Of a stretch of DNA of 64,000 nt, positions 1-64,000 are shown one piece after another. The notes beneath the pieces were generated by a model, which made no database searches, had not been told where the DNA came from, and saw only the letters and a list, made by a program, of their open reading frames with translations. Each line of letters begins with the position of its first letter. Within the stretch, counting starts at the first letter, position 1. Source of the stretch: Spongiibacter taiwanensis (GTDB lineage Bacteria > Pseudomonadota > Gammaproteobacteria > Pseudomonadales > Spongiibacteraceae); NCBI RefSeq assembly GCF_023702635.1, contig NZ_CP098455.1:2604001-2668000 (forward strand), in the 5' to 3' direction. The position numbers and the translations under genes are program-made.

Positions 1-199
1 AAGGTTGTGGATCAAATGGTGTTTCTCGTGCAACGAGATATGGGAGGTTTCCAGAATACTTTTCTCGGCGACCCGCATGTAGTCCTCGTCGAGGGTGCCG
101 GCCCGATCCAGGTGGAGGTGAGCGTTGTGCATGCCGCCCAGCGCGGCAATGGCCTCGCTGAGCTTCTGGTAAAAGGGGGAGCTGTTATGAAGCCGCATG
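1..199 (-). CDS. Amidohydrolase-family protein, N-terminal fragment (runs off the left edge)
   Basis: The minus strand reads ATG at 199-197 and stays open to the window edge, giving 66 codons. The fragment contains GMHNAHLHLDRAGTL, the HxHxDR-like metal-binding signature near the N terminus of the cytosine deaminase/amidohydrolase superfamily, whose enzymes hydrolyse C-N bonds with a divalent metal. The start overlaps the end of the upstream carrier/thioesterase gene by 15 nt in another frame, so the two are probably translationally coupled in one operon. The substrate cannot be told. The superfamily assignment rests on this one motif and its position near the N terminus; the rest of the gene lies outside the window. 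Confidence 0.65.
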
Positions 200-3112
200 A
201 TTTGTCCTGCCGAAAATCTGATGAAGCCGTCGCAAAGGCTCAGCAAGCGCATTGAGCACGGCGGCGGCGGGTGAGAGGAAAATGTTGTGTTGTCCGGGTT
301 GGCTGCCTTGATCACCGAACCAGCAGATGCCCTCATCGACCAGGTCGACCTCTAATTGCCAGGGGCCAAACCGGGCGGGGGGCTCTGCCAGATACTGAAG
401 AGAAAGTTGCTCTCCTGGCGCCATTGCTTGGGGAAGCGCCATCGGCTTGCCTCGCCAAACTCGAACCTTGCCACTGAACGGGCTGCGCCACCGGCAGTTC
501 AGTACTGGGCCGCCGTCACCACTGGCCGGCCAGGTCTGCTGGCTGCTGTTTTTCAGGGTGACCGCTACCACGGTGGTGGAATTGGGCTGCGCAAAGGTGG
601 CCACCCTCGTGGAGACAGTGGCCTGATAGCTGTCGCCCGGCAACGGTGTGGCAATGGGCATCTCCACTTGCCCCGATGGTTCGCTTCCCCGGGCGGCACG
701 CGACAGCTCGTTGGCGATGGTGGCTGCAATGACCTCGACATGGGCCTCGTTAAACATTTCCAGGTGTCCTGCCTCTAACACCTGGGTAGAGAGCGTGCCG
801 CTGTAGAACTTTCGCCAGCCTTGTTCAGGGTGCGTAAAATAGCGGTAGGGTGAGTGCTTGCTGTCGCGACTGAACGCCAGTGCGATACGCTTTTGGTAAG
901 GCGCTGGAGTCCAGTGATTGACCATGATCAGGCTGAGGGGCGATATGCCATCCTGGCTTAATTGGCTCGCCACCTTGAACGCGATGCGACCGCCCTCGCA
1001 AAAGCCTCCCAGAAAGTAATCCTGATTGTCGGCGAGGCGGCGGATCTCTTCAGTGTAATGGCGGGCGAGCGCCTCGGAGTTCGTCGGTGACTTGCTCTTG
1101 AGCTTGTGCAGCGTCCGAAAGCCAAATACCGGCTGCTCTGGTCCAAGGGCATTTGCCAGATTCGCCAGGCTCTCCATATTCTGGCAGCCCCAAAACAAAG
1201 GCGTATTTTGGCCGAGACTGTTGAATGCGACGAGGAGCGACGCCGGGTTTGGTCTGCTACCTGGCCAGGTATCGGTCGTGCGGCGCACCTCTTGATAAAC
1301 ATCGGGCAGGATATGGGCGGATTGGTACTGCTCTGGGGCGAGCCCGGTGAGTACCTTGCGACTGACCCAGGATTCCAGCGCGGCGATGGTCGGCTCGTCG
1401 AACAGCAGGCCTGCATCCAGGCGAATGTTCAGCGCTTCTTCGAGTTGCTCCACGAAAGTGGTGGCTTTTAACGAGTCACCGCCAAGGTCAAAAAAATCGT
1501 CCTCAAGGCCAATGTCTTCGACACCGAGCAAGGCCTGCCACTGCTGGGCAATCAGTTTTGCCAGCGCGGTTTCCGGGTACCGCTTTTGCTGCTCGGTCGG
1601 GCCGTCCCCGGTACTGAATTGCTGGGAGAGGAGGTGGCGCTGAAGTTTGCCTGAAGGCGTTCTCGGCAGATGGCTCACCACAAATAGTTTGCGAGGGACT
1701 TTGTAACTACTGAGTTGGGCTTTCAGATAAGCCTGAAGGTCTTGCAGGTTCAACGACGGGGATTGGCAGACGATGGAGGCGGCGGGTTCTTCCCCCAGGC
1801 TGGGGTGCGGCAGGGCAAAGCTGGCGGCGTCGCTAACACCCGGGTAGGCCAGCAACGCCTGGTCGATCTCTAGGGGCGCAATTTTTTCCCCTCCCCGATT
1901 GATCAGTTCTTTGATTCGTCCTGTCAGGAACAGATAGCCCTGCTCGTCGAGATAGCCCTGATCGCCGGTACGAAACCAGTCGCCAATAAAATGCGGCTGC
2001 TTGGTCTGGCCCAGGTAGCCCCCGAAGACACTTTGCCCTTTGACCAGCACTTCGCCGCGCAGGCCCGCTCTGGCCGGGTTGCCGGCATCGTCAGCGATGA
2101 TGACCTCACCGGCGATGCAGGGGCCCACCGAGCCGGCCTTACGTTCGGCGGGGGGCAGCGGGCTGCTGCAGATAACCCCGCAGGTTTCGGTCATGCCGTA
2201 AATTTCGATAACCGGACAGTTGAACAGCGTCTCGAATTGCTGACGGGTGTGGTCGGGCAGGGTGGCGGACACTGATCGACAAAAGCGCAGCCGGGGCAGT
2301 GCCGACATATCCCGGCTTTTGGCCTGATCGATCAGGTCGGCGAGCATGGTTGGCACACCTTGGTACCAGGTGGGTGCGTAGGCTGTCAGGCATTCAAAGA
2401 ACACGGCCGCGTTGTTGTCTCTGCAGACCACAACGCGCCCGCCCGCCAGCAGCGGGGCAATAAAGAGATCCAACAATGCGCCGATATGAAACTGGGGCAG
2501 CATGTTCAGGCAGATGTCGTCCTCGCCCAGGGCCAGGGAGTCGGCGAGATTGGCTGCAGAATTGAGCAGCATGTCACGGGTGATGGGCACTGCTTTCGGC
2601 CGTGCGGTCGAACCCGAGGTATGCAGCACCAGCGCCACCTCTGTGGGAATACCGGTCTCTTGTGGCGGGATCGGCCGCGGCGGCAGGCTGAGAGCAAATT
2701 GTCCGGCGGGATGATGGGCTTGGTGATCTAGTGTCGCGCAGGGAATCTTCGCCGCCGAGGCCTGCTGTTGCAGGTGAGTCGCGTGAGGGGCGCAGACCAA
2801 CAGGGCCGGATTGAGTGCTTGCAGCAGTTCGGCAATTTCCCGCGACGTACTGTTGGGGTTGATGGGAACGGCGCAGGCAACGGTCATCACCGACAGGCAC
2901 AAGGTCAGGTTTTCCGGCCCTTGGGGTAGCGCCACGACGACGCAATCACTGGACGATAGTCCCAGGTGGCGCAGGCACTCGCCAGTGGCCTCCACCAGCT
3001 CGCCCAGCTCGGCAAAGTGCAGGTCTGGTTGCGCCGGACTCTGCAAAGCGGGCTGGTTTCCACGCTCTCGACACACGCGCCGAATAACACCTTCCAGGGT
3101 GTTGGCGGTCAT
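185..3112 (-). CDS. Single-module NRPS-like protein: adenylation, carrier, thioesterase and C-terminal beta domain
   Basis: A 975-aa multidomain enzyme. Residues about 1-510 form an AMP-binding adenylation domain with the P-loop-like HTSGSTARPK near residue 160 and the TPSGK lysine near 488. A phosphopantetheine carrier domain follows with GGDSLK (modified Ser near 547). An alpha/beta-hydrolase thioesterase spans about 650-850. Its nucleophile elbow reads GGFCEGG (near 704), so Cys stands where Ser is usual, and GHLEMF may supply the His. Residues about 860-975 resemble the beta-sandwich tail of some glycosyltransferases (WP, LPPG, EGICWF spacing). It probably activates one carboxylic acid as an adenylate, loads it on the carrier and releases it hydrolytically or to an acceptor. 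The ATG has AAGGGAAG upstream. A partner PPTase lies just upstream and an amidohydrolase overlaps its end. The acyl substrate is unknown. Confidence 0.85.
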   Translation of the reverse strand: MTANTLEGVIRRVCRERGNQPALQSPAQPDLHFAELGELVEATGECLRHLGLSSSDCVVVALPQGPENLTLCLSVMTVACAVPINPNSTSREIAELLQALNPALLVCAPHATHLQQQASAAKIPCATLDHQAHHPAGQFALSLPPRPIPPQETGIPTEVALVLHTSGSTARPKAVPITRDMLLNSAANLADSLALGEDDICLNMLPQFHIGALLDLFIAPLLAGGRVVVCRDNNAAVFFECLTAYAPTWYQGVPTMLADLIDQAKSRDMSALPRLRFCRSVSATLPDHTRQQFETLFNCPVIEIYGMTETCGVICSSPLPPAERKAGSVGPCIAGEVIIADDAGNPARAGLRGEVLVKGQSVFGGYLGQTKQPHFIGDWFRTGDQGYLDEQGYLFLTGRIKELINRGGEKIAPLEIDQALLAYPGVSDAASFALPHPSLGEEPAASIVCQSPSLNLQDLQAYLKAQLSSYKVPRKLFVVSHLPRTPSGKLQRHLLSQQFSTGDGPTEQQKRYPETALAKLIAQQWQALLGVEDIGLEDDFFDLGGDSLKATTFVEQLEEALNIRLDAGLLFDEPTIAALESWVSRKVLTGLAPEQYQSAHILPDVYQEVRRTTDTWPGSRPNPASLLVAFNSLGQNTPLFWGCQNMESLANLANALGPEQPVFGFRTLHKLKSKSPTNSEALARHYTEEIRRLADNQDYFLGGFCEGGRIAFKVASQLSQDGISPLSLIMVNHWTPAPYQKRIALAFSRDSKHSPYRYFTHPEQGWRKFYSGTLSTQVLEAGHLEMFNEAHVEVIAATIANELSRAARGSEPSGQVEMPIATPLPGDSYQATVSTRVATFAQPNSTTVVAVTLKNSSQQTWPASGDGGPVLNCRWRSPFSGKVRVWRGKPMALPQAMAPGEQLSLQYLAEPPARFGPWQLEVDLVDEGICWFGDQGSQPGQHNIFLSPAAAVLNALAEPLRRLHQIFGRTNHAAS

Positions 3113-3191
3113 GATGGCTTCCCTTGATCTATGGCAATGTTCGCACCGTGGTCCCTCTGACGGGGACGCTACCGTGCCGAATCAGTCAAGT

Positions 3192-3211
3192 ATATCAAAC
3201 ACAGTTGATAT
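3192..3211. promoter_or_regulatory. Inverted repeat upstream of the NRPS-like gene
   Basis: ATATCAA and TTGATAT are separated by six bases in the 128-bp gap upstream of the adenylation/carrier/thioesterase start. The position fits an operator or the edge of a promoter for that gene. No regulator gene adjoins it here, so the function is a guess. Confidence 0.3.
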
Positions 3212-3240
3212 GTCTTGTGACGATCAATTGCTCAGAAAAA

Positions 3241-3960
3241 TCACCGTCGAGGCAGGTTGAGCAGGGTCAGGCAATGGCGGGGGCGCGGGAAATAGTGCAC
3301 GGTGAGGATCGAACTGCCCAGGGCAGCCGGTTGCAGCGCGGGATCGAAGGCAAATTGCAGGGTCTGCCCGGATTCGTCGATGGCCTGAAGTGTTGCGGCG
3401 GCATACCCGAAGTGATGGCCGATATAGGGGTAGAGCGCCTTGAAAATGCTTTCCTTGGCCGAGAAGCACAGGCTGACACTCTGGGCTAAAGGCAGCGCGC
3501 ACTCGGCAATAACGGTTTGCTCTTGCGGGTCCAGAATGCGCGGCATCAATTTGTGGGCGGGTGCCTCTGCCATCCAGTCCTGAATATCGATGCCGAGGGC
3601 GTCGATGTCACTGCAGTCCGCCACCACGCAGGCCGCGTAGGTATCGGTGTGACTGATGCTGCCGCGTAGTCCGGGCGGCCACAGTGGGCAGCGGTTGTCG
3701 TCGGCAGGTACATGGAAGGTGGTGGCGCCCCGGGCTAGCAATGCCAGCTTGGCGAGGTAGCGGCCAACAAAAAATTCACAGCGGCGTTTGGCAACGGCGC
3801 CTTGGCGGGCCTCTGGCAGGACGATGCGATGATCGTCAAAAAAGCGGTCCCGGTAGTGGTCGAGGTGAAAGCGGGCTGCCATTGCCGTGATGGGCCAGTC
3901 CGGTAGTGTCAGGCTGTTATCCGGCTGCAAAAATTTGGCAAAGCCTGCCGGCTCGGACAC
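3241..3960 (-). CDS. 4'-phosphopantetheinyl transferase, EntD-like
   Basis: Transfers the phosphopantetheine arm of CoA to a carrier-protein serine. The protein has RGSISHT, then ALGIDIQDW (magnesium-binding Asp) and SLCFSAKESIFKALYP, the expected order of the EntD/Sfp family. The open frame extends to 4050, but that would overlap corA by 90 nt. A GTG at 3960 overlaps the corA stop in TAGTG and gives 239 aa, a normal EntD size, so I chose it. Its likely target is the carrier domain of the NRPS-like protein 128 bp downstream, and together they suggest a small specialised-metabolite locus. It also follows corA closely, so it may be read through from the corA promoter. Confidence 0.88.
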   Translation of the reverse strand: MSEPAGFAKFLQPDNSLTLPDWPITAMAARFHLDHYRDRFFDDHRIVLPEARQGAVAKRRCEFFVGRYLAKLALLARGATTFHVPADDNRCPLWPPGLRGSISHTDTYAACVVADCSDIDALGIDIQDWMAEAPAHKLMPRILDPQEQTVIAECALPLAQSVSLCFSAKESIFKALYPYIGHHFGYAAATLQAIDESGQTLQFAFDPALQPAALGSSILTVHYFPRPRHCLTLLNLPRR

Positions 3961-4916
3961 TACAGCCAACCCTTGGTTTTGAAGTAAAGGTAGGGAGCAA
4001 TGCCCGCCATAATCATCAAACCAATGGCCCAGGGGTAACCGAGCATCCATTCCAGCTCAGGCATGTGGGTAAAGTTCATGCCGTAAATGCTGGCCACCAG
4101 GGTGGGCGGCAGAAACACCACTGCCGCGATGGAGAAAATCTTGATGATCTGGTTTTGCTCGATGTTGATAAAGCCCTGGGTGGAGTCCATCAGGAAGTTG
4201 ATTTTGTCGAACAAGAAGGCGGTGTGGGACATCAGGGTTTCCATGTCTCGGGCCACTTCCCGCAGGGTTTCCAATTGTTCAGGCTGATCGCGCAGATGGC
4301 GAACCAGAAAGGAGATGTTGCGCTGGGTATCCATCAGGCACAGACGAATTTTGCCATTGCTGTCTTCGAGCTTTGCCAGCCGGCTGATGGCATCTTCCAG
4401 TTCTGACTCTTCATCCTCCAGCACCATGTGGCTGACATCTTCGAGCTGGCGGTGGATGTCCTCGATGCTGTCGGCGTGGTTTTCCACTTTCTGTTCCAGC
4501 AGGGTGACCAGCAATTCGGAGGCGCTGTGGCTCTCCACTTGCCCGGCGCGGGCGCGCATGCGCAGCAGGCGGAAGTCGGCGGTATCTTCGTCGCGGATGG
4601 TGATCAATCGCCGCTTGGGCTGCAGAATACAGGCTACCGTCACGGTGGTGTGGCGGCCTTCTGAGGGGGCCAGAAAGAGGGCGTGGACGTGAATCCCCGC
4701 CTGGTCCACAAAGCAGCGGGCCGAGGCTTCGATTTCTTCAACTTCGCTGGATTCGGGTAGATCGGTACGCAATAGCGACTGGAGCAAAGCGCGCTCGTCG
4801 TCGTCGGGCTCGTGGGCGTCAATCCAGTCGGCCTGGCGCAGGGCCTGGCGCAAATCCAGGTCATCGCTGTCCACTTCTTTGATCAGGCCGTTCTCTATTT
4901 GGAAAAGTCTGAGCAT
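3960..4916 (-). CDS. corA: CorA-type magnesium/cobalt transporter
   Basis: Inner-membrane divalent-cation channel importing Mg2+. The 318-aa product starting MLRLFQIENG has a long cytoplasmic alpha/beta and helical N-terminal part, then two C-terminal membrane helices, with the selectivity motif YGMNF before the loop THMPELEW and the final helix. The length matches CorA (about 316 aa). The open frame extends upstream to 5315, but ATG at 4916 preceded by GAGGGAGC is the convincing start. It is divergent from a CNNM/CBS-domain protein also tied to Mg/Co handling, with about 190 bp between the two starts carrying both promoters. Confidence 0.93.
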   Translation of the reverse strand: MLRLFQIENGLIKEVDSDDLDLRQALRQADWIDAHEPDDDERALLQSLLRTDLPESSEVEEIEASARCFVDQAGIHVHALFLAPSEGRHTTVTVACILQPKRRLITIRDEDTADFRLLRMRARAGQVESHSASELLVTLLEQKVENHADSIEDIHRQLEDVSHMVLEDEESELEDAISRLAKLEDSNGKIRLCLMDTQRNISFLVRHLRDQPEQLETLREVARDMETLMSHTAFLFDKINFLMDSTQGFINIEQNQIIKIFSIAAVVFLPPTLVASIYGMNFTHMPELEWMLGYPWAIGLMIMAGIAPYLYFKTKGWL

Positions 4917-5108
4917 CGCTCCCTCGTGTCCGCCGGTTTCGTCAATCACCCTGTCGGGTGAGCTGCGCGCTGGCTGGTATTCTCTCCGCAGAGCGATGAT
5001 GGGGCAAGGCGAATGTCGCGAGTCAGTGGCGGCGGGAACCAGTTGACGCCCTGTTCGGGCTCTGAAAGGATTGCGGCAATCATTCACGCTGGTAAAGCGG
5101 TCACAGTC

Positions 5109-6269
5109 ATGATTCTGCTGCTCACCTATGTTGCCCTGGCCCTCGGGGTATCTTTTATCTGTTCGGTTCTTGAGGCGGTGCTGCTCAGTGTCACGCCGTC
5201 CTATGTCGCCTCTGAAAGCGAGAAAGGACATCGTGGCGGGCGTCTTTGGGGCCAGTTCAAAACCGATATCGATCGCCCGTTGGCGGCGATTCTCAGCCTG
5301 AATACCATCGCCCATACCGTTGGCGCGGCCGGGGCCGGTGCCCAGGCCGCGGTGGTGTTTGGCGAAGCCTATTTTGCACTGATTTCAGCGGTGCTGACCC
5401 TGCTGATTCTGGTGGTATCGGAGATCGTCCCCAAAACCCTGGGTGCCTTGTACTGGCGCCAGCTTGCGCCGCTGTGTGCGCAGGTCTTGCTGGGTGTGAT
5501 CTGGGTGATGTACCCGCTGGTGGTATTTGCCCAGGGCTTGACCAAGTTATTGTCCCGGGGGGCGCCGCAACACTCCATTAGCCGGGAGGAGTTTACCGCC
5601 CTGGCAGAGCTAGGGGTGAGAGAAGGGGTTTTCAGCGCGGAGGAGGCTTCACAGGTGGCCAGCCTGATGCGCTTTCGGGCGCTGACCGCTGAGGATGTAA
5701 TGACCCCCCGGCTGGTGATTTTTTCGCTGGATGATGAACTCAGTGTGGCCGCGGCGCTGCGTGAGCACGGCCAGTTTCCCTTTAGCCGGATCCCGCTGTT
5801 CAGCGGCAGCAAAGACAATATTCACGGCTTTATTCGCAAAGATGATCTGTTGATGGCCGCGGTCACCCAACCCGATACGCCCTTGGCAGACTTGCGCCGA
5901 AATCTGTTGGCGGTGCCAGAAAATCAGCCGTTGGCAGTGTTATTGCGCAAGATGGTAGATAGCCGGGATCAGATCGCGCTGGTGGTGAACGAGTACGGCG
6001 GTGTGCTGGGGCTGGTGACAGTGGAGGACCTGATCGAAACCTTGCTGGGCCTGGAGATCGTCGACGAAACAGATAAAACCATCGATATGCAGGCCCTTGC
6101 CCGGGAGCTTTGGGTAAAGCGGGCAAGTCGCTTGGGGTTGGTGCCGGAGGAAATCATTGATCGCGCCAATCAGGCTGTGATTGGGTCGGGCGGGTCGTCG
6201 GGCTCCGCGCCAAAGGCCGGGGCTGGCACCCAGCGTGCTGCCGCGCCCTCGGACGAAAGCGGGCAATGA
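5109..6269 (+). CDS. CNNM (DUF21) and CBS-domain membrane protein, CorC/HlyC type
   Basis: Membrane protein of 386 aa with an N-terminal DUF21/CNNM transmembrane region (several helices from MILLLTYVALALGVSF, and IVPKTLGALYW), followed by a tandem CBS pair with the usual LTAEDVMTPR and EYGGVLGLVTVEDLIETLLG signatures. The family is linked to magnesium/cobalt efflux and homeostasis. The tail after about residue 360 is Gly/Ser/Ala-rich and probably disordered. An upstream in-frame ATG at 5013 would add 32 unlike residues; the ATG at 5109 puts the first membrane helix at the N terminus, as is usual. Its divergence from corA suggests shared control by Mg2+ status. Confidence 0.88.
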   Translation: MILLLTYVALALGVSFICSVLEAVLLSVTPSYVASESEKGHRGGRLWGQFKTDIDRPLAAILSLNTIAHTVGAAGAGAQAAVVFGEAYFALISAVLTLLILVVSEIVPKTLGALYWRQLAPLCAQVLLGVIWVMYPLVVFAQGLTKLLSRGAPQHSISREEFTALAELGVREGVFSAEEASQVASLMRFRALTAEDVMTPRLVIFSLDDELSVAAALREHGQFPFSRIPLFSGSKDNIHGFIRKDDLLMAAVTQPDTPLADLRRNLLAVPENQPLAVLLRKMVDSRDQIALVVNEYGGVLGLVTVEDLIETLLGLEIVDETDKTIDMQALARELWVKRASRLGLVPEEIIDRANQAVIGSGGSSGSAPKAGAGTQRAAAPSDESGQ

Positions 6270-6281
6270 TCCGCCGGCCGC

Positions 6282-7319
6282 TTACCCGGCCATGTCGATC
6301 ACAAAGCGGTATTTCACATCGCCACTCACTACACGATCAAAGGCCTCGTTGATCTGGTCGGGGCGGATCAGCTCGATGTCGGCGACAATGCCCTTTTCCG
6401 CGCAGAAATTGAGCATTTCTCGGGTTTCCGCAATGCTGCCAATAATTGATCCCGACACTGCCTTGTTGCTCAGCACTGAGCGGGACATCAGATTGAGGGG
6501 CTGATCTGGAAGGCCGACCAGGCACAGGGTTCCGGCCCGGCGCAGGGTGCCCAGTAGGGCGTCAATATCGTGCTTGGCTGACACCGTATCCAGAATGAAA
6601 TCCAGGCCGCGGGTGCTGCGCATGGCCGCTTTATCGGTGGACAGCACCACCTTGTTGGCGCCGAGGCGGAGGGCATCGTCCGCCTTGGCCGTGGAGGTGG
6701 TAAACAGTGTCACCTCGGCGCCGAAGGCGCGGGCAAACTTGATCGCCATGTGTCCCAACCCGCCCAGACCGACAACACCCACGCGCATGCCGGGCCCGAC
6801 CTGCCAGCGCCGCAGTGGCGAGTAGGTGGTGATTCCTGCACAGAGCAGCGGGGCAACGCCTTTCGGGTCGAGGTTGTCTGGCACTTGCAGGGCGTAGCGG
6901 GCGTCCACGACGTAATTATTGGAGAACCCACCCTGGCTGAGGATGTTGGGGGCTTTGCGCTCCGGGCTGCCATAGGTGAGGGTAATGCCACCCTTGCAGT
7001 AATGATCTTCACCCTCCTGGCAGGGCTGGCATTGCCCGCAGGCATCGACAAAACAACCCACCGCAGCAAGATCCCCCACCTTGAAATGACGGACCTTGGC
7101 ACCCACACTGCGTACCCGTCCGACTATTTCATGGCCCGGCACCAGCGGAAAATGGGTGTTTCCCCATTCGTTGCGGCAGGAGTGGATGTCGGAGTGGCAC
7201 ACGCCGCAGTAGAGAATGTCGAGCAGCAGATCATGGTCGTCCATGTCCCGGCGCTGAAAGGTCATTTCAGCTAGCGGCAGGTCGGCGGTCTGGGCACCAA
7301 AGCCCGTTGCGTTGATCAT
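6282..7319 (-). CDS. Zinc-dependent NAD(P) alcohol dehydrogenase, YahK/cinnamyl-alcohol type
   Basis: Medium-chain dehydrogenase of 345 aa. The catalytic zinc site is visible in CGVCHSDIH and the GHE of PLVPGHEIVG, the structural zinc site in CGQCQPCQEGEDHYC, and the nucleotide fold in VGVVGLGGLGHMAIK. The pattern matches the broad-specificity aldehyde reductase/cinnamyl alcohol dehydrogenase group, which reduces aldehydes with NADPH. GAGGATAA precedes the ATG. It is a single gene, convergent with the CNNM gene (12-bp gap) and divergent from the mechanosensitive channel. The physiological aldehyde cannot be told from sequence. Confidence 0.92.
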   Translation of the reverse strand: MINATGFGAQTADLPLAEMTFQRRDMDDHDLLLDILYCGVCHSDIHSCRNEWGNTHFPLVPGHEIVGRVRSVGAKVRHFKVGDLAAVGCFVDACGQCQPCQEGEDHYCKGGITLTYGSPERKAPNILSQGGFSNNYVVDARYALQVPDNLDPKGVAPLLCAGITTYSPLRRWQVGPGMRVGVVGLGGLGHMAIKFARAFGAEVTLFTTSTAKADDALRLGANKVVLSTDKAAMRSTRGLDFILDTVSAKHDIDALLGTLRRAGTLCLVGLPDQPLNLMSRSVLSNKAVSGSIIGSIAETREMLNFCAEKGIVADIELIRPDQINEAFDRVVSGDVKYRFVIDMAG

Positions 7320-7670
7320 CGTGTTTATCCTCTGTGGTCGGCGGGTTTTGCTGCCGGGAACGTGACGCGGCGGCAGCAGTCACAATGTGGGTGATCAGAA
7401 TCGGGACTAGTAACGTACCGTCTCGTTTACCGTTGAACAACAGGTCAACGGAATCTCTCAGGCAACGCAATGCGATTGTCTGACTATCGTCCGGGGCAAC
7501 TGGCCCGGGTCAAATTGCGGAACTTACCGGTACTAAGGGCTGGGTTTCGCGTCAGGGCAGCTTGCCCGAGTACGGATAATCTTGGTTGGCGCAATCGCTT
7601 GCGGCGTCGCCAGGGTGCTGAATACGGGTGCCGACAGGCACCGCACATCAAGTTGATAAGGAGGGACCGC
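7320..7670. other. Divergent intergenic region between the alcohol dehydrogenase and the MscS-family channel
   Basis: No gene is seen in these 351 bp. An inverted repeat CCGTTGA-N8-TCAACGG at 7430-7451 could be an operator. AAGGAGGGA at the right end is the ribosome site of the channel gene. Confidence 0.5.
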
Positions 7671-9956
7671 GTGGAAAGAAACACCACCATGCCGCCAGGG
7701 GTTGCGGCGCTCATTGCCATGCTTTTGCTGGGGCTTGCCTTGTTTAGCCCGGCGGGGATGGCTGCAGAGGAGGCCGCAGGGGCGTCGGCAAACGGCAATA
7801 CGGCGGATTATCAGGGCTTGGCTGATTTGCTTGAAGACCCCCACAGCCGCCAGGTGGTGATAGAGGAGTTGCGCGCATTGGCGCGGCCCCAGCCGGTCGC
7901 CGAAGGAGAGGGGCCGGATGCGGCAGACATCGCCGCCCAGGCGCCCAGTGACCAGCAGCCCGAGGAGGTGAGTCTGGCCCGGCGAATGGCGGCGCTCACT
8001 CAAGCGATTGCGAGTCAGGCGATGGCTGAGGTGCGCGAGCTGGAAGCCGCCTGGCAGCGGTTGATGGACGCGGATTCGTCGGGCCTGGAGATAAAAGCGG
8101 GCATGACCGGGCAGCAATGGCTGGTGGCCCTGGCGCAGTTGGGGGCCTTGATCGTCGGCACCTTTGCGGTGTTTGCCCTGTTGCGCCGACTGGCCATGGG
8201 GTCCTTTTCGGGGTTGAGTCGCTGGGTCGAACAGGGTTCGACAAAATTGGCGATGATTCGCACGGTGGTCGCGGTCATCGCTGCTGCGGTGATTGATAGT
8301 GTCGTGGTCGCCGCTTCCTACGGTATTGGTGGGGTGGGTGCTGCCGTACTGGCAGGCGATAACAGTGTGGTTGCCACCCGGCTGGCGCTTTTTCTGAATG
8401 CCTTTTTGCTGGTAGAGCTGGTGAAAGTGGCGCTGCGAATGTTGTTTGCCAGCCGCTACGCGACATTGCGGTTGGTGCCGATTAACGCGGCCCAGGCGGG
8501 TTACTGCAATCGGGTGTTCGCCACCATTGCCGGATTCGTTGGCTATGGCGTGCTGCTGCTAGTGCCGATGCTCAACTTCAATATCGCCCCTGCTGTGGGC
8601 GCGCTGGTAACGGCCATTATTGTGCTGGTGGCGGTGAGCTACGCTGCTGGCGTCACGCTGAAGCAGCGGCGCAGTATTGCCGATAAGTTGCGGGCAATGG
8701 CCGAACGCACCGGTGACCCGGGGGCCATATTGTTGCGTATCCTGGCCCGGTGTTGGCACCTGCTGGTGCTGTTTTATCTGGCGGTCGTACTGGTGATCAG
8801 TATCAGTCACCCGGAAACCGCCTTGCCCTGGGTGGCCTTGGCGAGCGCCAAAACCCTCGGTTACGCCGGCGTGGGGCTGCTGCTGTCGGTAGTCTTAGGC
8901 CAAGTCATCGGCCGGGAGATTGGTTTGAGTGACCGTCTCAACCAGCGACTGCCGCGGCTGCAGCCGCGCATTAATCGCTACGTGCCGACCAGTCTGCGCG
9001 TTGCCCGGGGCCTTATTCTTGTGGTGGTAGCGGCGTTGGTGCTGGATGCCTGGGCGGTGTTCGATCTGGCCGCCTGGTACCAATCTGATCTGGGTGGCCG
9101 GACCCTGTCAGCCTCCGTGGATATTGGTCTGATTCTGGTCGCCGCGACCCTGGTGTGGGTGGTGTTGGCGAGTCTGATTGAGCATCGCTTGACGCCGGCG
9201 CCCGGGGCCGAAGCTGCGGCTGCGGCGCGGGCGGAGACCCTGCGCGGCTTGTTCACCACGACCCTGGCCATTGTGATTCTGATCATGACCGTGATGATCG
9301 TGCTGTCGGAAATTGGGGTGGACATTGCGCCACTCATCGCCGGGGCCGGTGTGCTCGGTCTGGCCGTGGGCTTTGGTGCGCAAAAGCTGGTGCAGGACGT
9401 GATAACCGGGATTTTCATTCAGCTGGAAAACGCGATGAATACCGGAGACTTCGTCTCTGCCGGGGGCAATTCCGGCACCGTGGAGCGGGTCGGCATTCGC
9501 TCGGTTGCCCTGCGCGATCTCTACGGGACCTATCACATTGTTCCCTTTTCCTCGGTGGGCGCTGTATCCAATTACACCCGCGAGTTTGGCAACCATGTGG
9601 GCGAGTACGGTATCGCCTATCGTGAGAATATTGATGAGGCAATTACCGCCCTGCACGCGGCCTTTGAGGAGCTGAAAACCACTGATATTGGCAGCGAAAT
9701 TCTCGCGCCGCTCAATGTTGCCGGTGTGGTCGCGTTGGCGGATAGCTCGGTTAACATCCGTGCCGTGATAAAAACCACTCCCGGAAATCAGTGGGCCGTT
9801 GGGCGGGCTTACAACCGGCTGGTCAAAATGCACTTCGACCGGGCGGGTATCGAAATCCCCTTCCCGCACACCACCCTTTACTTTGGCGAGGATAAAGATG
9901 GCTCCGCACCGGCGGCCAATCTGCGCCTCGACAAAGGGTCGGCGCCGGTCGGCTAA
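7671..9956 (+). CDS. Large MscS-family mechanosensitive channel, YbiO-like
   Basis: Inner-membrane channel that opens under hypo-osmotic stress. GTG at 7671, eight nt after AAGGAGGGA, gives 761 aa, close to the large E. coli paralogue YbiO; the frame is open further upstream without a comparable ribosome site. An N-terminal signal sequence (ALIAMLLLGLALFSPAGMA) is followed by a periplasmic helical part, about ten membrane helices and the MscS core near residues 530-720: AGAGVLGLAVGFGAQKLVQD (pore helix TM3), IFIQLENAMNTGD and the beta domain with VPFSSVGAVSNYTREF. The gene stands alone and is followed by a strong terminator. Confidence 0.92.
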   Translation: MERNTTMPPGVAALIAMLLLGLALFSPAGMAAEEAAGASANGNTADYQGLADLLEDPHSRQVVIEELRALARPQPVAEGEGPDAADIAAQAPSDQQPEEVSLARRMAALTQAIASQAMAEVRELEAAWQRLMDADSSGLEIKAGMTGQQWLVALAQLGALIVGTFAVFALLRRLAMGSFSGLSRWVEQGSTKLAMIRTVVAVIAAAVIDSVVVAASYGIGGVGAAVLAGDNSVVATRLALFLNAFLLVELVKVALRMLFASRYATLRLVPINAAQAGYCNRVFATIAGFVGYGVLLLVPMLNFNIAPAVGALVTAIIVLVAVSYAAGVTLKQRRSIADKLRAMAERTGDPGAILLRILARCWHLLVLFYLAVVLVISISHPETALPWVALASAKTLGYAGVGLLLSVVLGQVIGREIGLSDRLNQRLPRLQPRINRYVPTSLRVARGLILVVVAALVLDAWAVFDLAAWYQSDLGGRTLSASVDIGLILVAATLVWVVLASLIEHRLTPAPGAEAAAAARAETLRGLFTTTLAIVILIMTVMIVLSEIGVDIAPLIAGAGVLGLAVGFGAQKLVQDVITGIFIQLENAMNTGDFVSAGGNSGTVERVGIRSVALRDLYGTYHIVPFSSVGAVSNYTREFGNHVGEYGIAYRENIDEAITALHAAFEELKTTDIGSEILAPLNVAGVVALADSSVNIRAVIKTTPGNQWAVGRAYNRLVKMHFDRAGIEIPFPHTTLYFGEDKDGSAPAANLRLDKGSAPVG

Positions 9957-9988
9957 GCGAGGCGGATCTCCTCTGCCCGGACCATGTG

Positions 9989-10018
9989 CGCCGGGGGCAA
10001 TTCGCCCCCGGCGTTTTT
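9989..10018 (+). terminator. Rho-independent terminator of the MscS-family gene
   Basis: A perfect 10-bp GC-rich stem (CGCCGGGGGC with GCCCCCGGCG, five-base loop) is followed by five T residues, 33 nt after the channel stop codon. Confidence 0.93.
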
Positions 10019-10168
10019 CCACAGACACGCACTGTTTTTACTTGCGACTTGGTCTTGCCGGGGAGCAGCGCTAGACTCCGGTGATCACTTCGGAATAACA
10101 CAATAGGTCATGCAGCGGGCGACTCTGTCGCGTGGCTTCCGAGGTTATGACTTTCAAGGAGACGTCCC

Positions 10169-10642
10169 ATGGCAATCAGTTTCACCCTCAACGGAAAATC
10201 GATTCAGGTCGATGCAAGTCCAGACACGCCGCTGCTGTGGGTGCTTCGTGATGAGCTGAAAATGACCGGCACCAAGTTTGGTTGCGGCATCGCCCAGTGC
10301 GGCGCGTGTACCGTGCATTTCAACGGCAATCCCACTCGGGCTTGTTCATTGCCCGTGCAGGCGGTTGCGGGGCAAGCCATTACCACGATTGAGGGCGAAG
10401 ATAGCGCTGAAGCAAAGGCGCTGCGCTCCGCATGGGAAGCGTTGGCGGTTTACCAGTGTGGCTACTGCCAGTCCGGGCAGATCATGTCTGCCGCCGATCT
10501 GCTGCGCAACAAACCCCAGCCTTCTGACGCGGATATCGACCAATTCATGTCGGGCAATATTTGTCGCTGTGCCACCTATCAGCGAATTCGAAGTGGCATC
10601 AAGCTCGCCGCGGCCGAGCTTGCTAAGGAGGTGTCTGCATGA
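10169..10642 (+). CDS. iorA: Isoquinoline 1-oxidoreductase-like small subunit ([2Fe-2S] protein)
   Basis: Electron-transfer subunit of 157 aa of a xanthine oxidase-family molybdenum hydroxylase. It carries the plant-type cluster ligands GCGIAQCGACT followed by the Cys of RACSLP, then the second cluster in CGYCQSGQ and GNICRCATYQRI. AAGGAGA precedes the ATG. Its stop overlaps the start of the large-subunit gene (ATGA), so the two are translated as a pair. Electrons from substrate hydroxylation at the molybdenum pass through these clusters to an acceptor. The real substrate may be an aldehyde or N-heterocycle. Confidence 0.92.
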   Translation: MAISFTLNGKSIQVDASPDTPLLWVLRDELKMTGTKFGCGIAQCGACTVHFNGNPTRACSLPVQAVAGQAITTIEGEDSAEAKALRSAWEALAVYQCGYCQSGQIMSAADLLRNKPQPSDADIDQFMSGNICRCATYQRIRSGIKLAAAELAKEVSA

Positions 10643-12780
10643 GCGCAATGCAATCGGGTTTGATCAGTCGCCGTTTGTTTCTGGTCCGGTCAGTCCAGGC
10701 TGGCGCCGGGCTGACCCTGGCGATGGCCTTGCCCGGCGGCGCGGGGGCTGAGCAGGTTGCTGGGGATCTGGAGGCTAATGCCTTTGTGACAGTCACCGCG
10801 GATAATCGCGTGGTCGTCACCATTAAACATTTGGAGATGGGACAGGGGACCTACACTGGACTAGCGACCTTGGTGGCGGAGGAATTGGACGCCGACTGGG
10901 ATCAGGTGGAGGCGGTGGGTGCTCCCGCCAATACCCGTAAATTCGCCAACACGCAGATGGGACTCCAGCTCACGGGTGGCAGTACCGCGATCGCTAACTC
11001 CTACTTGCAAATGCGCGAGGCGGGTGCGGCGGCCCGGGCAATGTTACTGGCGGCGGCCAGCAAGGCTTGGCAGGTGCCGGTGTCGTCATTGTCTACGGAT
11101 AAAGGCAATGTGATCCACTCGGCTTCGGGTCGCTCGGCGCGCTATGGTGATTTGGCGGCTGCTGCCGCTGGGGAGTCACTGCCGGAAACCCTGACGTTAA
11201 AAGAGCCCGCCAACTTCAAGCTGATTGGTGCCAGCAACCTCGCTCGAAAAGATACCGGCAAAACCGACGGCAGCGGCCAGTTCACCCAGGACGTGAACCT
11301 GCCTGGCATGCTGACGGCGGTGGTGGCCCATCCCCCGCGTTTCGGTGCCAGCCTGAGTTCGGTGGTGGCCGACAAGGCCAAGGCAATTCCCGGTGTGAAG
11401 GCGGTGGTGCAAATCCCCAGCGGGGTGGCGGTGTTGGCCGACGGTTTCTGGCAGGCCAAGAAGGGCCGGGATGCGCTGGAATTACAATGGCAGGGCGGCA
11501 TGGATCGCGGCAGTGACGAGATTCTGGCCGACTACCATAACATTGCCGCCCGGCCCGGCAGCAGCGCTGTTAACCGGGGCGATGTTGGCGGCGCGCTGGA
11601 CGCGGCGGACGATGTGCTGTCATTGGAGTATCGGTTTCCCTACCTGCCTCATGCCACCATGGAGCCAATGAATTGTGTCATGCAGAAAACCGCGACGGGC
11701 GCCGAGCTGTGGTATGGCTGTCAGGGGCATACCTGGGACCAGGCTAATGTCGCCAAGGTGCTCGGTGTGGCGCCGGAGAAGGTCAAGATAAATACCTTGT
11801 ATGCCGGAGGCAGCTTTGGACGCCGGGCGACAACCAACTCCGACTACCCCTGCGAACTGGCGGAGATAGTGAAAGCCTGGGGTGGCGAGGCGCCGGTGAA
11901 ATTGGTTTGGACCCGGGAGGATGATACCTGCAGTGGTTACTATCGCCCGGCCTATGTTCACCGTATCGATGCCGCTCTAGATGGCAGCGGTATGCCCGTG
12001 GTGTGGCGCCAGCGCATTGTGGGCCAGTCCATTTTGGGCCTGGCGGCGGACAAAGTTGATCACACCACCGTTGAGGGCGCATCCAACCTGCCCTACAACA
12101 TCCGAAATTTTGCGGTGGAGACCCACAACACCGATGAGCCGGTTCCGATCTCATGGTGGCGCAGTGTCGGTTCAACCCATACCGCCTATGCGGTGGAAAC
12201 CATGATCGATGTGCTGGCCCATAAGGCGGGACAAGACCCGGTGAACTATCGCCTGGCTCTACTGGAAGGTGAGCCACGTCACACAGGTGTGCTCAAACTG
12301 GCCGTGGAGAAGGCGCGCTGGGGTAATGGTTTGCCAGAGGGCCATTTTCACGGGGTAGCCCTGCACAAATCCTTTGGCACTTATGTGGCGCAAGTTGCCG
12401 AGGTGGCGCGTCAGCAGGACGGCAAGTTCAAGATCGTTAAGGTGACCTGCGCCGTCGACTGTGGGGTGGCCGTTAACCCCGACGTGATTCGCGCGCAAGT
12501 GGAGGGGGGGATTGGTTTCGGTCTCTCGCCGCTGATGTTTAACGAGGTCACGCTGGAAAAGGGGATGGCGAAGCAGCGAAATTTCGACCAGATGAAAGTG
12601 CTGCGGATGGGCCAAATGCCCCAGGTTGAAGTGCATATTGTACCCTCTGCCGAAGCGCCGACCGGCATTGGTGAGCCGGCAACACCGGTGGTCGCGCCGG
12701 CGGTGGCGAATGCGCTGTTCGCCGCGACGGGTACACGACTGACCCAGTTACCCCTGGGTGACGCCTACTTTTCTGCGTAG
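10639..12780 (+). CDS. iorB: Isoquinoline 1-oxidoreductase-like large subunit (molybdopterin-binding)
   Basis: Catalytic molybdenum subunit of 713 aa, of the usual length for IorB-type proteins. The N terminus SRRLFLVRSVQAGAGLTLAMALP is a Tat-like signal, suggesting export of the folded enzyme with the small subunit. Molybdopterin-binding blocks such as GQGTYTGLATLVAEELD, QLTGGSTAIANSY, YAGGSFGRR and the C-terminal GIGEPATPVVAPAVANA (active-site Glu) are present. It overlaps iorA by 4 nt. No maturation gene (XdhC-like) is adjacent, so cofactor insertion is probably encoded elsewhere. IorAB was described in quinoline-type degraders; many genomes carry relatives with unknown substrates, so the name describes the family only. 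Confidence 0.92.
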   Translation: MSAMQSGLISRRLFLVRSVQAGAGLTLAMALPGGAGAEQVAGDLEANAFVTVTADNRVVVTIKHLEMGQGTYTGLATLVAEELDADWDQVEAVGAPANTRKFANTQMGLQLTGGSTAIANSYLQMREAGAAARAMLLAAASKAWQVPVSSLSTDKGNVIHSASGRSARYGDLAAAAAGESLPETLTLKEPANFKLIGASNLARKDTGKTDGSGQFTQDVNLPGMLTAVVAHPPRFGASLSSVVADKAKAIPGVKAVVQIPSGVAVLADGFWQAKKGRDALELQWQGGMDRGSDEILADYHNIAARPGSSAVNRGDVGGALDAADDVLSLEYRFPYLPHATMEPMNCVMQKTATGAELWYGCQGHTWDQANVAKVLGVAPEKVKINTLYAGGSFGRRATTNSDYPCELAEIVKAWGGEAPVKLVWTREDDTCSGYYRPAYVHRIDAALDGSGMPVVWRQRIVGQSILGLAADKVDHTTVEGASNLPYNIRNFAVETHNTDEPVPISWWRSVGSTHTAYAVETMIDVLAHKAGQDPVNYRLALLEGEPRHTGVLKLAVEKARWGNGLPEGHFHGVALHKSFGTYVAQVAEVARQQDGKFKIVKVTCAVDCGVAVNPDVIRAQVEGGIGFGLSPLMFNEVTLEKGMAKQRNFDQMKVLRMGQMPQVEVHIVPSAEAPTGIGEPATPVVAPAVANALFAATGTRLTQLPLGDAYFSA

Positions 12781-12814
12781 CGCCGAAATCCACTCTCCCC
12801 TCGCCAGCGTAAGG

Positions 12815-12830
12815 TTGACTATATAGTCAA
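12815..12830. promoter_or_regulatory. Perfect 16-bp palindrome upstream of a secreted protein gene
   Basis: TTGACTATATAGTCAA is its own reverse complement and sits about 105 bp before the start of the next gene. The size and AT-rich centre fit a MarR- or TetR-type operator. No cognate regulator gene is adjacent. Confidence 0.4.
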
Positions 12831-12933
12831 TAATAATGGCCAAAGTCACCAAAAAATTGGCGAGCGGGCTCCTGAAATGTCGTCCCGACGCGGTGTTCAT
12901 CAGGAGCGCGCTGGCACGCCAAAAGGGGGAAAT

Positions 12934-13542
12934 ATGAAAAAGCGTACCGTGCAGTCAGTGGTGGTTGGGATAGCGGCAGCGATCTTGGCTGGCCTTTCTT
13001 TGGCAGACAGTCAGGGCGAACAAGAATCACTGAGCGTGAAAGACATTGTTGAGTTGACCCAGTATCAGGCAACGGCTGGCGCGGAGCGGCGCGATTTGTA
13101 TGGCATGTCGATTACGGCTGTGGTGCCCCGGGGTGTGATGGAAGACATCACTCAGCGGTATCTTCGCAGTGTTCACCGTGAAGACGGGGGGCTTCATCAT
13201 CAAGTGGTGATGGAGGTGGCCTACATGGGCGGCTGGCGCTATTACCGGGGTGCCCAGCTGCTGGGAGTCGACCCCCTGCCTTTTGATGCCCTTGAGCGGC
13301 GGATGGCGCGTTGTACCAGCGCCTTTTTGAAGTGCGACCACCGGGAGCGTGTGATGGCCGAGGTGACCCGTCAGCAGCTTGACCAGGCGCTGGAGGTGGG
13401 GCTGTATGTGAATTTTGAATCCAAAGCCCCCGGCCGGGACTTTATGGCCTACTTTCCACCGGCTTACGTGAAAGCGTATTTGATCAAGCTTGATGGTAAA
13501 GGGGCGGTGACACCAAACGCCTTCGCCCTGGCCGCGCAGTAG
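12934..13542 (+). CDS. Secreted protein of unknown function
   Basis: A 202-aa protein with a clear Sec signal peptide (MKKRTVQSVVVGIAAAILAGLSLA, cleavage near residue 24). I do not recognise the mature domain. It has YQATAGAERRDLYG and a single Cys pair, CTSAFLKC, near residues 129-135. The frame is open upstream to 12877, but AAAAGGGGGAAAT before ATG 12934 and the signal peptide decide the start. It is a single gene with a palindrome upstream, perhaps its operator. It is probably periplasmic. Confidence 0.75.
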   Translation: MKKRTVQSVVVGIAAAILAGLSLADSQGEQESLSVKDIVELTQYQATAGAERRDLYGMSITAVVPRGVMEDITQRYLRSVHREDGGLHHQVVMEVAYMGGWRYYRGAQLLGVDPLPFDALERRMARCTSAFLKCDHRERVMAEVTRQQLDQALEVGLYVNFESKAPGRDFMAYFPPAYVKAYLIKLDGKGAVTPNAFALAAQ

Positions 13543-13583
13543 GTGATAGAGGCTGTTTTTTCAGGGTGGGTGCCACCTTGGCG

Positions 13584-14114
13584 TCAGGGGGTTAACCAGT
13601 GTAACTCCCCGTCGCGCAGCCTTGCCCGCCGGTGACCATTCCGGTCCAAGTGTAACCAATCCATCTCCACCAGATCGCAAACGATGAGTGCCAGCTGATG
13701 GCCGCTGGGCGGCTGGTCGGTGCACTCCGGTGGTGACCCGGGGGCGCCCGGCGCCAGGTAGTCGGCGGTTCGGCCCTTGCTGACAAGGGTTTGCCATACT
13801 TTCTCTAGCCTTTCGCCCCGCTCAATCACGTCGGCCTTTGCGGTGATGCGCAGTTGCCACTGGGTTTGCGGATTCCAGAATAGCAGGGCGACCGCCGGTC
13901 TTGCGCGTAGCTGCGACACCTTGGGGCTGCGCTTATCGGTATAAAAACAAAGCTGATTTCGGCTGCGTGCCACTTCGCGAAGGACCACGGTGCGAGCTTG
14001 GGGTAGACCATTTTGGTCGACGCTTGCCAGCACGGGGGTGCGCCAGGGATGGGGGTGGCTAAGCGCGTCGGTGAGCGACTGCCATAGTTGCTCGGTGAGG
14101 GTTTGGTAGTCCAT
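13584..14114 (-). CDS. Pyridoxamine 5'-phosphate oxidase-family flavoprotein
   Basis: A 176-aa split-barrel FMN protein. Residues HPWRTPVLASVDQNGLPQAR and TVVLREV, then LCFYTDKRSPKVSQLRARP and ALLFWNPQTQWQLRI, match the FMN-binding half of PdxH-like oxidases. It lacks the full PdxH C-terminal substrate part, so it belongs to the general Pnp_ox group, not to the vitamin B6 enzyme itself. It ends shortly after the secreted protein gene (convergent). The substrate is unknown. Family assignment is good, function poor. Confidence 0.85.
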   Translation of the reverse strand: MDYQTLTEQLWQSLTDALSHPHPWRTPVLASVDQNGLPQARTVVLREVARSRNQLCFYTDKRSPKVSQLRARPAVALLFWNPQTQWQLRITAKADVIERGERLEKVWQTLVSKGRTADYLAPGAPGSPPECTDQPPSGHQLALIVCDLVEMDWLHLDRNGHRRARLRDGELHWLTP

Positions 14115-14276
14115 TGATTGATCAGGGCTCGTGGTGGCCGGGGCGGCTGAAAAACGCAGTGTGCCACGGGTGTCGCGGGTGATACAAAGCAGAGGGCATA
14201 TTGCGCACTGGGGGGAAGGCGGGCGCCCTGGCTTGAGCGCCGCGACAGAAGAGAACGGGGCTGTTCTTTTTGAGAC

Positions 14277-15179
14277 CTAATCCTCTTTGGGTAAAGGCTG
14301 TTCGCCCAACTCCTTTTGGACTTCTTTCAGGATCGAGCGCGCGGTGTCGTCGCCGAGATTGCGGCCAATGGCATCAACCGCTGCGCACAGGCGTTGGGCC
14401 TGTGCGCGTTGGTTCCAATCGATACCGCATTTACGCAGCAGTCCGGCAATGACTAGCAGGTAGCTGCGCCGGCGTCGAGGCGAAAAGGACTCGTCATCGT
14501 CTTCCAGTAAGGCGTTGACGCGGCGCTGTAATTCCACCAGAGCCTGATCGCGCTTTTGCAGCAGCGATTCAGATTCAACCAGACGGCGGTTAATGCTGGT
14601 GAAGGTGTAGCTGAGGAAGCCGAAACGCTCGAAGGCCTCGATCAGGGCCAGGTTGACTGGCAGGGCTTTGGATTGCGCCCAGCGCATAAAATATTCAGGA
14701 GTCAACCGGCGGCCCAGGCCACCCTTGTCGATGAAGCTGCGGGTGGCGATATTGCGCGCCTGGGTATATTCCCGGCAGGTTTCGTCGTCAATTAACTCGT
14801 TGAGATTCTGGTTCTTCAGCGCGTCGGGATCGATTCCGAAGGACAGGGCCAAGCCCTCGGCCACGGTCCAAAACTCGAGTTTCACCCAGTAGGGGAAGTT
14901 AATGTTATTGGGGTTGGCGTTCTGCCCGTTAGTCGGCGCGCGCTCAGCGGTGGTTGGGGTGTTCTCTAATTTGGCCAGCTCCTGAACCAGATCGGCGCAG
15001 CGGCGCAGCTTTTCTTCTAGCAGCAGTTTAGCGCGCGAGACAGCATCAGAGAGCTCGCTGGTCTGGTTATTGCCATCGATCTCAACGGTGCCCGACGACA
15101 GGGGAAAGTCGGCGCCGAGTTCCTTCTCCAACGTTTTCCAGATCGAATCCTGGTCGCTTCCATGTCTGATGTCATCCAT
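14277..15179 (-). CDS. Unknown protein A of a paralogous pair, 300 aa
   Basis: I do not recognise this family. ATG at 15179 follows GAAGGA by seven nt; a TTG at 15194 is less likely. The product aligns along its length with the next gene upstream on the same strand (start 16689): both have IW at residues 13-14, then YWVKLEFWTVAEGLALSFGID, a middle helical block ending RRLVESES, and a C-terminal block SYLLVIAGLLRKCGID ending in SILKEVQKEL. The C-terminal block resembles the small helical domain (LLKLIIGMA...IRKWLKEA type) at the end of many hypothetical proteins on mobile elements; this is a weak likeness by eye. No signal peptide or membrane segment. Probably cytoplasmic. Confidence 0.75.
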   Translation of the reverse strand: MDDIRHGSDQDSIWKTLEKELGADFPLSSGTVEIDGNNQTSELSDAVSRAKLLLEEKLRRCADLVQELAKLENTPTTAERAPTNGQNANPNNINFPYWVKLEFWTVAEGLALSFGIDPDALKNQNLNELIDDETCREYTQARNIATRSFIDKGGLGRRLTPEYFMRWAQSKALPVNLALIEAFERFGFLSYTFTSINRRLVESESLLQKRDQALVELQRRVNALLEDDDESFSPRRRRSYLLVIAGLLRKCGIDWNQRAQAQRLCAAVDAIGRNLGDDTARSILKEVQKELGEQPLPKED

Positions 15180-15789
15180 AAACAAATCCTTCAACAGGTG
15201 GATGCGGTTTAGCGAAGTCGCGGAAGCTTGTCATGTTCAGGTTAGGATTCCCATTAGTGTGCATTTATCGAAGTCACCATCATGCAGGATGCATCACAAA
15301 TAGGCTGATTGGTCACCTTTTTTGCAGCGATTTTCCGTGTTGTCTGCGGCTGATAAGGCGCTAAAGTTCGCATCGTTATTACGTTCGTATTTCTGACTGT
15401 TTAATAGAATAAAAAAACCGCGTTGACTCCCCGCTGAAAGGCTGACGTTCGGTACCCGAGGCGGCGCCCGCTCGGCCCCGTTATGGTGAGCCGGAGCAGG
15501 GTTGTCAGTCCGTTGGCGTTGGTGCCGCCCGTGCTGTTGCGACTGCAACTTGTGCCGACATCGGGGCATAAATCCCTAGCAATCAACGCATTGGGGATTT
15601 TAAAGGAGTAAAGGGTATATCTTGCGGCGATTTTTTGGGCCTCCGTGCCGGAAATTTTTTCCGAAGTTCCAGGGCTGTCTACCCGCTTTTTTTTAAATAT
15701 CCGAAGTTCGCACTTGTCTCTGGTGTCGGTCCGGTGGTTTCGGCCGGGCGGGGTGATTCAAGGGAGTGCGATTGGGCCGCTTCCACCGG
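15180..15789. other. 610-bp gap between the two paralogous genes
   Basis: No convincing gene on either strand. It must contain the promoter of protein A if the pair is not co-transcribed. Short T- and A-runs occur at 15408-15420 and 15688-15696, and the nonamer CCGAAGTTC is repeated near 15661 and 15701. A near-palindrome around CATGCAGGATGCATCA lies near 15283-15298. No function is evident. Confidence 0.4.
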
Positions 15790-16689
15790 TCACAAGAGTT
15801 TTCGAACTTCTTCCAGTATTTCGCTGGCAAGCTCCCGGTCGACACCCTGTTCGGTTTGGGCGATCAAATCGACGATGCCGTCGTAATTCGCTTCGTCGCG
15901 GGTGTCGATCCCCAATAGCGTAATTAACCCCGCTATGGCGGCCAGGTAGGGTTCGGGGGCGCTTTTGCGGGACAGTTCTGCCGATGAACTGGCGACAATA
16001 CGGGCACTCAGGCGGGCGATATCCTTGTTCTGTTCCTGGTGCTTTGATTCGCTCTCGATCAGCCGCCAGAGAAAGCTTTGAAAGCTTTGGCTGTGAATAC
16101 TTTGTTCGATGCGGGCCCTGCCAAGCTCTGGATTGACGGCGATGTTGTTGATGTCGGCCCATTGCAGAAATTCCTCGGGTGCCACCTGTTTTTCCAGGTT
16201 TGGATCGATGAAGGTCTTGCGGGCCATTTCCTGGGTGCGATGCAGTTGTTCGAGCGTGGCGCGGTTGAAAATGTGGGTCAGGGATTTGCGGCGGGCCTTG
16301 TCTGGGTCAACGCCGAAAATGAGAAGCACACCCTCGTGGAGGGTCCAATAATCAAGGCGAACCCAATAACTGAAGTTTGCCGCGACGGATTGCAGGTTGT
16401 TGCTGTCTCGGGTGGTCTGTAGGGCCTGAACTTGTCGGGCAATGTCTGCGGCGGGGAGTTGGGCCAATTCGTCGTAGCGTTGGGTGGCTCTGACGATCTG
16501 CTCGGCCAGCTCATCCACCATGTCTGAAGGAGGGGCATCGGCGGCGTTGCCGTTCGGGTACGGAAGGGCACCGGGGTTGAGAGTATAGGTTTCGCCACCG
16601 TTGGATTTGAACGGGAAGCGGAGGCCGAGCTCGTCTTCAACCAGCGTCCAGATTTCGGGATTGTTGCGTTCTGGGGTGGTTCTGCTCAT
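15790..16689 (-). CDS. Unknown protein B of a paralogous pair, 299 aa
   Basis: Paralogue of the downstream protein of 300 aa. Shared blocks in order are IWTLVEDELGLRFPF (residues 13-27), NFSYWVRLDYWTLHEGVLLI with FGVDPD, RTQEMARKTFIDPNLE, FLWRLIESESKHQEQ and the C-terminal YLAAIAGLITLLGID with ELASEILEEVRKLL. The ATG at 16689 was chosen over 16743 because it aligns exactly with the paralogue's start. No strong ribosome site is visible. A plausible -35 TTGACA lies at 16891-16886 on the minus strand. The family is unknown to me. Two diverged copies 610 bp apart suggest tandem duplication followed by divergence and separate promoters. Confidence 0.75.
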   Translation of the reverse strand: MSRTTPERNNPEIWTLVEDELGLRFPFKSNGGETYTLNPGALPYPNGNAADAPPSDMVDELAEQIVRATQRYDELAQLPAADIARQVQALQTTRDSNNLQSVAANFSYWVRLDYWTLHEGVLLIFGVDPDKARRKSLTHIFNRATLEQLHRTQEMARKTFIDPNLEKQVAPEEFLQWADINNIAVNPELGRARIEQSIHSQSFQSFLWRLIESESKHQEQNKDIARLSARIVASSSAELSRKSAPEPYLAAIAGLITLLGIDTRDEANYDGIVDLIAQTEQGVDRELASEILEEVRKLL

Positions 16690-17268
16690 TTTGTTGTACA
16701 GCCATCTGGAAGTTCTATGTTTCGGGTGGTTGGGTCTCTCCATCCGGGGGACGCGGTCTGTGCTGCGTTGTTATTAGCTGTATCAGCGGCGTAAACGCCC
16801 TCGGCAAGAGTATTCTGCCAAGGCATTTGGCTGTCCACATTTGCCGTTGGTGGCGTAGTGAAAAATTGAGAATTGCTAAAATTTTTGTCAAAAGTGATCC
16901 TTGCGCTTACGAAAACGGCAGCAACTAACAGCGTGTTCGAGCGGTTGCGGGAAAAGTAAAAACCGCTGCTGGGCGGGGCAGTCTTCCCGTAGATGGCTTA
17001 TGAAATCTCACCGGCGTGATACTGGCGGCTGATCTCCTCCAGCCCGGCCAGGGCTCTTCTGGCAACCAGCAGCGGCAGGCAGGGGTGTCGATGCTGAGTA
17101 GGCATTTGGCAAGTGCGGGAGAATTGGCAGGAGTGAATGAAGAGGCCTTTAACCTTGAATCACTACTGGTCATTGCAGGGGTGACATTATGCCTGGCTGT
17201 CTGGTTTTTTCAGCATGTTGGGTTTGAGTTGTCGGAGCATCGTTTTGCTGGAAAGCAGGCTGCTCCGT
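16690..17268. other. 579-bp gap between protein B and the TetR gene
   Basis: An AT-rich stretch around 16860-16895 is the likely promoter of protein B. A plus-strand frame of 74 codons at 17091-17315 encodes one hydrophobic segment but runs antisense into the TetR gene; I do not accept it. Nothing else is recognised. Confidence 0.4.
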
Positions 17269-17928
17269 CTACTCAGCAACGGCGGGTCGAACGCTTGCTG
17301 ACAGCGTCTCCTTGAAACGTTGCTTCAGTGCGGGTAGATCTTTGCTCTTGGCTATGGGCCAGACCTGAAGTAGTACTCCCCGCCTCATCAGAAGGCGAAA
17401 TTGCTCATCAGAGATATCCTGATGTACCCACACATCAAGAAGCCCAAGTATATGGGCGAGTAATCCGTGAGCGATGGCCGTAATTTCCGGATTATTGGTC
17501 GCGGCATGTTCGGGAGGTGTAGTCTCTAAAGCCAGTTGCCAAAAAGTTAGAGAGCGTTGCAAAAAAACTGGACGCGCTTTCGGATCATTGACGCCGAGGA
17601 GGAAGCGATACAGGGGGCGCAGGAATTCCTGGTCGAGAACAAACAAATCGACGGCAATGTCTGCGGCTTCCAGCGCTCTGTCGATGGGAGTCGTGCTCTT
17701 CAGGTTCAGTCCGTAGTTGAAGAAAGTATCCAGAGACTGAAGTAAGAGATCATACAGTATGGACTCTTTCGAGCCGAAGAGATTAAAAGGTGTTGCCGGA
17801 CTGACTCCTGCTTCTGCGGCGAGGGCGCGCATTGTAAAGTCGGTACCGCCAGTTTCGCGTGTTAGCTTCTCCGCCGCGGTGACAATGCGTGCTTTGCGCT
17901 CAGCCATTTGCTTTTTGCGTACCGACAT
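17269..17928 (-). CDS. TetR/AcrR-family transcriptional regulator
   Basis: A 219-aa repressor-type protein. The N-terminal HTH reads RKARIVTAAEKLTRETGGTD, FTMRALAAEAGVSPATPFNL and FGSKESILYDLL, the canonical TetR layout. The C-terminal ligand domain is helical and unassigned. The start at ATG 17928 (MSVRKKQ, with AGGA upstream) is preferred to 17976. It lies 171 bp downstream of the leucine-type dehydrogenase on the same strand and may be read with it. Ligand and targets are unknown. Confidence 0.88.
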   Translation of the reverse strand: MSVRKKQMAERKARIVTAAEKLTRETGGTDFTMRALAAEAGVSPATPFNLFGSKESILYDLLLQSLDTFFNYGLNLKSTTPIDRALEAADIAVDLFVLDQEFLRPLYRFLLGVNDPKARPVFLQRSLTFWQLALETTPPEHAATNNPEITAIAHGLLAHILGLLDVWVHQDISDEQFRLLMRRGVLLQVWPIAKSKDLPALKQRFKETLSASVRPAVAE

Positions 17929-18099
17929 AAACTGATGTTCCTGCTGCGTTCTTACCCTAAATGATAGCAGTTTCAATCACGTATCAGCATTAAACAGTGG
18001 CACAAGCTTGGCCCTTTAAGGGCGGGCGTGGGGCGGAAGTGAACATGCCGGATTCCCAGCGGAGAGATGGGGCTGTCGTGAGGGCTTACCTCAACGGCG

Positions 18100-19167
18100 T
18101 CACGACGCACGCATGACCGCCCTCTGCCCGTCTGGAAGCAGAAAACGCTCTTCTGCGAGTGCTTCAGCAATAACCGCTGTACCTTTCTCTTCTTTGTCGG
18201 CGCGGACAAAAATTGCCGTCAACGTGTCGCCTATGGCTTTGGTCTTCGCCTCACTTTGCAACTGGTTTCCATTTGCCCGCTGCATATAGACATCAATGAT
18301 TCCCCCGGCATTGATCACAAAATCCGGCGCATACAAAATGCCGCGTTGGCGAAGTCGCTCACCGTGCTCAGGGTGAGCGAGTTGGTTGTTGGCCGCGCCG
18401 GCGACAATTTCAGCACGGATAACATCGACAGTATCGTCATTGATGATGCCGCCCATCGCGCAGGGGGAAAAGACATCCGCATCGAGGGTGGTAATGCGTG
18501 CATTGTCGACGATTTCTGCGCCAAGTGCCTCGGCCTGCGCCAAGTTCACTGCGTTGACGTCGGAGGCAAATACCGTCGCGCCGCCTTTCTTCAGCAGGCT
18601 GATCAGATTGCGCCCAACGGCGCCGGCACCTTGCAGCGCGACCTTGACGCCGCTGAGGTTGCCTCGTCCTCGTCTGTGCCGCAGTGCGGCGAGGATTCCC
18701 AAGTAGACGCCATGGGCGGTGAAGGGGGAGGGATCGCCGCCATACTTCTGCTGGTTGTTTATGCCAGAGACGTGGGCTGTGCGGGATGCCAAGACCTTCA
18801 TATCTGCCACGCTCGTACCCGAATCTTCTGCAGAGATATATTTACCGCCAAGGCTGTCCACGAAATCGCCCATCGCCAACAGCAGCTCCCGGCTTTTGTG
18901 GGTGGCAGGGTCGCCGATAATGACTGACTTTCCGCCGCCTAATGGCAGGCCAGCCAGGGCTGATTTGTAGGTCATGCCGCGAGACAAACGTAATACGTCG
19001 TCGAGCGCCAAACCGTCATTGGCATAGGCGTACATTCGACAGCCTCCCAGTGCGGGGCCGAGGTTGGTGTTGTGAATAGCGATGATCGCTTTCAGGCCGC
19101 TTTTGGGGTCCTCCCTGAAAACGACTAACTCATGGTTGTCGAAAGAAGGGCTGTTCACGGTGCTCAT
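18100..19167 (-). CDS. Leucine/phenylalanine/valine dehydrogenase family enzyme
   Basis: Oxidative deamination of a branched-chain or aromatic L-amino acid with NAD+. The 355-aa product shows the dimerisation/catalytic domain with [12 protein letters not shown] and [10 protein letters not shown] (catalytic Lys and glycine-rich loop), then [10 protein letters not shown], and a Rossmann domain with [19 protein letters not shown]. The length fits leucine dehydrogenase. AAAGGAACAGGC precedes ATG 19167, preferred over the frame start at 19200. The product of leucine would feed branched-chain 2-oxoacid catabolism. Substrate preference within the family is not decided by the visible motifs. Confidence 0.92.
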
Positions 19168-19710
19168 GCCTGTTCCTTTTGTCACTGGGCGAAATGCCAA
19201 TGCGATGCCTACGAGTTAGGCGACAGTACCGGCTATCTGTTGAAGAATTATTTACCTAGGGCGGGGGATAAATAAGTTTTTATGACGTAAAGGCGGCATA
19301 TGGCGGTCTGATCCATTCCGTAAAGCGGGAGTTTTTTTAGTTTATATTCTTCGGGGTTTGGTTTTTTGCTCGCCCTCTGGTGGCTGGTCGTGATTAGTGT
19401 CCGTGTGGGTGAGTTTGGTCTTCCTGGCGATGTGGTTGAGGGGGTGGCGAGATCAAAGATGCGGTGGTGATAGGGCTTGGCAAAAGTTCAGCTCCGTTCG
19501 TCTTGGTGATTTTCTCTCGTCACGTTGGCGGCCGGGTTCCCTATTTGTAGTTGCGCTTAACGGCCGAGTCGGAAACACTTGAGTGCGGTGCGATTGTATT
19601 GATGGGTTGTTGTACATCGCGCTCGATAGACCGGCGCGTTAGCCTTTTGCCGGCTGCGATTCGGATGATGACAATCGTTGCATCCTTAACCTCAGTTTAC
19701 GAGTGCCTAT
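19168..19710. other. 543-bp divergent region between the leucine-type dehydrogenase and the YdeP-like gene
   Basis: No gene is seen. The region must hold the two divergent promoters. AT-rich runs occur at 19240-19285 and 19330-19370. I recognise no operator or structured RNA. Confidence 0.4.
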
Positions 19711-21888
19711 ATGAAAGTCATTGGTGGCGGTCCCAAAAAGGTGCTCTATACCCTGAGCACCGCCCGCAAAATTGGTCTGCTGAATTCCGCCAAGGCGCTG
19801 AACTCCAAGAATGCCTGCAAGGCCTGCGGCCTGGGCATGGGTGGTCAGCACGGCGGCATGACTAATGAGCTGGATGAGTTTCCGTCGGTGTGCAACAAGA
19901 GTATTCAGGCTCAGTCCACCGATATTCAAGCGCCGATTCCCTCTGCCATTTTCAATCACAGCCTTGATGATTTTCGCGCCCTCTCGGCTCGGGAGCTGGA
20001 AACCCTCGGTCGCCTGGGTAAGCCAATCTACAAAGCGGCTGGCGAGCAGCGCTATCGGGAAGTCGATTGGGACTGGGCCTTAGCGCGAGCGGCGCAGCGG
20101 CTGGCCCAGGTAGCGCCGTCACGCACCTTCTTTTACAGTTCGGGCCGTTCCTCTAACGAGGCGGGCTTTGTGCTGCAGTTGATGGCCCGTCTTTACGGCA
20201 CCAACAATATCAGTAACTGTTCCTACTATTGTCATCAAGCGACTGGCGAAGCGCTGGGTAATACCATCGGCACTGGCACCGCCACGGTGGAGCTCGATGA
20301 TATCGCCCACTGCGATCTGTTTTTTCTGATTGGTGCCAACCCGGCCTCCAATCATCCGCGCCTGTTGCACAAGCTGATCGGCCTGCGCCGTCGGGGCGGC
20401 ACAGTGGTGGTGATCAATCCGCTTCGGGAGGCGGGGCTGGTGCAGTTTGCCGCGCCGAAAATGATCAGCTCGATGATCAAGGGCGGCGATGAGGTGGCTA
20501 GCATTTACCTGCAGCCAAAGATCGGTAGTGATATTGCCGTGTTCGCCGCTATCGCCAAGGCGGTGATTGATAAGGGCGGGTGCGCGTCTTCCTTTATCGA
20601 GCGTTATTGTGACGGTTACCCTGAGTTTCTCGCCCACGTGAATGGGCTGTCGATGGCATCTTTACTGGAGTGCTGCGGCCTGCAGCGCGCGGACATCGAT
20701 AAGGTGGCGGATATCTATATCGCCTCCCAGAGCGCCATATTCGCCTGGGGCATGGGGATGACCCATCACCGTCACGGAGTCGACAACATCGAGTGGATCA
20801 GCAATCTGGCGCTGCTGCGCGGCATGGTCGGCAAGCCCTATGCCGGGCTGTTGCCCTTGCGCGGTCACAGTAACGTTCAGGGAATTGGCACGATTGGTGT
20901 AAAGCCGGTGCTGAGTGAGGAGGTGTTTCAGCGCATCGAGTCGACCTTTGGCGTTCGCTTGCCGACAGCAAAGGGTATGCACACCCTCGAATCTTTGGAG
21001 TGTGCCCACAACGGCGGGATCGATGCAGCCTTGATGATGGGCGGCAACCTGTATGAGGCCAGCCCCGATAGTGCGTGGTCGGCGGCGGCTTTAGATCAGA
21101 TAGGGTTTAAGGTCTTTCTGACCACGACCCTAAATCGTAGTCATATAGTTGGTGTGGATAAGGGCGAGTCGCTGGTGTTGCCGGTCTGCGCCCGAGATGA
21201 AGAGCCGGAGCCGACCACCCAGGAATCCATGTTTAACTACGTGCGCTATAGTGACGGCGGCATTACCCGCATTGCCTCAGTGCGCTCCGAAGTGGCGGTA
21301 CTATCCGATATCGCGGCCCGTCTTCTGCCTGACAGCCCCATCGAGTTTTCAGAATTCAAGCAGCATCGGCGCGTACGTCAGGCCATCGCCAAAGTGGTCC
21401 CCGGGATGGAGGCGTTGGCCGATATCGACGTCGCTAGGCAGGAATTTATGGTCAGTGGTCGCATCAAGCATCAGCCGGAGTTTTATACCCCAACTGGGAA
21501 GGCCCATTTTGTGGTTCCTCCTGATGAGGGAGCAGAGCCAAGTCAGCACCCATTTACGTTGATGACGATCCGCAGCGAGGGCCAGTTCAACTCGATTATT
21601 TATGAAGAGAGCGACAGTTACCGTCAGGTTGAACACCGCTGGACGGTACTGCTCAACCAGCAGGATGCGCTGGAGTTAGGGGTAAAGGAAGGTGATCATG
21701 TCGATCTGCGTTCGGACTTCGGTGAAATGACGCGGGTCGAGGTCAAATTGTTCAACCTGCCGCGCGGTTGCGTGGCGGCCTATTATCCTGAGGCCAATGT
21801 GTTAAGTTCGCGCCTTACCGACCCGCGTTCTCATACGCCCCAATTCAAATCGATCGCCATTACCGTTTGCAAAAGCGTGCGGAGCTAA
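19711..21888 (+). CDS. FdhF/YdeP-family molybdopterin oxidoreductase
   Basis: Cytoplasmic molybdenum enzyme of 725 aa. The N-terminal NACKACGLGMGGQHGGMTNE is the hallmark of the YdeP-type alpha subunits, which lack the full four-Cys iron-sulfur motif of FdhF. The core contains FFYSSGRSSNEAGFVLQL, CSYYCHQATGEALG, LFFLIGANPASNHPR and GMTHHRHGVDNIEWISNLAL. The molybdopterin-dinucleotide-binding domain is at the end (PFTLMTIRSEGQFNSIIYEE and a YYPEANVL block). YdeP has been linked to acid resistance in E. coli; the reaction is not established. No good ribosome site precedes the ATG. A small membrane-protein gene is convergent. Confidence 0.9.
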   Translation: MKVIGGGPKKVLYTLSTARKIGLLNSAKALNSKNACKACGLGMGGQHGGMTNELDEFPSVCNKSIQAQSTDIQAPIPSAIFNHSLDDFRALSARELETLGRLGKPIYKAAGEQRYREVDWDWALARAAQRLAQVAPSRTFFYSSGRSSNEAGFVLQLMARLYGTNNISNCSYYCHQATGEALGNTIGTGTATVELDDIAHCDLFFLIGANPASNHPRLLHKLIGLRRRGGTVVVINPLREAGLVQFAAPKMISSMIKGGDEVASIYLQPKIGSDIAVFAAIAKAVIDKGGCASSFIERYCDGYPEFLAHVNGLSMASLLECCGLQRADIDKVADIYIASQSAIFAWGMGMTHHRHGVDNIEWISNLALLRGMVGKPYAGLLPLRGHSNVQGIGTIGVKPVLSEEVFQRIESTFGVRLPTAKGMHTLESLECAHNGGIDAALMMGGNLYEASPDSAWSAAALDQIGFKVFLTTTLNRSHIVGVDKGESLVLPVCARDEEPEPTTQESMFNYVRYSDGGITRIASVRSEVAVLSDIAARLLPDSPIEFSEFKQHRRVRQAIAKVVPGMEALADIDVARQEFMVSGRIKHQPEFYTPTGKAHFVVPPDEGAEPSQHPFTLMTIRSEGQFNSIIYEESDSYRQVEHRWTVLLNQQDALELGVKEGDHVDLRSDFGEMTRVEVKLFNLPRGCVAAYYPEANVLSSRLTDPRSHTPQFKSIAITVCKSVRS

Positions 21889-21915
21889 TTTTCGGTTTTG
21901 CTATCGCCCAAGTAA

Positions 21916-22080
21916 CTAAACGGTCGGTTTCGTCAAATCATCCAGCTCGCCATCTAGGTTGCGGCGCGCCCGGTCTAATAGCATTTCGTCCTCGCGTCGA
22001 TCGTCCCATATCTCATAAAAAAGAGCCGCGGTGAGCAATATTGCTAGCACCGCGCTCCCAAGCGCTAATTCGATTGGCAT
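21916..22080 (-). CDS. Small single-span membrane protein, 54 aa
   Basis: MPIELALGSAVLAILLTAAL is one membrane helix at the N terminus, followed by a charged cytoplasmic tail (EIWDDRREDEMLLDRARRN). ATG 22080 is preceded by GGGAG at about ten nt. A longer frame to 22179 lacks any ribosome site. It is convergent with the YdeP-like gene. I do not recognise the family; the hydrophobic-then-charged layout and the ribosome site make it a plausible real gene. Confidence 0.5.
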   Translation of the reverse strand: MPIELALGSAVLAILLTAALFYEIWDDRREDEMLLDRARRNLDGELDDLTKPTV

Positions 22081-22423
22081 GAATGCAAAACTCCCGCTGG
22101 TGGTCTCGTTGCCCTGCGCCGACCTAACATGGCTTTGGCGGCATGGGTCAATATCAGCAAAAATGCAGTCGCAGCGCAATGGTGCTCTCTACCGTGGAAT
22201 TGGGGTTGTTTATTACCATTCCAGCTTGACCTGCAAATGGCATCAAATTCAAATGCAAGTCAACACATGGATTCCAGAAGCTGTTCAGCAGTAGCAATAG
22301 GGTAGAACCAAAGAAGACGAAGCCGGGCGGCGTATCGTAGCGATTACCGAAGGTCGCCGTTTATAAAGGAGGTTTTTATTTTTGGCACACTGAGGGCACA
22401 GAGCCCCAAGTACCGCCAGGCAA
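22081..22423. other. Gap between the small membrane protein and the tRNA terminator
   Basis: About 340 bp with no gene, repeat or structured element that I can recognise. It presumably holds the promoter of the small membrane-protein gene on the minus strand. Confidence 0.4.
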
Positions 22424-22462
22424 TAAAAAAGGCGAATTAGCTAAGTGCCTGATTCGCCTTTT
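22424..22462 (-). terminator. Rho-independent terminator of the initiator tRNA gene
   Basis: Read on the minus strand, an 11-bp perfect stem (AAAAGGCGAAT with ATTCGCCTTTT, 22462-22427) is followed by further T residues, directly after the tRNA 3' end. Confidence 0.9.
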
Positions 22463-22469
22463 CTTTTGT

Positions 22470-22546
<77 letters not shown>

Positions 22547-22667
22547 ACTGATCTTTCGCCATTTTTGAGCCCTGCGCTGGGCTTGCTCTTCATCAGAGGC
22601 TGCGAATTATAGGGACCCATAATTGGGATTGCAACACCTGAGCAGAATAGTTTTGCTGCCCCTTGCC

Positions 22668-24023
22668 TCAGGCGGTCCCTGAGGCGTTGGTCGGTGCCCG
22701 GAAGCTGTGCGGGTCGATGTGATGACGGCGCAGCAGGCGATAAAACTCGGTGCGGTTGCGCCGGGCGAGGTGAGCGGCCTGGGTGACGTTGCCGGCGGTC
22801 ACGTGGAGCACCTCCATCAGGTAATCGCGCTCGAAGTGGTCCCGGGCGTCGGCAAAGGGGGCTATTTCGCCGTAGTCCTTCTTCAGCGCCCGCTTAACAA
22901 GATTCTCTGGGATGACCGCAGTGTGGGAGAGCACCATGGTTTGCTCAACCACATTGCGTAATTGACGGATATTACCGGGCCACGCGGCGGAAGCGAGTGC
23001 CTCCATGGCGCCCGCCGAGAAATGCCGCTTGGCTTTGCCGGGGGGCGTGAGGAGTTCCAGAAAGTGCTGGGCGAGCAGGGGGATGTCGTCGCGCCGGGCT
23101 TTGAGGGGCGGCAGTTCCAGCTGAACGACATTGAGGCGGTAGTATAAATCCTCGCGGAAGCGGCCCTCAGAGATCATTGCTTCCAGGTCCCGGTGGGTGG
23201 CGCAGATGACGCGCACGTCGATGGGGCGGGTAGCGGTAGACCCCACCGGACGCACTTCTCGCTCCTGCAGTACCCGCAGCAGTTTGACCTGAAACTCCAT
23301 TGGCATGTCGCCAATCTCGTCAAGGAACAGGGTGCCGCCCTCGGCGGCCTGAATGAGGCCCTGATGGTCGCGGGTTGCACCAGTGAAAGCGCCCTTGATG
23401 TGTCCGAACAGCTCGGACTCCAGCAGGTTGTCCGGCACAGAACTACAGTTGAGCGCAATGAAAGGTTTTGCTGCCCGGGGGCTGGCCTTGTGGATGGCGC
23501 TGGCCAGCAGCTCTTTGCCTGTGCCGCTCTCGCTTTGGATCAGTACACTCGCCTCGCTGTTGGCGACCATTTTGGCCTGCTGCAGGGTTTCGAGTACGGC
23601 GGCGTTACGGGTGACGATGTCGGCAAATGGGTTGTCGTCGGTGGTTGGCTGCTCGCGGCTGCCTGCCAGCGACAGGGCGCGATCGACTTCTTCCAGTAGA
23701 GCGGCGCTGTCAAAGGGTTTGGTGATGTAGCTGAAGGCCCCCTGTTTGGTAGCGTCGATGGCCTGGGGAATCGTGCCGTGGGCGGTAATAATAATGATGG
23801 GTAGGGAGGGCTGATTAAACTTGAGTTTTTCAAACAGAGTCATACCGTCCATGCCATCCATGCGCAGGTCGGTAATCACCAAGTGCGGCTGAAAGGTGGG
23901 GACGATGGCCAGCGCCTGCTCGGCGCTTTGCGCTAGCTCCACCGTGTGGTCGGCCGATTGCAGGCGCATTTTTAGCAGGTGGCGAATATCGTCGTTATCG
24001 TCGACAACCAGTAACCGTGACAC
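22668..24023 (-). CDS. glrR: Sigma-54-dependent response regulator, GlrR/QseF-like
   Basis: NtrC-type activator of 451 aa. The receiver domain starts SRLLVVDDNDDIRHLLKMRL with the phospho-acceptor Asp in VITDLRMDG near residue 51. A central AAA+ domain has ESGTGKELLASAIH (Walker A) and GAFTGA (sigma-54 contact), and a C-terminal Fis-type HTH ends near RRNRTEFYRLLRRH. GTG at 24023 follows AGGAGGAAAACT, a strong ribosome site, so it is preferred over the frame start at 24047. It closes the operon of sensor kinase and QseG-like lipoprotein, the arrangement of E. coli glrK-qseG-glrR, where GlrR drives the small RNA GlmY that raises GlmS. Here glmS itself lies in the same gene block. Confidence 0.92.
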   Translation of the reverse strand: MSRLLVVDDNDDIRHLLKMRLQSADHTVELAQSAEQALAIVPTFQPHLVITDLRMDGMDGMTLFEKLKFNQPSLPIIIITAHGTIPQAIDATKQGAFSYITKPFDSAALLEEVDRALSLAGSREQPTTDDNPFADIVTRNAAVLETLQQAKMVANSEASVLIQSESGTGKELLASAIHKASPRAAKPFIALNCSSVPDNLLESELFGHIKGAFTGATRDHQGLIQAAEGGTLFLDEIGDMPMEFQVKLLRVLQEREVRPVGSTATRPIDVRVICATHRDLEAMISEGRFREDLYYRLNVVQLELPPLKARRDDIPLLAQHFLELLTPPGKAKRHFSAGAMEALASAAWPGNIRQLRNVVEQTMVLSHTAVIPENLVKRALKKDYGEIAPFADARDHFERDYLMEVLHVTAGNVTQAAHLARRNRTEFYRLLRRHHIDPHSFRAPTNASGTA

Positions 24024-24065
24024 AGTTTTCCTCCTGGCCCGCTCCAATCAATGGGCCTAAAAGCA

Positions 24066-24629
24066 TTAGTACAAAATAGAAGCCTGGGGGGTGCTCAAGG
24101 TGCTTTCGATATGCATCAGCTGATTGATCTTTTCTTTCAGAGAGAGGTTCTCTTCCACTAGCTGGTGACGTTGGCTGAGCTGGTCCAGTAACAGTTGGGC
24201 GAGGGTCTGGTAGCCCTCCTCGCGGTCGGCCAGGACGGAGAGGCCGGTTCGTTGGGCGCGGGTTTGCAAATAGCGCTTGAGCAGATTTTCGGCCTGTTGA
24301 CTGCCCACAGTGCTGTTCTGGGGCTGCATCAACACCACAGCCAGACGCAGGGTGTTGTAGGCGCTTTTATCCTGTTGATACTTTTGGCGGGCCATTTTCA
24401 GTTCGTTGTTAACGGTGGCGGCGCTCGCGTCGTTCAAGTGGTTGGCGTAGGCCGCCAATCCCATTTCGGTACGGGGAAACAGCTCGCCAGCGGCAGAGCT
24501 GTCCATGCCTGGTGGCGTGTTGCGAAGTTGTTGCATGCTGCAGCCCGCGAGCACGCCCTGCAGCAGAACCAGTGCTAGCAGTGAAATTCGATAGGTGTTC
24601 CCTGATGATGTGGCGAAAGCAGTCCACAC
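24066..24629 (-). CDS. QseG/YfhG-like lipoprotein
   Basis: A 187-aa product. The N terminus ISLLALVLLQGVLAGCS is a lipoprotein signal with an LAGC lipobox, so the mature protein should be membrane-anchored, as is QseG. The rest is helical, ending in a coiled-coil-like stretch (QLVEENLSLKEKINQLMHIE). The frame is open to 24887, inside the kinase gene, but GTG at 24629 lies ten nt after the kinase stop and puts the signal sequence at the N terminus. Sequence conservation in this family is low; the assignment rests on position between kinase and regulator and on the lipoprotein layout. It probably modulates the kinase in the envelope. Confidence 0.75.
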   Translation of the reverse strand: MWTAFATSSGNTYRISLLALVLLQGVLAGCSMQQLRNTPPGMDSSAAGELFPRTEMGLAAYANHLNDASAATVNNELKMARQKYQQDKSAYNTLRLAVVLMQPQNSTVGSQQAENLLKRYLQTRAQRTGLSVLADREEGYQTLAQLLLDQLSQRHQLVEENLSLKEKINQLMHIESTLSTPQASILY

Positions 24630-24639
24630 AGATCTTGGG

Positions 24640-26157
24640 CTAGGTCGCGCTGGCGCGATTTTCCTGAGTATCCAATGGCAGGGTGAGCCGTAGACAGGCT
24701 CCCCGCTGGCTGTCGATAACGTCAATGTCCCCTCCATGCGCGGTGGCATATTGTTTCGCAATAGAGAGCCCCAAACCGGAGCCCTCGATATGGCGTTGCT
24801 GTTCCGTTCTGACTTTGTAAAAAGCGTCAAATATTCGCTGTCGTTCGCCGTGGGCAATACCGGGGCCGTCGTCTTCCACCTCAACAATCGCGTGCTGCGC
24901 CGTGGTGTGGAGCGAGATTGTGATTTTTCCCCCTTGCGGCGAAAACTTCACGGCGTTGGATAACAGGTTATCCAGTACCGTGGTGATTTTTCCCTCGTCT
25001 TCCAGCACGGTAGCCGGTTCAAGATCGGTTTCGAGAGTTATTGCTTTGGCACGCATTTGCAGTTTGTGTTCCCTAGTGACACCCAAAATTTGCTCATCGA
25101 GTCTCAAGGGGCTGTAGTCATAGGCTTGAAAGGGCTGCATGGACACGCTGTATTTGAGCAGATCTTCGATATGTTGCTGCAGACTGTCGCAATTGCGGTG
25201 CAGGATCTCGCATACCTCGCGCTGCTCATCGTTCAGGCCACCGGCGATCTCCTCGGAAAGCAGACTGGTGCCTTCACGGATACTGGTGAGTGGGGTTTTG
25301 AGTTCATGGGAAAAGTGGCGCAGAAAGTGTTGCTTTTGGGATTCCAACAACAGTAGCTGGCGGCGGAGCCACTCCAGGCGTGCGCCGAGTTCGCGAATGT
25401 CCTTGGGGCCGCGCAGACTGATTGGCCGGTCCAGATTGCCCCGGCCAATTTGCACGATGCTTCGGTCCAGCTCGCGAATGTAGCGGACCAGGGGCGGAAT
25501 GATTCTGGCGCCGAGTAGGGCAATGAGTAGGATGGCAATCAAGCCTTCCCACATTAGCGCTTGCCGGGTTTGGCGGGCCTTGGTCTTCATTTCGTTGACC
25601 CGACGCTCAACCTCCTGACTATTCACCGCAATCAGTCGGCGACCAATTTCGCGAATTTCGCCAAAAGATTCGATCGCGCTGGTGGCGGCCTCGCTGCCGG
25701 GTTGGGCGGTGGAAATCGTCGCGAAGGCGTGTTTTTCCAGCACCCGCATTTTCTCGATATCGGTGCGCAGCGACTCAGGAATATCCAGGGCGGCCAGGCG
25801 CTGGGAGGTTTCGTCAAACTGCAGGCGAAATTGGTTGTAGCTGGCGAGCAGGCTGTCGTTGCCCAGCACCTGATACACCCGGGCGCTGCGCTCCATGTCT
25901 TTGGTCAGATCGGAAATCGCAATGCTGTACTGCACTGCCCGGGTGGCGAAGCTGACCGCCTTCTGACCGTGGGTGGTCGCACGCTCAAGATAAACCCCGG
26001 CGACGACCAGCGCCGCCACCAGCAACAGCAGGAGGCCACCCAGGCAAATTGAGACGAACTGTGCCAGAGAACTGGGGTAGCGCTTGCGGCGACCGCCCCG
26101 GGCGGATTTGTCGCCTTTTGGCCGCTCAGCCACGTCCTTGTGCAACAGAATCGCCAT
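24640..26157 (-). CDS. glrK: Sensor histidine kinase, GlrK/QseE-like
   Basis: Inner-membrane kinase of 505 aa. The order is a short basic cytoplasmic start, membrane helix 1 (FVSICLGGLLLLLVAALVVA), a helical periplasmic domain, helix 2 (LMWEGLIAILLIALLGARII), HAMP, HisKA with HFSHELKTPLTSIREG (His near 282) and HATPase with LLSNAVKFSPQGG, EDDGPGIAHGE and EGSGLGLSIAKQ. ATG 26157 follows AGGGGGACAC. It phosphorylates the NtrC-type regulator two genes downstream. In E. coli the equivalent kinase senses envelope state and controls GlmS synthesis. Confidence 0.9.
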   Translation of the reverse strand: MAILLHKDVAERPKGDKSARGGRRKRYPSSLAQFVSICLGGLLLLLVAALVVAGVYLERATTHGQKAVSFATRAVQYSIAISDLTKDMERSARVYQVLGNDSLLASYNQFRLQFDETSQRLAALDIPESLRTDIEKMRVLEKHAFATISTAQPGSEAATSAIESFGEIREIGRRLIAVNSQEVERRVNEMKTKARQTRQALMWEGLIAILLIALLGARIIPPLVRYIRELDRSIVQIGRGNLDRPISLRGPKDIRELGARLEWLRRQLLLLESQKQHFLRHFSHELKTPLTSIREGTSLLSEEIAGGLNDEQREVCEILHRNCDSLQQHIEDLLKYSVSMQPFQAYDYSPLRLDEQILGVTREHKLQMRAKAITLETDLEPATVLEDEGKITTVLDNLLSNAVKFSPQGGKITISLHTTAQHAIVEVEDDGPGIAHGERQRIFDAFYKVRTEQQRHIEGSGLGLSIAKQYATAHGGDIDVIDSQRGACLRLTLPLDTQENRASAT

Positions 26158-26284
26158 GTGTCCCCCTGAAAAATGCCCCCTGCCGGTGTGTCGCGAAGGT
26201 CGATATATGACGATCAACAGACCGTCATTCTCGGTGTCGGTTCAATGTGACGTAGCGGCGGGGCGACAGCGCCGAGTAGCGAGA

Positions 26285-27487
26285 TCACAGGTGCTGCTGT
26301 AAGTAGCGCTGCATCTCCGGGGTGGGTCGGTCCGGGTGGAAACTGGCGCCGCCGTGGCTGATGCCCCGGCTCCAGGCCCAGATGACATTGCCCATGAACA
26401 AGGGGTTGTCGCGCATCCAGACCTGATCCATGGCGGCCAGCAAGGGCCTTACGTAGTCAAGCTGGTTGCCCGGTGCGCCGCGCCCTTTGCAGGGAGGGCC
26501 CTCACAGCGAACGTATTCGTGGACCGATGCCGCCGCTGGAATACCGACCTTGAAGGGCACCCCGGCCTGGGTGGCCCAGTCGTTTAGGGATTTGATCTGC
26601 CTGTGCGCCAGAGTCTGGTAGCGCGCTGGCGGGGTTAATTCGCCAAGTGGCGCGGAATCAAGGTCGTAGATTGGCGCAATCAGGTAGCCGTTGCCGTGGC
26701 GGCCTAAAATCTCGCTGAGAAGGGCCGCGCTGGCTGACTCGGGGTTGAGCGCATGGACCGGCGCAAATACCGAGAAGTAACGGCCCTTGGGGTGGCTGTC
26801 GCTGCGGCACTGGCCCGCCTCTCCGGCAAAGCGCTCGGCGATTCGCTGGTAAAAATAATACTGACCATTGCGACGATTCAGATTGAGCGGCTCCAGGTCA
26901 AACTGCACGCCGTCGATGTTTGGATCAGCGCAAAGCTGATCGCTGACCGTGTCGGCAAATCGACGCGCCATCTCTGGCGACAGGTCATCCATGCCCTTGA
27001 GGCTGCCAGCGTAATCGCCGTTAGTAACCCCGTCGATAATCGCCACGCTGGCGATGTTGTTCTCCGCCAGCCCTCGCCGATAGTGGCTGGCGCTGCTCGG
27101 CTGCCCCCGGGCCGGGGTCGCCAGGCTGAGCTTTAGATGCTCGGCCCGGCAGGCCGCTGGGCGATTGTTCGGGCAGTACATCTCCATGCTGCCGTGATAC
27201 ACGTACAGACTGCGAATCTGGTGGGCCTGTTCGGCCCCCCGGTTAAAGCGCAGAATATCCTGAATGAAATGGCCGCGATTAATTGATCGGGGCTGTCCCG
27301 GCGCCCGCAGGGTGTCGTACACCCAGGCGCTGTGGCCGTAGAAAGATTGGCTCTGCGCGGTGGGTGCTGCCGATACACTCTGGCACAGCAGGCCCAGAGG
27401 GAGCAGAGCTGCCACCAGCCACCCAGGCAGACGCTGCCTGGGTGGCGTGTTGCGGGCCGGGATCTGCGATGTGCAAATGACTCCCAT
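26285..27487 (-). CDS. Secreted protein with GH18-like active-site motif
   Basis: A 400-aa protein with a signal peptide (hydrophobic LPGWLVAALLPLGLLCQSVSA, cleavage near residue 41). IDGVQFDLEPLNLNRR resembles the DGxDxDxE strand of family 18 glycoside hydrolases and related TIM-barrel proteins, and IASVAIIDGVTN with FSVFAPVHAL would be further strands. This is motif-level likeness only; the catalytic Glu in FDLEPL is present. It follows glmS by 12 bp, so it is probably co-transcribed. A secreted amino-sugar glycosidase or a cell-wall binding protein would suit that partner, but that is inference. GGGGGGCGAT precedes the ATG. Confidence 0.65.
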   Translation of the reverse strand: MGVICTSQIPARNTPPRQRLPGWLVAALLPLGLLCQSVSAAPTAQSQSFYGHSAWVYDTLRAPGQPRSINRGHFIQDILRFNRGAEQAHQIRSLYVYHGSMEMYCPNNRPAACRAEHLKLSLATPARGQPSSASHYRRGLAENNIASVAIIDGVTNGDYAGSLKGMDDLSPEMARRFADTVSDQLCADPNIDGVQFDLEPLNLNRRNGQYYFYQRIAERFAGEAGQCRSDSHPKGRYFSVFAPVHALNPESASAALLSEILGRHGNGYLIAPIYDLDSAPLGELTPPARYQTLAHRQIKSLNDWATQAGVPFKVGIPAAASVHEYVRCEGPPCKGRGAPGNQLDYVRPLLAAMDQVWMRDNPLFMGNVIWAWSRGISHGGASFHPDRPTPEMQRYLQQHL

Positions 27488-27499
27488 ATCGCCCCCCGC

Positions 27500-29329
<1,830 letters not shown>

Positions 29330-29459
29330 TGTTTCACCTCTGCTGTGTCGTGTACGCGTCATTCATTGACGCGCTGTTAACTGAAGTGCCCAGACGCAAA
29401 GTAGGGCCGGGCGATTACGCGGAGTTTTCCGCAGGCAAAGCCTGTCGAGGTATCCCAAT

Positions 29460-29475
29460 GGCAAGGGCCATGCCA
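29460..29475 (-). promoter_or_regulatory. Sigma-54-type promoter upstream of glmS
   Basis: The minus strand reads TGGCATGGCCCTTGCC from 29475. The -24 GG and -12 GC are exactly ten bases apart, as the consensus TGGCAC-N5-TTGC requires. Transcription would start near 29449, about 120 nt before glmS. Upstream at 29560-29577 is TGTC-N10-TACA, one mismatch from the TGTC-N10-GACA site known for E. coli GlrR. Confidence 0.6.
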
Positions 29476-29584
29476 AAGATCGCGGCGCCAGAGCAGCCGC
29501 GGCCTGGCGGAAGGTGGCCGACGTTTATGATGAATTTAACGGAGAATACAGGCTGATTTTGTCGCCGATTGCATACAGCCAAAC

Positions 29585-30316
29585 CTAGCGGGATGAGCGA
29601 CCCAGTCGCAGTGACAGGCTGCGAATCTGCGAGTGAAGGCGCAGATCGCTGACCGTTTCGTCGAGGTTATGGTGGTAAATGTTAAGTAGCTGCTGGTCGT
29701 GAATATCGTCCAGTTGATCGCGCATTTGGCGGCGAATATCCAGCTCAGTGCGTTGGTAGTTATGCAAAATTGCCATCTGACGGTGACGAAAAAGTTGATG
29801 CATTTGCTGGTTGTTTGCCTCGTCGCCACTGAGCGCGTGATTTCGCTCCTGCTGCTGTCGCCCAATAGCAACGAGTATGCTTTCCAGGTGTGCCTTGCAT
29901 CGGCGATAGCGACGCAGGGCGCGGCCGCGCATATGCAGCAGCTCAGTTGCGCGTTGATGATTGTGGTGAAAGCGTAACGCCCATGCGCCGAGGTTAGTGT
30001 TGGCGAGTGTCGCGTTGTGTTCTTCTATCATTGCAGCGACACGCTCAAGGTGCTGCTCGGCTTTCGCCATTGCCCGCTCGGCCCAGTGCAGCTCGTCTTT
30101 GAGTGCCCCACTCAGATTGGCAATGTCTTCAGGTCGCAACACGGCCTTGTCAGCAGCCCGATGCGAGCTCTGGGTACTGGCTTCAAGCTGCTCTTCAAAG
30201 AAAGCGATTTCTGAGTCCAATGCCTGTTTGAGCTCTGCCGATGGCACCTGCCAGCTCTGCGCGTTGTAGTCTTCGGTACGTTGGTATTGATGAAAAGTGA
30301 GTTTATTTGTTTTCAC
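29585..30316 (-). CDS. Unknown helical protein, 243 aa
   Basis: I do not recognise this protein. It has no signal peptide or membrane helix and is almost entirely predicted helix, with heptad-like stretches (SEIAFFEEQLEAST, AMAKAEQHLERVAAMIEEH, QRTELDIRRQMRDQLDDIHD). His, Gln and Arg are frequent. It could be a coiled-coil cytoplasmic protein. It sits between glmS and the exopolysaccharide operon, divergent from the latter across about 600 bp, so it may belong to either or neither. The start ATG 30316 is the only good one, with GGACCCGCAGTGAAA upstream giving a weak ribosome site. Confidence 0.7.
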   Translation of the reverse strand: MKTNKLTFHQYQRTEDYNAQSWQVPSAELKQALDSEIAFFEEQLEASTQSSHRAADKAVLRPEDIANLSGALKDELHWAERAMAKAEQHLERVAAMIEEHNATLANTNLGAWALRFHHNHQRATELLHMRGRALRRYRRCKAHLESILVAIGRQQQERNHALSGDEANNQQMHQLFRHRQMAILHNYQRTELDIRRQMRDQLDDIHDQQLLNIYHHNLDETVSDLRLHSQIRSLSLRLGRSSR

Positions 30317-30923
30317 TGCGGGTCCTCACCACAATTCATGGCCTACATTTTTTGCCAAAGATTCATATTTACATTCTCGGCCAGCGTCGCTGAAAAGGAA
30401 GCGGGCGGAACACCGGTATTTCTTCATGTATGGCTATGCAAGAATCGATCACAACATGACAGACCGATAACGGAAAATGTGCTGGCAGTATGACGGCAAG
30501 GCTGTAGAAATTCGTCATGAATTCGTTATGAGAGTGCCGTGGTGATACCGTAAAAAAATGCCTCTGTCGCTGCATGGCGACGCTAAAAATTTATGTAAAA
30601 CAATAACTTATAATTTCTCTCTTTCTCTGTGTCCGGTAGTGGCAACAGTGCTGCCCAGTCCCAACCCGGATCGCCCGTAGGTCCATCTGGTCAACCCCCG
30701 CCATTGCTGGGTTTCTGGCTTTTGGCATGCAAGTTGCCATGCTTGGGCCACACACGGCCTGGTCAGGTATCAATGCGCTGACCAACCGGGTTTTAAAATT
30801 TCGGCCAGAAGAATTTAGAGACATATTTTTATCGTTAGATAAAGGCTGTCTCAGTGGTGTGGAACTGAACTTGAAATTCAACATCGTTATCACTGGATTT
30901 TTCTCAAAGGGAGTATGGAATTA
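30317..30923. other. 607-bp divergent region before the exopolysaccharide operon
   Basis: No gene is seen. AT-rich DNA around 30580-30620 contains TATAAT near 30610, a possible -10 box. A sigma-54-like site lies at 30723-30738. The leader after it is about 175 nt and I recognise no riboswitch in it; in particular the conserved GEMM (cyclic di-GMP) motifs are absent. Confidence 0.5.
30723..30738 (+). promoter_or_regulatory. Sigma-54-like promoter of the exopolysaccharide operon
   Basis: TGGCATGCAAGTTGCC has GG and GC separated by ten bases, matching the -24/-12 consensus. Transcription would begin near 30749, about 175 nt upstream of the first gene. The motif is partly palindromic (TGGCA/TGCCA), so a repressor site is the alternative. 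Confidence 0.45.
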
Positions 30924-32369
30924 ATGAGAACTGCATTTGCGCCCATTTTGTTAACGGCTGCAGTGATTGCGGCAAACGCAGCATTCGCACAGCAACCCGA
31001 ATCGACTCAGTCCAATGCGATTCCGACTGGGGCCACCGCTGAAGCGCCTCAAACAGTACAAAACACAGCAGTGAACAATACCGCCCCTCAGAACCGGGTG
31101 GGCGGTAGCTGGTTGCTGTTTCTTGAGGAGCTTCGCGAAGTGGCGAAGGACTCGCCGGAGATGCAGGCAGAGGCTGCGCGGCTCGATGCCAAAAAAGAAG
31201 GGCTGTATGCCGAGCGTGGTGATCTCGGCCTGGACTTTAGTCTTAGCCATACTCGGTATCCAGAGGGTTCGGGTTCGCAGTCAGGTGGCGGCGGCTTTAC
31301 CGCGCTGGAGGAATACTCGGAAGCGCGACTCTCCCTTGATCTCATGCACCTGCTCGCCCGGCGTGGTTCTAAAATTGACAGTGCTAAGGCAAAGGTTGAA
31401 GGCGCCGAGGCGGAGCTTAACCTGAAGGCCACCGAAGCCACGGTACGTCTGATGCGGGATGCGGTGACGGCCTGGACTTACCAGTATCGCCGGGAAGCGC
31501 TGAACAACGCGCTGCACAATATCGAAAGTGCAAACGATAAGTTGCGTCTGTCCGAGCGGGCGGGTCTGCCGGAAATTACCAAGGCGACACCAACAAAAGT
31601 CGCCGAAGCAATCATTCTTCGTAGTGAAATCGAGAACAACCTGCAGGCGATTTCTCCGCTGATTCCGAATATTCCCAATTTGCCCACCGATTTCTCGGTG
31701 CTCCCTCTGACCCCCCCCGATGGCGATGCAATTTTTAAACTCGCCACCCAGGATATGAAGGCCCAGGTGATGAAGTCTGAGTCGCTGGCTTACAAAGAGG
31801 AAGCGGAGTCCCTGCGCGGCAACGGCGTTCAGCTCAGTGTTTACGGCGGCTTTGTTGAGCAGAAAGTGCGCACAGGAGCGGGGACTGAAGACGGCCCCGT
31901 GTACGGGGCGCAGCTGACCGTGCCTCTGGGCAGTAATCAACACCACTTGCGCAAAGCGGCGGAGTTTGAAGCCCACGCTGCGAAGCTGGGTGCCCTGGCG
32001 GCGGTCCGCGACAGCCAGCGGACACTGGTGGAGTTGCGTGACCACTGGGCAGCGGCGGTGGCTCGCTTGAATCAGGCGCAGGAGAACATGCGCCAACAGG
32101 CCGCGCTGCTGGAAAAGATGAATCGTCTTGCGGACTCACCCGGTGCCGGTCGCGCGCCAGAGCCCTGGGAAGTGGATATGCAAGCAGCGGCGTTCTGGAA
32201 TGCGGTGGCTGACGTTTGGCAAAAGCGTGCGGAGTGGATTAAGGACGCGCTGACCTGGGGGCTGTTGAGCCCGGAGTATTTGCAAATGAACGCGCGCTCA
32301 CCCAATCCCGAGGGCAGCCAGTCTCTCTGTGCCCCCTATGGCGCCTGTAGCGAAATTGCAGGTATTTGA
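30924..32369 (+). CDS. TolC-like outer-membrane efflux protein of an exopolysaccharide system
   Basis: A 481-aa exported protein with signal peptide MRTAFAPILLTAAVIAANAAFA. Two repeats of long amphipathic helices and short beta strands are visible: EARLSLDLMHLLARRGSKID then AEAELNLKATEATVRLMRDA, and later GAQLTVPLGSNQHHLRKAAE then RTLVELRDHWAAAVARLNQA. This is the layout of the OEP/TolC family of trimeric outer-membrane ducts. ATG 30924 has AAGGGAG ten nt upstream; ATG 30915 is too close to it. As first gene of a four-gene operon with an HlyD adaptor and a membrane glycosyltransferase, it would form the outer-membrane exit for the polymer or a linked cargo. Confidence 0.8.
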   Translation: MRTAFAPILLTAAVIAANAAFAQQPESTQSNAIPTGATAEAPQTVQNTAVNNTAPQNRVGGSWLLFLEELREVAKDSPEMQAEAARLDAKKEGLYAERGDLGLDFSLSHTRYPEGSGSQSGGGGFTALEEYSEARLSLDLMHLLARRGSKIDSAKAKVEGAEAELNLKATEATVRLMRDAVTAWTYQYRREALNNALHNIESANDKLRLSERAGLPEITKATPTKVAEAIILRSEIENNLQAISPLIPNIPNLPTDFSVLPLTPPDGDAIFKLATQDMKAQVMKSESLAYKEEAESLRGNGVQLSVYGGFVEQKVRTGAGTEDGPVYGAQLTVPLGSNQHHLRKAAEFEAHAAKLGALAAVRDSQRTLVELRDHWAAAVARLNQAQENMRQQAALLEKMNRLADSPGAGRAPEPWEVDMQAAAFWNAVADVWQKRAEWIKDALTWGLLSPEYLQMNARSPNPEGSQSLCAPYGACSEIAGI

Positions 32370-32397
32370 AATTCTTTGGTAGACAGGATCTACGGTT

Positions 32398-33819
32398 ATG
32401 GTTCTTTCAGTAAGCAAGCGTGACGCCCAGCGCAGTGATCAGGGGCAGCCCGGTGTCCAGCTGAAGAGTTACGAGTTGCTGGAGTTGCGGGAATTTGAAC
32501 GGGCCACTGACGAGGCCGTGGCGGTAAAAGCGGTGCTGGGCGAGCCCCTCGCCGGGATTGGTAACCGCGACGAGGCGCTGGTGCCGTTGGTGATCGTTGG
32601 TTATGACCAGCTCAAAATTGAGCAGATTTTGAAGGATGAACGCCGGGGCTTTGGTGCGCTGCGGCCCATTGCTGTGGTGGGGCTTGATGTCGCCGGCCTG
32701 TCAGCCGATATCCTGCATCTGGCCGATGTGTTTTTACCGCCCCGCCCCGGTAAGCAGGATCTGCTCGGGGTGGCCCACAGCCTGGCAGTGCTGTCGACCC
32801 ATATTGATCGCCTGCCCCGGGCACCCCGGGATGTGTCGCTGACTCTGCTCCAGTTTTTGTATACCCGCGGCCGGGATGTGGAGCCCCATGTGGCACCGGA
32901 GAGCCCCATAGCCTATCGCTTTCCGCTGGCGGAGAACCTGCTGGAATGCGATACGCTGGAGTGCTGTTCGCTGCTGCAGGACATGGCGTCCCGCGGCTTG
33001 CTGGACACCCGGCATATTGATCGGCTTTTTGTGTGCCCCGACTGCAGTAGCTATCGGGTGCCGGTAAAGGAGCTGTGTCCGGAATGTGGCTCCAGTCATC
33101 TGGATGCGGAAGAGTCCATTCATCATTTCCGCTGCGGCTTTGTTGGTCCGGAGTCTGAGTTTGCCGGTAAAGACGAGCCGAGCTGCCCTAAGTGTTTCCA
33201 AGAGCTCCGCCATATTGGGGTGGAGTACAACCGCCCCGGCCGCTTTGCGGTATGCCGGCAATGTAACTACTGGGCCACCGAGCCCGATCTGGCCGCCTGG
33301 TGTGCCGATTGCAATACGCATCATGCACCGGCCGACCTGGCGGTGGTCCAGATCGACAACTATGCCCTTGCCCAGGGAGGCACGGACGTTGCCCGCCGTG
33401 GCCGCTGGACACCCCAGCCGGTTGATAATGATCGTCGCATTGAGCCGACCGTGGGTGCGCCGACACCGCGCAAGTTGTCGGATAACGACTACTCTCGGGA
33501 GCTGGCATTCAAGGTGGTGGAGCTGGCCCAGCAAAGCGGTCGGCCGATGACGATTTACAAGGCCGTTCTCAACAGTGGGCAGGGTGACAAGGCATTGGCC
33601 GATGCCCGTGAGGTGTTGCGCGGCATACTGCGTGATTCGGATGTGGTGGTGAACACCGGCGAAGCGGAAATGCTGATTCTGCTGCCCGCGCACGATGTGG
33701 CGGATGTGCCTTCGGCCGCCCATTTGGAGGCGGAGGCCGAGAAGCGTGGTGCCATTGATCTGCGGGTAACGGTGGTCGATGGCGGCCACAGCCCTGCCGG
33801 TAAAATCAAGCAGGCGTAG
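32398..33819 (+). CDS. TackOD1 metal-binding protein with a degenerate GGDEF-like domain (MxdA-like)
   Basis: A 473-aa cytoplasmic protein. Residues about 60-110 look like a remnant receiver fold (LVIVGYDQ, IAVVGLDVAGLS). A TackOD1 zinc-type region follows at about 200-320: LLDTRHIDRLFVCPDC, LCPECGSSHLD, IHHFRCGFVGPESEF, CPKCFQELRHIGVEYNRP, CRQC and CADC. The C-terminal 110 residues follow the order of a GGDEF domain (TIYKAVLN, LRGILRDSDVVVNTGEAEM, LILLPAHD) but have TGEAEM where GGDEF should be, so diguanylate cyclase activity is not expected. Shewanella MxdA, in an operon with a glycosyltransferase and a fusion protein, likewise has a non-canonical GGDEF and is reported to bind cyclic di-GMP; by analogy this is a regulator of the synthase. 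Confidence 0.8.
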   Translation: MVLSVSKRDAQRSDQGQPGVQLKSYELLELREFERATDEAVAVKAVLGEPLAGIGNRDEALVPLVIVGYDQLKIEQILKDERRGFGALRPIAVVGLDVAGLSADILHLADVFLPPRPGKQDLLGVAHSLAVLSTHIDRLPRAPRDVSLTLLQFLYTRGRDVEPHVAPESPIAYRFPLAENLLECDTLECCSLLQDMASRGLLDTRHIDRLFVCPDCSSYRVPVKELCPECGSSHLDAEESIHHFRCGFVGPESEFAGKDEPSCPKCFQELRHIGVEYNRPGRFAVCRQCNYWATEPDLAAWCADCNTHHAPADLAVVQIDNYALAQGGTDVARRGRWTPQPVDNDRRIEPTVGAPTPRKLSDNDYSRELAFKVVELAQQSGRPMTIYKAVLNSGQGDKALADAREVLRGILRDSDVVVNTGEAEMLILLPAHDVADVPSAAHLEAEAEKRGAIDLRVTVVDGGHSPAGKIKQA

Positions 33820-33828
33820 GGCGCAGCC

Positions 33829-35148
33829 ATGTATGAGTTAATTAACTCCGCCATTGAGTACGTTGAAGCGAGCCTGGCGATGCTGTTCGCATTGTCGCCG
33901 ACCCAGCTGGTGATGTTGCTGTGGCCGTTCCTGCTGCTATCGGTGCCGCGCTACCTGCTCACCGAGTTTGTTGCCTTGTTTCAGGCCATGCGGCCTGAGC
34001 CGCGGGCCAAGGCCGCGTTTCGTCGGCAGCTGCAGGCCAATCCACCCTTTGTCTCCATTCTTCTGCCGGGCTTTAACGAGCGGGATACCCTGGAGACCAC
34101 CGTCCTGTCGTTGCGGGAGCAGACTTATCCGAACTTTGAAATCATCGTGGTGAACGATGGTTCCACTGACGGCATGGGCGAGGTGGGTCGCAAGTTGGCC
34201 CGGCGGGGCTGGGTGCGCTACTTCGAGCACCGGATGCGCGGGGGTAAGTCTTCGGCGGCAAACTTTGCCCTCAACGCGGCTCGCGGTGAATATGTGGTGA
34301 TCTGCGATGCCGACTCGACCTTTGACCGGGATTCGATCTGGCACCTGCTGGTGGAATTCTACCGGCCCGACGTAGCGGCGGTGGCAGGCAACCTGAGGGT
34401 GCGCAATGCGGATTCGAATCTGCTCACCCGCATGCAGGCCATGCAGTATGTTTTCAGTATCGGGTTGGGCCGGCGCGTATCGGCCATGCTGGGCATTCTG
34501 TTTATTGTCTCGGGGGCCTTTGGTGCGGTGCGTCGCTCAACGCTGGTGAATACCGGCGGTTGGGAGACGGGGCCGGGCGAAGATGGTGACGTGACGGTTA
34601 AAGCACGCATTGCTGGCGGCGATGTCGCCTTTGCCCCCGAAGCCATGTGTATGACCGACGCTCCGGATGCCTGGTGGCCATACTATCGCCAGCAATTGCG
34701 CTGGAATCGCAGCCTGATTCGCTTCAACGTACGCAAGTACGGCTGGTTGTTTAATCCTTTTCGGCGGCCCTTCGATGTGCGCAACCTGATCGCCAACATC
34801 GATACCGTGCTCTACCAGCTGGTGTTAGGTCTGACCTTTCCTTTCTATGTGGTGTGGATGTATATGCACCACAGCGAAATATTCTTCCAGCTGATGTTGG
34901 TGGTGTTAATTCTCTACACCGCAATTAACTACCTGCACTTTCTGGTTGCCCTGGCCCTGAGTGAACGGCCGATGGTCGACTTGAAAATGTTCCCCTATGT
35001 TCCGCTCTACGGCTTTTTTATGGGCTTTTACCTGCGTGTAGTGCGCTTGATTGCCTATGCCGATGAGTACTTTTTCCGCACGTCTTATCGGGAGTCCTAT
35101 GTGCCGGAGCATGTTCAGAAACAATCAAGGATGTATGACCCATGGTAA
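33829..35148 (+). CDS. Family 2 membrane glycosyltransferase (processive polysaccharide synthase type)
   Basis: A 439-aa inner-membrane enzyme. One or two N-terminal helices (SPTQLVMLLWPFLLLSVPRY) precede the GT-A domain with SILLPGFNERDTLE, VVNDGSTD (near 108), CDADS (near 159), GPGEDGD (near 249) and QQLRWNR (near 288), the D, DxD, ED and QxxRW elements of cellulose/hyaluronan/PNAG-type synthases. Several C-terminal helices (VLYQLVLGLTFPFYVVWMYM onward) form the translocation channel. It starts 9 nt after the TackOD1 gene and overlaps the adaptor gene by 7 nt, so all four are co-expressed. The donor sugar is unknown. Confidence 0.92.
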   Translation: MYELINSAIEYVEASLAMLFALSPTQLVMLLWPFLLLSVPRYLLTEFVALFQAMRPEPRAKAAFRRQLQANPPFVSILLPGFNERDTLETTVLSLREQTYPNFEIIVVNDGSTDGMGEVGRKLARRGWVRYFEHRMRGGKSSAANFALNAARGEYVVICDADSTFDRDSIWHLLVEFYRPDVAAVAGNLRVRNADSNLLTRMQAMQYVFSIGLGRRVSAMLGILFIVSGAFGAVRRSTLVNTGGWETGPGEDGDVTVKARIAGGDVAFAPEAMCMTDAPDAWWPYYRQQLRWNRSLIRFNVRKYGWLFNPFRRPFDVRNLIANIDTVLYQLVLGLTFPFYVVWMYMHHSEIFFQLMLVVLILYTAINYLHFLVALALSERPMVDLKMFPYVPLYGFFMGFYLRVVRLIAYADEYFFRTSYRESYVPEHVQKQSRMYDPW

Positions 35149-36464
35149 ATAAATCAGAGCGTCATCACGGCCGTGGCCCGGCCCTAAACCAATCTCGTTC
35201 CAACGTGCCCAGTACCCGGGCGAGTACGTCGCCGGCGACCTCAAGAGGTGTCTCGGCGGGCGCTGGTCAGGTGCGTCCCTGGCGCCAATGGCACACTGCC
35301 AGTCAGGGCGCGGCGCCGGCGGCCCTGGAAGTCGGGATGCCGCGCAAACCCCAATGGGGGCGCTGGATCTACTTTGCCATTCTGTTGAGCCTGGCGGTTA
35401 TTGCAGCGCGCTTCGTTTACGTCAATTTCTTCTGGTACGCCGCCGATGGCTTTGTCAGTGGGCGTCAATACCATGTGTCGCCCTCGGACACGGTATCGAT
35501 CAAGGAGATCTTTGTCAGCCCGTCAGACTCGGTGGAGGAGGGACAGCTGCTAGTGAAGTTGAGCTCGCCAATGCTGGTGCAGTCGCTGGCCAAGAACGAA
35601 GCGGAAATTGCCCGCCTGCAAAGTGACCTTGCCCAGCGCTCAATGACCAACATGGGTAACGAGTCGCAACTGGTTGCCAAGCGCGATTCGCTGGATGCCG
35701 AGATGGATTATCTGGAGTCGAAATACTTTCAGGAAACCCAGCAGCTGACTGCCCTGCAGGAGCTGGTGGAGAAAGGGGCCTCCCAGCGCGGAAATCTGGA
35801 TGAGCTGCAAAGCCAGCGCAACAAAACCTGGTCTGAATACAAGCGCGTGGAAGCGGAGCTTCGTTCAGCCCAGGCGCAGCTGGCCAGTATTCGCCGCAGC
35901 AAAGAAGACGACGCCTCACCTGAAATTTCAACCCGTCTCGCCTCGCTGAAAGAGCTGCATGCCTCTATCGAGGAACAGCTGTCGGCGTTGGAGTTGCGCG
36001 CGCCTACCAGTGGTACTGTGGCGCGAGTGCCGGTGTCCAAAGGTGATGTGTTGCGCGCCGGTGAGGCGGCGGTTGAGCTGGTCGACAAGCAGGAGCTGCG
36101 CGCCTATCTGTACTTCCCGCCGGCAGCCCAGGAAAAACTGCAGCCGAATATGGAAATTCCGGTTACCCGTGCCGACGGCTCAGAGGTGCGCCTGGTGGTG
36201 AGCAAGGTTTATCCGTCGACCGCATCGCTGCCGGAAGAATTTCGCAATAACTATCAGCCAGACCGATCTGCGGTGGTGGTGGAAGCCACGCCAGTAGAAG
36301 GGGATGTCTCCGAGTTGGCCATGACGTCGGGCACGCCTATCAAAGGGCGTATTCCCCGGTGGTCACTGCCCCTCGACTTTGACATGGAAATTCCCACAGA
36401 GGATGGCCCGGGAAAGGGCCCGGCGCAGGGCAATGACAAGGAGCGTGTTGCCGCTGCGCGTTAG
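35142..36464 (+). CDS. HlyD-type periplasmic adaptor of the exopolysaccharide system (MxdC/Alg44-like)
   Basis: A 440-aa protein. A basic, Ser-rich cytoplasmic N terminus of about 65 residues is followed by one membrane helix (WIYFAILLSLAVIAARFVYV), then the biotinyl-lipoyl-like half (VSPSDTVSIKEIFVSPSDSV with EEGQLLVKL), a coiled-coil hairpin (LAKNEAEIARLQSDLAQRSM to EAELRSAQAQLASIRR), the second lipoyl half (LRAPTSGTVARVPVSKGDVL) and a beta-barrel domain. It would link the glycosyltransferase with the TolC-like duct. The ATG lies inside the last codons of the glycosyltransferase gene. A terminator follows 45 nt after the stop. Confidence 0.9.
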   Translation: MVNKSERHHGRGPALNQSRSNVPSTRASTSPATSRGVSAGAGQVRPWRQWHTASQGAAPAALEVGMPRKPQWGRWIYFAILLSLAVIAARFVYVNFFWYAADGFVSGRQYHVSPSDTVSIKEIFVSPSDSVEEGQLLVKLSSPMLVQSLAKNEAEIARLQSDLAQRSMTNMGNESQLVAKRDSLDAEMDYLESKYFQETQQLTALQELVEKGASQRGNLDELQSQRNKTWSEYKRVEAELRSAQAQLASIRRSKEDDASPEISTRLASLKELHASIEEQLSALELRAPTSGTVARVPVSKGDVLRAGEAAVELVDKQELRAYLYFPPAAQEKLQPNMEIPVTRADGSEVRLVVSKVYPSTASLPEEFRNNYQPDRSAVVVEATPVEGDVSELAMTSGTPIKGRIPRWSLPLDFDMEIPTEDGPGKGPAQGNDKERVAAAR

Positions 36465-36508
36465 TGCCACACCATAATAAGAAAAGACATACTCCCCACC
36501 CCTGTCGA

Positions 36509-36534
36509 AGCGGACCTTTGGTCCGCTTTTTTTT
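36509..36534 (+). terminator. Rho-independent terminator of the exopolysaccharide operon
   Basis: An 8-bp perfect stem AGCGGACC/GGTCCGCT with a three-base loop is followed by seven further T residues. Confidence 0.93.
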
Positions 36535-36574
36535 GTGGCTGGCATTTCACCCGCTTGAGAAAGGGCTCTTGCCA

Positions 36575-37723
36575 CTAATTGGCGGCGAGAATAAAGGCGT
36601 ATTGGTCGGCGTCGATAATCACCGTCTGGCTTTCGCCACCGCCAAGTTGCATTGCCAGCCAGGAGCGCAACAGCACAAGAATTTCAGGGTTACGGGCCAG
36701 AATGGGCAGATTGCCCAAGGTGCTGTCTTCGGCTCGATTGAGCACCAGCTGTTGATTGTTATCCGGCAGATTCACCACTCGCAGCTGGCGCCAGTCAATG
36801 TTAACCCCCAGGCTCATTTGCCATTGTAGTTCGGCTAACACCGTGTTGATTTCCTGGAATAGCGCCTCGCAGATGGGGCGGGTCTCGGCGATGGCCTCCC
36901 GGGTGTTGAATACCAGCTCGACACCACGGTCCTGACAGCGGGCACCACGATCGCTGAACTCCCAATGCAAATCTGAGCGAAAGTCCCTGTCGTGCCTAGG
37001 CGAGGGTGAGGGCCTGCTGTACTGGGTTTCGACACTGGCCCCGGTGTCTGCGATGTGGGGTACTGACTGGCTGACAAACACCGGCTCACCAGATAAATCG
37101 CTGTCGATAATGCCTTCCCCCAGCGGGGAGCTCAGGTTCTGACGTGGCGATGGGCTGCCCGCGAGAATGTCGTAGCACTGGCCCGACTGGCAGAACTGCT
37201 GCAGGATTTGCGCCTCCAGGGCAGCTTGCTGGGAGGGCCGGGGGTGGGTGAGTAGTACCCGCTGATCGCCCACCTCGATAATCGCGTCAGAGCGCCGGGG
37301 CATAGCCAGCCGGACCGGCAGACCGTGAGCGGCGGATTCTTGTAGCATGCTGAAGTGACGCGCCTGACGCTGCACGGCCTTGGCCCACTTCATCAACTTT
37401 TTATTGCCATTTTCGGCATCGCTGCGGGCTTTGCGCGCTTCAATCCAGTAGGCCTCGCTGAGGTAGTACAGGGCGATGCTGGCAAATTCGGTACGCAGTT
37501 CCGGGGAGGCGGCCTCAACTGAATTCACAGTGCGTTCAAATAACGACAGTTCCTGATACCCATTGTCGGCGTAAACGTTCTGTGCGGTTGCTGGTAGCGC
37601 AATTAGCAGGGCGGCTGCCCACCGTAAACCCGAGCGGCTGAGCCTGGAAAGGCACTGCACGCCGGTTTGCAAACAGGCTGAAAGAGGGGAGCTCGTTGTT
37701 AGTGTTGTTATTCGCAGGTGCAT
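36575..37723 (-). CDS. Exported protein of unknown function next to the exopolysaccharide operon
   Basis: A 382-aa protein. A signal-type hydrophobic segment (LRWAAALLIALPATAQNVYA) ends near residue 52; a later start would shorten the N terminus but no better ribosome site is seen. The mature part has a helical region (ELRTEFASIALYYLSEAYWI), a Ser/Pro-rich linker and a C-terminal domain that starts WEFSDRGARCQDRGVELVFN and ends VIIDADQYAFILAAN. I do not recognise a family. It is convergent with the four-gene operon and lies before the SqdB fusion gene on the same strand, so a periplasmic role in polymer processing is possible but unproven. Confidence 0.7.
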   Translation of the reverse strand: MHLRITTLTTSSPLSACLQTGVQCLSRLSRSGLRWAAALLIALPATAQNVYADNGYQELSLFERTVNSVEAASPELRTEFASIALYYLSEAYWIEARKARSDAENGNKKLMKWAKAVQRQARHFSMLQESAAHGLPVRLAMPRRSDAIIEVGDQRVLLTHPRPSQQAALEAQILQQFCQSGQCYDILAGSPSPRQNLSSPLGEGIIDSDLSGEPVFVSQSVPHIADTGASVETQYSRPSPSPRHDRDFRSDLHWEFSDRGARCQDRGVELVFNTREAIAETRPICEALFQEINTVLAELQWQMSLGVNIDWRQLRVVNLPDNNQQLVLNRAEDSTLGNLPILARNPEILVLLRSWLAMQLGGGESQTVIIDADQYAFILAAN

Positions 37724-38016
37724 GATCCGTCAACTTCGTTATTGGCCAAAAGCCCTGGCCGGGTGTTGTTATTGCGCGCCTCACCATTCTGAGAGGCGAC
37801 TGCCAACGATACCACAATGGGACGATCCCGCCATTTTGTGTTGTGACGTTGGTAACTGTGCTGAGGATTTTTTGATGCTGATCCTGCCTGCTGGAGGCGG
37901 CTAAGGGCAGTTTGAGGAGGGTTAGCCGGGCACCGTAAGGTGGTAGCCCGGCGGCGCGCCCTGATTCACGACGAATCGAAAAAGCGCGGTTTCGCGGCGT
38001 TCTGGTGTTAACAGGT
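37724..38016. other. Gap upstream of the unknown exported protein
   Basis: No gene is seen. A hairpin-forming stretch GCCGGGC/GCCCGGC with an inner ACC/GGT pair lies near 37925-37952 and lacks a T-run, so it is not a terminator. Confidence 0.4.
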
Positions 38017-38195
38017 CCTAGCAGGCTGTTGATTTTCGTTTTCGAGGCGGCCAATGCAAGCGGAACGCCGCCCGGACAAAAACAGGCGAAAAACGGTGGG
38101 ACCGACCCTCGGGTTTACACTTAGTAAATGAGCATTTTGAGCCTGTTTTTAACGCCGCAGTGGCAACGCAGATAGAAAATCAACAACCTGCTAGG
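38017..38195. repeat. MITE-like element with 21-bp terminal inverted repeats
   Basis: The ends 38017-38037 and 38175-38195 are inverted copies matching at 20 of 21 positions (CCTAGCAGGCTGTTGATTTTC). The 179-bp body carries an inner pair, AAACAGGC and GCCTGTTT, and no open frame. The right end contains the stop codon of the SqdB fusion gene. The size, TIRs and lack of coding capacity fit a non-autonomous insertion element; the parent transposon family is not identified. Confidence 0.75.
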
Positions 38196-40644
38196 CAGTG
38201 CTGCCGGCCAGGGCCGTATGACCTGCTAGGGCCACCGCTTTTTCGCAGTCTGCGATGACTGACAAGGCCTGCTCAATGCGCGCTTCGGTTTCATAGAAGG
38301 GCACGCCGAAGCGCAGCAACATCCGCTCTTGCCCGTGGTGCAGGTCCTTGATGCATTTGCAGTGGACGCCCCGCTGGTTCATGGCCTGATAAAGCGGGTA
38401 GGGGTCATAGTTTTCAAAGGCGATGGTCACTACACCGGCCTCCCATTCCAGCGCATATTGCTGGTTGAGAAAGCGGTGGCTGATGCCCCGTTGCCCAAAT
38501 AGATCGGTAAGGCCCTGGCGCAGGCGCCCGGCCAGGTTGCGGCTGCGCTTGCGAATGGTCTGATCGCCAATCTCGCGGTGCAGTTTGAGGGCCGCCTCCA
38601 GCCCGGAAAAGACGGCGAAGTCCATACCGCCCGCTGGGCAAAACCCCTGGGTATCTTTGCCATCGAGCAGGGGAGAGCCAGACCAGTGCAGCGCCCCGGC
38701 GCGTTCTCTGAAGCGGCTGTTGGTCCAGATCAGCCCGGTGCCCCGGGGGCCAAACAGCCATTTGTGAGCGCTGCCAAATACGGCGTCGGCGTGATCAAAC
38801 GGTGGCGGCATCAGGCCCAGCGACTGGGAAACATCGAATAACACGCAGCAATCCGGGCGAACCTCGCGAACGATCTTGGCCCATTGGGCCACCGGGAAGA
38901 TGTAACCGCTGTCGAAGGCGATATGGGAAAAGAACGCCACATCGGGTTTCAGACTGCGCACCCGCTCAGCAAAGGCATCGCTGCTGTTGATCTCCGCCTC
39001 GCGCAGGTAGTGCACCTCAAACTCGGGGAGTCTTTCAAAGGCACCGGTGCCGCCAATATGCTCGTGGGGGGTGGTGAGCACCCGCATTTTCCAACCGTTG
39101 GCGGCGGCCTCCCTGGCCAGGTTCAAGGCCAGCAGGTTAGAACACTGAGAGGCGCCGGCGCTGACATGAAGGCTGTGCTCGGGCGCGGGCCACAACTCGG
39201 CAGCCAGCTTCATGGCGTTCATCAGATGGCGCCGGCCCTCGCCGTATTGCCCCAGCGGGTAGGCCATAATGTCGCTGTCCTGAAAGGCGTCGATCGCCGC
39301 AATCACTGACGATGCCGGGCTGCCCAGCGTGCCGGGGTTGAGGTTGATATTGCGGTAGGGAAACTCCAGCTGACGAAGTTCCTCCCAGCGGCTTTCTTCG
39401 CTGTTGTGCTGGCGCACGCTGTCGAGGGACACCACCGCGCTGGCGGGGGCTTCTTCTTCACTGCTCTGCCAGTCGGTGCTGGGCGCGAAGCGCTGTGGAT
39501 CAATCTGCGTCTGGTGGGGCAGCAGCATCGCCAGGGTCTGCTCGATAACCTGGGCAAGGGTGTCATGATGGCCACGGCTTTCGAGGTGATTGCGTTCGAT
39601 ATCGTAGCCGAGCTTGCTGGATTCGCACTCCTGGCGGGGATTGTATTTGCCCCGCTGAATTGCAATCTGAAAGCCCTTTTTCTCCAGTTGTGACTTGATC
39701 GTATCGGCGAGTTCGTTCACCGAGAAGGAGGTTTCGGTGAGGTGGTTGATGACTCGATGCTCCCCCGGTGCGGCCGGATCGTCCCAGAGTTCGGCCAGGG
39801 AGCTAACAGAGTCATTGAGTGACATCAGGCCGGTGCGCTGGTGGCCGCTGCCATACACAGTCAGCGGCTGGCCGCTCAGGGCCTGGGTGAGAAAGCGGTT
39901 GACCACCGTACCAAAAAATTCGTCGTAATCCAGTCGGGTGAACAGGGCGGGGTGGTCGCCAATTTCTTCTGTCCAGGTACCGAAAATCGTGGACTGCATT
40001 ATGTCGGTGATGCGCAGCTTCCACATCCGGGCGGCAATGGAGAGGTAGTTGGTGTCGTTGATTTTGGACGCGTGGTAGAAATCGTCGGACTGCCGCGGAT
40101 AGGGCACCGCGTGCTGGGCGGTTTTACCCTTGTAGCTCGGCTTGAAGTAACCCTCGGCAATGTCCAACCCAGATTTGGCATATTCGCCAAAGGAGCCGAG
40201 CTTGATGATGTGGCAGTTCGGCGCATTCTCCTTCACCGCCCACAGCAGCCGCATGTTGCCCTCTTCGTTATTGCGCAGGGTGTAGAGGGCGTCCTCCTTA
40301 CTGCGCATCGACAGGGCGGCCGAGCACTGCTGGGCCAAATGATAAATCGCGGCGGGTTGCCGGGACTTGATCAGCGCATCCAGTGAATCGCTGGTGACAT
40401 CCAGGTGGAGATACTCCAGGTTGGTTAACTGGTGGTGTTTGCGGCAGGCCGCCAGCCGTTCACTGGGGCTGAGAACCGGTAACAGGCTACCGGCCCCGAG
40501 TTTTTTCGCCAGCCGCCGCCTGGCCAGGTTGTCGGCAATGACCACTGGTCGTTGCGGATTACGTTTGGCCAACTTCAGGGCCAGTGGCCAGCCCAGGTAG
40601 CCGTCGCCGCCTAGTACGATAATTGGTGCAGAGTTGGTCTTCAT
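38191..40644 (-). CDS. SqdB-like nucleotide-sugar epimerase fused to a class V aminotransferase
   Basis: An 817-aa two-domain enzyme. Residues about 1-400 form an extended short-chain dehydrogenase with GGDGYLGWPLALKL (NAD fold), YPRQSDDFYHASKINDTNYL (the YxxxK dyad), RLDYDEFFGTVVNRF and the C-terminal TETSFSVNELAD, all closely following UDP-sulfoquinovose synthase SqdB/SQD1. Residues about 440-800 are a PLP class V fold (LNPGTLGSPASSVIAAID, LFDVSQSLGLM, SAHKWLFGPRGTGLIW with the PLP Lys near 628, and a C-terminal RFGVPFYETEARIEQAL). SqdB adds sulfite to UDP-glucose; class V enzymes include cysteine desulfurases, sulfinate desulfinases and C-S lyases, so the second domain could supply sulfur. 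ATG 40644 has AAGGGGGCGA upstream. The stop codon lies inside a MITE end. Confidence 0.85.
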   Translation of the reverse strand: MKTNSAPIIVLGGDGYLGWPLALKLAKRNPQRPVVIADNLARRRLAKKLGAGSLLPVLSPSERLAACRKHHQLTNLEYLHLDVTSDSLDALIKSRQPAAIYHLAQQCSAALSMRSKEDALYTLRNNEEGNMRLLWAVKENAPNCHIIKLGSFGEYAKSGLDIAEGYFKPSYKGKTAQHAVPYPRQSDDFYHASKINDTNYLSIAARMWKLRITDIMQSTIFGTWTEEIGDHPALFTRLDYDEFFGTVVNRFLTQALSGQPLTVYGSGHQRTGLMSLNDSVSSLAELWDDPAAPGEHRVINHLTETSFSVNELADTIKSQLEKKGFQIAIQRGKYNPRQECESSKLGYDIERNHLESRGHHDTLAQVIEQTLAMLLPHQTQIDPQRFAPSTDWQSSEEEAPASAVVSLDSVRQHNSEESRWEELRQLEFPYRNINLNPGTLGSPASSVIAAIDAFQDSDIMAYPLGQYGEGRRHLMNAMKLAAELWPAPEHSLHVSAGASQCSNLLALNLAREAAANGWKMRVLTTPHEHIGGTGAFERLPEFEVHYLREAEINSSDAFAERVRSLKPDVAFFSHIAFDSGYIFPVAQWAKIVREVRPDCCVLFDVSQSLGLMPPPFDHADAVFGSAHKWLFGPRGTGLIWTNSRFRERAGALHWSGSPLLDGKDTQGFCPAGGMDFAVFSGLEAALKLHREIGDQTIRKRSRNLAGRLRQGLTDLFGQRGISHRFLNQQYALEWEAGVVTIAFENYDPYPLYQAMNQRGVHCKCIKDLHHGQERMLLRFGVPFYETEARIEQALSVIADCEKAVALAGHTALAGSTA

Positions 40645-41110
40645 TGTTGTCGCCCCCTTGGCTAATTTTTGGTGAAGCAGCGGTACACCTCGCATCCAGC
40701 TGCTGGCGCGTTCAGTGCGCCCAATGACTTGGGTTGCTGCAGGGGTGGCAAAGCCTGTGCCAAAAAATAAAAATGATATAAATCAGGTTGTTATGTTGAT
40801 TTTGTGTAAATTTTCGACGGCGTGTGTTGGCAATCGGCAACACCGATTTTTGTCCAGATGACGGTTTTGTGTCGTTGAGCGTCAGGGCGGGCTGGGGCGG
40901 TCGGGATGGATGCGCCCCAAAGCCGGTAATACCGGGGGGAGCGCCGACCTGGCGCGGCTGACCGAGCGGAAGGTGCCGCTGTGTGGGGTCTGTATCTATT
41001 TGGCGACGGGGGTGGGAGTGCCCGGCGGCATGACTTTGGTGGCGGCCAGGGATGACGCCATCGGGGGAATCGGCTAAGGTACGCCACTTTTATTCAAGAG
41101 TGTTCAAGCA
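40645..41110. other. 466-bp divergent region before the SqdB fusion and an acyltransferase gene
   Basis: No gene is seen. An AT-rich stretch at 40762-40815 is the likely promoter zone, and GC-rich DNA follows to the acyltransferase start. No operator or structured RNA is recognised. Confidence 0.4.
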
Positions 41111-42289
41111 ATGGATGACTTCGCTGACATTCGGCCCTATCTCGACGATGAAGTGGCGCCGGTTTTAGCCAAGTTGGTGAGCGAGCCGGAGTTGCTGCAG
41201 GCGTTGATCAGACTGCGCCTGCCGGCCTCGTCCCGGTGGCTCGGTTTCGCCCTGCGGCCGTTGTTGAGCCTGTACTTGCGCCGCAAGCTCGGTGGCGTCA
41301 ATTCTGTTCGTGGCTTTCAGATGTATGTGAAGCGCTATATGGACAGCATGATCGAGGGCTCCACCCGGTCATTTACCGTGTCCGGCATGGAACACCTCGA
41401 TAACGAACACGCCTATCTCTTCATTAGTAATCACCGGGATATTGCCCTCGATCCCGCCTTCGTCAACTACGCGCTTTATCACAATGAGCATGACACGGTG
41501 CGTATTGCGATTGGCGACAACCTGCTGTCAAAGCCCTTTGCCGCTGATCTGATGCGGCTGAACAAGAGTTTTATTGTGCGTCGTTCCGCCAAGGGGCCGC
41601 GGCAAATGTTGGCCGCCTATCGCAAGCTGTCGGCTTACATTCGCCACTCCTTGCTGGATGAGGACGAATCGATCTGGATTGCCCAGCGTGAGGGCCGGGC
41701 CAAAGACGGCAACGACGCCACTGAAACCGCGGTCATCAAAATGATTTGTATGGCCCAGGAGAAAGACAGCGAGAGCTTTGCCGACTTTGTTAACAAGCTG
41801 CGGATTGTGCCGGTAGCGATTGCCTATGAATGGGACCCACTGGACCTGGCCAAGGCCCAGGAGCTGGTTCACACCCGCCGGGATGGCAGCTACCAGAAAG
41901 CCGAGCACGAGGATCTGAAAAGTATTGCGGCGGGGATTCTCGGGGATAAAGGCGATGTCCATGTCGCCTTTGGCGAGCCCCTGCAAGGCGAATTTATCAG
42001 TCCCGTGGCAGTCGCGGCGGCGCTCGATACTGCGATCATCCAGCAGTACCGGCTGTTTGAGAGCAATATTTTGGCCTATCAGGCGGTGGCGGGTGACGAG
42101 CGCTGGCGGGAGCTGGATGCCGAGGAACCTAGCCCGGGCCAGCGCGCAGCCTTTGACAACCGCATGGCTTCGATCCCCTCTGCCTATCGCCAGCAGGTGC
42201 TGGAAATTTACGCCAATCCGGTGCTGAATAAGTTGCGGCGCCGTGATATGCAGGCCATGCAAGCGGTCATGCAGGCGACCAACAGCTAA
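41111..42289 (+). CDS. PlsC-like glycerol-phosphate acyltransferase family protein
   Basis: A 392-aa protein. The acyltransferase core contains LFISNHRDIALDPAFVNYAL, the NHxxxxD motif near residue 112, then IGDNLLSKPFAADLMRLNKS with FIVRR, and later a LRIVPVAIAYEWDPLD strand. It transfers acyl groups to a lysophospholipid or related alcohol at the membrane surface. It is larger than the housekeeping PlsC (about 245 aa), with extra N-terminal helices. It is followed 58 bp later by a DinG helicase, possibly co-transcribed. Substrate unknown. Confidence 0.82.
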   Translation: MDDFADIRPYLDDEVAPVLAKLVSEPELLQALIRLRLPASSRWLGFALRPLLSLYLRRKLGGVNSVRGFQMYVKRYMDSMIEGSTRSFTVSGMEHLDNEHAYLFISNHRDIALDPAFVNYALYHNEHDTVRIAIGDNLLSKPFAADLMRLNKSFIVRRSAKGPRQMLAAYRKLSAYIRHSLLDEDESIWIAQREGRAKDGNDATETAVIKMICMAQEKDSESFADFVNKLRIVPVAIAYEWDPLDLAKAQELVHTRRDGSYQKAEHEDLKSIAAGILGDKGDVHVAFGEPLQGEFISPVAVAAALDTAIIQQYRLFESNILAYQAVAGDERWRELDAEEPSPGQRAAFDNRMASIPSAYRQQVLEIYANPVLNKLRRRDMQAMQAVMQATNS

Positions 42290-42347
42290 CGTTGCCCATT
42301 TCCCCCGGTCGCCGGCCGGGCCCTGCCCAGATGGAGGCGCTACCCCG

Positions 42348-44471
42348 GTGCTGACCGAGGATCTCAAACAGGAAATCCAGGATGCCTACCGCCAGTTTCT
42401 GGCGGCGAAATCCCTGCGCCCCCGAACTGGCCAACGGCTAATGATCGCGCACATCGCGCGCATGCTGGGGGGGATCAAGCGCAATCAGGAGTTTCTGCGC
42501 AGTGGCGGTGATCACCTGTGCGCGATTGAGGCGGGCACCGGTACCGGAAAAACCCTGGCCTATTGCCTGGCGGCCATTCCCGTGGCCAAGGCAATGGATA
42601 AAACCCTGGTGGTCGCTACCGCCACAGTGGCGCTGCAAGAGCAGATTTTGTTTCGCGACCTGCCCGATATTCTTGAGCACAGCGGCCTGGACTTTAGCGT
42701 GAGCCTGGCCAAGGGCCGTCGCCGCTACCTGTGTCTGTCCAAGCTTGACCAGCATCTTTCCGGCGGTGACGCCCAGACCCTGCCATTGCTGAACCTCGAC
42801 GATGTGAAAACCACCCCCGATGCTGCGAATCTGGGTTTGTATACCCAGTTTGCCGACCAGCTGGCCAGCGGCAGTTGGAATGGCGACCGGGACGCCTGGG
42901 GCTCGGTGATTGACGATCAAAGCTGGGCCCGGGTGACGACCGATCATGCCCAATGCACGGGCCGTCGGTGTGCCCACGTCAAGCAGTGCAGCTTTTTCAA
43001 AGCCCGGGAGTCGCTGGGGCAAGCCGATGTGGTGGTGGCCAATCACGACCTGGTGTTGGCTGATCTGGCGCTGGGCGGCGGGGCCATCCTGCCCGCGCCG
43101 GAGGACAGTATTTACGTCTTTGACGAGGCCCACCACCTGCCCGACAAAGTGATCAATCATTTCAGTGCCAATCTGCGCCTGGGCGCCACTGAGCGCTGGT
43201 TTGATCAGGCTGAGCGCAGCCTGGCGGGCATCATCTCGTTGCCCTCAGTGGATGTTGGCCTGCGTGGTCCGATGGAAACCCTCATGGGGCTGCTCAGCCA
43301 GAGTCGTAAAGGCCTGGCGCCCCTGCGTCCTCAGCTCGAAGCCCTGCTCGAAGGTGATAGCGAGGGCCCCAATCCACGCTGCCGCTTTGCCGATGGCGTG
43401 GTGCCCGACGAGTTGGCCAGTCTCAGCCGGGATTTAAAACGTCTGTTCGGCGAGGTGGTAAACCAGGCTGAACAATTGGTCGACAAGGTTCAGGAGGGGC
43501 TGGATAAAAACCACTTTAAAGCCCCCCGAGAAGATATCGAGCAATGGTTGGCTACCTTGTCGGCAATTCGTTACCGCTGCGAGGCCGGCTTGATGCTGTG
43601 GCGCTCCTACGCCAGCGATGCCAGCCAGGAAAAGCCGCCCCATGCCCGCTGGCTGGCGATGGTCGACGCAGGGCAAGGCATGTTGGACATCGAACTGAAC
43701 GCGAGTCCGATCCTGGCGGCAAACGCCCTGCGTCAGGCGCTCTGGTCACGCTGCTATGGTGCTGTGATGACCTCGGCCACCCTGACGGCGCTAGGCAATT
43801 TTAATCGTTTCAGTATGCGTGCCGGGCTGGCCAGCGATACCAGCTTTGAGGTGGTGCCCAGCCCCTTTGCCCACGGCGAGGCGGGTGAACTGGTGGTGCC
43901 CAAAATGGAGTGCGATGCGGGAGATGCCCAGGCCCACACCGAGGCCCTGATTGTCATGCTGCCGCGGTTGATCAACCCTGATGAGGGCACTCTGGTGCTG
44001 TTTGCCTCGCGCAAACAGATGCGGGCGGTGTTCGACGGGCTGCCCCGACAGTGGCAGCAGCGCATTCTCGCCCAGGACAGTTTGCCCAAACACGAGATTC
44101 TCAGCCAGCACCGGCAGCGGGTCGACGGCGGCGAGGGCAGCATTATTTTTGGGCTGGCCAGCTTTGCCGAGGGTGTCGACCTCCCCGGGGATTACTGTCG
44201 CCATGTGGTGATCGCCAAAATTCCCTTTGCCGTTCCAGAGGATCCAGTAGAGGAGGCGCTGGCGGAGTGGATCAGCCGCAATAACGGCAATCCCTTTATG
44301 GAAATTACGGTGCCCGACGCGGCTGTGCGGCTGGTTCAGGCCAGCGGTCGCCTGTTGCGCAAGGAGTCTGATACCGGGCGGATCACCATTTTGGACCGGC
44401 GGATTGTCACCCGTCATTACGGCCGACGGATTTTGGCCTCGATGCCGCCCTATCGTCAGATCATTGATTAA
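42348..44471 (+). CDS. dinG: DinG-family ATP-dependent DNA helicase
   Basis: An XPD-like 5'-3' helicase of superfamily 2 with 707 aa, matching E. coli DinG (716 aa). Walker A EAGTGTGKTLAYCLA, the iron-sulfur cluster ligands (a Cys in RYLCLSK and the C-x5-C-x5-C spacing in CTGRRCAHVKQCSFF), DEAH as VFDEAHHLPD, and motif VI with LVQASGRLLRKESDTGRI are present. It resolves R-loops and structured DNA at replication forks. GTG at 42348 with GGAGGCG upstream is chosen; an in-frame start at 42243 would overlap the acyltransferase gene. Confidence 0.93.
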   Translation: MLTEDLKQEIQDAYRQFLAAKSLRPRTGQRLMIAHIARMLGGIKRNQEFLRSGGDHLCAIEAGTGTGKTLAYCLAAIPVAKAMDKTLVVATATVALQEQILFRDLPDILEHSGLDFSVSLAKGRRRYLCLSKLDQHLSGGDAQTLPLLNLDDVKTTPDAANLGLYTQFADQLASGSWNGDRDAWGSVIDDQSWARVTTDHAQCTGRRCAHVKQCSFFKARESLGQADVVVANHDLVLADLALGGGAILPAPEDSIYVFDEAHHLPDKVINHFSANLRLGATERWFDQAERSLAGIISLPSVDVGLRGPMETLMGLLSQSRKGLAPLRPQLEALLEGDSEGPNPRCRFADGVVPDELASLSRDLKRLFGEVVNQAEQLVDKVQEGLDKNHFKAPREDIEQWLATLSAIRYRCEAGLMLWRSYASDASQEKPPHARWLAMVDAGQGMLDIELNASPILAANALRQALWSRCYGAVMTSATLTALGNFNRFSMRAGLASDTSFEVVPSPFAHGEAGELVVPKMECDAGDAQAHTEALIVMLPRLINPDEGTLVLFASRKQMRAVFDGLPRQWQQRILAQDSLPKHEILSQHRQRVDGGEGSIIFGLASFAEGVDLPGDYCRHVVIAKIPFAVPEDPVEEALAEWISRNNGNPFMEITVPDAAVRLVQASGRLLRKESDTGRITILDRRIVTRHYGRRILASMPPYRQIID

Positions 44472-44488
44472 AGAGTAACGAGGGAGCC

Positions 44489-44809
44489 ATGACTGCGTTT
44501 TATCGCCACGCCGAGGCATTGTTGGATATTGAAGCGGCGCTGCGTCAAATGGGGCTTTGGGAGACGACGCCGCCACCGCCCGAGGCGCTGCGCAGTGAAC
44601 AACCCTTCGCGGTAGATACCTTGCGCTTTGAACAGTGGTTGCAGTTTATCTTTATCCCGCGGATTCGTTTTCTTATTGATAACGATCAGGCTTTACCGGG
44701 GCAGTGCAGTATCGCACCAATGGCGGAAGAGTGTTTTCGTGGGAGGCGCTTGCCGATGGCCGATTTGCTGGCGGCCTTGGAGAGAATTGACGCGCTGCTC
44801 AGTGACTGA
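44489..44809 (+). CDS. yqcC: YqcC-family protein
   Basis: A 106-aa protein of the DUF446/YqcC family. It shows the recognisable LRFEQWLQFIFIPRIRFLID helix and the ending IAPMAEECFRGR with a short C-terminal helix. Function is not established; a structure in this family is a helical bundle, and the gene is often near truC in enterobacteria, which is not the case here. It lies 17 bp after dinG with a GAGGGAG ribosome site and is probably co-transcribed. Confidence 0.88.
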   Translation: MTAFYRHAEALLDIEAALRQMGLWETTPPPPEALRSEQPFAVDTLRFEQWLQFIFIPRIRFLIDNDQALPGQCSIAPMAEECFRGRRLPMADLLAALERIDALLSD

Positions 44810-44839
44810 ATGCGGTTAAGCAGCGCGCCGGGATCGTGC

Positions 44840-45454
44840 TTAATTGTCGTCCTGGGCGGCCATGACCATACGAACCAGGTGCGCCAGCGAGCGCACAGCC
44901 ATTTTTTCCATCACCCGGGCCCGGTGGATTTCTACCGTGCGCTGGCTGATATCCAGGTCGTAGGCGATCACCTTGTTGGCTTTGCCCTCAATCATCAGTT
45001 CCATCACCTGACGCTCTCTTGGGGTGAGCTCTTCCAGTTTCTGGCGTATCTGTTGTTTTTCCATCAGCGCAGCGCGGGCTTCAACATCGGCAGCGATGGC
45101 CTGCTGGATTTTGTTGAGCAGCTCTTCTTCCCGGTACGGCTTCTGAACGAAGTCCACTGCGCCCCGTTGCATGGCTTCCACGGCCATGGGGACATCGCCG
45201 TGGCCGGTGACAAAGATAATCGGCAGAATGGAGTTACGGTTGTTAAGCTGGCGTTGCAGCTCCATGCCGTTCATGCCCGGCATGCGAATATCCAGCACAA
45301 TGCAGCCAGCCAGGGCGGGGCTGAAGCGCTCTAGAAAGGAATCGGCCCGGGAGTGGGCATCCACCTTGTAACCAACAGACTCGAGTACCAATTGCAGTGA
45401 ATCCCGTACCGCATCATCATCTTCAATCAGGTAAACGGTGGCTTCTTCATTCAT
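44840..45454 (-). CDS. FixJ-type two-component response regulator
   Basis: A 204-aa regulator. The receiver begins VYLIEDDDAVRDSLQLVLES with the phospho-acceptor Asp in IVLDIRMPGMNG near residue 53, and FVTGHGDVPMAVEAM and FVQKPYREEELL are typical of the FixJ/TodT group. A LuxR-type HTH follows (LTPRERQVMELMIEGKANKV and RTVEIHRARVMEK). ATG 45454 follows AAGGATTC. It is divergent from a hybrid kinase and a FixL-like kinase that are the likely phospho-donors. Target genes are unknown. Confidence 0.92.
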   Translation of the reverse strand: MNEEATVYLIEDDDAVRDSLQLVLESVGYKVDAHSRADSFLERFSPALAGCIVLDIRMPGMNGMELQRQLNNRNSILPIIFVTGHGDVPMAVEAMQRGAVDFVQKPYREEELLNKIQQAIAADVEARAALMEKQQIRQKLEELTPRERQVMELMIEGKANKVIAYDLDISQRTVEIHRARVMEKMAVRSLAHLVRMVMAAQDDN

Positions 45455-45627
45455 TATTGTGAATCCTTCTGCTGCTGAATACGCTGTGCAATCCTCGCCT
45501 CGCCTAGCTTGTCACATCGGCGCTCCCGGTGCGAGCCTGTTTTGGCGCCACGGCGCTGGCGATATGGGCCAAGACTGGATAAGCTTCGCTTGGTAAGGGG
45601 TTCCCTAAATAATTTCAAGGATTGCGC

Positions 45628-48600
45628 ATGCGAACTAAGCGCAGTTTAGTACAAATTTATCTGCTGAGCCTAGTCGCCCTGTCCGCGATTCCGCTATCTA
45701 TTTTTGGCTATATCTGGATTGCCAAGGAATACGATGGCTTTCATACCCAGAGCGAGGCTTTACGCACCACCTATATCGAATCCCGGCGCGAATTATTGCG
45801 TCGGGAGGTCGATAAGGCGGTCGAGTACCTGGATTTTAAGCGCTCCCAGCTCAACCGGCAGCTGTATCAGGACCTTCGTCAGCAGGTCGCCGTCGGTCTG
45901 GCGCTGATCGAGAATACCCGTAAAGAGTTCAAGACAGAGAGCAAAGACCAGCAGCTGGCGCGCCTGCGCAGTACGATGTCGACCTTGAAGTTCCTTGGCA
46001 ACAAGGGGTTTTTCTTTCTTTTCGATGAGGCCGGCAAGCCGCTGCTCGCGCCGATGCATCCCTGGGAGTCGCGGCGCATTACCGATGAACAGGCCCTGAA
46101 TTCCTTTGTTAGTCAGATTGTCGGCGCGATTGGCGACAAGCGTTATGACTTCGTTGAGTACCGTTTCTCCCAGGCGGGATCGGGCTTTCAGAACGAGCGC
46201 AATTTCAGCTTTGTGTATCACTACAAGCCCCTGAATATTTACATGGGGGCCAGCGTCTATCTGCATGACGAGATGGACCGGGTGAAACAGGAGGTGATCG
46301 AACGGATTGCCGCGGTGCCCATCGATCCCAATAACTCCATTCTGTTTATTGTCGACGCCGATGGTAAGCAGTTGGTCAATGCTTACGATCCCGAGCAGGT
46401 CGGCTCATTGATGCCCGGGGTGATCGACGCCAGCCGTAAGGTGAGCGGCAAGGACAACAGCCTGTTCACAGAGCTGAGCTGGTCGGCCGGTGACGCCGGT
46501 AATAAGCCCGTGGTCTCCTATCTGCGCCGTTACGAGCCCTGGGGTTGGGTGCTGGGGTCCGGCGTGTTTCTCGATGAACTCAACGTCCGGCTGGAAACCC
46601 AGCGCGCAGACCTGCAGGAGCGGGTCAACGAACATATCCGCTTTATCGTGATTATTGCCTTCTTGCTGATGGTGCTGTCGACGGTGGCCGCCCGCCTGAT
46701 GGCGCGCAGCAGTGCCCGGGGTTTCGACATCTTCCAGAAGTTTTTTGCCGATGCCAGCAAGCGCTCCACCGCCATTGATATCAGCCGACTACCCTTTGCT
46801 GAGTTCCAACACCTGGCCGAAGACGCCAACTTCATGGTGGAAAAACGCAGCCAGACTGAGCGGGCACTGAAGCTGAGTGAGCGCCGCTTCTCCCTTGCCC
46901 TGGATGCTGCCCAAAACCACCTCTGGGACCTGGATTTGCAGACCGGTTACGTGACGGTAGCGCCGAGTTTCTTTCGCATGTTGGGCTACGAGGTTCCCGC
47001 GCAGAATTACGCGGTGGGCGCATTCAAGCACGTTGCTCACCCCGACGATATTCACATCATCGCCTCGGCGGTGGACAGCTGGCTTGGCCTGGCCACCGGT
47101 AACAGTGTGGAGTTTCGGGTGCGCAACCGGGCCGGCGAGTACCATTGGATTTATAGCCGGGGCGACGTGGTTGAAAGTGACGCCCAGGATCAGCCGGTGC
47201 GGGCTATGGGCATCATGACCGACATCACCGAGCGCAAGCGCATGGAGCAGGAACTGGTCGATGCCAAAATCGCGGCCGAAGATGCCCTCCATGCCAAGAG
47301 CCAGTTTTTGTCGAGCGTCAGCCACGAATTGCGCACCCCCTTGAATGGCGTACTGGGTTATGCCCAGCTGCTGCAGCGGGAGAATGACCTGCCCAGTGGC
47401 AGCGAAGAATACCTGCGCGCCATTGAAAACTGTGGCAAACACCTGCTGAACCTGATCAATGATGTGCTCGATCTGGCCAAGATCGAAAGTGGCAATATCA
47501 ACATTGTCCGCCGGCCTAACAATATTGATGACGTGGTCACCAGCGTTGGCGATATCGTCGGTCAGCGGGCCAAGTCCAAGGGCCTGGATTTTGTCCTGGA
47601 TGTGGCGGCGGACGTGCCCCGCAATGTGGAAATTGATGAGGTTAAGCTGCGTCAGATTCTGGTCAACCTGCTGGACAATGCGGTTAAGTTTACCCGTCAG
47701 GGTAAAGTGGAATTGAAGCTTCGGGCTGATCCGGCTCAGCAGCAGTTGCTGTTTTCGGTTACCGACAGCGGTATCGGCATTCCCGAAGACAAATTGCGCG
47801 ATGTGTTCGAGCCATTCCGTCAGGTGAATCCCCGTGATGGCCAGGGCACCGGCTTGGGCCTGTCTATCTGTCGCCGACTGGTAGAGGCCATGGGCGGCAG
47901 TTTGAACCTGCGCAGCGAGTACGGTCGGGGTAGTACCTTTTTCTTCGATATTCCGCTGATCGAGGTAACCTCGTCGCTGGAGGATATGGCGGCCGAGCGC
48001 AAGACAGAAAAATCCTCCCCGGCAGCCCCGGAGGCGCAGTTTGATAACCCAGCCATTATCGTGGCCGATGACGTGGCCGTGAACCGCCAGGTATTGATCG
48101 GGATGTTGAGCGATATCAGTAGCGATATTCGCGAAGCGGCCAATGGGCTGGAGGTGGTGGCCCAGGTGAAGGAGCGGGCGCCGGAACTGATTTTGATGGA
48201 TTTGCGTATGCCGGAAATGGACGGCCTTGAAGCGACGCGAATTATTAAAAAGAAAATGGCCTGCGATGACGTGCAGGTGGTGATGGCATCGGCGACCACC
48301 GATGAAGCGATGATGAAAGAGGCGACTGAGGCGGGGTGTTATGGATTTTTGCCCAAGCCCATTGGTATGGATGCGCTGATGGCGATTCTTGCCGAAACCT
48401 GTGCCCGGCCAGAACAGCGTGCAGTGGCCCCCGTGGTGCCCTTCCCCTCGGGGAATGCAGTAGCGCTGCCGCCGGATAGCGTTAGCACCTCGCTGCAGCA
48501 AGCCATCGATCTGGGCGATATTTCTGCCTTGGGCGAGCAATTGCAGGCGCTGCGCGCATCACACCCAGAGCTGAATGCCTTTGTTGAGCAGGCGGAGCGG

Positions 48601-48681
48601 TGCCTGCGCAATTTTGATTTTGACGGTATCTCGCAGTTGTTAAGCGAGCTGGCTCAGGGGGCGCCAAGCGATGATCGCTGA
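45628..48681 (+). CDS. Hybrid histidine kinase with double Cache, PAS, HisKA, HATPase and receiver domains
   Basis: A 1017-aa membrane sensor. Membrane helix 1 (LLSLVALSAIPLSIFGYIWI) opens a Cache sensor (GNKGFFFLFDEAGKPLLAPM, YVYHYKPLN-like strand and YLRRYEPWGWVLGSGVF). Helix 2 (FIVIIAFLLMVLSTVAARLM) is followed by a PAS domain (ALDAAQNHLWDLDLQTGYVT), HisKA with SSVSHELRTPLNGVLGYAQL (His near 565), HATPase with LLDNAVKFTRQGK and GTGLGLSICRRLVE, and a receiver with ILMDLRMPEMDG (Asp near 857). A short helical tail follows. ATG 45628 has AAGGATT upstream. It overlaps the next kinase gene by 11 nt. The ligand is probably a small molecule in the periplasm. Confidence 0.93.
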   Translation: MRTKRSLVQIYLLSLVALSAIPLSIFGYIWIAKEYDGFHTQSEALRTTYIESRRELLRREVDKAVEYLDFKRSQLNRQLYQDLRQQVAVGLALIENTRKEFKTESKDQQLARLRSTMSTLKFLGNKGFFFLFDEAGKPLLAPMHPWESRRITDEQALNSFVSQIVGAIGDKRYDFVEYRFSQAGSGFQNERNFSFVYHYKPLNIYMGASVYLHDEMDRVKQEVIERIAAVPIDPNNSILFIVDADGKQLVNAYDPEQVGSLMPGVIDASRKVSGKDNSLFTELSWSAGDAGNKPVVSYLRRYEPWGWVLGSGVFLDELNVRLETQRADLQERVNEHIRFIVIIAFLLMVLSTVAARLMARSSARGFDIFQKFFADASKRSTAIDISRLPFAEFQHLAEDANFMVEKRSQTERALKLSERRFSLALDAAQNHLWDLDLQTGYVTVAPSFFRMLGYEVPAQNYAVGAFKHVAHPDDIHIIASAVDSWLGLATGNSVEFRVRNRAGEYHWIYSRGDVVESDAQDQPVRAMGIMTDITERKRMEQELVDAKIAAEDALHAKSQFLSSVSHELRTPLNGVLGYAQLLQRENDLPSGSEEYLRAIENCGKHLLNLINDVLDLAKIESGNINIVRRPNNIDDVVTSVGDIVGQRAKSKGLDFVLDVAADVPRNVEIDEVKLRQILVNLLDNAVKFTRQGKVELKLRADPAQQQLLFSVTDSGIGIPEDKLRDVFEPFRQVNPRDGQGTGLGLSICRRLVEAMGGSLNLRSEYGRGSTFFFDIPLIEVTSSLEDMAAERKTEKSSPAAPEAQFDNPAIIVADDVAVNRQVLIGMLSDISSDIREAANGLEVVAQVKERAPELILMDLRMPEMDGLEATRIIKKKMACDDVQVVMASATTDEAMMKEATEAGCYGFLPKPIGMDALMAILAETCARPEQRAVAPVVPFPSGNAVALPPDSVSTSLQQAIDLGDISALGEQLQALRASHPELNAFVEQAERCLRNFDFDGISQLLSELAQGAPSDDR

Positions 48682-50188
48682 ACGCGGTGGAGAACAGGTC
48701 CTGCTGGTTGATGATAACCCCACAAACCTGCAGGTGTTATTCAAAACCCTGGAGGGCAGTGGTTATCGCTTGCTGGCAGCACGGGATGGCGAAGCGGCGC
48801 TGAAGATCGCGCGCAAAGCAAAGCCCTCTCTCATCCTGCTGGATGTCATGATGCCCGGCATCGATGGCTTTCAGGTCTGTGAAGCGCTGAAGGGCGACCC
48901 CGAAACCGAAGATATCGCCATCATCTTTCTGTCGGCGCTGACTGACAGCCAATCCAAAGTACATGGCCTTGCGCTGGGTGGTGTGGACTACATCGCCAAA
49001 CCTTTTCAGTCCGACGAAGTGCTGGCCCGGGTGCGCACCCACATCAAAATTCATCGGTTAGAGCGGGCGCTGGCGGCGCGCAACGTCGAGCTGGAAGATG
49101 AGAACCTCAGTATTCTCAATGCGGTTGAAGAGGGCATTATTGGCCTGGATGAAGAGGGTCGCGTTAGCTCCATCAACCGTCAGGCCCTGGCGCTGATCGC
49201 CTGGCCCGAATCCGATGTGCTCGGTGAGCCGCTAAAATCCCTGAACTTGTTTGCAGCCAGTGAACCGGTATCTGCCGGCATTGAGGCGCTGATCAATGAA
49301 GGGGTGCCACTGCGCCGGGGCTTTGTGGATTTGCACCCGCGACACAGCAGCAAGCCCATTCCGGTCTCGCTCAGTGGGGCGCCCCGTCAGGGCGGGGCGG
49401 TGTTGGTGTGGCGAGATGTGCGGGAGTGGCTCAGCAGTCAGGAGGCCCTGCGCACAGCTCGGGAGGAGCTGGAGAGCCAGCGCCAGCATCTTGCTCATAT
49501 CGAACGCCTCAGTACCGGTGGGGAGATGGCGGCGGGTATTGCCCATGAGGTGAATCAGCCGCTTACGGCAGTGGTGAATTACGCCAGGGTCTGTCAACGC
49601 TTACTAACGGCGCCGGCCGGGCTGGATACAGCCAAAATTCATGATGTGCTGGAGAAAATTACCACCCAGGCTGAGCGCGCGTCGGCGGTGATTCAGCGCA
49701 TGCGCACCTTTGTTAAGAAGCCGGTTGGTGGTCGCCAGATTCTGAACGTGAATGAGCTGTTGGCCGAAGTAGTGGCGCTGGCGGAGGTGGATTCGCGGAC
49801 CCACGGTGTCGAGATTCATTTCTCTTCGCAAAGCATCAGCCATCCTATTCAGGCCGATGAAGTGCAGATTCAACAGGTTGCCCTGAACCTGTTACGCAAT
49901 GCCATCGAGGCCAGTGCGGCCAATGAGTCGATCAAGGGGGTGCGGCTCGATACTTTTGAATCCGGCGTGCTGGTGGGATTCAGCGTAACCGACTGGGGCA
50001 AGGGCCTCGACCCGGAAATCGAGAAGCAGCTGTTTGCGCCCTTTGTGAGCTCAAAAGAGGGCGGCATGGGGATCGGTTTGTCAGTTTCTCAGTCAATCAT
50101 CCAGGCCCACGGTGGCGATATCAGCTATCGCGCTAACCCGGAGGGCGGCGCAATTTTTACCTGCGAATTTCCGGCCCATCAGGACTGA
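48671..50188 (+). CDS. Receiver-PAS-histidine kinase, FixL-like
   Basis: A 505-aa soluble protein. An N-terminal receiver (VLLVDDNPTNLQVLFKTLEG, Asp in ILLDVMMPGIDG near 57) is followed by a linker helix, a PAS domain (ILNAVEEGIIGLDEEGRVSS) and a kinase core of the FixL/DctB class: GEMAAGIAHEVNQPLTAVVN (His near 291), LLRNAIEASA and GGMGIGLSVSQSIIQAHGG. There is no membrane segment. It overlaps the hybrid kinase gene by 11 nt and the metalloprotease gene by 1 nt. It could receive a phosphoryl group from the hybrid kinase and pass it to the divergent FixJ-type regulator, a three-component relay inferred from layout. Confidence 0.92.
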   Translation: MIAERGGEQVLLVDDNPTNLQVLFKTLEGSGYRLLAARDGEAALKIARKAKPSLILLDVMMPGIDGFQVCEALKGDPETEDIAIIFLSALTDSQSKVHGLALGGVDYIAKPFQSDEVLARVRTHIKIHRLERALAARNVELEDENLSILNAVEEGIIGLDEEGRVSSINRQALALIAWPESDVLGEPLKSLNLFAASEPVSAGIEALINEGVPLRRGFVDLHPRHSSKPIPVSLSGAPRQGGAVLVWRDVREWLSSQEALRTAREELESQRQHLAHIERLSTGGEMAAGIAHEVNQPLTAVVNYARVCQRLLTAPAGLDTAKIHDVLEKITTQAERASAVIQRMRTFVKKPVGGRQILNVNELLAEVVALAEVDSRTHGVEIHFSSQSISHPIQADEVQIQQVALNLLRNAIEASAANESIKGVRLDTFESGVLVGFSVTDWGKGLDPEIEKQLFAPFVSSKEGGMGIGLSVSQSIIQAHGGDISYRANPEGGAIFTCEFPAHQD

Positions 50189-50916
50189 TGAGTGGGGAGC
50201 AGCGTCAAGTGGACCTGGGTGGTGAAACACTCACTGTCACCATCAAACGCAGCGCTCAGCGTCGGCGGCGATTGTCTCTGTCTCTTGATGCAAAGGGCGA
50301 GGCGCTACTGCGGGTTCCGCTGAAAACGGCTAACAAAGATATTGAGGCGATGTTGGAGAAACATCGTGACTGGCTGCACGACAAAACCCGGGAGCTTCAC
50401 CGCTATCGGCAGGCGAACCCGGCGTTGGCCTTTGTCAGTGGTGAAACCCTGACATTACAGGGTAAGACGCTGCGCCTGGAGGTCAATGTTGCCCCCGGGG
50501 CGGTGCGCTGGACGGTAGTGGATGACCGCCTTATGTTGCGAACTCCCAACCAGGATCGGGATGTATTGATGACCAAGTTGCAAGCCTGGTATCGGCAGCA
50601 GGCAATGGTGGTCTTTCCCCAGCGGCTGGCGCTGTGGAGTGAGCGCATCCCCTGGGTTGAGGGGGTACCGCCACTGCGGGTGCGGCAAATGCGCTCCCGG
50701 TGGGGGAGCTGCAGCAGCAAAGGGGGGATTTGCCTGAACAGTGAGTTGATCCGGCTGGATCCCGAATTGCTCGACTATGTGATTGTTCACGAGTTGTGTC
50801 ACCTGCAGGAGTTCAATCACAGCCCGCGCTTTTACGCGCTGATGGCCCGTCACTTTCCAAACTGGCAACACTGCCGCGAGCGCCTGGCCAACACGAGCCT
50901 TCGCGCGCTGGTGTAG
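50188..50916 (+). CDS. YgjP-like metal-dependent hydrolase (M48/DUF45 type)
   Basis: A 242-aa protein of the YgjP/WLM-like zincin group. The zinc site is VIVHELCHLQEFNHSPRFYA (HExxH with a third ligand downstream), preceded by the typical MRSRWGSCSSKGGICLNSEL block. It has no signal peptide, so it should be cytoplasmic. The ATG overlaps the kinase stop as TGATG, so it is the last gene of the kinase operon by spacing, although a functional link is not evident. The family function is poorly known. Confidence 0.9.
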   Translation: MSGEQRQVDLGGETLTVTIKRSAQRRRRLSLSLDAKGEALLRVPLKTANKDIEAMLEKHRDWLHDKTRELHRYRQANPALAFVSGETLTLQGKTLRLEVNVAPGAVRWTVVDDRLMLRTPNQDRDVLMTKLQAWYRQQAMVVFPQRLALWSERIPWVEGVPPLRVRQMRSRWGSCSSKGGICLNSELIRLDPELLDYVIVHELCHLQEFNHSPRFYALMARHFPNWQHCRERLANTSLRALV

Positions 50917-51010
50917 CCGACTTTCCTGCCCGTCGAATCGCTCCCGGGGCTGTAGTAGTATGGCCTTTCGCCGACAATGGCGGCGGAGACATCTGAGCGG
51001 GTAAATAATA

Positions 51011-51640
51011 ATGAAAACCGAAAGCTGCGCTGAGCAAGGCGCCATTCAACAGAAAACCATCTGTGATCATCCGCGATTGCTGCGCTGGGTTCATCGCACC
51101 TTTGCCGGGGGCTTTGGCCTGCGCGGTTGGCGGTTCGAGCAGCGCCTCTCTAGTGCGCGCAAATATGTGCTGATTGTCGCCCCCCACACCAGCAACTGGG
51201 ATTTCTTCCTGCTGGTGGCTATGGGCGCGGCGCTGCGGCGCAAGGTGCATTTTATGGCCAAGCACAGCCTTTTTATTGGCCCGTTTGGGCCGCTGCTGAA
51301 GTGGTTGGGCGGTATTCCGGTCGATCGTGGTCAACGCCATAACTTTGTTGAACAGATGGCCGCTGAGTTTAGTCAGCGCGACGACATGGTCTTAATTATT
51401 ACCCCGGAAGGCACCCGCGGCCGGGTCGAACAATGGAAGTGCGGCTTCTACCACATCGCTCATGGGGCGGGAGTGCCGGTGGTGGCCTTGGGCCTGGACT
51501 ACGGTGCGCGGCAGATTCGGATTGTCAGTGAAACCCGAACCACTGGTGATCTTGAGGCCGACCTGAGGGTGATTACGGCTTCGTATCGGGGCGTCGTCGG
51601 TCGTCATCCCGAGTTGGATGGCTTTGCCCGAGGCGATTAA
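51011..51640 (+). CDS. Lysophospholipid acyltransferase-family protein
   Basis: A 209-aa PlsC-like protein with APHTSNWDFFLLVAMGAALR (HxxxxD as HTSNWD), FMAKHSLFIGPFGPLLKWLG then GIPVDRG, and ITPEGTRGRVEQWKCGFYHI (the EGTR motif). The short length and H-x4-D variant with SNWD fit the MtlA-like subgroup. It probably acylates a lipid at the inner membrane. It is preceded by a short gap after the YgjP-like gene and ends overlapping the stop of the anti-sigma gene on the other strand. Confidence 0.88.
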   Translation: MKTESCAEQGAIQQKTICDHPRLLRWVHRTFAGGFGLRGWRFEQRLSSARKYVLIVAPHTSNWDFFLLVAMGAALRRKVHFMAKHSLFIGPFGPLLKWLGGIPVDRGQRHNFVEQMAAEFSQRDDMVLIITPEGTRGRVEQWKCGFYHIAHGAGVPVVALGLDYGARQIRIVSETRTTGDLEADLRVITASYRGVVGRHPELDGFARGD

Positions 51641-51870
51641 TCCGGTTTTTTCAGCGATTCCATAATACGGGCGGCGGCCTGGTCGTCGCCACGCCACAGT
51701 CGCCGGGCGATTGCTGCACCGGTTTGGCGGCTGCGATTCAGATGGCGTACAAAGCGCCGGCAGTGTTTGCAGATCATCAGGTGTAGCTGGACCTGGAGTT
51801 TTTTTGCGGTGCTGGTGTGGCCGTCCAGATGATCGCTACCTAGTGCTGTGACATCGCGACATTTCAACAT
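51637..51870 (-). CDS. Zinc-finger anti-sigma factor (zf-HC2 type)
   Basis: A 77-aa protein. HLMICKHCRRFVRHL carries the HxxxCxxC motif of the ZAS/zf-HC2 anti-sigma domain; the more distant first ligand could be one of the upstream Cys or His residues. There is no membrane segment, so it is a soluble inhibitor. The ATG overlaps the end of the sigma gene by 7 nt, the usual coupling of ECF sigma and anti-sigma. It would hold the sigma factor inactive until a metal or oxidative signal acts on the zinc site. Confidence 0.82.
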   Translation of the reverse strand: MLKCRDVTALGSDHLDGHTSTAKKLQVQLHLMICKHCRRFVRHLNRSRQTGAAIARRLWRGDDQAAARIMESLKKPD

Positions 51871-52478
51871 TCGCCGGTCTCCTGATAATGGTCCACCACC
51901 TGCAATAACTTCAGTCTGGCCCGGTGCAATAACACGCGTACATTACTGTCGCTCAGGCCCAGCAATTCGGCGATTTGCTCGAGCGGGCTTTGTTCTACAT
52001 CGCGCAGCAGGAATACAGCCTTTTGTTTTTCCGGCAGCACCGTGAGGGTGTGCTCGATACAGCGTTGCAGCTGGTCTTCCTGCAGCATCAGTTCGGGTGT
52101 CGCAATATCCCAGCGCGAGGGCGGCTCGCGCCAGTGGCCGCTGTCGTCAAATCGCTCCCCGGCCATGGCCGCTGGCAATTCGTCGATATCACCGATGCTG
52201 ATATGGCGCTTCTCTCGCCGCAGCCGGGATTTGGCTTCATTGCTGACAATCTGAATCATCCAGGTGCTGAGACTGCTGCGCCCCTCAAAGCGGGGAATGG
52301 CCCGATAAATAGAGGCCCAGGCCTCTTGCACCACATCCTCGGCAAAAACGTCGCCGACGATGGAGCGGGCGACAATCTGCAGACGGCGGTTGTGCTCGCT
52401 GATCAGCTCGGCGAAGGCGGCGTTGTCTCCCTGCTGCAAACGCAGGATCAAAGCGGTTTCATCGCTGGCGGAGGACAC
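51864..52478 (-). CDS. ECF-type RNA polymerase sigma factor
   Basis: A 204-aa sigma-70-family protein. Region 2 reads DVVQEAWASIYRAIPRFEGR and SLSTWMIQIVSNEAKSRLRR. Region 4 has LPEKQKAVFLLRDVEQSPLE and IAELLGLSDSNVRVLLHRAR. GTG 52478 follows AGGGAAG; the frame is open further upstream without support. It is 80 bp downstream of the DoxX-like gene and overlaps the anti-sigma gene. The divergent promoters at 53193-53289 share a TGTAAC-16-C(G/A)TC layout and are the likely targets, making an autoregulated metal-stress circuit with the metallophore precursor. Confidence 0.92.
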   Translation of the reverse strand: MSSASDETALILRLQQGDNAAFAELISEHNRRLQIVARSIVGDVFAEDVVQEAWASIYRAIPRFEGRSSLSTWMIQIVSNEAKSRLRREKRHISIGDIDELPAAMAGERFDDSGHWREPPSRWDIATPELMLQEDQLQRCIEHTLTVLPEKQKAVFLLRDVEQSPLEQIAELLGLSDSNVRVLLHRARLKLLQVVDHYQETGEC

Positions 52479-52558
52479 TGGGGCTTCCCTGGGAAATGAG
52501 CACACTAGTGTCGGCCAAACCGGCCCGAAAAGGCAATGCCGGCGCGGAGCAGAGAGGG

Positions 52559-53158
52559 TTAGCGGCTGCATGACCAGCGCCGGCTTAGCCAGTAATCCAC
52601 GCTAACGTAACGGCCGCCGCCCAGTTTGATCAGCGCCAGCAGCATCAACAGATAGGTAACGGCAAACTCGATGCCGTTGTTGAGAATCACAAACTTGCCA
52701 CTGCTGGTGAGCCACTGATAGTTGCCGTGGCTGCGCAGAATTTCCCGGGCCGCTTGCAGTTTTTCGGGTGCGGCCATGACCTGGGCGTTGGCAAAGGGCG
52801 CGCTGGGATCGGCGATGGCCTGCCAGCCGTTGGGCAGGTGCACGGTCAGTGCGGCAACCAGCATGGTGATGGCCAGCGGAATGGAAATCCAACGGGTGGC
52901 CAGGCCGAGCAATAAGAGGATGGCGCCGCCGACCTCGGCGCTGGTGGCCAGTGCCGCCATCAGCCAGGGAAAGGGCAGGCCGAGGCCCCAATCGGGGTTG
53001 CCAAACCAGGCCACGGTATCGCTGAAGTGATTGAGCTTATTGCTGCCGGCCATCCACATGACGGGTACCAGATAAAGGCGCAAACCGAGGGCGGGCAGGC
53101 CGTCAATATGTGACGTGGCCCGGCAGAATTTTTGATACGCCAGACACAGACGATCCAT
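52559..53158 (-). CDS. hvfX: DoxX-like membrane protein, HvfX family
   Basis: A 199-aa inner-membrane protein with four helices: ALGLRLYLVPVMWMAGSNKL, the GGAILLLLGLATRW region, ISIPLAITMLVAALTVHLP and IEFAVTYLLMLLALIKLGGG. Its ending, with HGNYQWLTSSGKFVILNNG and RYVSVDYWL, is typical of the DoxX proteins in HvfABCX metallophore loci (HvfX). In those loci it is thought to help maturation or transport of the modified peptide. It is divergent from the HvfA precursor and leads the sigma/anti-sigma genes. AAGGAAAACC precedes the ATG. The usual hvfB and hvfC genes are missing here. Confidence 0.85.
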   Translation of the reverse strand: MDRLCLAYQKFCRATSHIDGLPALGLRLYLVPVMWMAGSNKLNHFSDTVAWFGNPDWGLGLPFPWLMAALATSAEVGGAILLLLGLATRWISIPLAITMLVAALTVHLPNGWQAIADPSAPFANAQVMAAPEKLQAAREILRSHGNYQWLTSSGKFVILNNGIEFAVTYLLMLLALIKLGGGRYVSVDYWLSRRWSCSR

Positions 53159-53192
53159 GGCGGTTTTCCTTGCGTAGAGAGGTGACTTCTCT

Positions 53193-53220
53193 GAGACGAG
53201 GAGCGCTCCCGAGTGTTACA
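53193..53220 (-). promoter_or_regulatory. ECF-type promoter of hvfX and the sigma/anti-sigma genes
   Basis: The minus strand has TGTAAC at 53220-53215, a 16-bp spacer and CGTCTC at 53198-53193, 35 bp before the hvfX start. The AAC/CGTC pair is a common ECF promoter type and mirrors the element before hvfA. Confidence 0.65.
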
Positions 53221-53261
53221 TCGGCGCCAACAACAAATTTTTAATTATTTTTTGGTGGCGA

Positions 53262-53289
53262 TGTAACGTGGGGTCAGCTAAAACATCTA
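53262..53289 (+). promoter_or_regulatory. ECF-type promoter of hvfA
   Basis: TGTAAC at 53262-53267, a 16-bp spacer and CATCTA at 53284-53289 repeat the layout on the opposite strand. The start codon is 86 bp downstream of the -10. The -35 boxes form the inverted pair GTTACATCG and CGATGTAAC. Confidence 0.6.
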
Positions 53290-53375
53290 TCAAGCGGTGC
53301 AGGCAAATCTGCGCGACGATAATGCAAGGCGTAGTCCCTGATCATTTTGCAAGTTCACTAAAAGGAAGCTCCACT

Positions 53376-53630
53376 ATGAAAAAGTCTATCGGTGTACTGG
53401 GTGCGGCAATGGTCGCTTCTTCTCTGGCGTCTGTGGCGATGGCCGACAGCACTGCCAACCCCTTTGCTGCCAAGCCCCTGAGCAGTGGCTACCAGGTTGC
53501 TGATCATGGCGATCACGAAGGCAAATGCGGTGAATCCAAGTGTGGTGAGTCTAAGTGTGGCGAGTCCAAATGCGGTGAGTCCAAGTGTGGCGAATCCAAA
53601 TGCGGCGAAGCCAAGTGCGGTAGCGAGTAA
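53376..53630 (+). CDS. hvfA: HvfA-type RiPP metallophore precursor
   Basis: An 84-aa exported precursor. The Sec signal is MKKSIGVLGAAMVASSLASV with AMA before the cleavage site. The mature part ends in seven KCG units: EGKCG, five ESKCG and EAKCG, the repeat on which MNIO enzymes (HvfB with HvfC) convert Cys to oxazolone/thioamide or thiooxazole groups that bind copper. AAGGAAG lies seven nt before ATG 53376. It is divergent from hvfX and an ECF sigma operon. The modifying genes are not in this window, so either they act in trans or the peptide is unmodified. The family assignment is firm from the repeat and context; modification is inferred. Confidence 0.9.
   Translation: MKKSIGVLGAAMVASSLASVAMADSTANPFAAKPLSSGYQVADHGDHEGKCGESKCGESKCGESKCGESKCGESKCGEAKCGSE
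53523..53627 (+). repeat. Seven 15-bp tandem repeats coding for KCGES-type units
   Basis: Seven in-frame 15-bp units (AAGTGTGGTGAGTCC type) make up the C-terminal half of hvfA. Third-position changes between units (AAA/AAG, TGC/TGT, GGT/GGC) show that the peptide pattern is kept under selection while codons drift. Confidence 0.9.
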
Positions 53631-53749
53631 TAGCGCCATGTTGCCGCCCCATGCCAATACTGCGGGGCGGCTTTCTCTTTGGCAGCGCCCGCCCTTTCAC
53701 TTCTGCCCCCTAGCAACGTTTTTCAACCCTGCCTTTTCCGGCAGCCCCT

Positions 53750-54019
53750 CTAGTGCCCTGTCCGGTAAGTTCGTTGTACATCAGAGCCTACAGGATACGT
53801 TGTAACAAGGCGCGATCCGCAGGGAATACTGGTTGTATTTCCAAGGGTCGCAACGCTGTTGCAGCGTATCCTGTAGGCTCCCAGAGGGCGCGCCAGCCAA
53901 GGCTCCTGGCTGCGTTGCGCCTTTTGACAAGGGCTACGGCCATTGCCTGCAAGTCGCGCCTTGCCACGAGCCTTGGCTGGCACGCTGATAGACAACGAAC
54001 TTACCGGACAGGACACTAG
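53750..54019. repeat. 270-bp MITE-like element with 35-bp terminal inverted repeats and two internal hairpin arms
   Basis: The ends 53750-53784 and 53985-54019 are inverted copies matching at 32 of 35 bases and begin CTAGTG. Inside are two further inverted pairs: a perfect 16-bp one (53784-53799 with 53865-53880) and a 14-bp one (53892-53905 with 53968-53981). The element could fold into a two-armed cruciform. There is no coding capacity; open frames across it arise from the symmetry. It looks like a non-autonomous transposable element and fills the gap between hvfA and batD. Confidence 0.8.
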
Positions 54020-54058
54020 GTCGTGCCCATCCTCGAAAGAACGGTTGTCCCCGCTGGC

Positions 54059-55777
54059 TTAATTCGGGTATAGCGGCTTCAGCGCTGTGTTGTCTGTCGC
54101 CTGAGGTTTTTCTGCCAGGCGTTTGCGGCAGCGTTCTACCCCGTCAACAAGGCCCTGGGTATCGACCGTAACATCACTCCCCCGATACAAAATCGCGTCG
54201 AGCTGGCGACAGGCGCTGGCCAATTCCGGGGCCTGGGTGGCCAATTGCTGCAGATTGAGCGGCCGGTCGAAGGCGGCGTGTCCCCATTCCAGTAGCGCGC
54301 TGCGAATAGGCGAGGGTGCTTTGCGCTTGCAGGCCTGCTTTAGCGCCTTGAACGCGGCCTTCTCGTTGGGGCTGGTGGGCGCAGTGACGCGGGTGCCGCT
54401 GGCCTCTTCCCGGGGTGTCCGGCGGGCGGCCAGCCACAACCCGGCGAATATCAGGTTGCCGAAGGCCAGGCCAGCGACCAGCCACCAGCCCCAATGGGGC
54501 CATGTGGTAAAGGGGCCGGGGGGTGTTGGTCCTGGCTGCAACTGCGGCGGGCGACTGGTTTGGGGCTGCGAGTTCGGCGTGGCGGGGCCTGCAGTAGTGC
54601 CAACAACCTGGATTTTGCGGGCGGGCAACACCGCGACCTCCTGGCGATTTGTTTCGGTGTTCCACCAGGGGATGCGAATCTCGGGTAATTCGTAGCTGCC
54701 GGGCTGGGTGGGAATGATCGCCACCGACTCGACCCGCTGTCCGGTCCAGGGGCCGGATTCCGGGTTTTCAATACTGGGCTGGTCTGGATAGAGCTTGGCA
54801 TTGGCAACCTCGCTCGGCGGCAGGGCCGGCAGTTGGTTGCCGAGCAGACCCTCAGCCCTGAGGGTGATGGTGCGGGTAACCGAGTCACCGACCTCGATGC
54901 TGTCGGGGGCCTGGCTCCATTCCTCGCTGATGTCGACCTTCTTGGCGGGCAACCATACCTTGCCGGTGAAGGCATCGGCGGGGGGCATTACCCGCACCCG
55001 GTGGGCGGTGCTGCGTTTGACCACGAGACGGCCGGGGTCGAGCATGGACTGGCGGTAGCCCTCCACCCGTGCCTGCAGGGTCAGCGCGGGGATTTCCAGC
55101 TCGCCGCTGTGCTGGGGATAGATGCGAAAGTGGCGCTCGATAACCTGGTAATAGCGCCCCTCGATCGTGGTCTGATAGCGATCTTCACCAGCAGACTCCA
55201 CCACCGCGCCTTTGACCTCCAAGGGCTCCAGCGAGGCCTCCAGGAAATTCACCGACGTTAACACTCTAACCGTGTAATCCAGTTGCGATTGAACATAGCC
55301 CCGGCGCGGCGTGACATCGGACTCGAGATAGACCTGCTCGCTGCCGGTTTTCTTCTGGGCCGGTGCCTCACTGACGGTAATGGTAATGGGCCGGGTTTGA
55401 TACTGGCCGAGGGTGATCGACGGAATGGCCAGGGTGCCCTTGCGCTTGGGGGCGAGGGTGTAGTCCCACTGGCGCAGGGAAGTCACCTTGCCGTTGATAA
55501 AGCTGCTGCGGCTGCTTTCCTGTTGGTTGACGATATGAAAGTCGTTTTCCAGCACCTTAATTTCCGGGTCGGCGGAAAAGGTCATGCTGTCCACGGTCAG
55601 GCTGAGAGTCAGGGTGTCATTCATGGAGATCTGGTTGCGATCTACCGAGGCGCGCACCTGAGGTTGGGCGCTGGCGCCCAGCGACAACAGGCTGAGAACG
55701 ATCAGGGCCATGAGCAGGGCGCCGTAGTGTCTGCACCGAGGGCGCGGCAATTGATCAATAGGGTGCATAGGCGTCAT
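54059..55777 (-). CDS. batD: BatD-family protein
   Basis: A 572-aa exported membrane protein. The signal sequence HYGALLMALIVLSLLSLGAS is followed by beta-sandwich repeats (VRASVDRNQISMNDTLTLSL, then the YTLAPKRKGTLAIPSITLG type) and a C-terminal membrane helix (WGWWLVAGLAFGNLIFAGLW) with a short cytoplasmic tail. The family accompanies BatA/BatB VWA proteins and MoxR ATPases. The start could also be ATG 55768; the chosen one overlaps the BatB/C stop by 23 nt. It is the last gene of the operon, and the 270-bp inverted-repeat element follows its stop by 39 bp, which may serve as a terminator. Confidence 0.9.
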   Translation of the reverse strand: MTPMHPIDQLPRPRCRHYGALLMALIVLSLLSLGASAQPQVRASVDRNQISMNDTLTLSLTVDSMTFSADPEIKVLENDFHIVNQQESSRSSFINGKVTSLRQWDYTLAPKRKGTLAIPSITLGQYQTRPITITVSEAPAQKKTGSEQVYLESDVTPRRGYVQSQLDYTVRVLTSVNFLEASLEPLEVKGAVVESAGEDRYQTTIEGRYYQVIERHFRIYPQHSGELEIPALTLQARVEGYRQSMLDPGRLVVKRSTAHRVRVMPPADAFTGKVWLPAKKVDISEEWSQAPDSIEVGDSVTRTITLRAEGLLGNQLPALPPSEVANAKLYPDQPSIENPESGPWTGQRVESVAIIPTQPGSYELPEIRIPWWNTETNRQEVAVLPARKIQVVGTTAGPATPNSQPQTSRPPQLQPGPTPPGPFTTWPHWGWWLVAGLAFGNLIFAGLWLAARRTPREEASGTRVTAPTSPNEKAAFKALKQACKRKAPSPIRSALLEWGHAAFDRPLNLQQLATQAPELASACRQLDAILYRGSDVTVDTQGLVDGVERCRKRLAEKPQATDNTALKPLYPN

Positions 55778-57740
55778 CTTCGGTTATTTCCTGACGGTTG
55801 CTGCGTTGCTGGGACTGATAGTGGAATTTCCGTTCCAGGAGTCCAGCGGGGTTGTCCGGGATCTTGCGTAGCCATTGTTCCTTGGCTTGCTGGTCTTCAC
55901 TCAGGGCCTCGTCGCTGGCCACGGCGCCCACCGGCTTTTCGTCTGCGCCATCGCGGGCCTGCTCGCCCTGGTCGAGCGCCCCTTGCTGGGGGGATTGTTC
56001 ATCGGCCAGATTATTGCGTTCAGATTGCTCGGCGGCGTCCTGGGCATAACGCTCAGCCGCTTCCTGTTGTTGCTGCCGGGTTTGGTCCGTGCTGCCGTCA
56101 GCACTATCTGGGCTCGACGGCTGCGGCGACTCCGCTTGCTCGTGTTGATCACCGGGTTGCTGTCCGGCTGAATTCTGGTCGCCTTGCTGTGGGTTATTGG
56201 CGTTTTGATCGCCCTGGCCCGGTTGGGGCTGACCCTCGCCACCCTGCTGGTTTTGACTGTTCGGGTTTTGCTCGCCGCCTTTCTCGCCACCTTGCTCGCC
56301 GCTTTGCTGCTGGTCGCCTTCACCGGTCTGATCACCGGAGGATTGTGGCTGCTGATTTTGTTGTTGCTGCTCTTGTTGCTTTTTCACCTCTTCCAGCAAC
56401 TGGCGGTTGGCGTGGGCATCGGCCATGGTGGGCTGCTTTTCCAGCGCTTTGTCGTAGGCGGCAATCGCGCCGTCCAGGTCCCCGGCCTGAGCCAGGGCAT
56501 TGCCCCGGTTGTAATGGGCATCGGCGGTGTCGCGCTGGGCAAAGGCCTGGGCCGCCTCAGCATAGTTTCCGGCCCGGTATTGGGCGGCACCTTGCCACAT
56601 CGGGTCGGCAAAGCGCTGGGCCGCAGCAGCGGGGTCGCTATCCATAAGGGCAGCACCCTGCTGATCTGGAGTGCGCCACAAGTTTTGCCACAAGTCCGCC
56701 TGGGAGGTCTCGCTGTGACCGCCGAGAACGGCCACCAAAACCACGCTGGGCAACCAGCTGCGGCGGAAGGTGGCCAGGGCGAAGGGCAGCAATAGCAGCA
56801 CCAGCCAGGGCCCGGCGTCCTGCCACTGATCAAAACGGCGGTCGCCGCTGGCCTGAGTCTCGCTGGGTGCGCTGGCCTGGTTGTTCAGGGTTTCGATGTC
56901 GGTATTGTCCAGTGTCAGGGTCTGATAGCGGCCGCCACTGACATTGGCCAGGGTACGCAGATTGTCTTCATCCAGGCGCGGCACAATGATGCCGCCCTGG
57001 GGATCTCTGGCGAAGCCACCATCTGGCAGGGGGATGGGGGCACCCTCGGCGGTGCCCACCGCCAACACGGAAACCGGATAGGGGCTATTGGTCAGTACCT
57101 TTTTGATGCCGGGCAGCTGGCGGTCGTCAACGCCGTCGGTAATCAGCAGTATCTGGCCATTATTGCCGCGGCCGTTGTCCAGCAAGGCGATGGCGCGCTC
57201 AATGCCGGCCTGGGGGTTGGCGCCAATCACCGGCATCATGCCCGGATAAATACCGGGCAGCAGGGTGAGCAGGGTATTGCTGTCATCGGTCAGGGGCGCC
57301 ACGGTGAAGGCGTCGCCGGAGAATACGACCAGGCCGGTCTGGCCGTCCTGACGTAGGGCCAGCAGGTCGCGCAGTTTGTAGCTGGCTTGCTGGAAGCGGG
57401 AGGGTTTGAGGTCCTCGGCCAGCATCGATGGCGACAGGTCCAAGACCACCGCCAAGGCCTGCTGATTTTTGTAGAGGGTCACCGGTGCCTGCTGCCAGGC
57501 CGGGCCGAGCAGGGCCAACTGCAATAGCAGGGCAGCAGTGGCCAGGCTGAGCAGGCGCAGGCGAGGGCGGCTGTGGCGCTGGCCCTGGAGCAGATAGGGC
57601 AGCAGTGCCGGGTCGATGTAGCGTTGCCAGTGCTGGGCCTGCCAGCGGCCGCGCATCAACAGCAGCAGCGTCAGCAGAAGCAGGGGGGCAGCCCAGATCA
57701 TATCGGGCCGCAGCCAGTGGAGTTGCGCGAGGTCTGGCAT
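55755..57740 (-). CDS. batB: Fused BatB-BatC protein: VWA domain with TPR region
   Basis: A 661-aa protein. Two N-terminal helices (MIWAAPLLLLTLLLLMRGRW) precede a VWA domain with the MIDAS motif VLDLSPSMLAEDLKPS and later LLITDGVDDRQLPG. A further membrane helix (WLVLLLLPFALATFRRSWLP) leads to a TPR region (YRAGNYAEAAQAFAQRDTAD and ALAQAGDLDGAIAAYDKALE). The last 190 residues are a low-complexity Gln/Gly/Asp-rich tail. In Bacteroidetes these parts are separate BatB and BatC genes. ATG 57740 overlaps the BatA stop (TAATG). It probably acts with MoxR as a membrane-bound chaperone in envelope stress. Confidence 0.9.
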   Translation of the reverse strand: MPDLAQLHWLRPDMIWAAPLLLLTLLLLMRGRWQAQHWQRYIDPALLPYLLQGQRHSRPRLRLLSLATAALLLQLALLGPAWQQAPVTLYKNQQALAVVLDLSPSMLAEDLKPSRFQQASYKLRDLLALRQDGQTGLVVFSGDAFTVAPLTDDSNTLLTLLPGIYPGMMPVIGANPQAGIERAIALLDNGRGNNGQILLITDGVDDRQLPGIKKVLTNSPYPVSVLAVGTAEGAPIPLPDGGFARDPQGGIIVPRLDEDNLRTLANVSGGRYQTLTLDNTDIETLNNQASAPSETQASGDRRFDQWQDAGPWLVLLLLPFALATFRRSWLPSVVLVAVLGGHSETSQADLWQNLWRTPDQQGAALMDSDPAAAAQRFADPMWQGAAQYRAGNYAEAAQAFAQRDTADAHYNRGNALAQAGDLDGAIAAYDKALEKQPTMADAHANRQLLEEVKKQQEQQQQNQQPQSSGDQTGEGDQQQSGEQGGEKGGEQNPNSQNQQGGEGQPQPGQGDQNANNPQQGDQNSAGQQPGDQHEQAESPQPSSPDSADGSTDQTRQQQQEAAERYAQDAAEQSERNNLADEQSPQQGALDQGEQARDGADEKPVGAVASDEALSEDQQAKEQWLRKIPDNPAGLLERKFHYQSQQRSNRQEITEDDAYAPY

Positions 57741-58741
57741 TATCCGCTCCTCCCCATACGGCTGATGAGAACCGAAAACGCCATCAGGATGGCGGCGGCC
57801 AGTAGCGGCCATTGCAACAGGGATTTTTGCGGTCGCAGCACTTCGCCATCCTGGATGATGGGCTCCAGCTCGCCAATGGCTTTATAGGCCTCGTGCAGCT
57901 CCTCGGGGTTGTGAGCGCGGAAGTACTGCCCGCCGGTGGTTTTGGCAATCGCGATCAGGCTGGCCTCGTCCAGGTCGGCAGAGGGGTTCACGGTGCGGGC
58001 GCCGAAGCGGCTACCGAACAGACCGGGCACTTCCATTTCGGCGGCGCCAACGCCAATGGTGTAAATTTTGACGTCTTCGGCGGCGGCCAGCTCGGCGGCC
58101 TTGCGAGGGTCGATATTGCTGGCGGTGTCGGCCCCGTCGGTCAGCAAAATCACCACCCGGCTGTCGCTGGGTCGGTCGCGCAAGCGCTTGATGGCAAAAC
58201 CAATGGCATCGCCAATGGCGGTTTTCTGGCCGGCGAAGCCTACCTGAGCTTCGTCCATCAATTGTTTGAGGGTTTGCAGGTCGAAGGACAGGGGCGATTG
58301 TATATAAGCCTGGCTGCCAAACAGAATCAGCCCCAGCCGGTCGCCACTGCGCTGCTCGACGAATTCATTAATCACCGCCTTGACCACTGCGATGCGAGGC
58401 AGTGCCTGATCACTGATTTGCATGTCTTCCTGGCGCATGGAGCCGGAGATATCGACTGCCAGCATTAAATCCCGGCCGCTGCTTTCGAGGGTCACCGGCG
58501 GGCCGATCCAGACGGGTCTGGCTGCGCCGCTCAGCAAGGCCAACCACAGCAGGCTCGACAGCAGTAGCTGTAGCAGATTGCGCTGGCCGCCGAGGCCCTG
58601 TGCTGGCGCATCGAGGGTTTGCAGTCGCTGGAAGAAGGGCACGCGCAATGCCGCGCCGGCAGCGGCGGGGCGCGACAGTAGGTATACCAGCACCGGCAGC
58701 GGTGTCAGCCAGAAAATCCACGGCCACTGAAACTCAAACAT
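57740..58741 (-). CDS. batA: BatA-like VWA-domain membrane protein
   Basis: A 333-aa protein. Two N-terminal helices (WIFWLTPLPVLVYLLSRPAA and LLQLLLSSLLWLALLSGAAR) lead to a VWA domain with MIDAS residues MLAVDISGSMRQEDM and ILLTDGADTASNIDPR, and a C-terminal helix (WPLLAAAILMAFSVLISRMG). The ATG at 58741 overlaps the preceding gene by 8 nt, and an in-frame start at 58831 lies deep in that gene. It is part of the MoxR-DUF58-DUF4381-BatA-BatB/C-BatD operon. Confidence 0.92.
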   Translation of the reverse strand: MFEFQWPWIFWLTPLPVLVYLLSRPAAAGAALRVPFFQRLQTLDAPAQGLGGQRNLLQLLLSSLLWLALLSGAARPVWIGPPVTLESSGRDLMLAVDISGSMRQEDMQISDQALPRIAVVKAVINEFVEQRSGDRLGLILFGSQAYIQSPLSFDLQTLKQLMDEAQVGFAGQKTAIGDAIGFAIKRLRDRPSDSRVVILLTDGADTASNIDPRKAAELAAAEDVKIYTIGVGAAEMEVPGLFGSRFGARTVNPSADLDEASLIAIAKTTGGQYFRAHNPEELHEAYKAIGELEPIIQDGEVLRPQKSLLQWPLLAAAILMAFSVLISRMGRSG

Positions 58742-59240
58742 CGCTGGCCTCCGGCAACGTCTTTTTGCCGGCTTGTGAGGCAGCTGGACGGCTCTTGTCG
58801 ATCCAGCGCTCGCACTGGTCGAGCAGGGCATCCCGGTCGGTCAGCACGGCATTGGGGTTGTAGGCCGCCTCGACCAGCTCCCTGGCGTTGTCGGGGCTGA
58901 TGTGGCCGCTCCCGGCCAGCCATTGGGCCCAGGCCAGGCCACTGAGGTGGGCAATGTCCCGGCGTGGATGGTTGTGCAGAGCGACCTGGCGCAGCAGGGG
59001 ATTAATCTGCTGGGCCAGCAAATGGGGGTTGGTTTGGCGCTTCAATTTACCGAGTTCAGCAATGGCCTGGCGGCGGTGGGCGCGTTGCAGATGGCGTCGG
59101 CGAAGCGCCCAGCTGATGGCGACCGCCAGGAGCAAGGTGATGCCAGCAAGCGCCCACCAGCCTGGTGCTGGCGGAAACCAGGAAACGGGTTCTGGCAGGT
59201 GAATATCGGCCAGGTGGGCAGTGGTCGTCGGCGCGCTCAT
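58734..59240 (-). CDS. DUF4381-family membrane protein of the Bat operon
   Basis: A 168-aa protein with one membrane helix (WWALAGITLLLAVAISWALR) after a short periplasmic start (LPEPVSWFPPAPG) and a cytoplasmic helical domain (QAIAELGKLKRQTNPHLLAQ to LSGLAWAQWLAG). The layout and position between DUF58 and BatA are those of DUF4381. Start and stop overlap the neighbouring genes by 4 and 8 nt. Function is known only by association with MoxR/Bat proteins. Confidence 0.88.
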   Translation of the reverse strand: MSAPTTTAHLADIHLPEPVSWFPPAPGWWALAGITLLLAVAISWALRRRHLQRAHRRQAIAELGKLKRQTNPHLLAQQINPLLRQVALHNHPRRDIAHLSGLAWAQWLAGSGHISPDNARELVEAAYNPNAVLTDRDALLDQCERWIDKSRPAASQAGKKTLPEASDV

Positions 59241-60181
59241 GAAAGCCCCAGCTCCCGTTGCAGCGTGGCCAGGAAGGATTCATTGGTGCTGAGTTCAACC
59301 TGACGGATACCGGCCAGGCGCAGCTGCTGAGCGAGGTGGTCGCGCTGCTCGCTGCTGCTCTGGGCAAAGCGGCGGCGCAGGGTCTGGCCAATGTCCAGTT
59401 GCAGGCGTTGCTGGCCGTCGCTGACGCTGAGCAGGCCAGTGGCCGGTAATTCTCGTTCCATCGCGTCGATGGTGGTCAGGGCAAACACATCACTGTGGCG
59501 GCTAAGCAGGTGGAGCTGGCGCAGGGCATCCTCGTCGAGGCCCTGGAAGTCGCTGATCAAAAATACCGAGCTGCCGGGGCGGTTGATGCGTCGCAGTTCT
59601 TCCAGTGCGGTGGCCAGCGTGTGGCCGCTGCCAGCCGATTCGCGGCTGTCGGCCAGGGCGTGGTTGTACTCGACGGCTCGATGAATCAGACGCAGTACCG
59701 CTCTATGGCTGCGCCGTGGGCGCACCTCCTGGTGGCTCGCGTCATTGAAAATCAGGCCGCCAATGCGGTCGTTGCTTTCCAGGGCGGCCCAGGCCAGCAG
59801 GCTCATTACGTGGCAGGCCAGGACCGACTTGAAGCAGCGCTGACTGCCAAAAAACATGTTTTTGCGCTGGTCGACAAAGACCAGTACCGGGCGCTCGGTT
59901 TCTTCTTCAAAGACCTTGGTGTGGGCGGTGTTGGTTCGCGCGGTCACCCGCCAGTCGATATGGCGGATTTCGTCGCCACCCTGATATTCGCGCACATGGT
60001 GAAAACTGAGTCCTCGGCCCCGCAGTGGCGAGGCGTGGGCGCCGACCTGACGGCCCCGTTTGCGCACCTGCCAGCGGCCCAGGTGACGGGCCAGATGGCG
60101 CAGGCGAATCAGGGTTTGCTGGTCTGCCAGCGCGCCATGGGCGCTACCCAGCTCGAGATTTTGCTGCTGGGTGGTGCTCAT
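59237..60181 (-). CDS. DUF58-domain protein of the Bat operon
   Basis: A 314-aa cytoplasmic protein. The DUF58 signature is GRGLSFHHVREYQGGDEIRH then IDWRVTARTNTAHTKVFEEE, and the VWA-like fold has VFVDQRKNMFFGSQ. The family nearly always lies next to a MoxR ATPase. The ATG overlaps the moxR stop as ATGA. It is thought to work with MoxR in protein maturation. Confidence 0.92.
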   Translation of the reverse strand: MSTTQQQNLELGSAHGALADQQTLIRLRHLARHLGRWQVRKRGRQVGAHASPLRGRGLSFHHVREYQGGDEIRHIDWRVTARTNTAHTKVFEEETERPVLVFVDQRKNMFFGSQRCFKSVLACHVMSLLAWAALESNDRIGGLIFNDASHQEVRPRRSHRAVLRLIHRAVEYNHALADSRESAGSGHTLATALEELRRINRPGSSVFLISDFQGLDEDALRQLHLLSRHSDVFALTTIDAMERELPATGLLSVSDGQQRLQLDIGQTLRRRFAQSSSEQRDHLAQQLRLAGIRQVELSTNESFLATLQRELGLS

Positions 60182-61134
60182 GCCACCGGCACGACCTGGA
60201 GCAGGCGGTCGATTACCCGGTCCTTGGCAACGCCGTCGGCTTCGGCCTCAAAGCTGAGAATGAGGCGGTGGCGAAGCACATCGTGGGCAACGGCCTGAAC
60301 GTCGTCAGGGCTCACATAATCCCGACCCTGCAACCAGGCGTGGGCCCGGGCGCAGCGGTCCAGGGCGATGGTGGCCCGGGGGCTGGCGCCCACCTCCAGC
60401 CACTGCCCCAGTTCGGGGTCTAAAGCTGCGGCCTGGCGTGTGGCGACCACTAGCTGTACCAGATACTGCTCCACCGGCTCAGCCATATGCAGCCTGAGGA
60501 TTTCCTGCCGCGCGGCCAGAATCTGGGCGGGACTGATGACCTCGGGCTGGGGAATATCCCCCTGGGCCTCGGCCCGCACTCGGCGCAGAATGGTCAGCTC
60601 CGCCTCGGCATCGGGGTAATCAACATTCACATGCATCAGGAAGCGGTCAAGCTGGGCTTCTGGCAGGGGGTAGGTGCCTTCCTGTTCCAGCGGGTTCTGG
60701 GTGGCCATCACCATAAATAATTCGGGCAGGGGCAGGGTATTGCTGCCCACACTGACCTGGCGCTCCGCCATGGCTTCGAGCAGGGCCGATTGAACCTTGG
60801 CCGGGGCCCGGTTGATTTCGTCGGCCAGGACCAGGTTGTGGAAAATCGGTCCGGCCTGAAAGGTGAATTCGCCGGTCTCGGGCCGGTAAATGTCGGTGCC
60901 GGTGACATCGCCGGGGAGCAGGTCGGGGGTGAACTGGACCCGCTGAAAGGTGGCGTCAATGCCATCGGCCAGGGTCTTGATGGCTTTGGTCTTGGCGAGC
61001 CCCGGGGCGCCTTCCACCAGCAGGTGTCCGTCGGCGAGAAGGGCGATCAACAGGCGCTCGACCAGCGCCTGCTGGCCAATAATATGGGCGTTCAGCCACT
61101 GCTGGAGTTGGCTGAGGGCGTGGTCTTGGGTCAT
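60178..61134 (-). CDS. MoxR-family AAA+ ATPase
   Basis: A 318-aa ATPase. Walker A is VEGAPGLAKTKAIKTLADG, Walker B is LVLADEINRAPAKVQSALLE, sensor 1 is MVMATQNPLEQEGTYPLPEA, and the C-terminal helical lid has ASPRATIALDRCARAHAWLQ. AAGGAATCACC precedes ATG 61134, preferred over 61155. It is the first gene of a six-gene, fully overlapping operon with VWA proteins; MoxR ATPases are regarded as chaperones for complex or cofactor assembly, often at the membrane. Confidence 0.95.
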   Translation of the reverse strand: MTQDHALSQLQQWLNAHIIGQQALVERLLIALLADGHLLVEGAPGLAKTKAIKTLADGIDATFQRVQFTPDLLPGDVTGTDIYRPETGEFTFQAGPIFHNLVLADEINRAPAKVQSALLEAMAERQVSVGSNTLPLPELFMVMATQNPLEQEGTYPLPEAQLDRFLMHVNVDYPDAEAELTILRRVRAEAQGDIPQPEVISPAQILAARQEILRLHMAEPVEQYLVQLVVATRQAAALDPELGQWLEVGASPRATIALDRCARAHAWLQGRDYVSPDDVQAVAHDVLRHRLILSFEAEADGVAKDRVIDRLLQVVPVA

Positions 61135-61222
61135 GGTGATTCCTTGCTGCATCAATTCTTATGGTTGCTTCAGAGACTGAATCGGCGGTTGTCAGCTTAT
61201 GTGAGGGTGTTGGTCACCGAAT

Positions 61223-62656
61223 TCAAGCGCCGCCCTCGACTTCTTCTACCGCCTCCAGCAGTTCATCGAAGGATTGCAGCAGGCATTGGCGATAACGCTG
61301 GGGATCGACCAGCGTATTGCTGCTGCTGAGGGCGGTCAAACTCAAACGCCCCTGATAGCTAAAAGCCACATGAAACAGACCGCAGCCATCGGTGAGTAGG
61401 CCAATGGCCTGAATATCAATGAGCCTGGTGCCATTGAGGTGCATGGTCGAAGTGGGTCCGGGGATATTACTCAATACGGTTGCCACCGGCATGGGCAACC
61501 CACCGGGCAGGCGGCACATTGCTGCCAGGCTCCAGAACATTGACCGCTCCGCCAGGCTGGGCAGGTTTCTGGCGACGTTCATCATGGAGAAGCGCCCCAA
61601 TCGCTCCGCGCTTTTTTTGGCAGTCATGGCGCTGGTAGCCGCTGCTTGCAAGCGTTGCAGCGGGTCGTCGATATCCACTCTCAGGCCGGCAATCATCGCA
61701 CCGATCATGTTGCCACCGCCCTCGCTGTCGTCGCTGCGCAGGTTCACTGGCACCATCGCGCCGAGGGGGGTATCTGGCAGTTGGTTCAGGTGAATGAGGT
61801 AGCGGCGCACCGCGCCGCTGATAATGGCTAGCAAGACATGATTGATGGTGGCGCCGGTCTGGTGTTGACGCAGGCGTTGCAGGGCATTCATCTCAAAATG
61901 CACGCTGGTGAGTTGGCGATTGGCCTCCACGGCCTTGTTGAAGGGACTGCGCTGCCAGCCGGGATCAATGCGGTGGCTGTCATTGTCTGGGGAGGCTTTG
62001 GCCTCGCTTTGGCTGCGTTGCCAGCGGGGCAGCAATTTCTGCCCCTGGCCGATCAGCGCTAATGGTTGGCGCAAGCTGTTGAGATACGCCCGCCACAACA
62101 GGCGGCTGGAAGAGGGGGGGCGTTCGCCCTCCCAGGTGTCGGGGGTGGCCTGCTCGCCGACCGTGGCGTCGTGAATGGAGTTGAGAATCTGGGTGGCCGA
62201 GACCCCATCCAGGGCGGCGTGATGGACCTTCAAATACAGGCCATAACTGTTGCTGGGGTATTCGGTCAGCTGACCCAGGCCCTCGATCAGATGGGCCTCC
62301 CACAAGGGGCGGCTAAAATCCAGCTGGTTGGCGTGGAGCGACGCAACCAGCTTCTCCAGGTCGTAATAGCTGGCTTTGCTGCGCAGGCGATGGCGCTGCA
62401 AATGGTTGTCCAGGTTGAAGTCGGCGTCTTCAATCCAGTAGGGGTGGTCGAGCCCGGCGGGCACTTTCAGCAGGCGACGACGGAACACGGCGGCACTTGG
62501 CAGTGCCTGCACCACCCGCTCCCGCAATTGCTGGTAGCGAATATCCGGATGCAATTTGCGCGGCTCGGTGTACACCAGTAGCGCGCCAATGTGCATCGGG
62601 GTGCGGCTGCTTTCACCGTGGACAAAAAACGCATCGAGTCCGTTGAGTTGTTCCAT
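61223..62656 (-). CDS. Wax ester synthase/diacylglycerol acyltransferase (WS/DGAT)
   Basis: A 477-aa enzyme that joins fatty acyl-CoA to a fatty alcohol or diacylglycerol, giving storage lipid. The active-site motif is KVHHAALDGVSATQIL (HHxxxDG, His pair near residue 143). The family blocks PLGAMVPVNLRSDD and LSNIPGPTSTMHLNG are also present. The N terminus MEQLNGLDAFFVHGESSRTP is typical. It is a single gene before the MoxR operon on the same strand. It supports a storage-lipid lifestyle, as in marine hydrocarbon-associated gammaproteobacteria. Confidence 0.95.
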   Translation of the reverse strand: MEQLNGLDAFFVHGESSRTPMHIGALLVYTEPRKLHPDIRYQQLRERVVQALPSAAVFRRRLLKVPAGLDHPYWIEDADFNLDNHLQRHRLRSKASYYDLEKLVASLHANQLDFSRPLWEAHLIEGLGQLTEYPSNSYGLYLKVHHAALDGVSATQILNSIHDATVGEQATPDTWEGERPPSSSRLLWRAYLNSLRQPLALIGQGQKLLPRWQRSQSEAKASPDNDSHRIDPGWQRSPFNKAVEANRQLTSVHFEMNALQRLRQHQTGATINHVLLAIISGAVRRYLIHLNQLPDTPLGAMVPVNLRSDDSEGGGNMIGAMIAGLRVDIDDPLQRLQAAATSAMTAKKSAERLGRFSMMNVARNLPSLAERSMFWSLAAMCRLPGGLPMPVATVLSNIPGPTSTMHLNGTRLIDIQAIGLLTDGCGLFHVAFSYQGRLSLTALSSSNTLVDPQRYRQCLLQSFDELLEAVEEVEGGA

Positions 62657-62794
62657 GGATTGTCTCGGGTGTCGTGACTGAATTTGCCGACAATGCGCGG
62701 TTCAGGTGCTCTGCAGAAAAGGCTGAAACCGGCGCTGCCTCGGTAGAGGGTCAAGTTAGCACTGTCTCGGCATTGGCAACAGCCGCCAGGGAGA

Positions 62795-63649
62795 TTATTG
62801 GCCGACTTTCTGCAGCACGCGCAAATGGGCCGATACCGTGACCGCTAGCCAGGGAATTTGTTGCATGCGGTGTCTGGCAACCTGGCTGCTGCGGAAGAAG
62901 TGAGGCGTCATTAAGAGCAGCGCTTGGAGCTGCTCCTGAGATAGCCTGGCGCTGCGGTAGTGAACCTGCTGCTCGGCGACCAATTGCCAGCCATCGGTCA
63001 GCGCGTGTTCTAACGACGGCGGTGGAGAGCGGCGAATTTCCGGATACAGCATCTGGCGCAGCTCGAGCAAATGATCCTCGCCGGCGTCGAGCAGCACAAT
63101 CGCCCCGCCGGGCTTTACTACTCGCTGAAATTCGCCAAACACCGGAAAGCCAAAATTGCACAGCAGCAGATCCTGGCTCGCCCTGGGAAAGGGCAATTGC
63201 CGGTTGCTGGCCACCACCCCTTCAAAGCCGGGGTGACGACTGCGACAAACGCGCACCGCCCACTTGGAGATATCCAGACCGCAGGCCGTGACGGCCCGGG
63301 TGTCGGTCAGCGCCTGGCACAATTGTTCCAGGTAATAGCCATCGCCACACCCGGCGTCGAGAATCGCAATGTCGCCCTCAGCGGGTAGCAGGCCGAGGCA
63401 CAGTTCGGTCTGGGCGCGGGCCAGTGGCTGGTACACACCGCTGTCGAGAAAGGCCCTGCGAGCGGTGACCATCTCGCGGCTGTCGCCGGGATCTTTTGAA
63501 CGCTTGCTCTGTACGGGCAGCAGGTGCACATAACCCTGGCGGGCAATATCAAAGCTGTGGCCGGCGCTGCAAACCCAGCGGCGGGTTTCACGGCTGAGGG
63601 CCTGGTGGCATAGCGGGCAGAGCAGATTGGTCAGGGTGCGATAGGGCAT
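62795..63649 (-). CDS. rlmA: 23S rRNA (guanine-N1)-methyltransferase, RlmA-like
   Basis: A 284-aa SAM-dependent methyltransferase. An N-terminal zinc ribbon (LCPLCHQALSRETRRWVCSA with GHSFD) is followed by QGYVHLLP, then the SAM site DAGCGDGYYLEQL and the motif IV-like LLCNFGFPV. This is the layout of RlmA, which methylates G745 of 23S rRNA in Gram-negatives. A tail near residue 240 has LLMTPHFFRSS, also seen in RlmA. It is a single gene. Confidence 0.92.
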   Translation of the reverse strand: MPYRTLTNLLCPLCHQALSRETRRWVCSAGHSFDIARQGYVHLLPVQSKRSKDPGDSREMVTARRAFLDSGVYQPLARAQTELCLGLLPAEGDIAILDAGCGDGYYLEQLCQALTDTRAVTACGLDISKWAVRVCRSRHPGFEGVVASNRQLPFPRASQDLLLCNFGFPVFGEFQRVVKPGGAIVLLDAGEDHLLELRQMLYPEIRRSPPPSLEHALTDGWQLVAEQQVHYRSARLSQEQLQALLLMTPHFFRSSQVARHRMQQIPWLAVTVSAHLRVLQKVGQ

Positions 63650-63767
63650 GTTCGGCTGAGTTTGGGTGTTATTTTTGGCGAGTCAGCGGCGGATTATTAC
63701 CCGCTACCGTCGAGCTGAACAGTGTGCATTACCGAAATGGGCATAAAAAGATGAAAGGGCTGGTGAT

Positions 63768-63801
63768 AAACTATATGCAACCAAATGGTTGCATATAGTT
63801 T
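63768..63801. promoter_or_regulatory. Perfect 15-bp inverted repeat, likely operator of the SRPBCC gene
   Basis: AAACTATATGCAACC (63768-63782) and GGTTGCATATAGTTT (63787-63801) are perfect inverted copies with a four-base AAAT spacer, 71 bp before the SRPBCC start. SRPBCC (AHSA1) genes are often paired with ArsR-type repressors that bind such sites. The repressor gene would lie beyond the window. Confidence 0.65.
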
Positions 63802-63872
63802 GATGGCATGGTTCACTGTCCTCATCGACATCCCCTCCGCCAACCAAACTATCAATGACAGGACTGACCGCC

Positions 63873-64000
63873 ATGCAAGACGCAATCGTTCGAGAAATAT
63901 CAATCAATGCCTCAAAGGAACGGATTTACGAGGCGATCAGTCATCCCGAGCAGGTAACCAAGTGGTTTCCTGACACCGTTGAGGGCGACTACACCGTTGG
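63873..64000 (+). CDS. SRPBCC (AHSA1-type) domain protein, N-terminal fragment
   Basis: The plus strand is open from ATG 63873 to the window edge, 42 codons. The fragment begins MQDAIVREISINASKERIYE with AISHPEQVTKWFPD, the first strand-helix part of the Bet v1-like AHSA1 fold (VREIxIxAxxExVWxAlTxPexltxWF). Such small hydrophobic-pocket proteins are commonly adjacent to an ArsR regulator. The role is unknown. The perfect palindrome upstream is probably its operator. Confidence 0.8.
   Translation, partial: MQDAIVREISINASKERIYEAISHPEQVTKWFPDTVEGDYTV

Follow-up and report, generated by a model that had tools for sequence, protein, structure and literature searches.

SqdB-type enzymes are known for using sulfite to make a sulfonated sugar, which is found in sulfolipids and in archaeal N-glycans. 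For one of these enzymes, Agl3, PMC4388408 describes alanine mutants of H95, R101, M145, Y182, and K186 as inactive, and in the SQD1 mechanism proposed there re-reduction of the 4-keto group means that no ketone remains free. UDP-sulfoquinovose synthases have an [ST]MG signature (PMC8987622 Table 1), and desulfurases have catalytic-cysteine motifs, which are SSGSACTS in class I and RXGHHCA in class II (PMC8300815). We analyzed a gene of Spongiibacter taiwanensis that joins an SqdB-like enzyme to a class V PLP enzyme. The window, meaning the whole stretch of DNA that was analyzed, is 64,000 nucleotides long.

A fusion of an SqdB-type half and a class V PLP half

The fusion gene (positions 38191 to 40644, minus strand) encodes 817 amino acids with no internal stop. 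An in-frame ATG further upstream, at 40695, would give an 834-amino-acid version, but the start of most homologs lies near that of the 817-amino-acid version. The only Pfam matches with E values up to 0.001 were Epimerase (residues 8 to 295, E 2.4e-14), GDP_Man_Dehyd, and Aminotran_5 (residues 479 to 790, E 4.4e-17). An SqdB/SQD1-type NAD-dependent SDR domain spans residues 8 to 392 (39469 to 40623, minus strand), where it matched the NCBIfam UDP-sulfoquinovose synthase family NF041015 at 344 bits (cut-off 575). SQD1 (1i24) was a PDB sequence match over residues 6 to 394 (E 3.2e-73). The class V PLP domain, at residues 420 to 805 or thereabouts (38230 to 39387, minus strand), was delimited by Aminotran_5, a predicted model, and VIA-align. 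End-to-end fused homologs in two phyla rule out an assembly or frameshift artefact or a chance open reading frame. Therefore, this is a genuine fusion, one protein with an SqdB/SQD1-type half and a class V PLP half. Both domains named in the initial annotation are supported.

We also scored 10 of 19 unfused homologs against NF041015. The S. meliloti pSymB homolog reached 332 bits and the other nine reached 335 to 471 bits. Because all ten missed the cut-off of 575, it is not diagnostic, and we dropped it as a basis for assigning UDP-sulfoquinovose synthases.

Genome surveys found end-to-end fused homologs in seven Spongiibacteraceae genomes, including that of the window, and in seven Bacteroidota genome records, but nowhere outside these two groups. 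Full-length identity was 53 to 71% in the relatives and 42 to 44% in Bacteroidota. In trees of each half, the fused rows (n = 13) formed a single group with support of 100/100. For the PLP half, the best few first-look candidates per genome were scored in 229 Gammaproteobacteria, and there was no unfused close relative among the matches listed (the best partial match was about 56 bits). The fusion query matched 106 of 72,556 plasmid records; none of the 106 had a match covering 80% of the query, and all 20 of the matches listed were to the SqdB half only. A literature search of open-licence papers found no title or abstract opening that described an SqdB-PLP fusion. The fusion is a rare two-part bacterial enzyme.

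Active-site residues of the two halves

The SqdB half has the SDR signature of G-XX-G-XX-G, YxxxK, and the triad Ser/Thr. G12, G15, and G18 were invariant in 11 aligned rows, and Tyr190, Lys194, Ser/Thr151, Glu154, Tyr155, and His102 were kept in all 14 fusions. However, it lacks the [ST]MG signature, and of the five essential Agl3 residues (PMC4388408) only H, Y, and K are kept. The R101 position is Cys in 14/14 fusions and in none of 20 unfused relatives, although this position is variable in the wider family (R in 7 of the 20, P in 13). The M145 position is Phe in 14/14 fusions and Met in 17 of the 20 unfused homologs. Fused and unfused forms can thus be separated by residue columns, and the aligned residues indicate that the active site of the SqdB half is rewired compared with Agl3. 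The predicted structure of this half was poor, with pLDDT below 50 at residues 105 to 127 and 151 to 211.

The PLP half was modeled with a pLDDT of 82.5. Its closest folds in VIA-align (Z 31 to 34) were EgtE, cysteine desulfurases, C-DES, CsdA, and PvdN, with EgtE (8irz) at the head of the list (Z 33.5) but tied with desulfurases. PvdN, which is not a sulfur enzyme, was level with the best matches. The best 50 VIA-align matches were desulfurases, selenocysteine lyase, C-S lyases, and PvdN, with no aminotransferase among them. The best 50 from Foldseek included kynureninase at rank 30 and one aminotransferase (3kgw) at rank 45. Residues H529, D604, Q607, K628, R778, and N503 align with SufS H123, D200, Q203, K226, R379, and N99; we take SufS H123, D200, Q203, and K226 to be PLP-binding residues and R379 to be the substrate Arg. 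The Lys628 codon (38761 to 38763, minus strand) would therefore encode the Schiff-base lysine, which is predicted from its alignment with SufS K226. In fold and cofactor residues, the modeled PLP half looks like sulfur enzymes and not like a sugar aminotransferase, and Pfam (E up to 0.001) found no match in the fusion to the DegT_DnrJ_EryC1 sugar-aminotransferase family. This fits the earlier proposal of a sulfur-enzyme-like PLP half. Even so, the top NCBIfam match was EgtE TIGR04343 at 56.8 bits (cut-off 400), and EgtE, SufS, and PvdN were all rejected as its family because every score was far under the cut-off.

Both desulfurase motifs, SSGSACTS and RXGHHCA, were absent from the aligned PLP half. 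Instead, all 13 aligned fusions have H-x-K-C-I-K, which contains Cys764 (codon 38353 to 38355, minus strand). Cys764 aligns beside SufS R359, away from the persulfide cysteine. The only other invariant cysteine column among the 13 fusions is in the SqdB half, at Cys107 (codon 40324 to 40326, minus strand), in the position of Agl3 Arg101 (EQR motif). Two invariant cysteines out of 11 is not above expectation, with 201 of 817 columns invariant overall.

Polysaccharide genes and sigma-54-type sites

Several neighbors of the fusion gene point to polysaccharide synthesis. On the minus strand are the second glmS of the genome (27500 to 29362; SIS and GATase domains; TIGR01135 at 840 bits, compared with 857 for the other copy) and a gene for a 400-amino-acid protein conserved beside it (26285 to 27487). 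This protein is weakly GH18-like; it had no Pfam match, its sole PDB profile match with E up to 5 was the GH18 protein 6xyz (E 0.0048), and its Litorivivens homolog had a sub-cut-off match to Ntox10 (20.2 bits versus 26.8). An exopolysaccharide operon on the plus strand encodes a TolC-like outer membrane efflux protein (OEP; 30915 to 32369; PF02321), a TackOD1-domain protein (32398 to 33819; PF18551, E 7.1e-62), a PgaC/NodC-like glycosyltransferase 2 (GT2; 33829 to 35148; PF00535; TIGR03937 at 172 bits, cut-off 422), and an HlyD/EmrA-like membrane fusion protein (35142 to 36464; PF13437). Within the genus, the fusion, GT2, and TackOD1 genes are confined to the same 4 of 18 genomes. The TackOD1-GT2 pair does not require the fusion, because two more distant genomes (G021 and G023) have a weaker adjacent pair without it. 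In 6 of 7 Bacteroidota loci, the fusion gene is in another synthase-type polysaccharide operon, adjoining GT2 and TPR-YaiO genes. We rejected GT2 likeness across the two phyla as proof of a single pathway, at only 22 to 24% identity.

The sigma-54 -24/-12 consensus is TGGCAC-N5-TTGC. We scanned the 450 bases before each gene for sites in the right orientation with at most one mismatch. An exact match (40748 to 40762, minus strand) begins 118 bases before the fusion start, and sites with one mismatch precede glmS (29461 to 29475, minus strand) and the exopolysaccharide operon (30723 to 30737, plus strand). Across the Spongiibacteraceae, a site was found before the fusion in 7/7 genomes, the second glmS in 7/7, and the exopolysaccharide operon in all six that were readable. 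This is 20/20 promoter regions, compared with 200 of 4000 random 450-base stretches (5%), and with none of five Bacteroidota regions. The window also encodes, on the minus strand, a sensor histidine kinase (24640 to 26217; HisKA, HATPase_c) and a putative sigma-54-activating response regulator (22668 to 24047), which is 63% identical to a protein with Response_reg and Sigma54_activat Pfam domains (L029:7197-8543). The Spongiibacteraceae fusion is thus a member of a predicted sigma-54-type exopolysaccharide regulon. The link to an exopolysaccharide is firmer than first thought, with common sigma-54 sites, co-occurrence in the genus, and, from the survey of the two groups, polysaccharide genes near the fusion in a second phylum.

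Possible products and comparison with known systems

The fusion probably makes an unusual sugar building block, and perhaps a sulfur-bearing one; among the candidate products, we favor a sugar nucleotide that carries sulfur. Our main reading, to which we give a probability of roughly one in three, is a two-site sugar-nucleotide enzyme that places cysteine-derived sulfur at C6 and feeds a sigma-54-controlled exopolysaccharide pathway; substrate, donor, relay, and product are all inferred. The SqdB-type half would oxidize C4 of a UDP-hexose and remove the C6 hydroxyl, producing a 5,6-ene as in Agl3 without sulfite. The PLP half, by its desulfurase/C-S-lyase-like build, would release sulfur from cysteine or a cysteine-sugar adduct. 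The sulfur, possibly relayed by the two invariant cysteines Cys764 and Cys107, would be joined to C6. The neighboring glycosyltransferase would then receive a UDP-6-deoxy-6-thio (or later oxidized, sulfonated) hexose or hexosamine. The sole hints that the substrate is a hexosamine (UDP-GlcNAc) come from the additional glmS and from the glycosyltransferase's likeness to PgaC. We consider it doubtful that the protein goes further, as a self-contained thiosugar-nucleotide synthase in which a Cys764 persulfide or adduct cleavage supplies the Cys107-bearing SqdB half, sulfur passes to C6 of UDP-GlcNAc, and the 6-thio/6-sulfo hexosamine is polymerized into a new sulfur-bearing exopolysaccharide.

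The initial annotation, which is partly supported as a whole, suggested sulfite from cysteine sulfinate as a possible sulfur source. The PLP half would then be a cysteine sulfinate desulfinase, and from its sulfite the SqdB half would produce either UDP-sulfoquinovose or an amino sugar bearing a sulfonate. The full-length kinship with SQD1 and a PLP fold near CsdA, which is annotated as a cysteine sulfinate desulfinase, are consistent with this, and the persulfide cysteine is thought to be dispensable for desulfination. However, the uniform Cys and Phe at the R101 and M145 positions, each essential in Agl3 (PMC4388408), argue against this reading. Also, cysteine dioxygenase (PF05995) was found in none of 25 genomes, a set that includes 12 with the fusion. 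A PAPS_reduct-family gene is present in 11 of 12 fusion genomes, which suggests that they already make sulfite. Therefore, there is no clear sign that sulfite from cysteine sulfinate would be at hand or be required, and we regard this route as unlikely and cysteine-derived sulfur as the likelier source. An aminotransferase making an amino sugar without sulfur would suit the Aminotran_5 label, the 3kgw match, and the second glmS and PgaC-like GT2. This seems less likely again, given the best 50 VIA-align matches, the missing DegT/DnrJ/EryC1 match in Pfam (E up to 0.001), and a 4-keto group that, in the proposed SQD1 mechanism, does not persist as a ketone. Finally, by UstD- or PvdN-like logic, the PLP half might form an amino-acid-derived carbon nucleophile or alter a sugar-joined amino acid, giving an amino-acid-decorated sugar. 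The closeness of PvdN, the rewired SqdB site, and the 5,6-ene, a Michael acceptor, would all allow this, but no neighbor gene examined supports it and we know of no parallel among sugar nucleotides. We think it quite improbable.

Bacteria may have a second route for attaching sulfur to sugar nucleotides, one that provides its own sulfur and ends in a polymer that is secreted. This is suggested by the sulfur-mobilizing fold of the PLP partner, the uniform change in the active site, and the close linkage of the exopolysaccharide regulon. The promoter signature points toward the remaining pathway genes, and the chemistry of a single protein can be approached in the tube.

Compared with known systems, the fusion resembles SQD1, Agl3, and SqdB over the whole domain, in GxxGxxG, YxxxK, Ser/Thr, Glu154/Tyr155, and His102. 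It differs from them in R101 to C107, M145 to F152, S180 to D188, TR to RT at 270 to 271, and Q to H301, and in carrying a PLP domain and standing beside polysaccharide genes. It shares the CsdA/SufS fold (Z about 31 to 34) and H529, D604, Q607, K628, and R778, but has K763-C764-I-K766 instead of R-x-G-H-H-C, at 15 to 19% identity. The C-S (carbon-sulfoxide) lyase EgtE is its best NCBIfam match and top VIA-align row, but at 56.8 of 400 bits, and the PLP half is fused to a sugar-nucleotide enzyme. PgaA is a TPR plus beta-barrel outer membrane protein. The loci resemble PNAG-type (Pga) synthase systems in the PgaC-like GT2 and, in Bacteroidota, in a TPR and beta-barrel outer membrane protein, but the GT2 is under the PgaC cut-off and the Spongiibacteraceae operon has OEP, TackOD1, and HlyD proteins instead.

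A rare fusion in two bacterial groups

The minus-strand ORF at 38191-40644 of the window runs for 817 codons without a stop. Residues 8-392 match the NCBIfam profile NF041015 (344 bits) and are SqdB/SQD1-like across the whole domain, and a sequence search of the PDB matched the first half to SQD1 (1i24) at E 3.2e-73. The second half belongs to the class V PLP enzymes (Pfam Aminotran_5, E 4.4e-17). These results confirm the SqdB-class V PLP fusion proposed in the initial annotation. The NF041015 cut-off of 575 bits is not diagnostic: the S. meliloti pSymB homolog (L055 2495-3715), whose SqdB function has been tested genetically, reaches 332 bits, and none of the ten unfused homologs that we scored passes it. 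Since the cut-off leaves out the S. meliloti protein, many bacterial SqdB proteins may go undetected by the model. The window's genome held no further NF041015 match at E 0.001 besides the fusion.

Among 38 relatives searched, fused homologs of full length turned up in four of the 18 genomes of the genus, counting the window's own, and in all three other genomes of the family. A short-peptide-based, non-exhaustive scan of 84,980 species genomes gave 10 fused loci. Four were Spongiibacteraceae contigs already found among the relatives (Spongiibacter thalassae, Litorivivens lipolytica, and two Spongiibacteraceae MAGs), and the others were from Bacteroidota (Mucilaginibacter, Pedobacter, three Sphingobacterium MAGs, and one uncultured; 42-44% identity). 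In profile surveys, the window's own genome was the single hit among 229 Gammaproteobacteria; the fusion was also detected in 5 of 390 genomes of the window's order (all from its family; unfused SqdB relatives occurred in 12), in 3 of 201 from the order of the Pedobacter genome (one new, G456), and in 1 of 296 from the phylum of G269, which was the seed genome itself. All surveys pooled, the fusion was seen in seven genomes of Spongiibacteraceae and seven genome records of Bacteroidota. Judging by their 99% identical fusions, G456 and Bacteroidota locus L032 may be the same species.

In trees of each half, which also took in unfused rows (16 for SqdB, 13 for class V) and had some long branches, the 13 fused rows formed one group (support 100/100). 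The Bacteroidota fused rows clustered together in both. The simplest reading would be a single fusion event followed by horizontal transfer.

Polysaccharide genes and putative sigma-54 promoters

In the window, the fusion is convergent with an operon encoding a TolC-like outer membrane protein (OEP), a TackOD1 protein, a PgaC-like GT2, and an HlyD-like protein, and a 382-aa gene with no family assignment lies between the two. Past the operon are a second glmS (840 bits; the genome's other copy scores 857), a 400-aa protein matched in the PDB by a GH18 enzyme alone (E 0.0048), a histidine kinase, and a sigma-54-activating response regulator. Four of the 18 genus genomes carry the fusion, and it is these four that have the TackOD1 gene and the GT2. 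These may be related species, and therefore their co-occurrence is not independent evidence. All three genes are also present in G018 and G019, from the window's family. G020, a 70%-complete MAG, had no TackOD1 or GT2 match and has an OEP gene fragment at a contig end. Adjacent but weaker TackOD1-GT2 pairs (29-33% identity) occur without the fusion in G021 and G023, from other families, which counts against a strict tie to it. The TackOD1 family was described from archaeal response regulators and occurs in some bacteria too (PMC5847659); here a protein with this domain (32398-33819) lies within a bacterial polysaccharide operon. In two Spongiibacteraceae loci, a small gene lies just downstream of the fusion and convergent with it (L029 12534-12938 and L028 12523-12942); the L029 copy matches PNPOx_N below its cut-off (22.6 versus 28.1 bits).

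The sole exact TGGCAC-N5-TTGC in the window (40748-40762, minus strand) is correctly oriented and begins 118 bases ahead of the fusion's start. Allowing up to two mismatches, the pattern was not commoner than chance across the window (80 matches, 103 expected). Sites with at most one mismatch precede both the fusion and glmS in 7/7 Spongiibacteraceae genomes, and the OEP gene in all six with that region readable (positions of gene starts are approximate; in L029 and L030 the OEP gene runs off the end of the stretch). Random 450-base stretches from the same loci held such a site in 200 of 4,000 cases and an exact one in 49, true sites counted in. No site was found in the five Bacteroidota regions tested. 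Because sigma-54-type sites precede each, the fusion, amino-sugar supply, and exopolysaccharide operon likely form one regulon, and together with the gene context these sites bear out the suggested link between the fusion and exopolysaccharide synthesis. Likely members in the seven Spongiibacteraceae genomes are the second glmS, the two-component system, the GH18-like protein, the OEP/TackOD1/GT2/HlyD operon, and the fusion (window sites 40748-40762, 29461-29475, and 30723-30737; L021, L023, L028-L030, L035, L079, and L080).

One gene order, determined by clustering and BLAST with Pfam domains from L036 alone, recurs in six of the seven loci from Bacteroidota (L031-L034, L036, and the G456 locus L078): response-regulator-like, actin-like, weakly HEAT-like, GT2, TPR-YaiO, fusion, and finally a protein with a DUF4838/GH20b domain. 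In the remaining locus, L037, these neighbours are replaced by an MFS gene and a hydrophobic protein outside any known family. The Spongiibacteraceae and Bacteroidota GT2s are just 22-24% identical. Therefore, the common theme is a synthase-type polysaccharide system in a different operon. The Bacteroidota operon (L036 2694-14667; also L031, L032-L034, and L078) resembles an unfamiliar system of this type.

Possible sources of the added atom

The initial annotation proposed that the PLP half releases sulfur, possibly as sulfite from cysteine sulfinate, and that the SqdB half uses it to build a sulfonated or otherwise sulfur-bearing sugar nucleotide. Cysteine dioxygenase (PF05995) was found in none of 25 genomes, 12 of them fusion-bearing, and a B. 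subtilis control was positive. PAPS_reduct (PF01507), a family that includes members of other function, occurred in 11 of the 12 fusion-bearing genomes and was missing from G269. Sulfate assimilation therefore probably supplies sulfite already, and no source of cysteine sulfinate is evident, so that sulfur drawn from cysteine would be likelier than sulfite generation by the fusion. The original version, with sulfite made from cysteine sulfinate, is possible but less likely. Alternatively, the fusion might add nitrogen rather than sulfur and make an amino sugar, for which the second glmS and PgaC-like GT2 speak. A hexosamine polymer fits these two genes whichever atom is added. The fusion is real, rare, and uniformly diverged, and sulfur is the best of several readings.

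Comparison with SQD1, Agl3, and cysteine desulfurases

We compared the SqdB half of 14 fusions (L032-L034 and L054 being closely related to one another) with 20 unfused homologs. His102, Ser/Thr151, Glu154, Tyr155, Tyr190, His191, and Lys194 are kept in the fusions. The fusions are also uniform at Q105, C107, F152, D188, R270-T271, H301, and E127-E128, where they differ from most or all unfused rows (E in 18 and Q in 1 at Q105; R in 7 at C107; M in 17 at F152; S in 20 at D188; T in 16 and R in 19 at R270-T271; Q in 20 at H301). In Agl3, alanine variants of H95, R101, M145, Y182, and K186 lose activity, T144A stays active, and S180A, T185A, E147A, and Y148A are impaired (PMC4388408; R101 and M145 were located from the primers printed there, EQR and GTMGEY). 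The SQD1/Agl3 signature is listed in a review as [ST]MG (PMC8987622). The wider family is variable at the R101 position, and among the rows compared Cys there (C107) occurs in the fusions alone. Pro occupies it in 13 of the 20 unfused relatives (L027 9276-10463; L039-L047, L057, L073, and L074), whose substrate may be other than that of SQD1; the L027 gene sits within a polysaccharide gene cluster.

The PLP half, modelled alone (pLDDT 82.5, pTM 0.84), had its best VIA-align matches close together at Z 31-34: EgtE, cysteine desulfurases, C-DES, SufS, CsdA, and PvdN. The EgtE carbon-sulfoxide lyase 8irz aligned over 357 residues (Z 33.5, 3.4 A). With the whole-fusion model, Foldseek placed kynureninase at rank 30 and an aminotransferase at rank 45. 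By sequence, EgtE was the best family, with 56.8 bits where the cut-off is 400. At E up to 1e-6, the matches among 11 fusions were to EgtE (8), a cysteine desulfurase family (4), PvdN (3), and SufS (3). Neither desulfurase cysteine motif, SSGSACTS or RXGHHCA (PMC8300815), is present in the PLP half; in their place is an invariant H761-x-K763-C764-I-K766. Among 13 fusions, just two cysteine columns are invariant, C107 and C764, one in each half. This number is unsurprising because 201 of 817 columns are invariant, and the interest of the two would lie in their positions. SufS and CsdA score only 17 and 10.5 bits on the profile; because that match covers the N-terminal part, C-terminal residues were placed by multiple alignment. 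Aligned with the E. coli enzymes, the PLP half keeps H529, D604, Q607, K628, R778, and N503, whereas R359 of SufS is replaced by K763.
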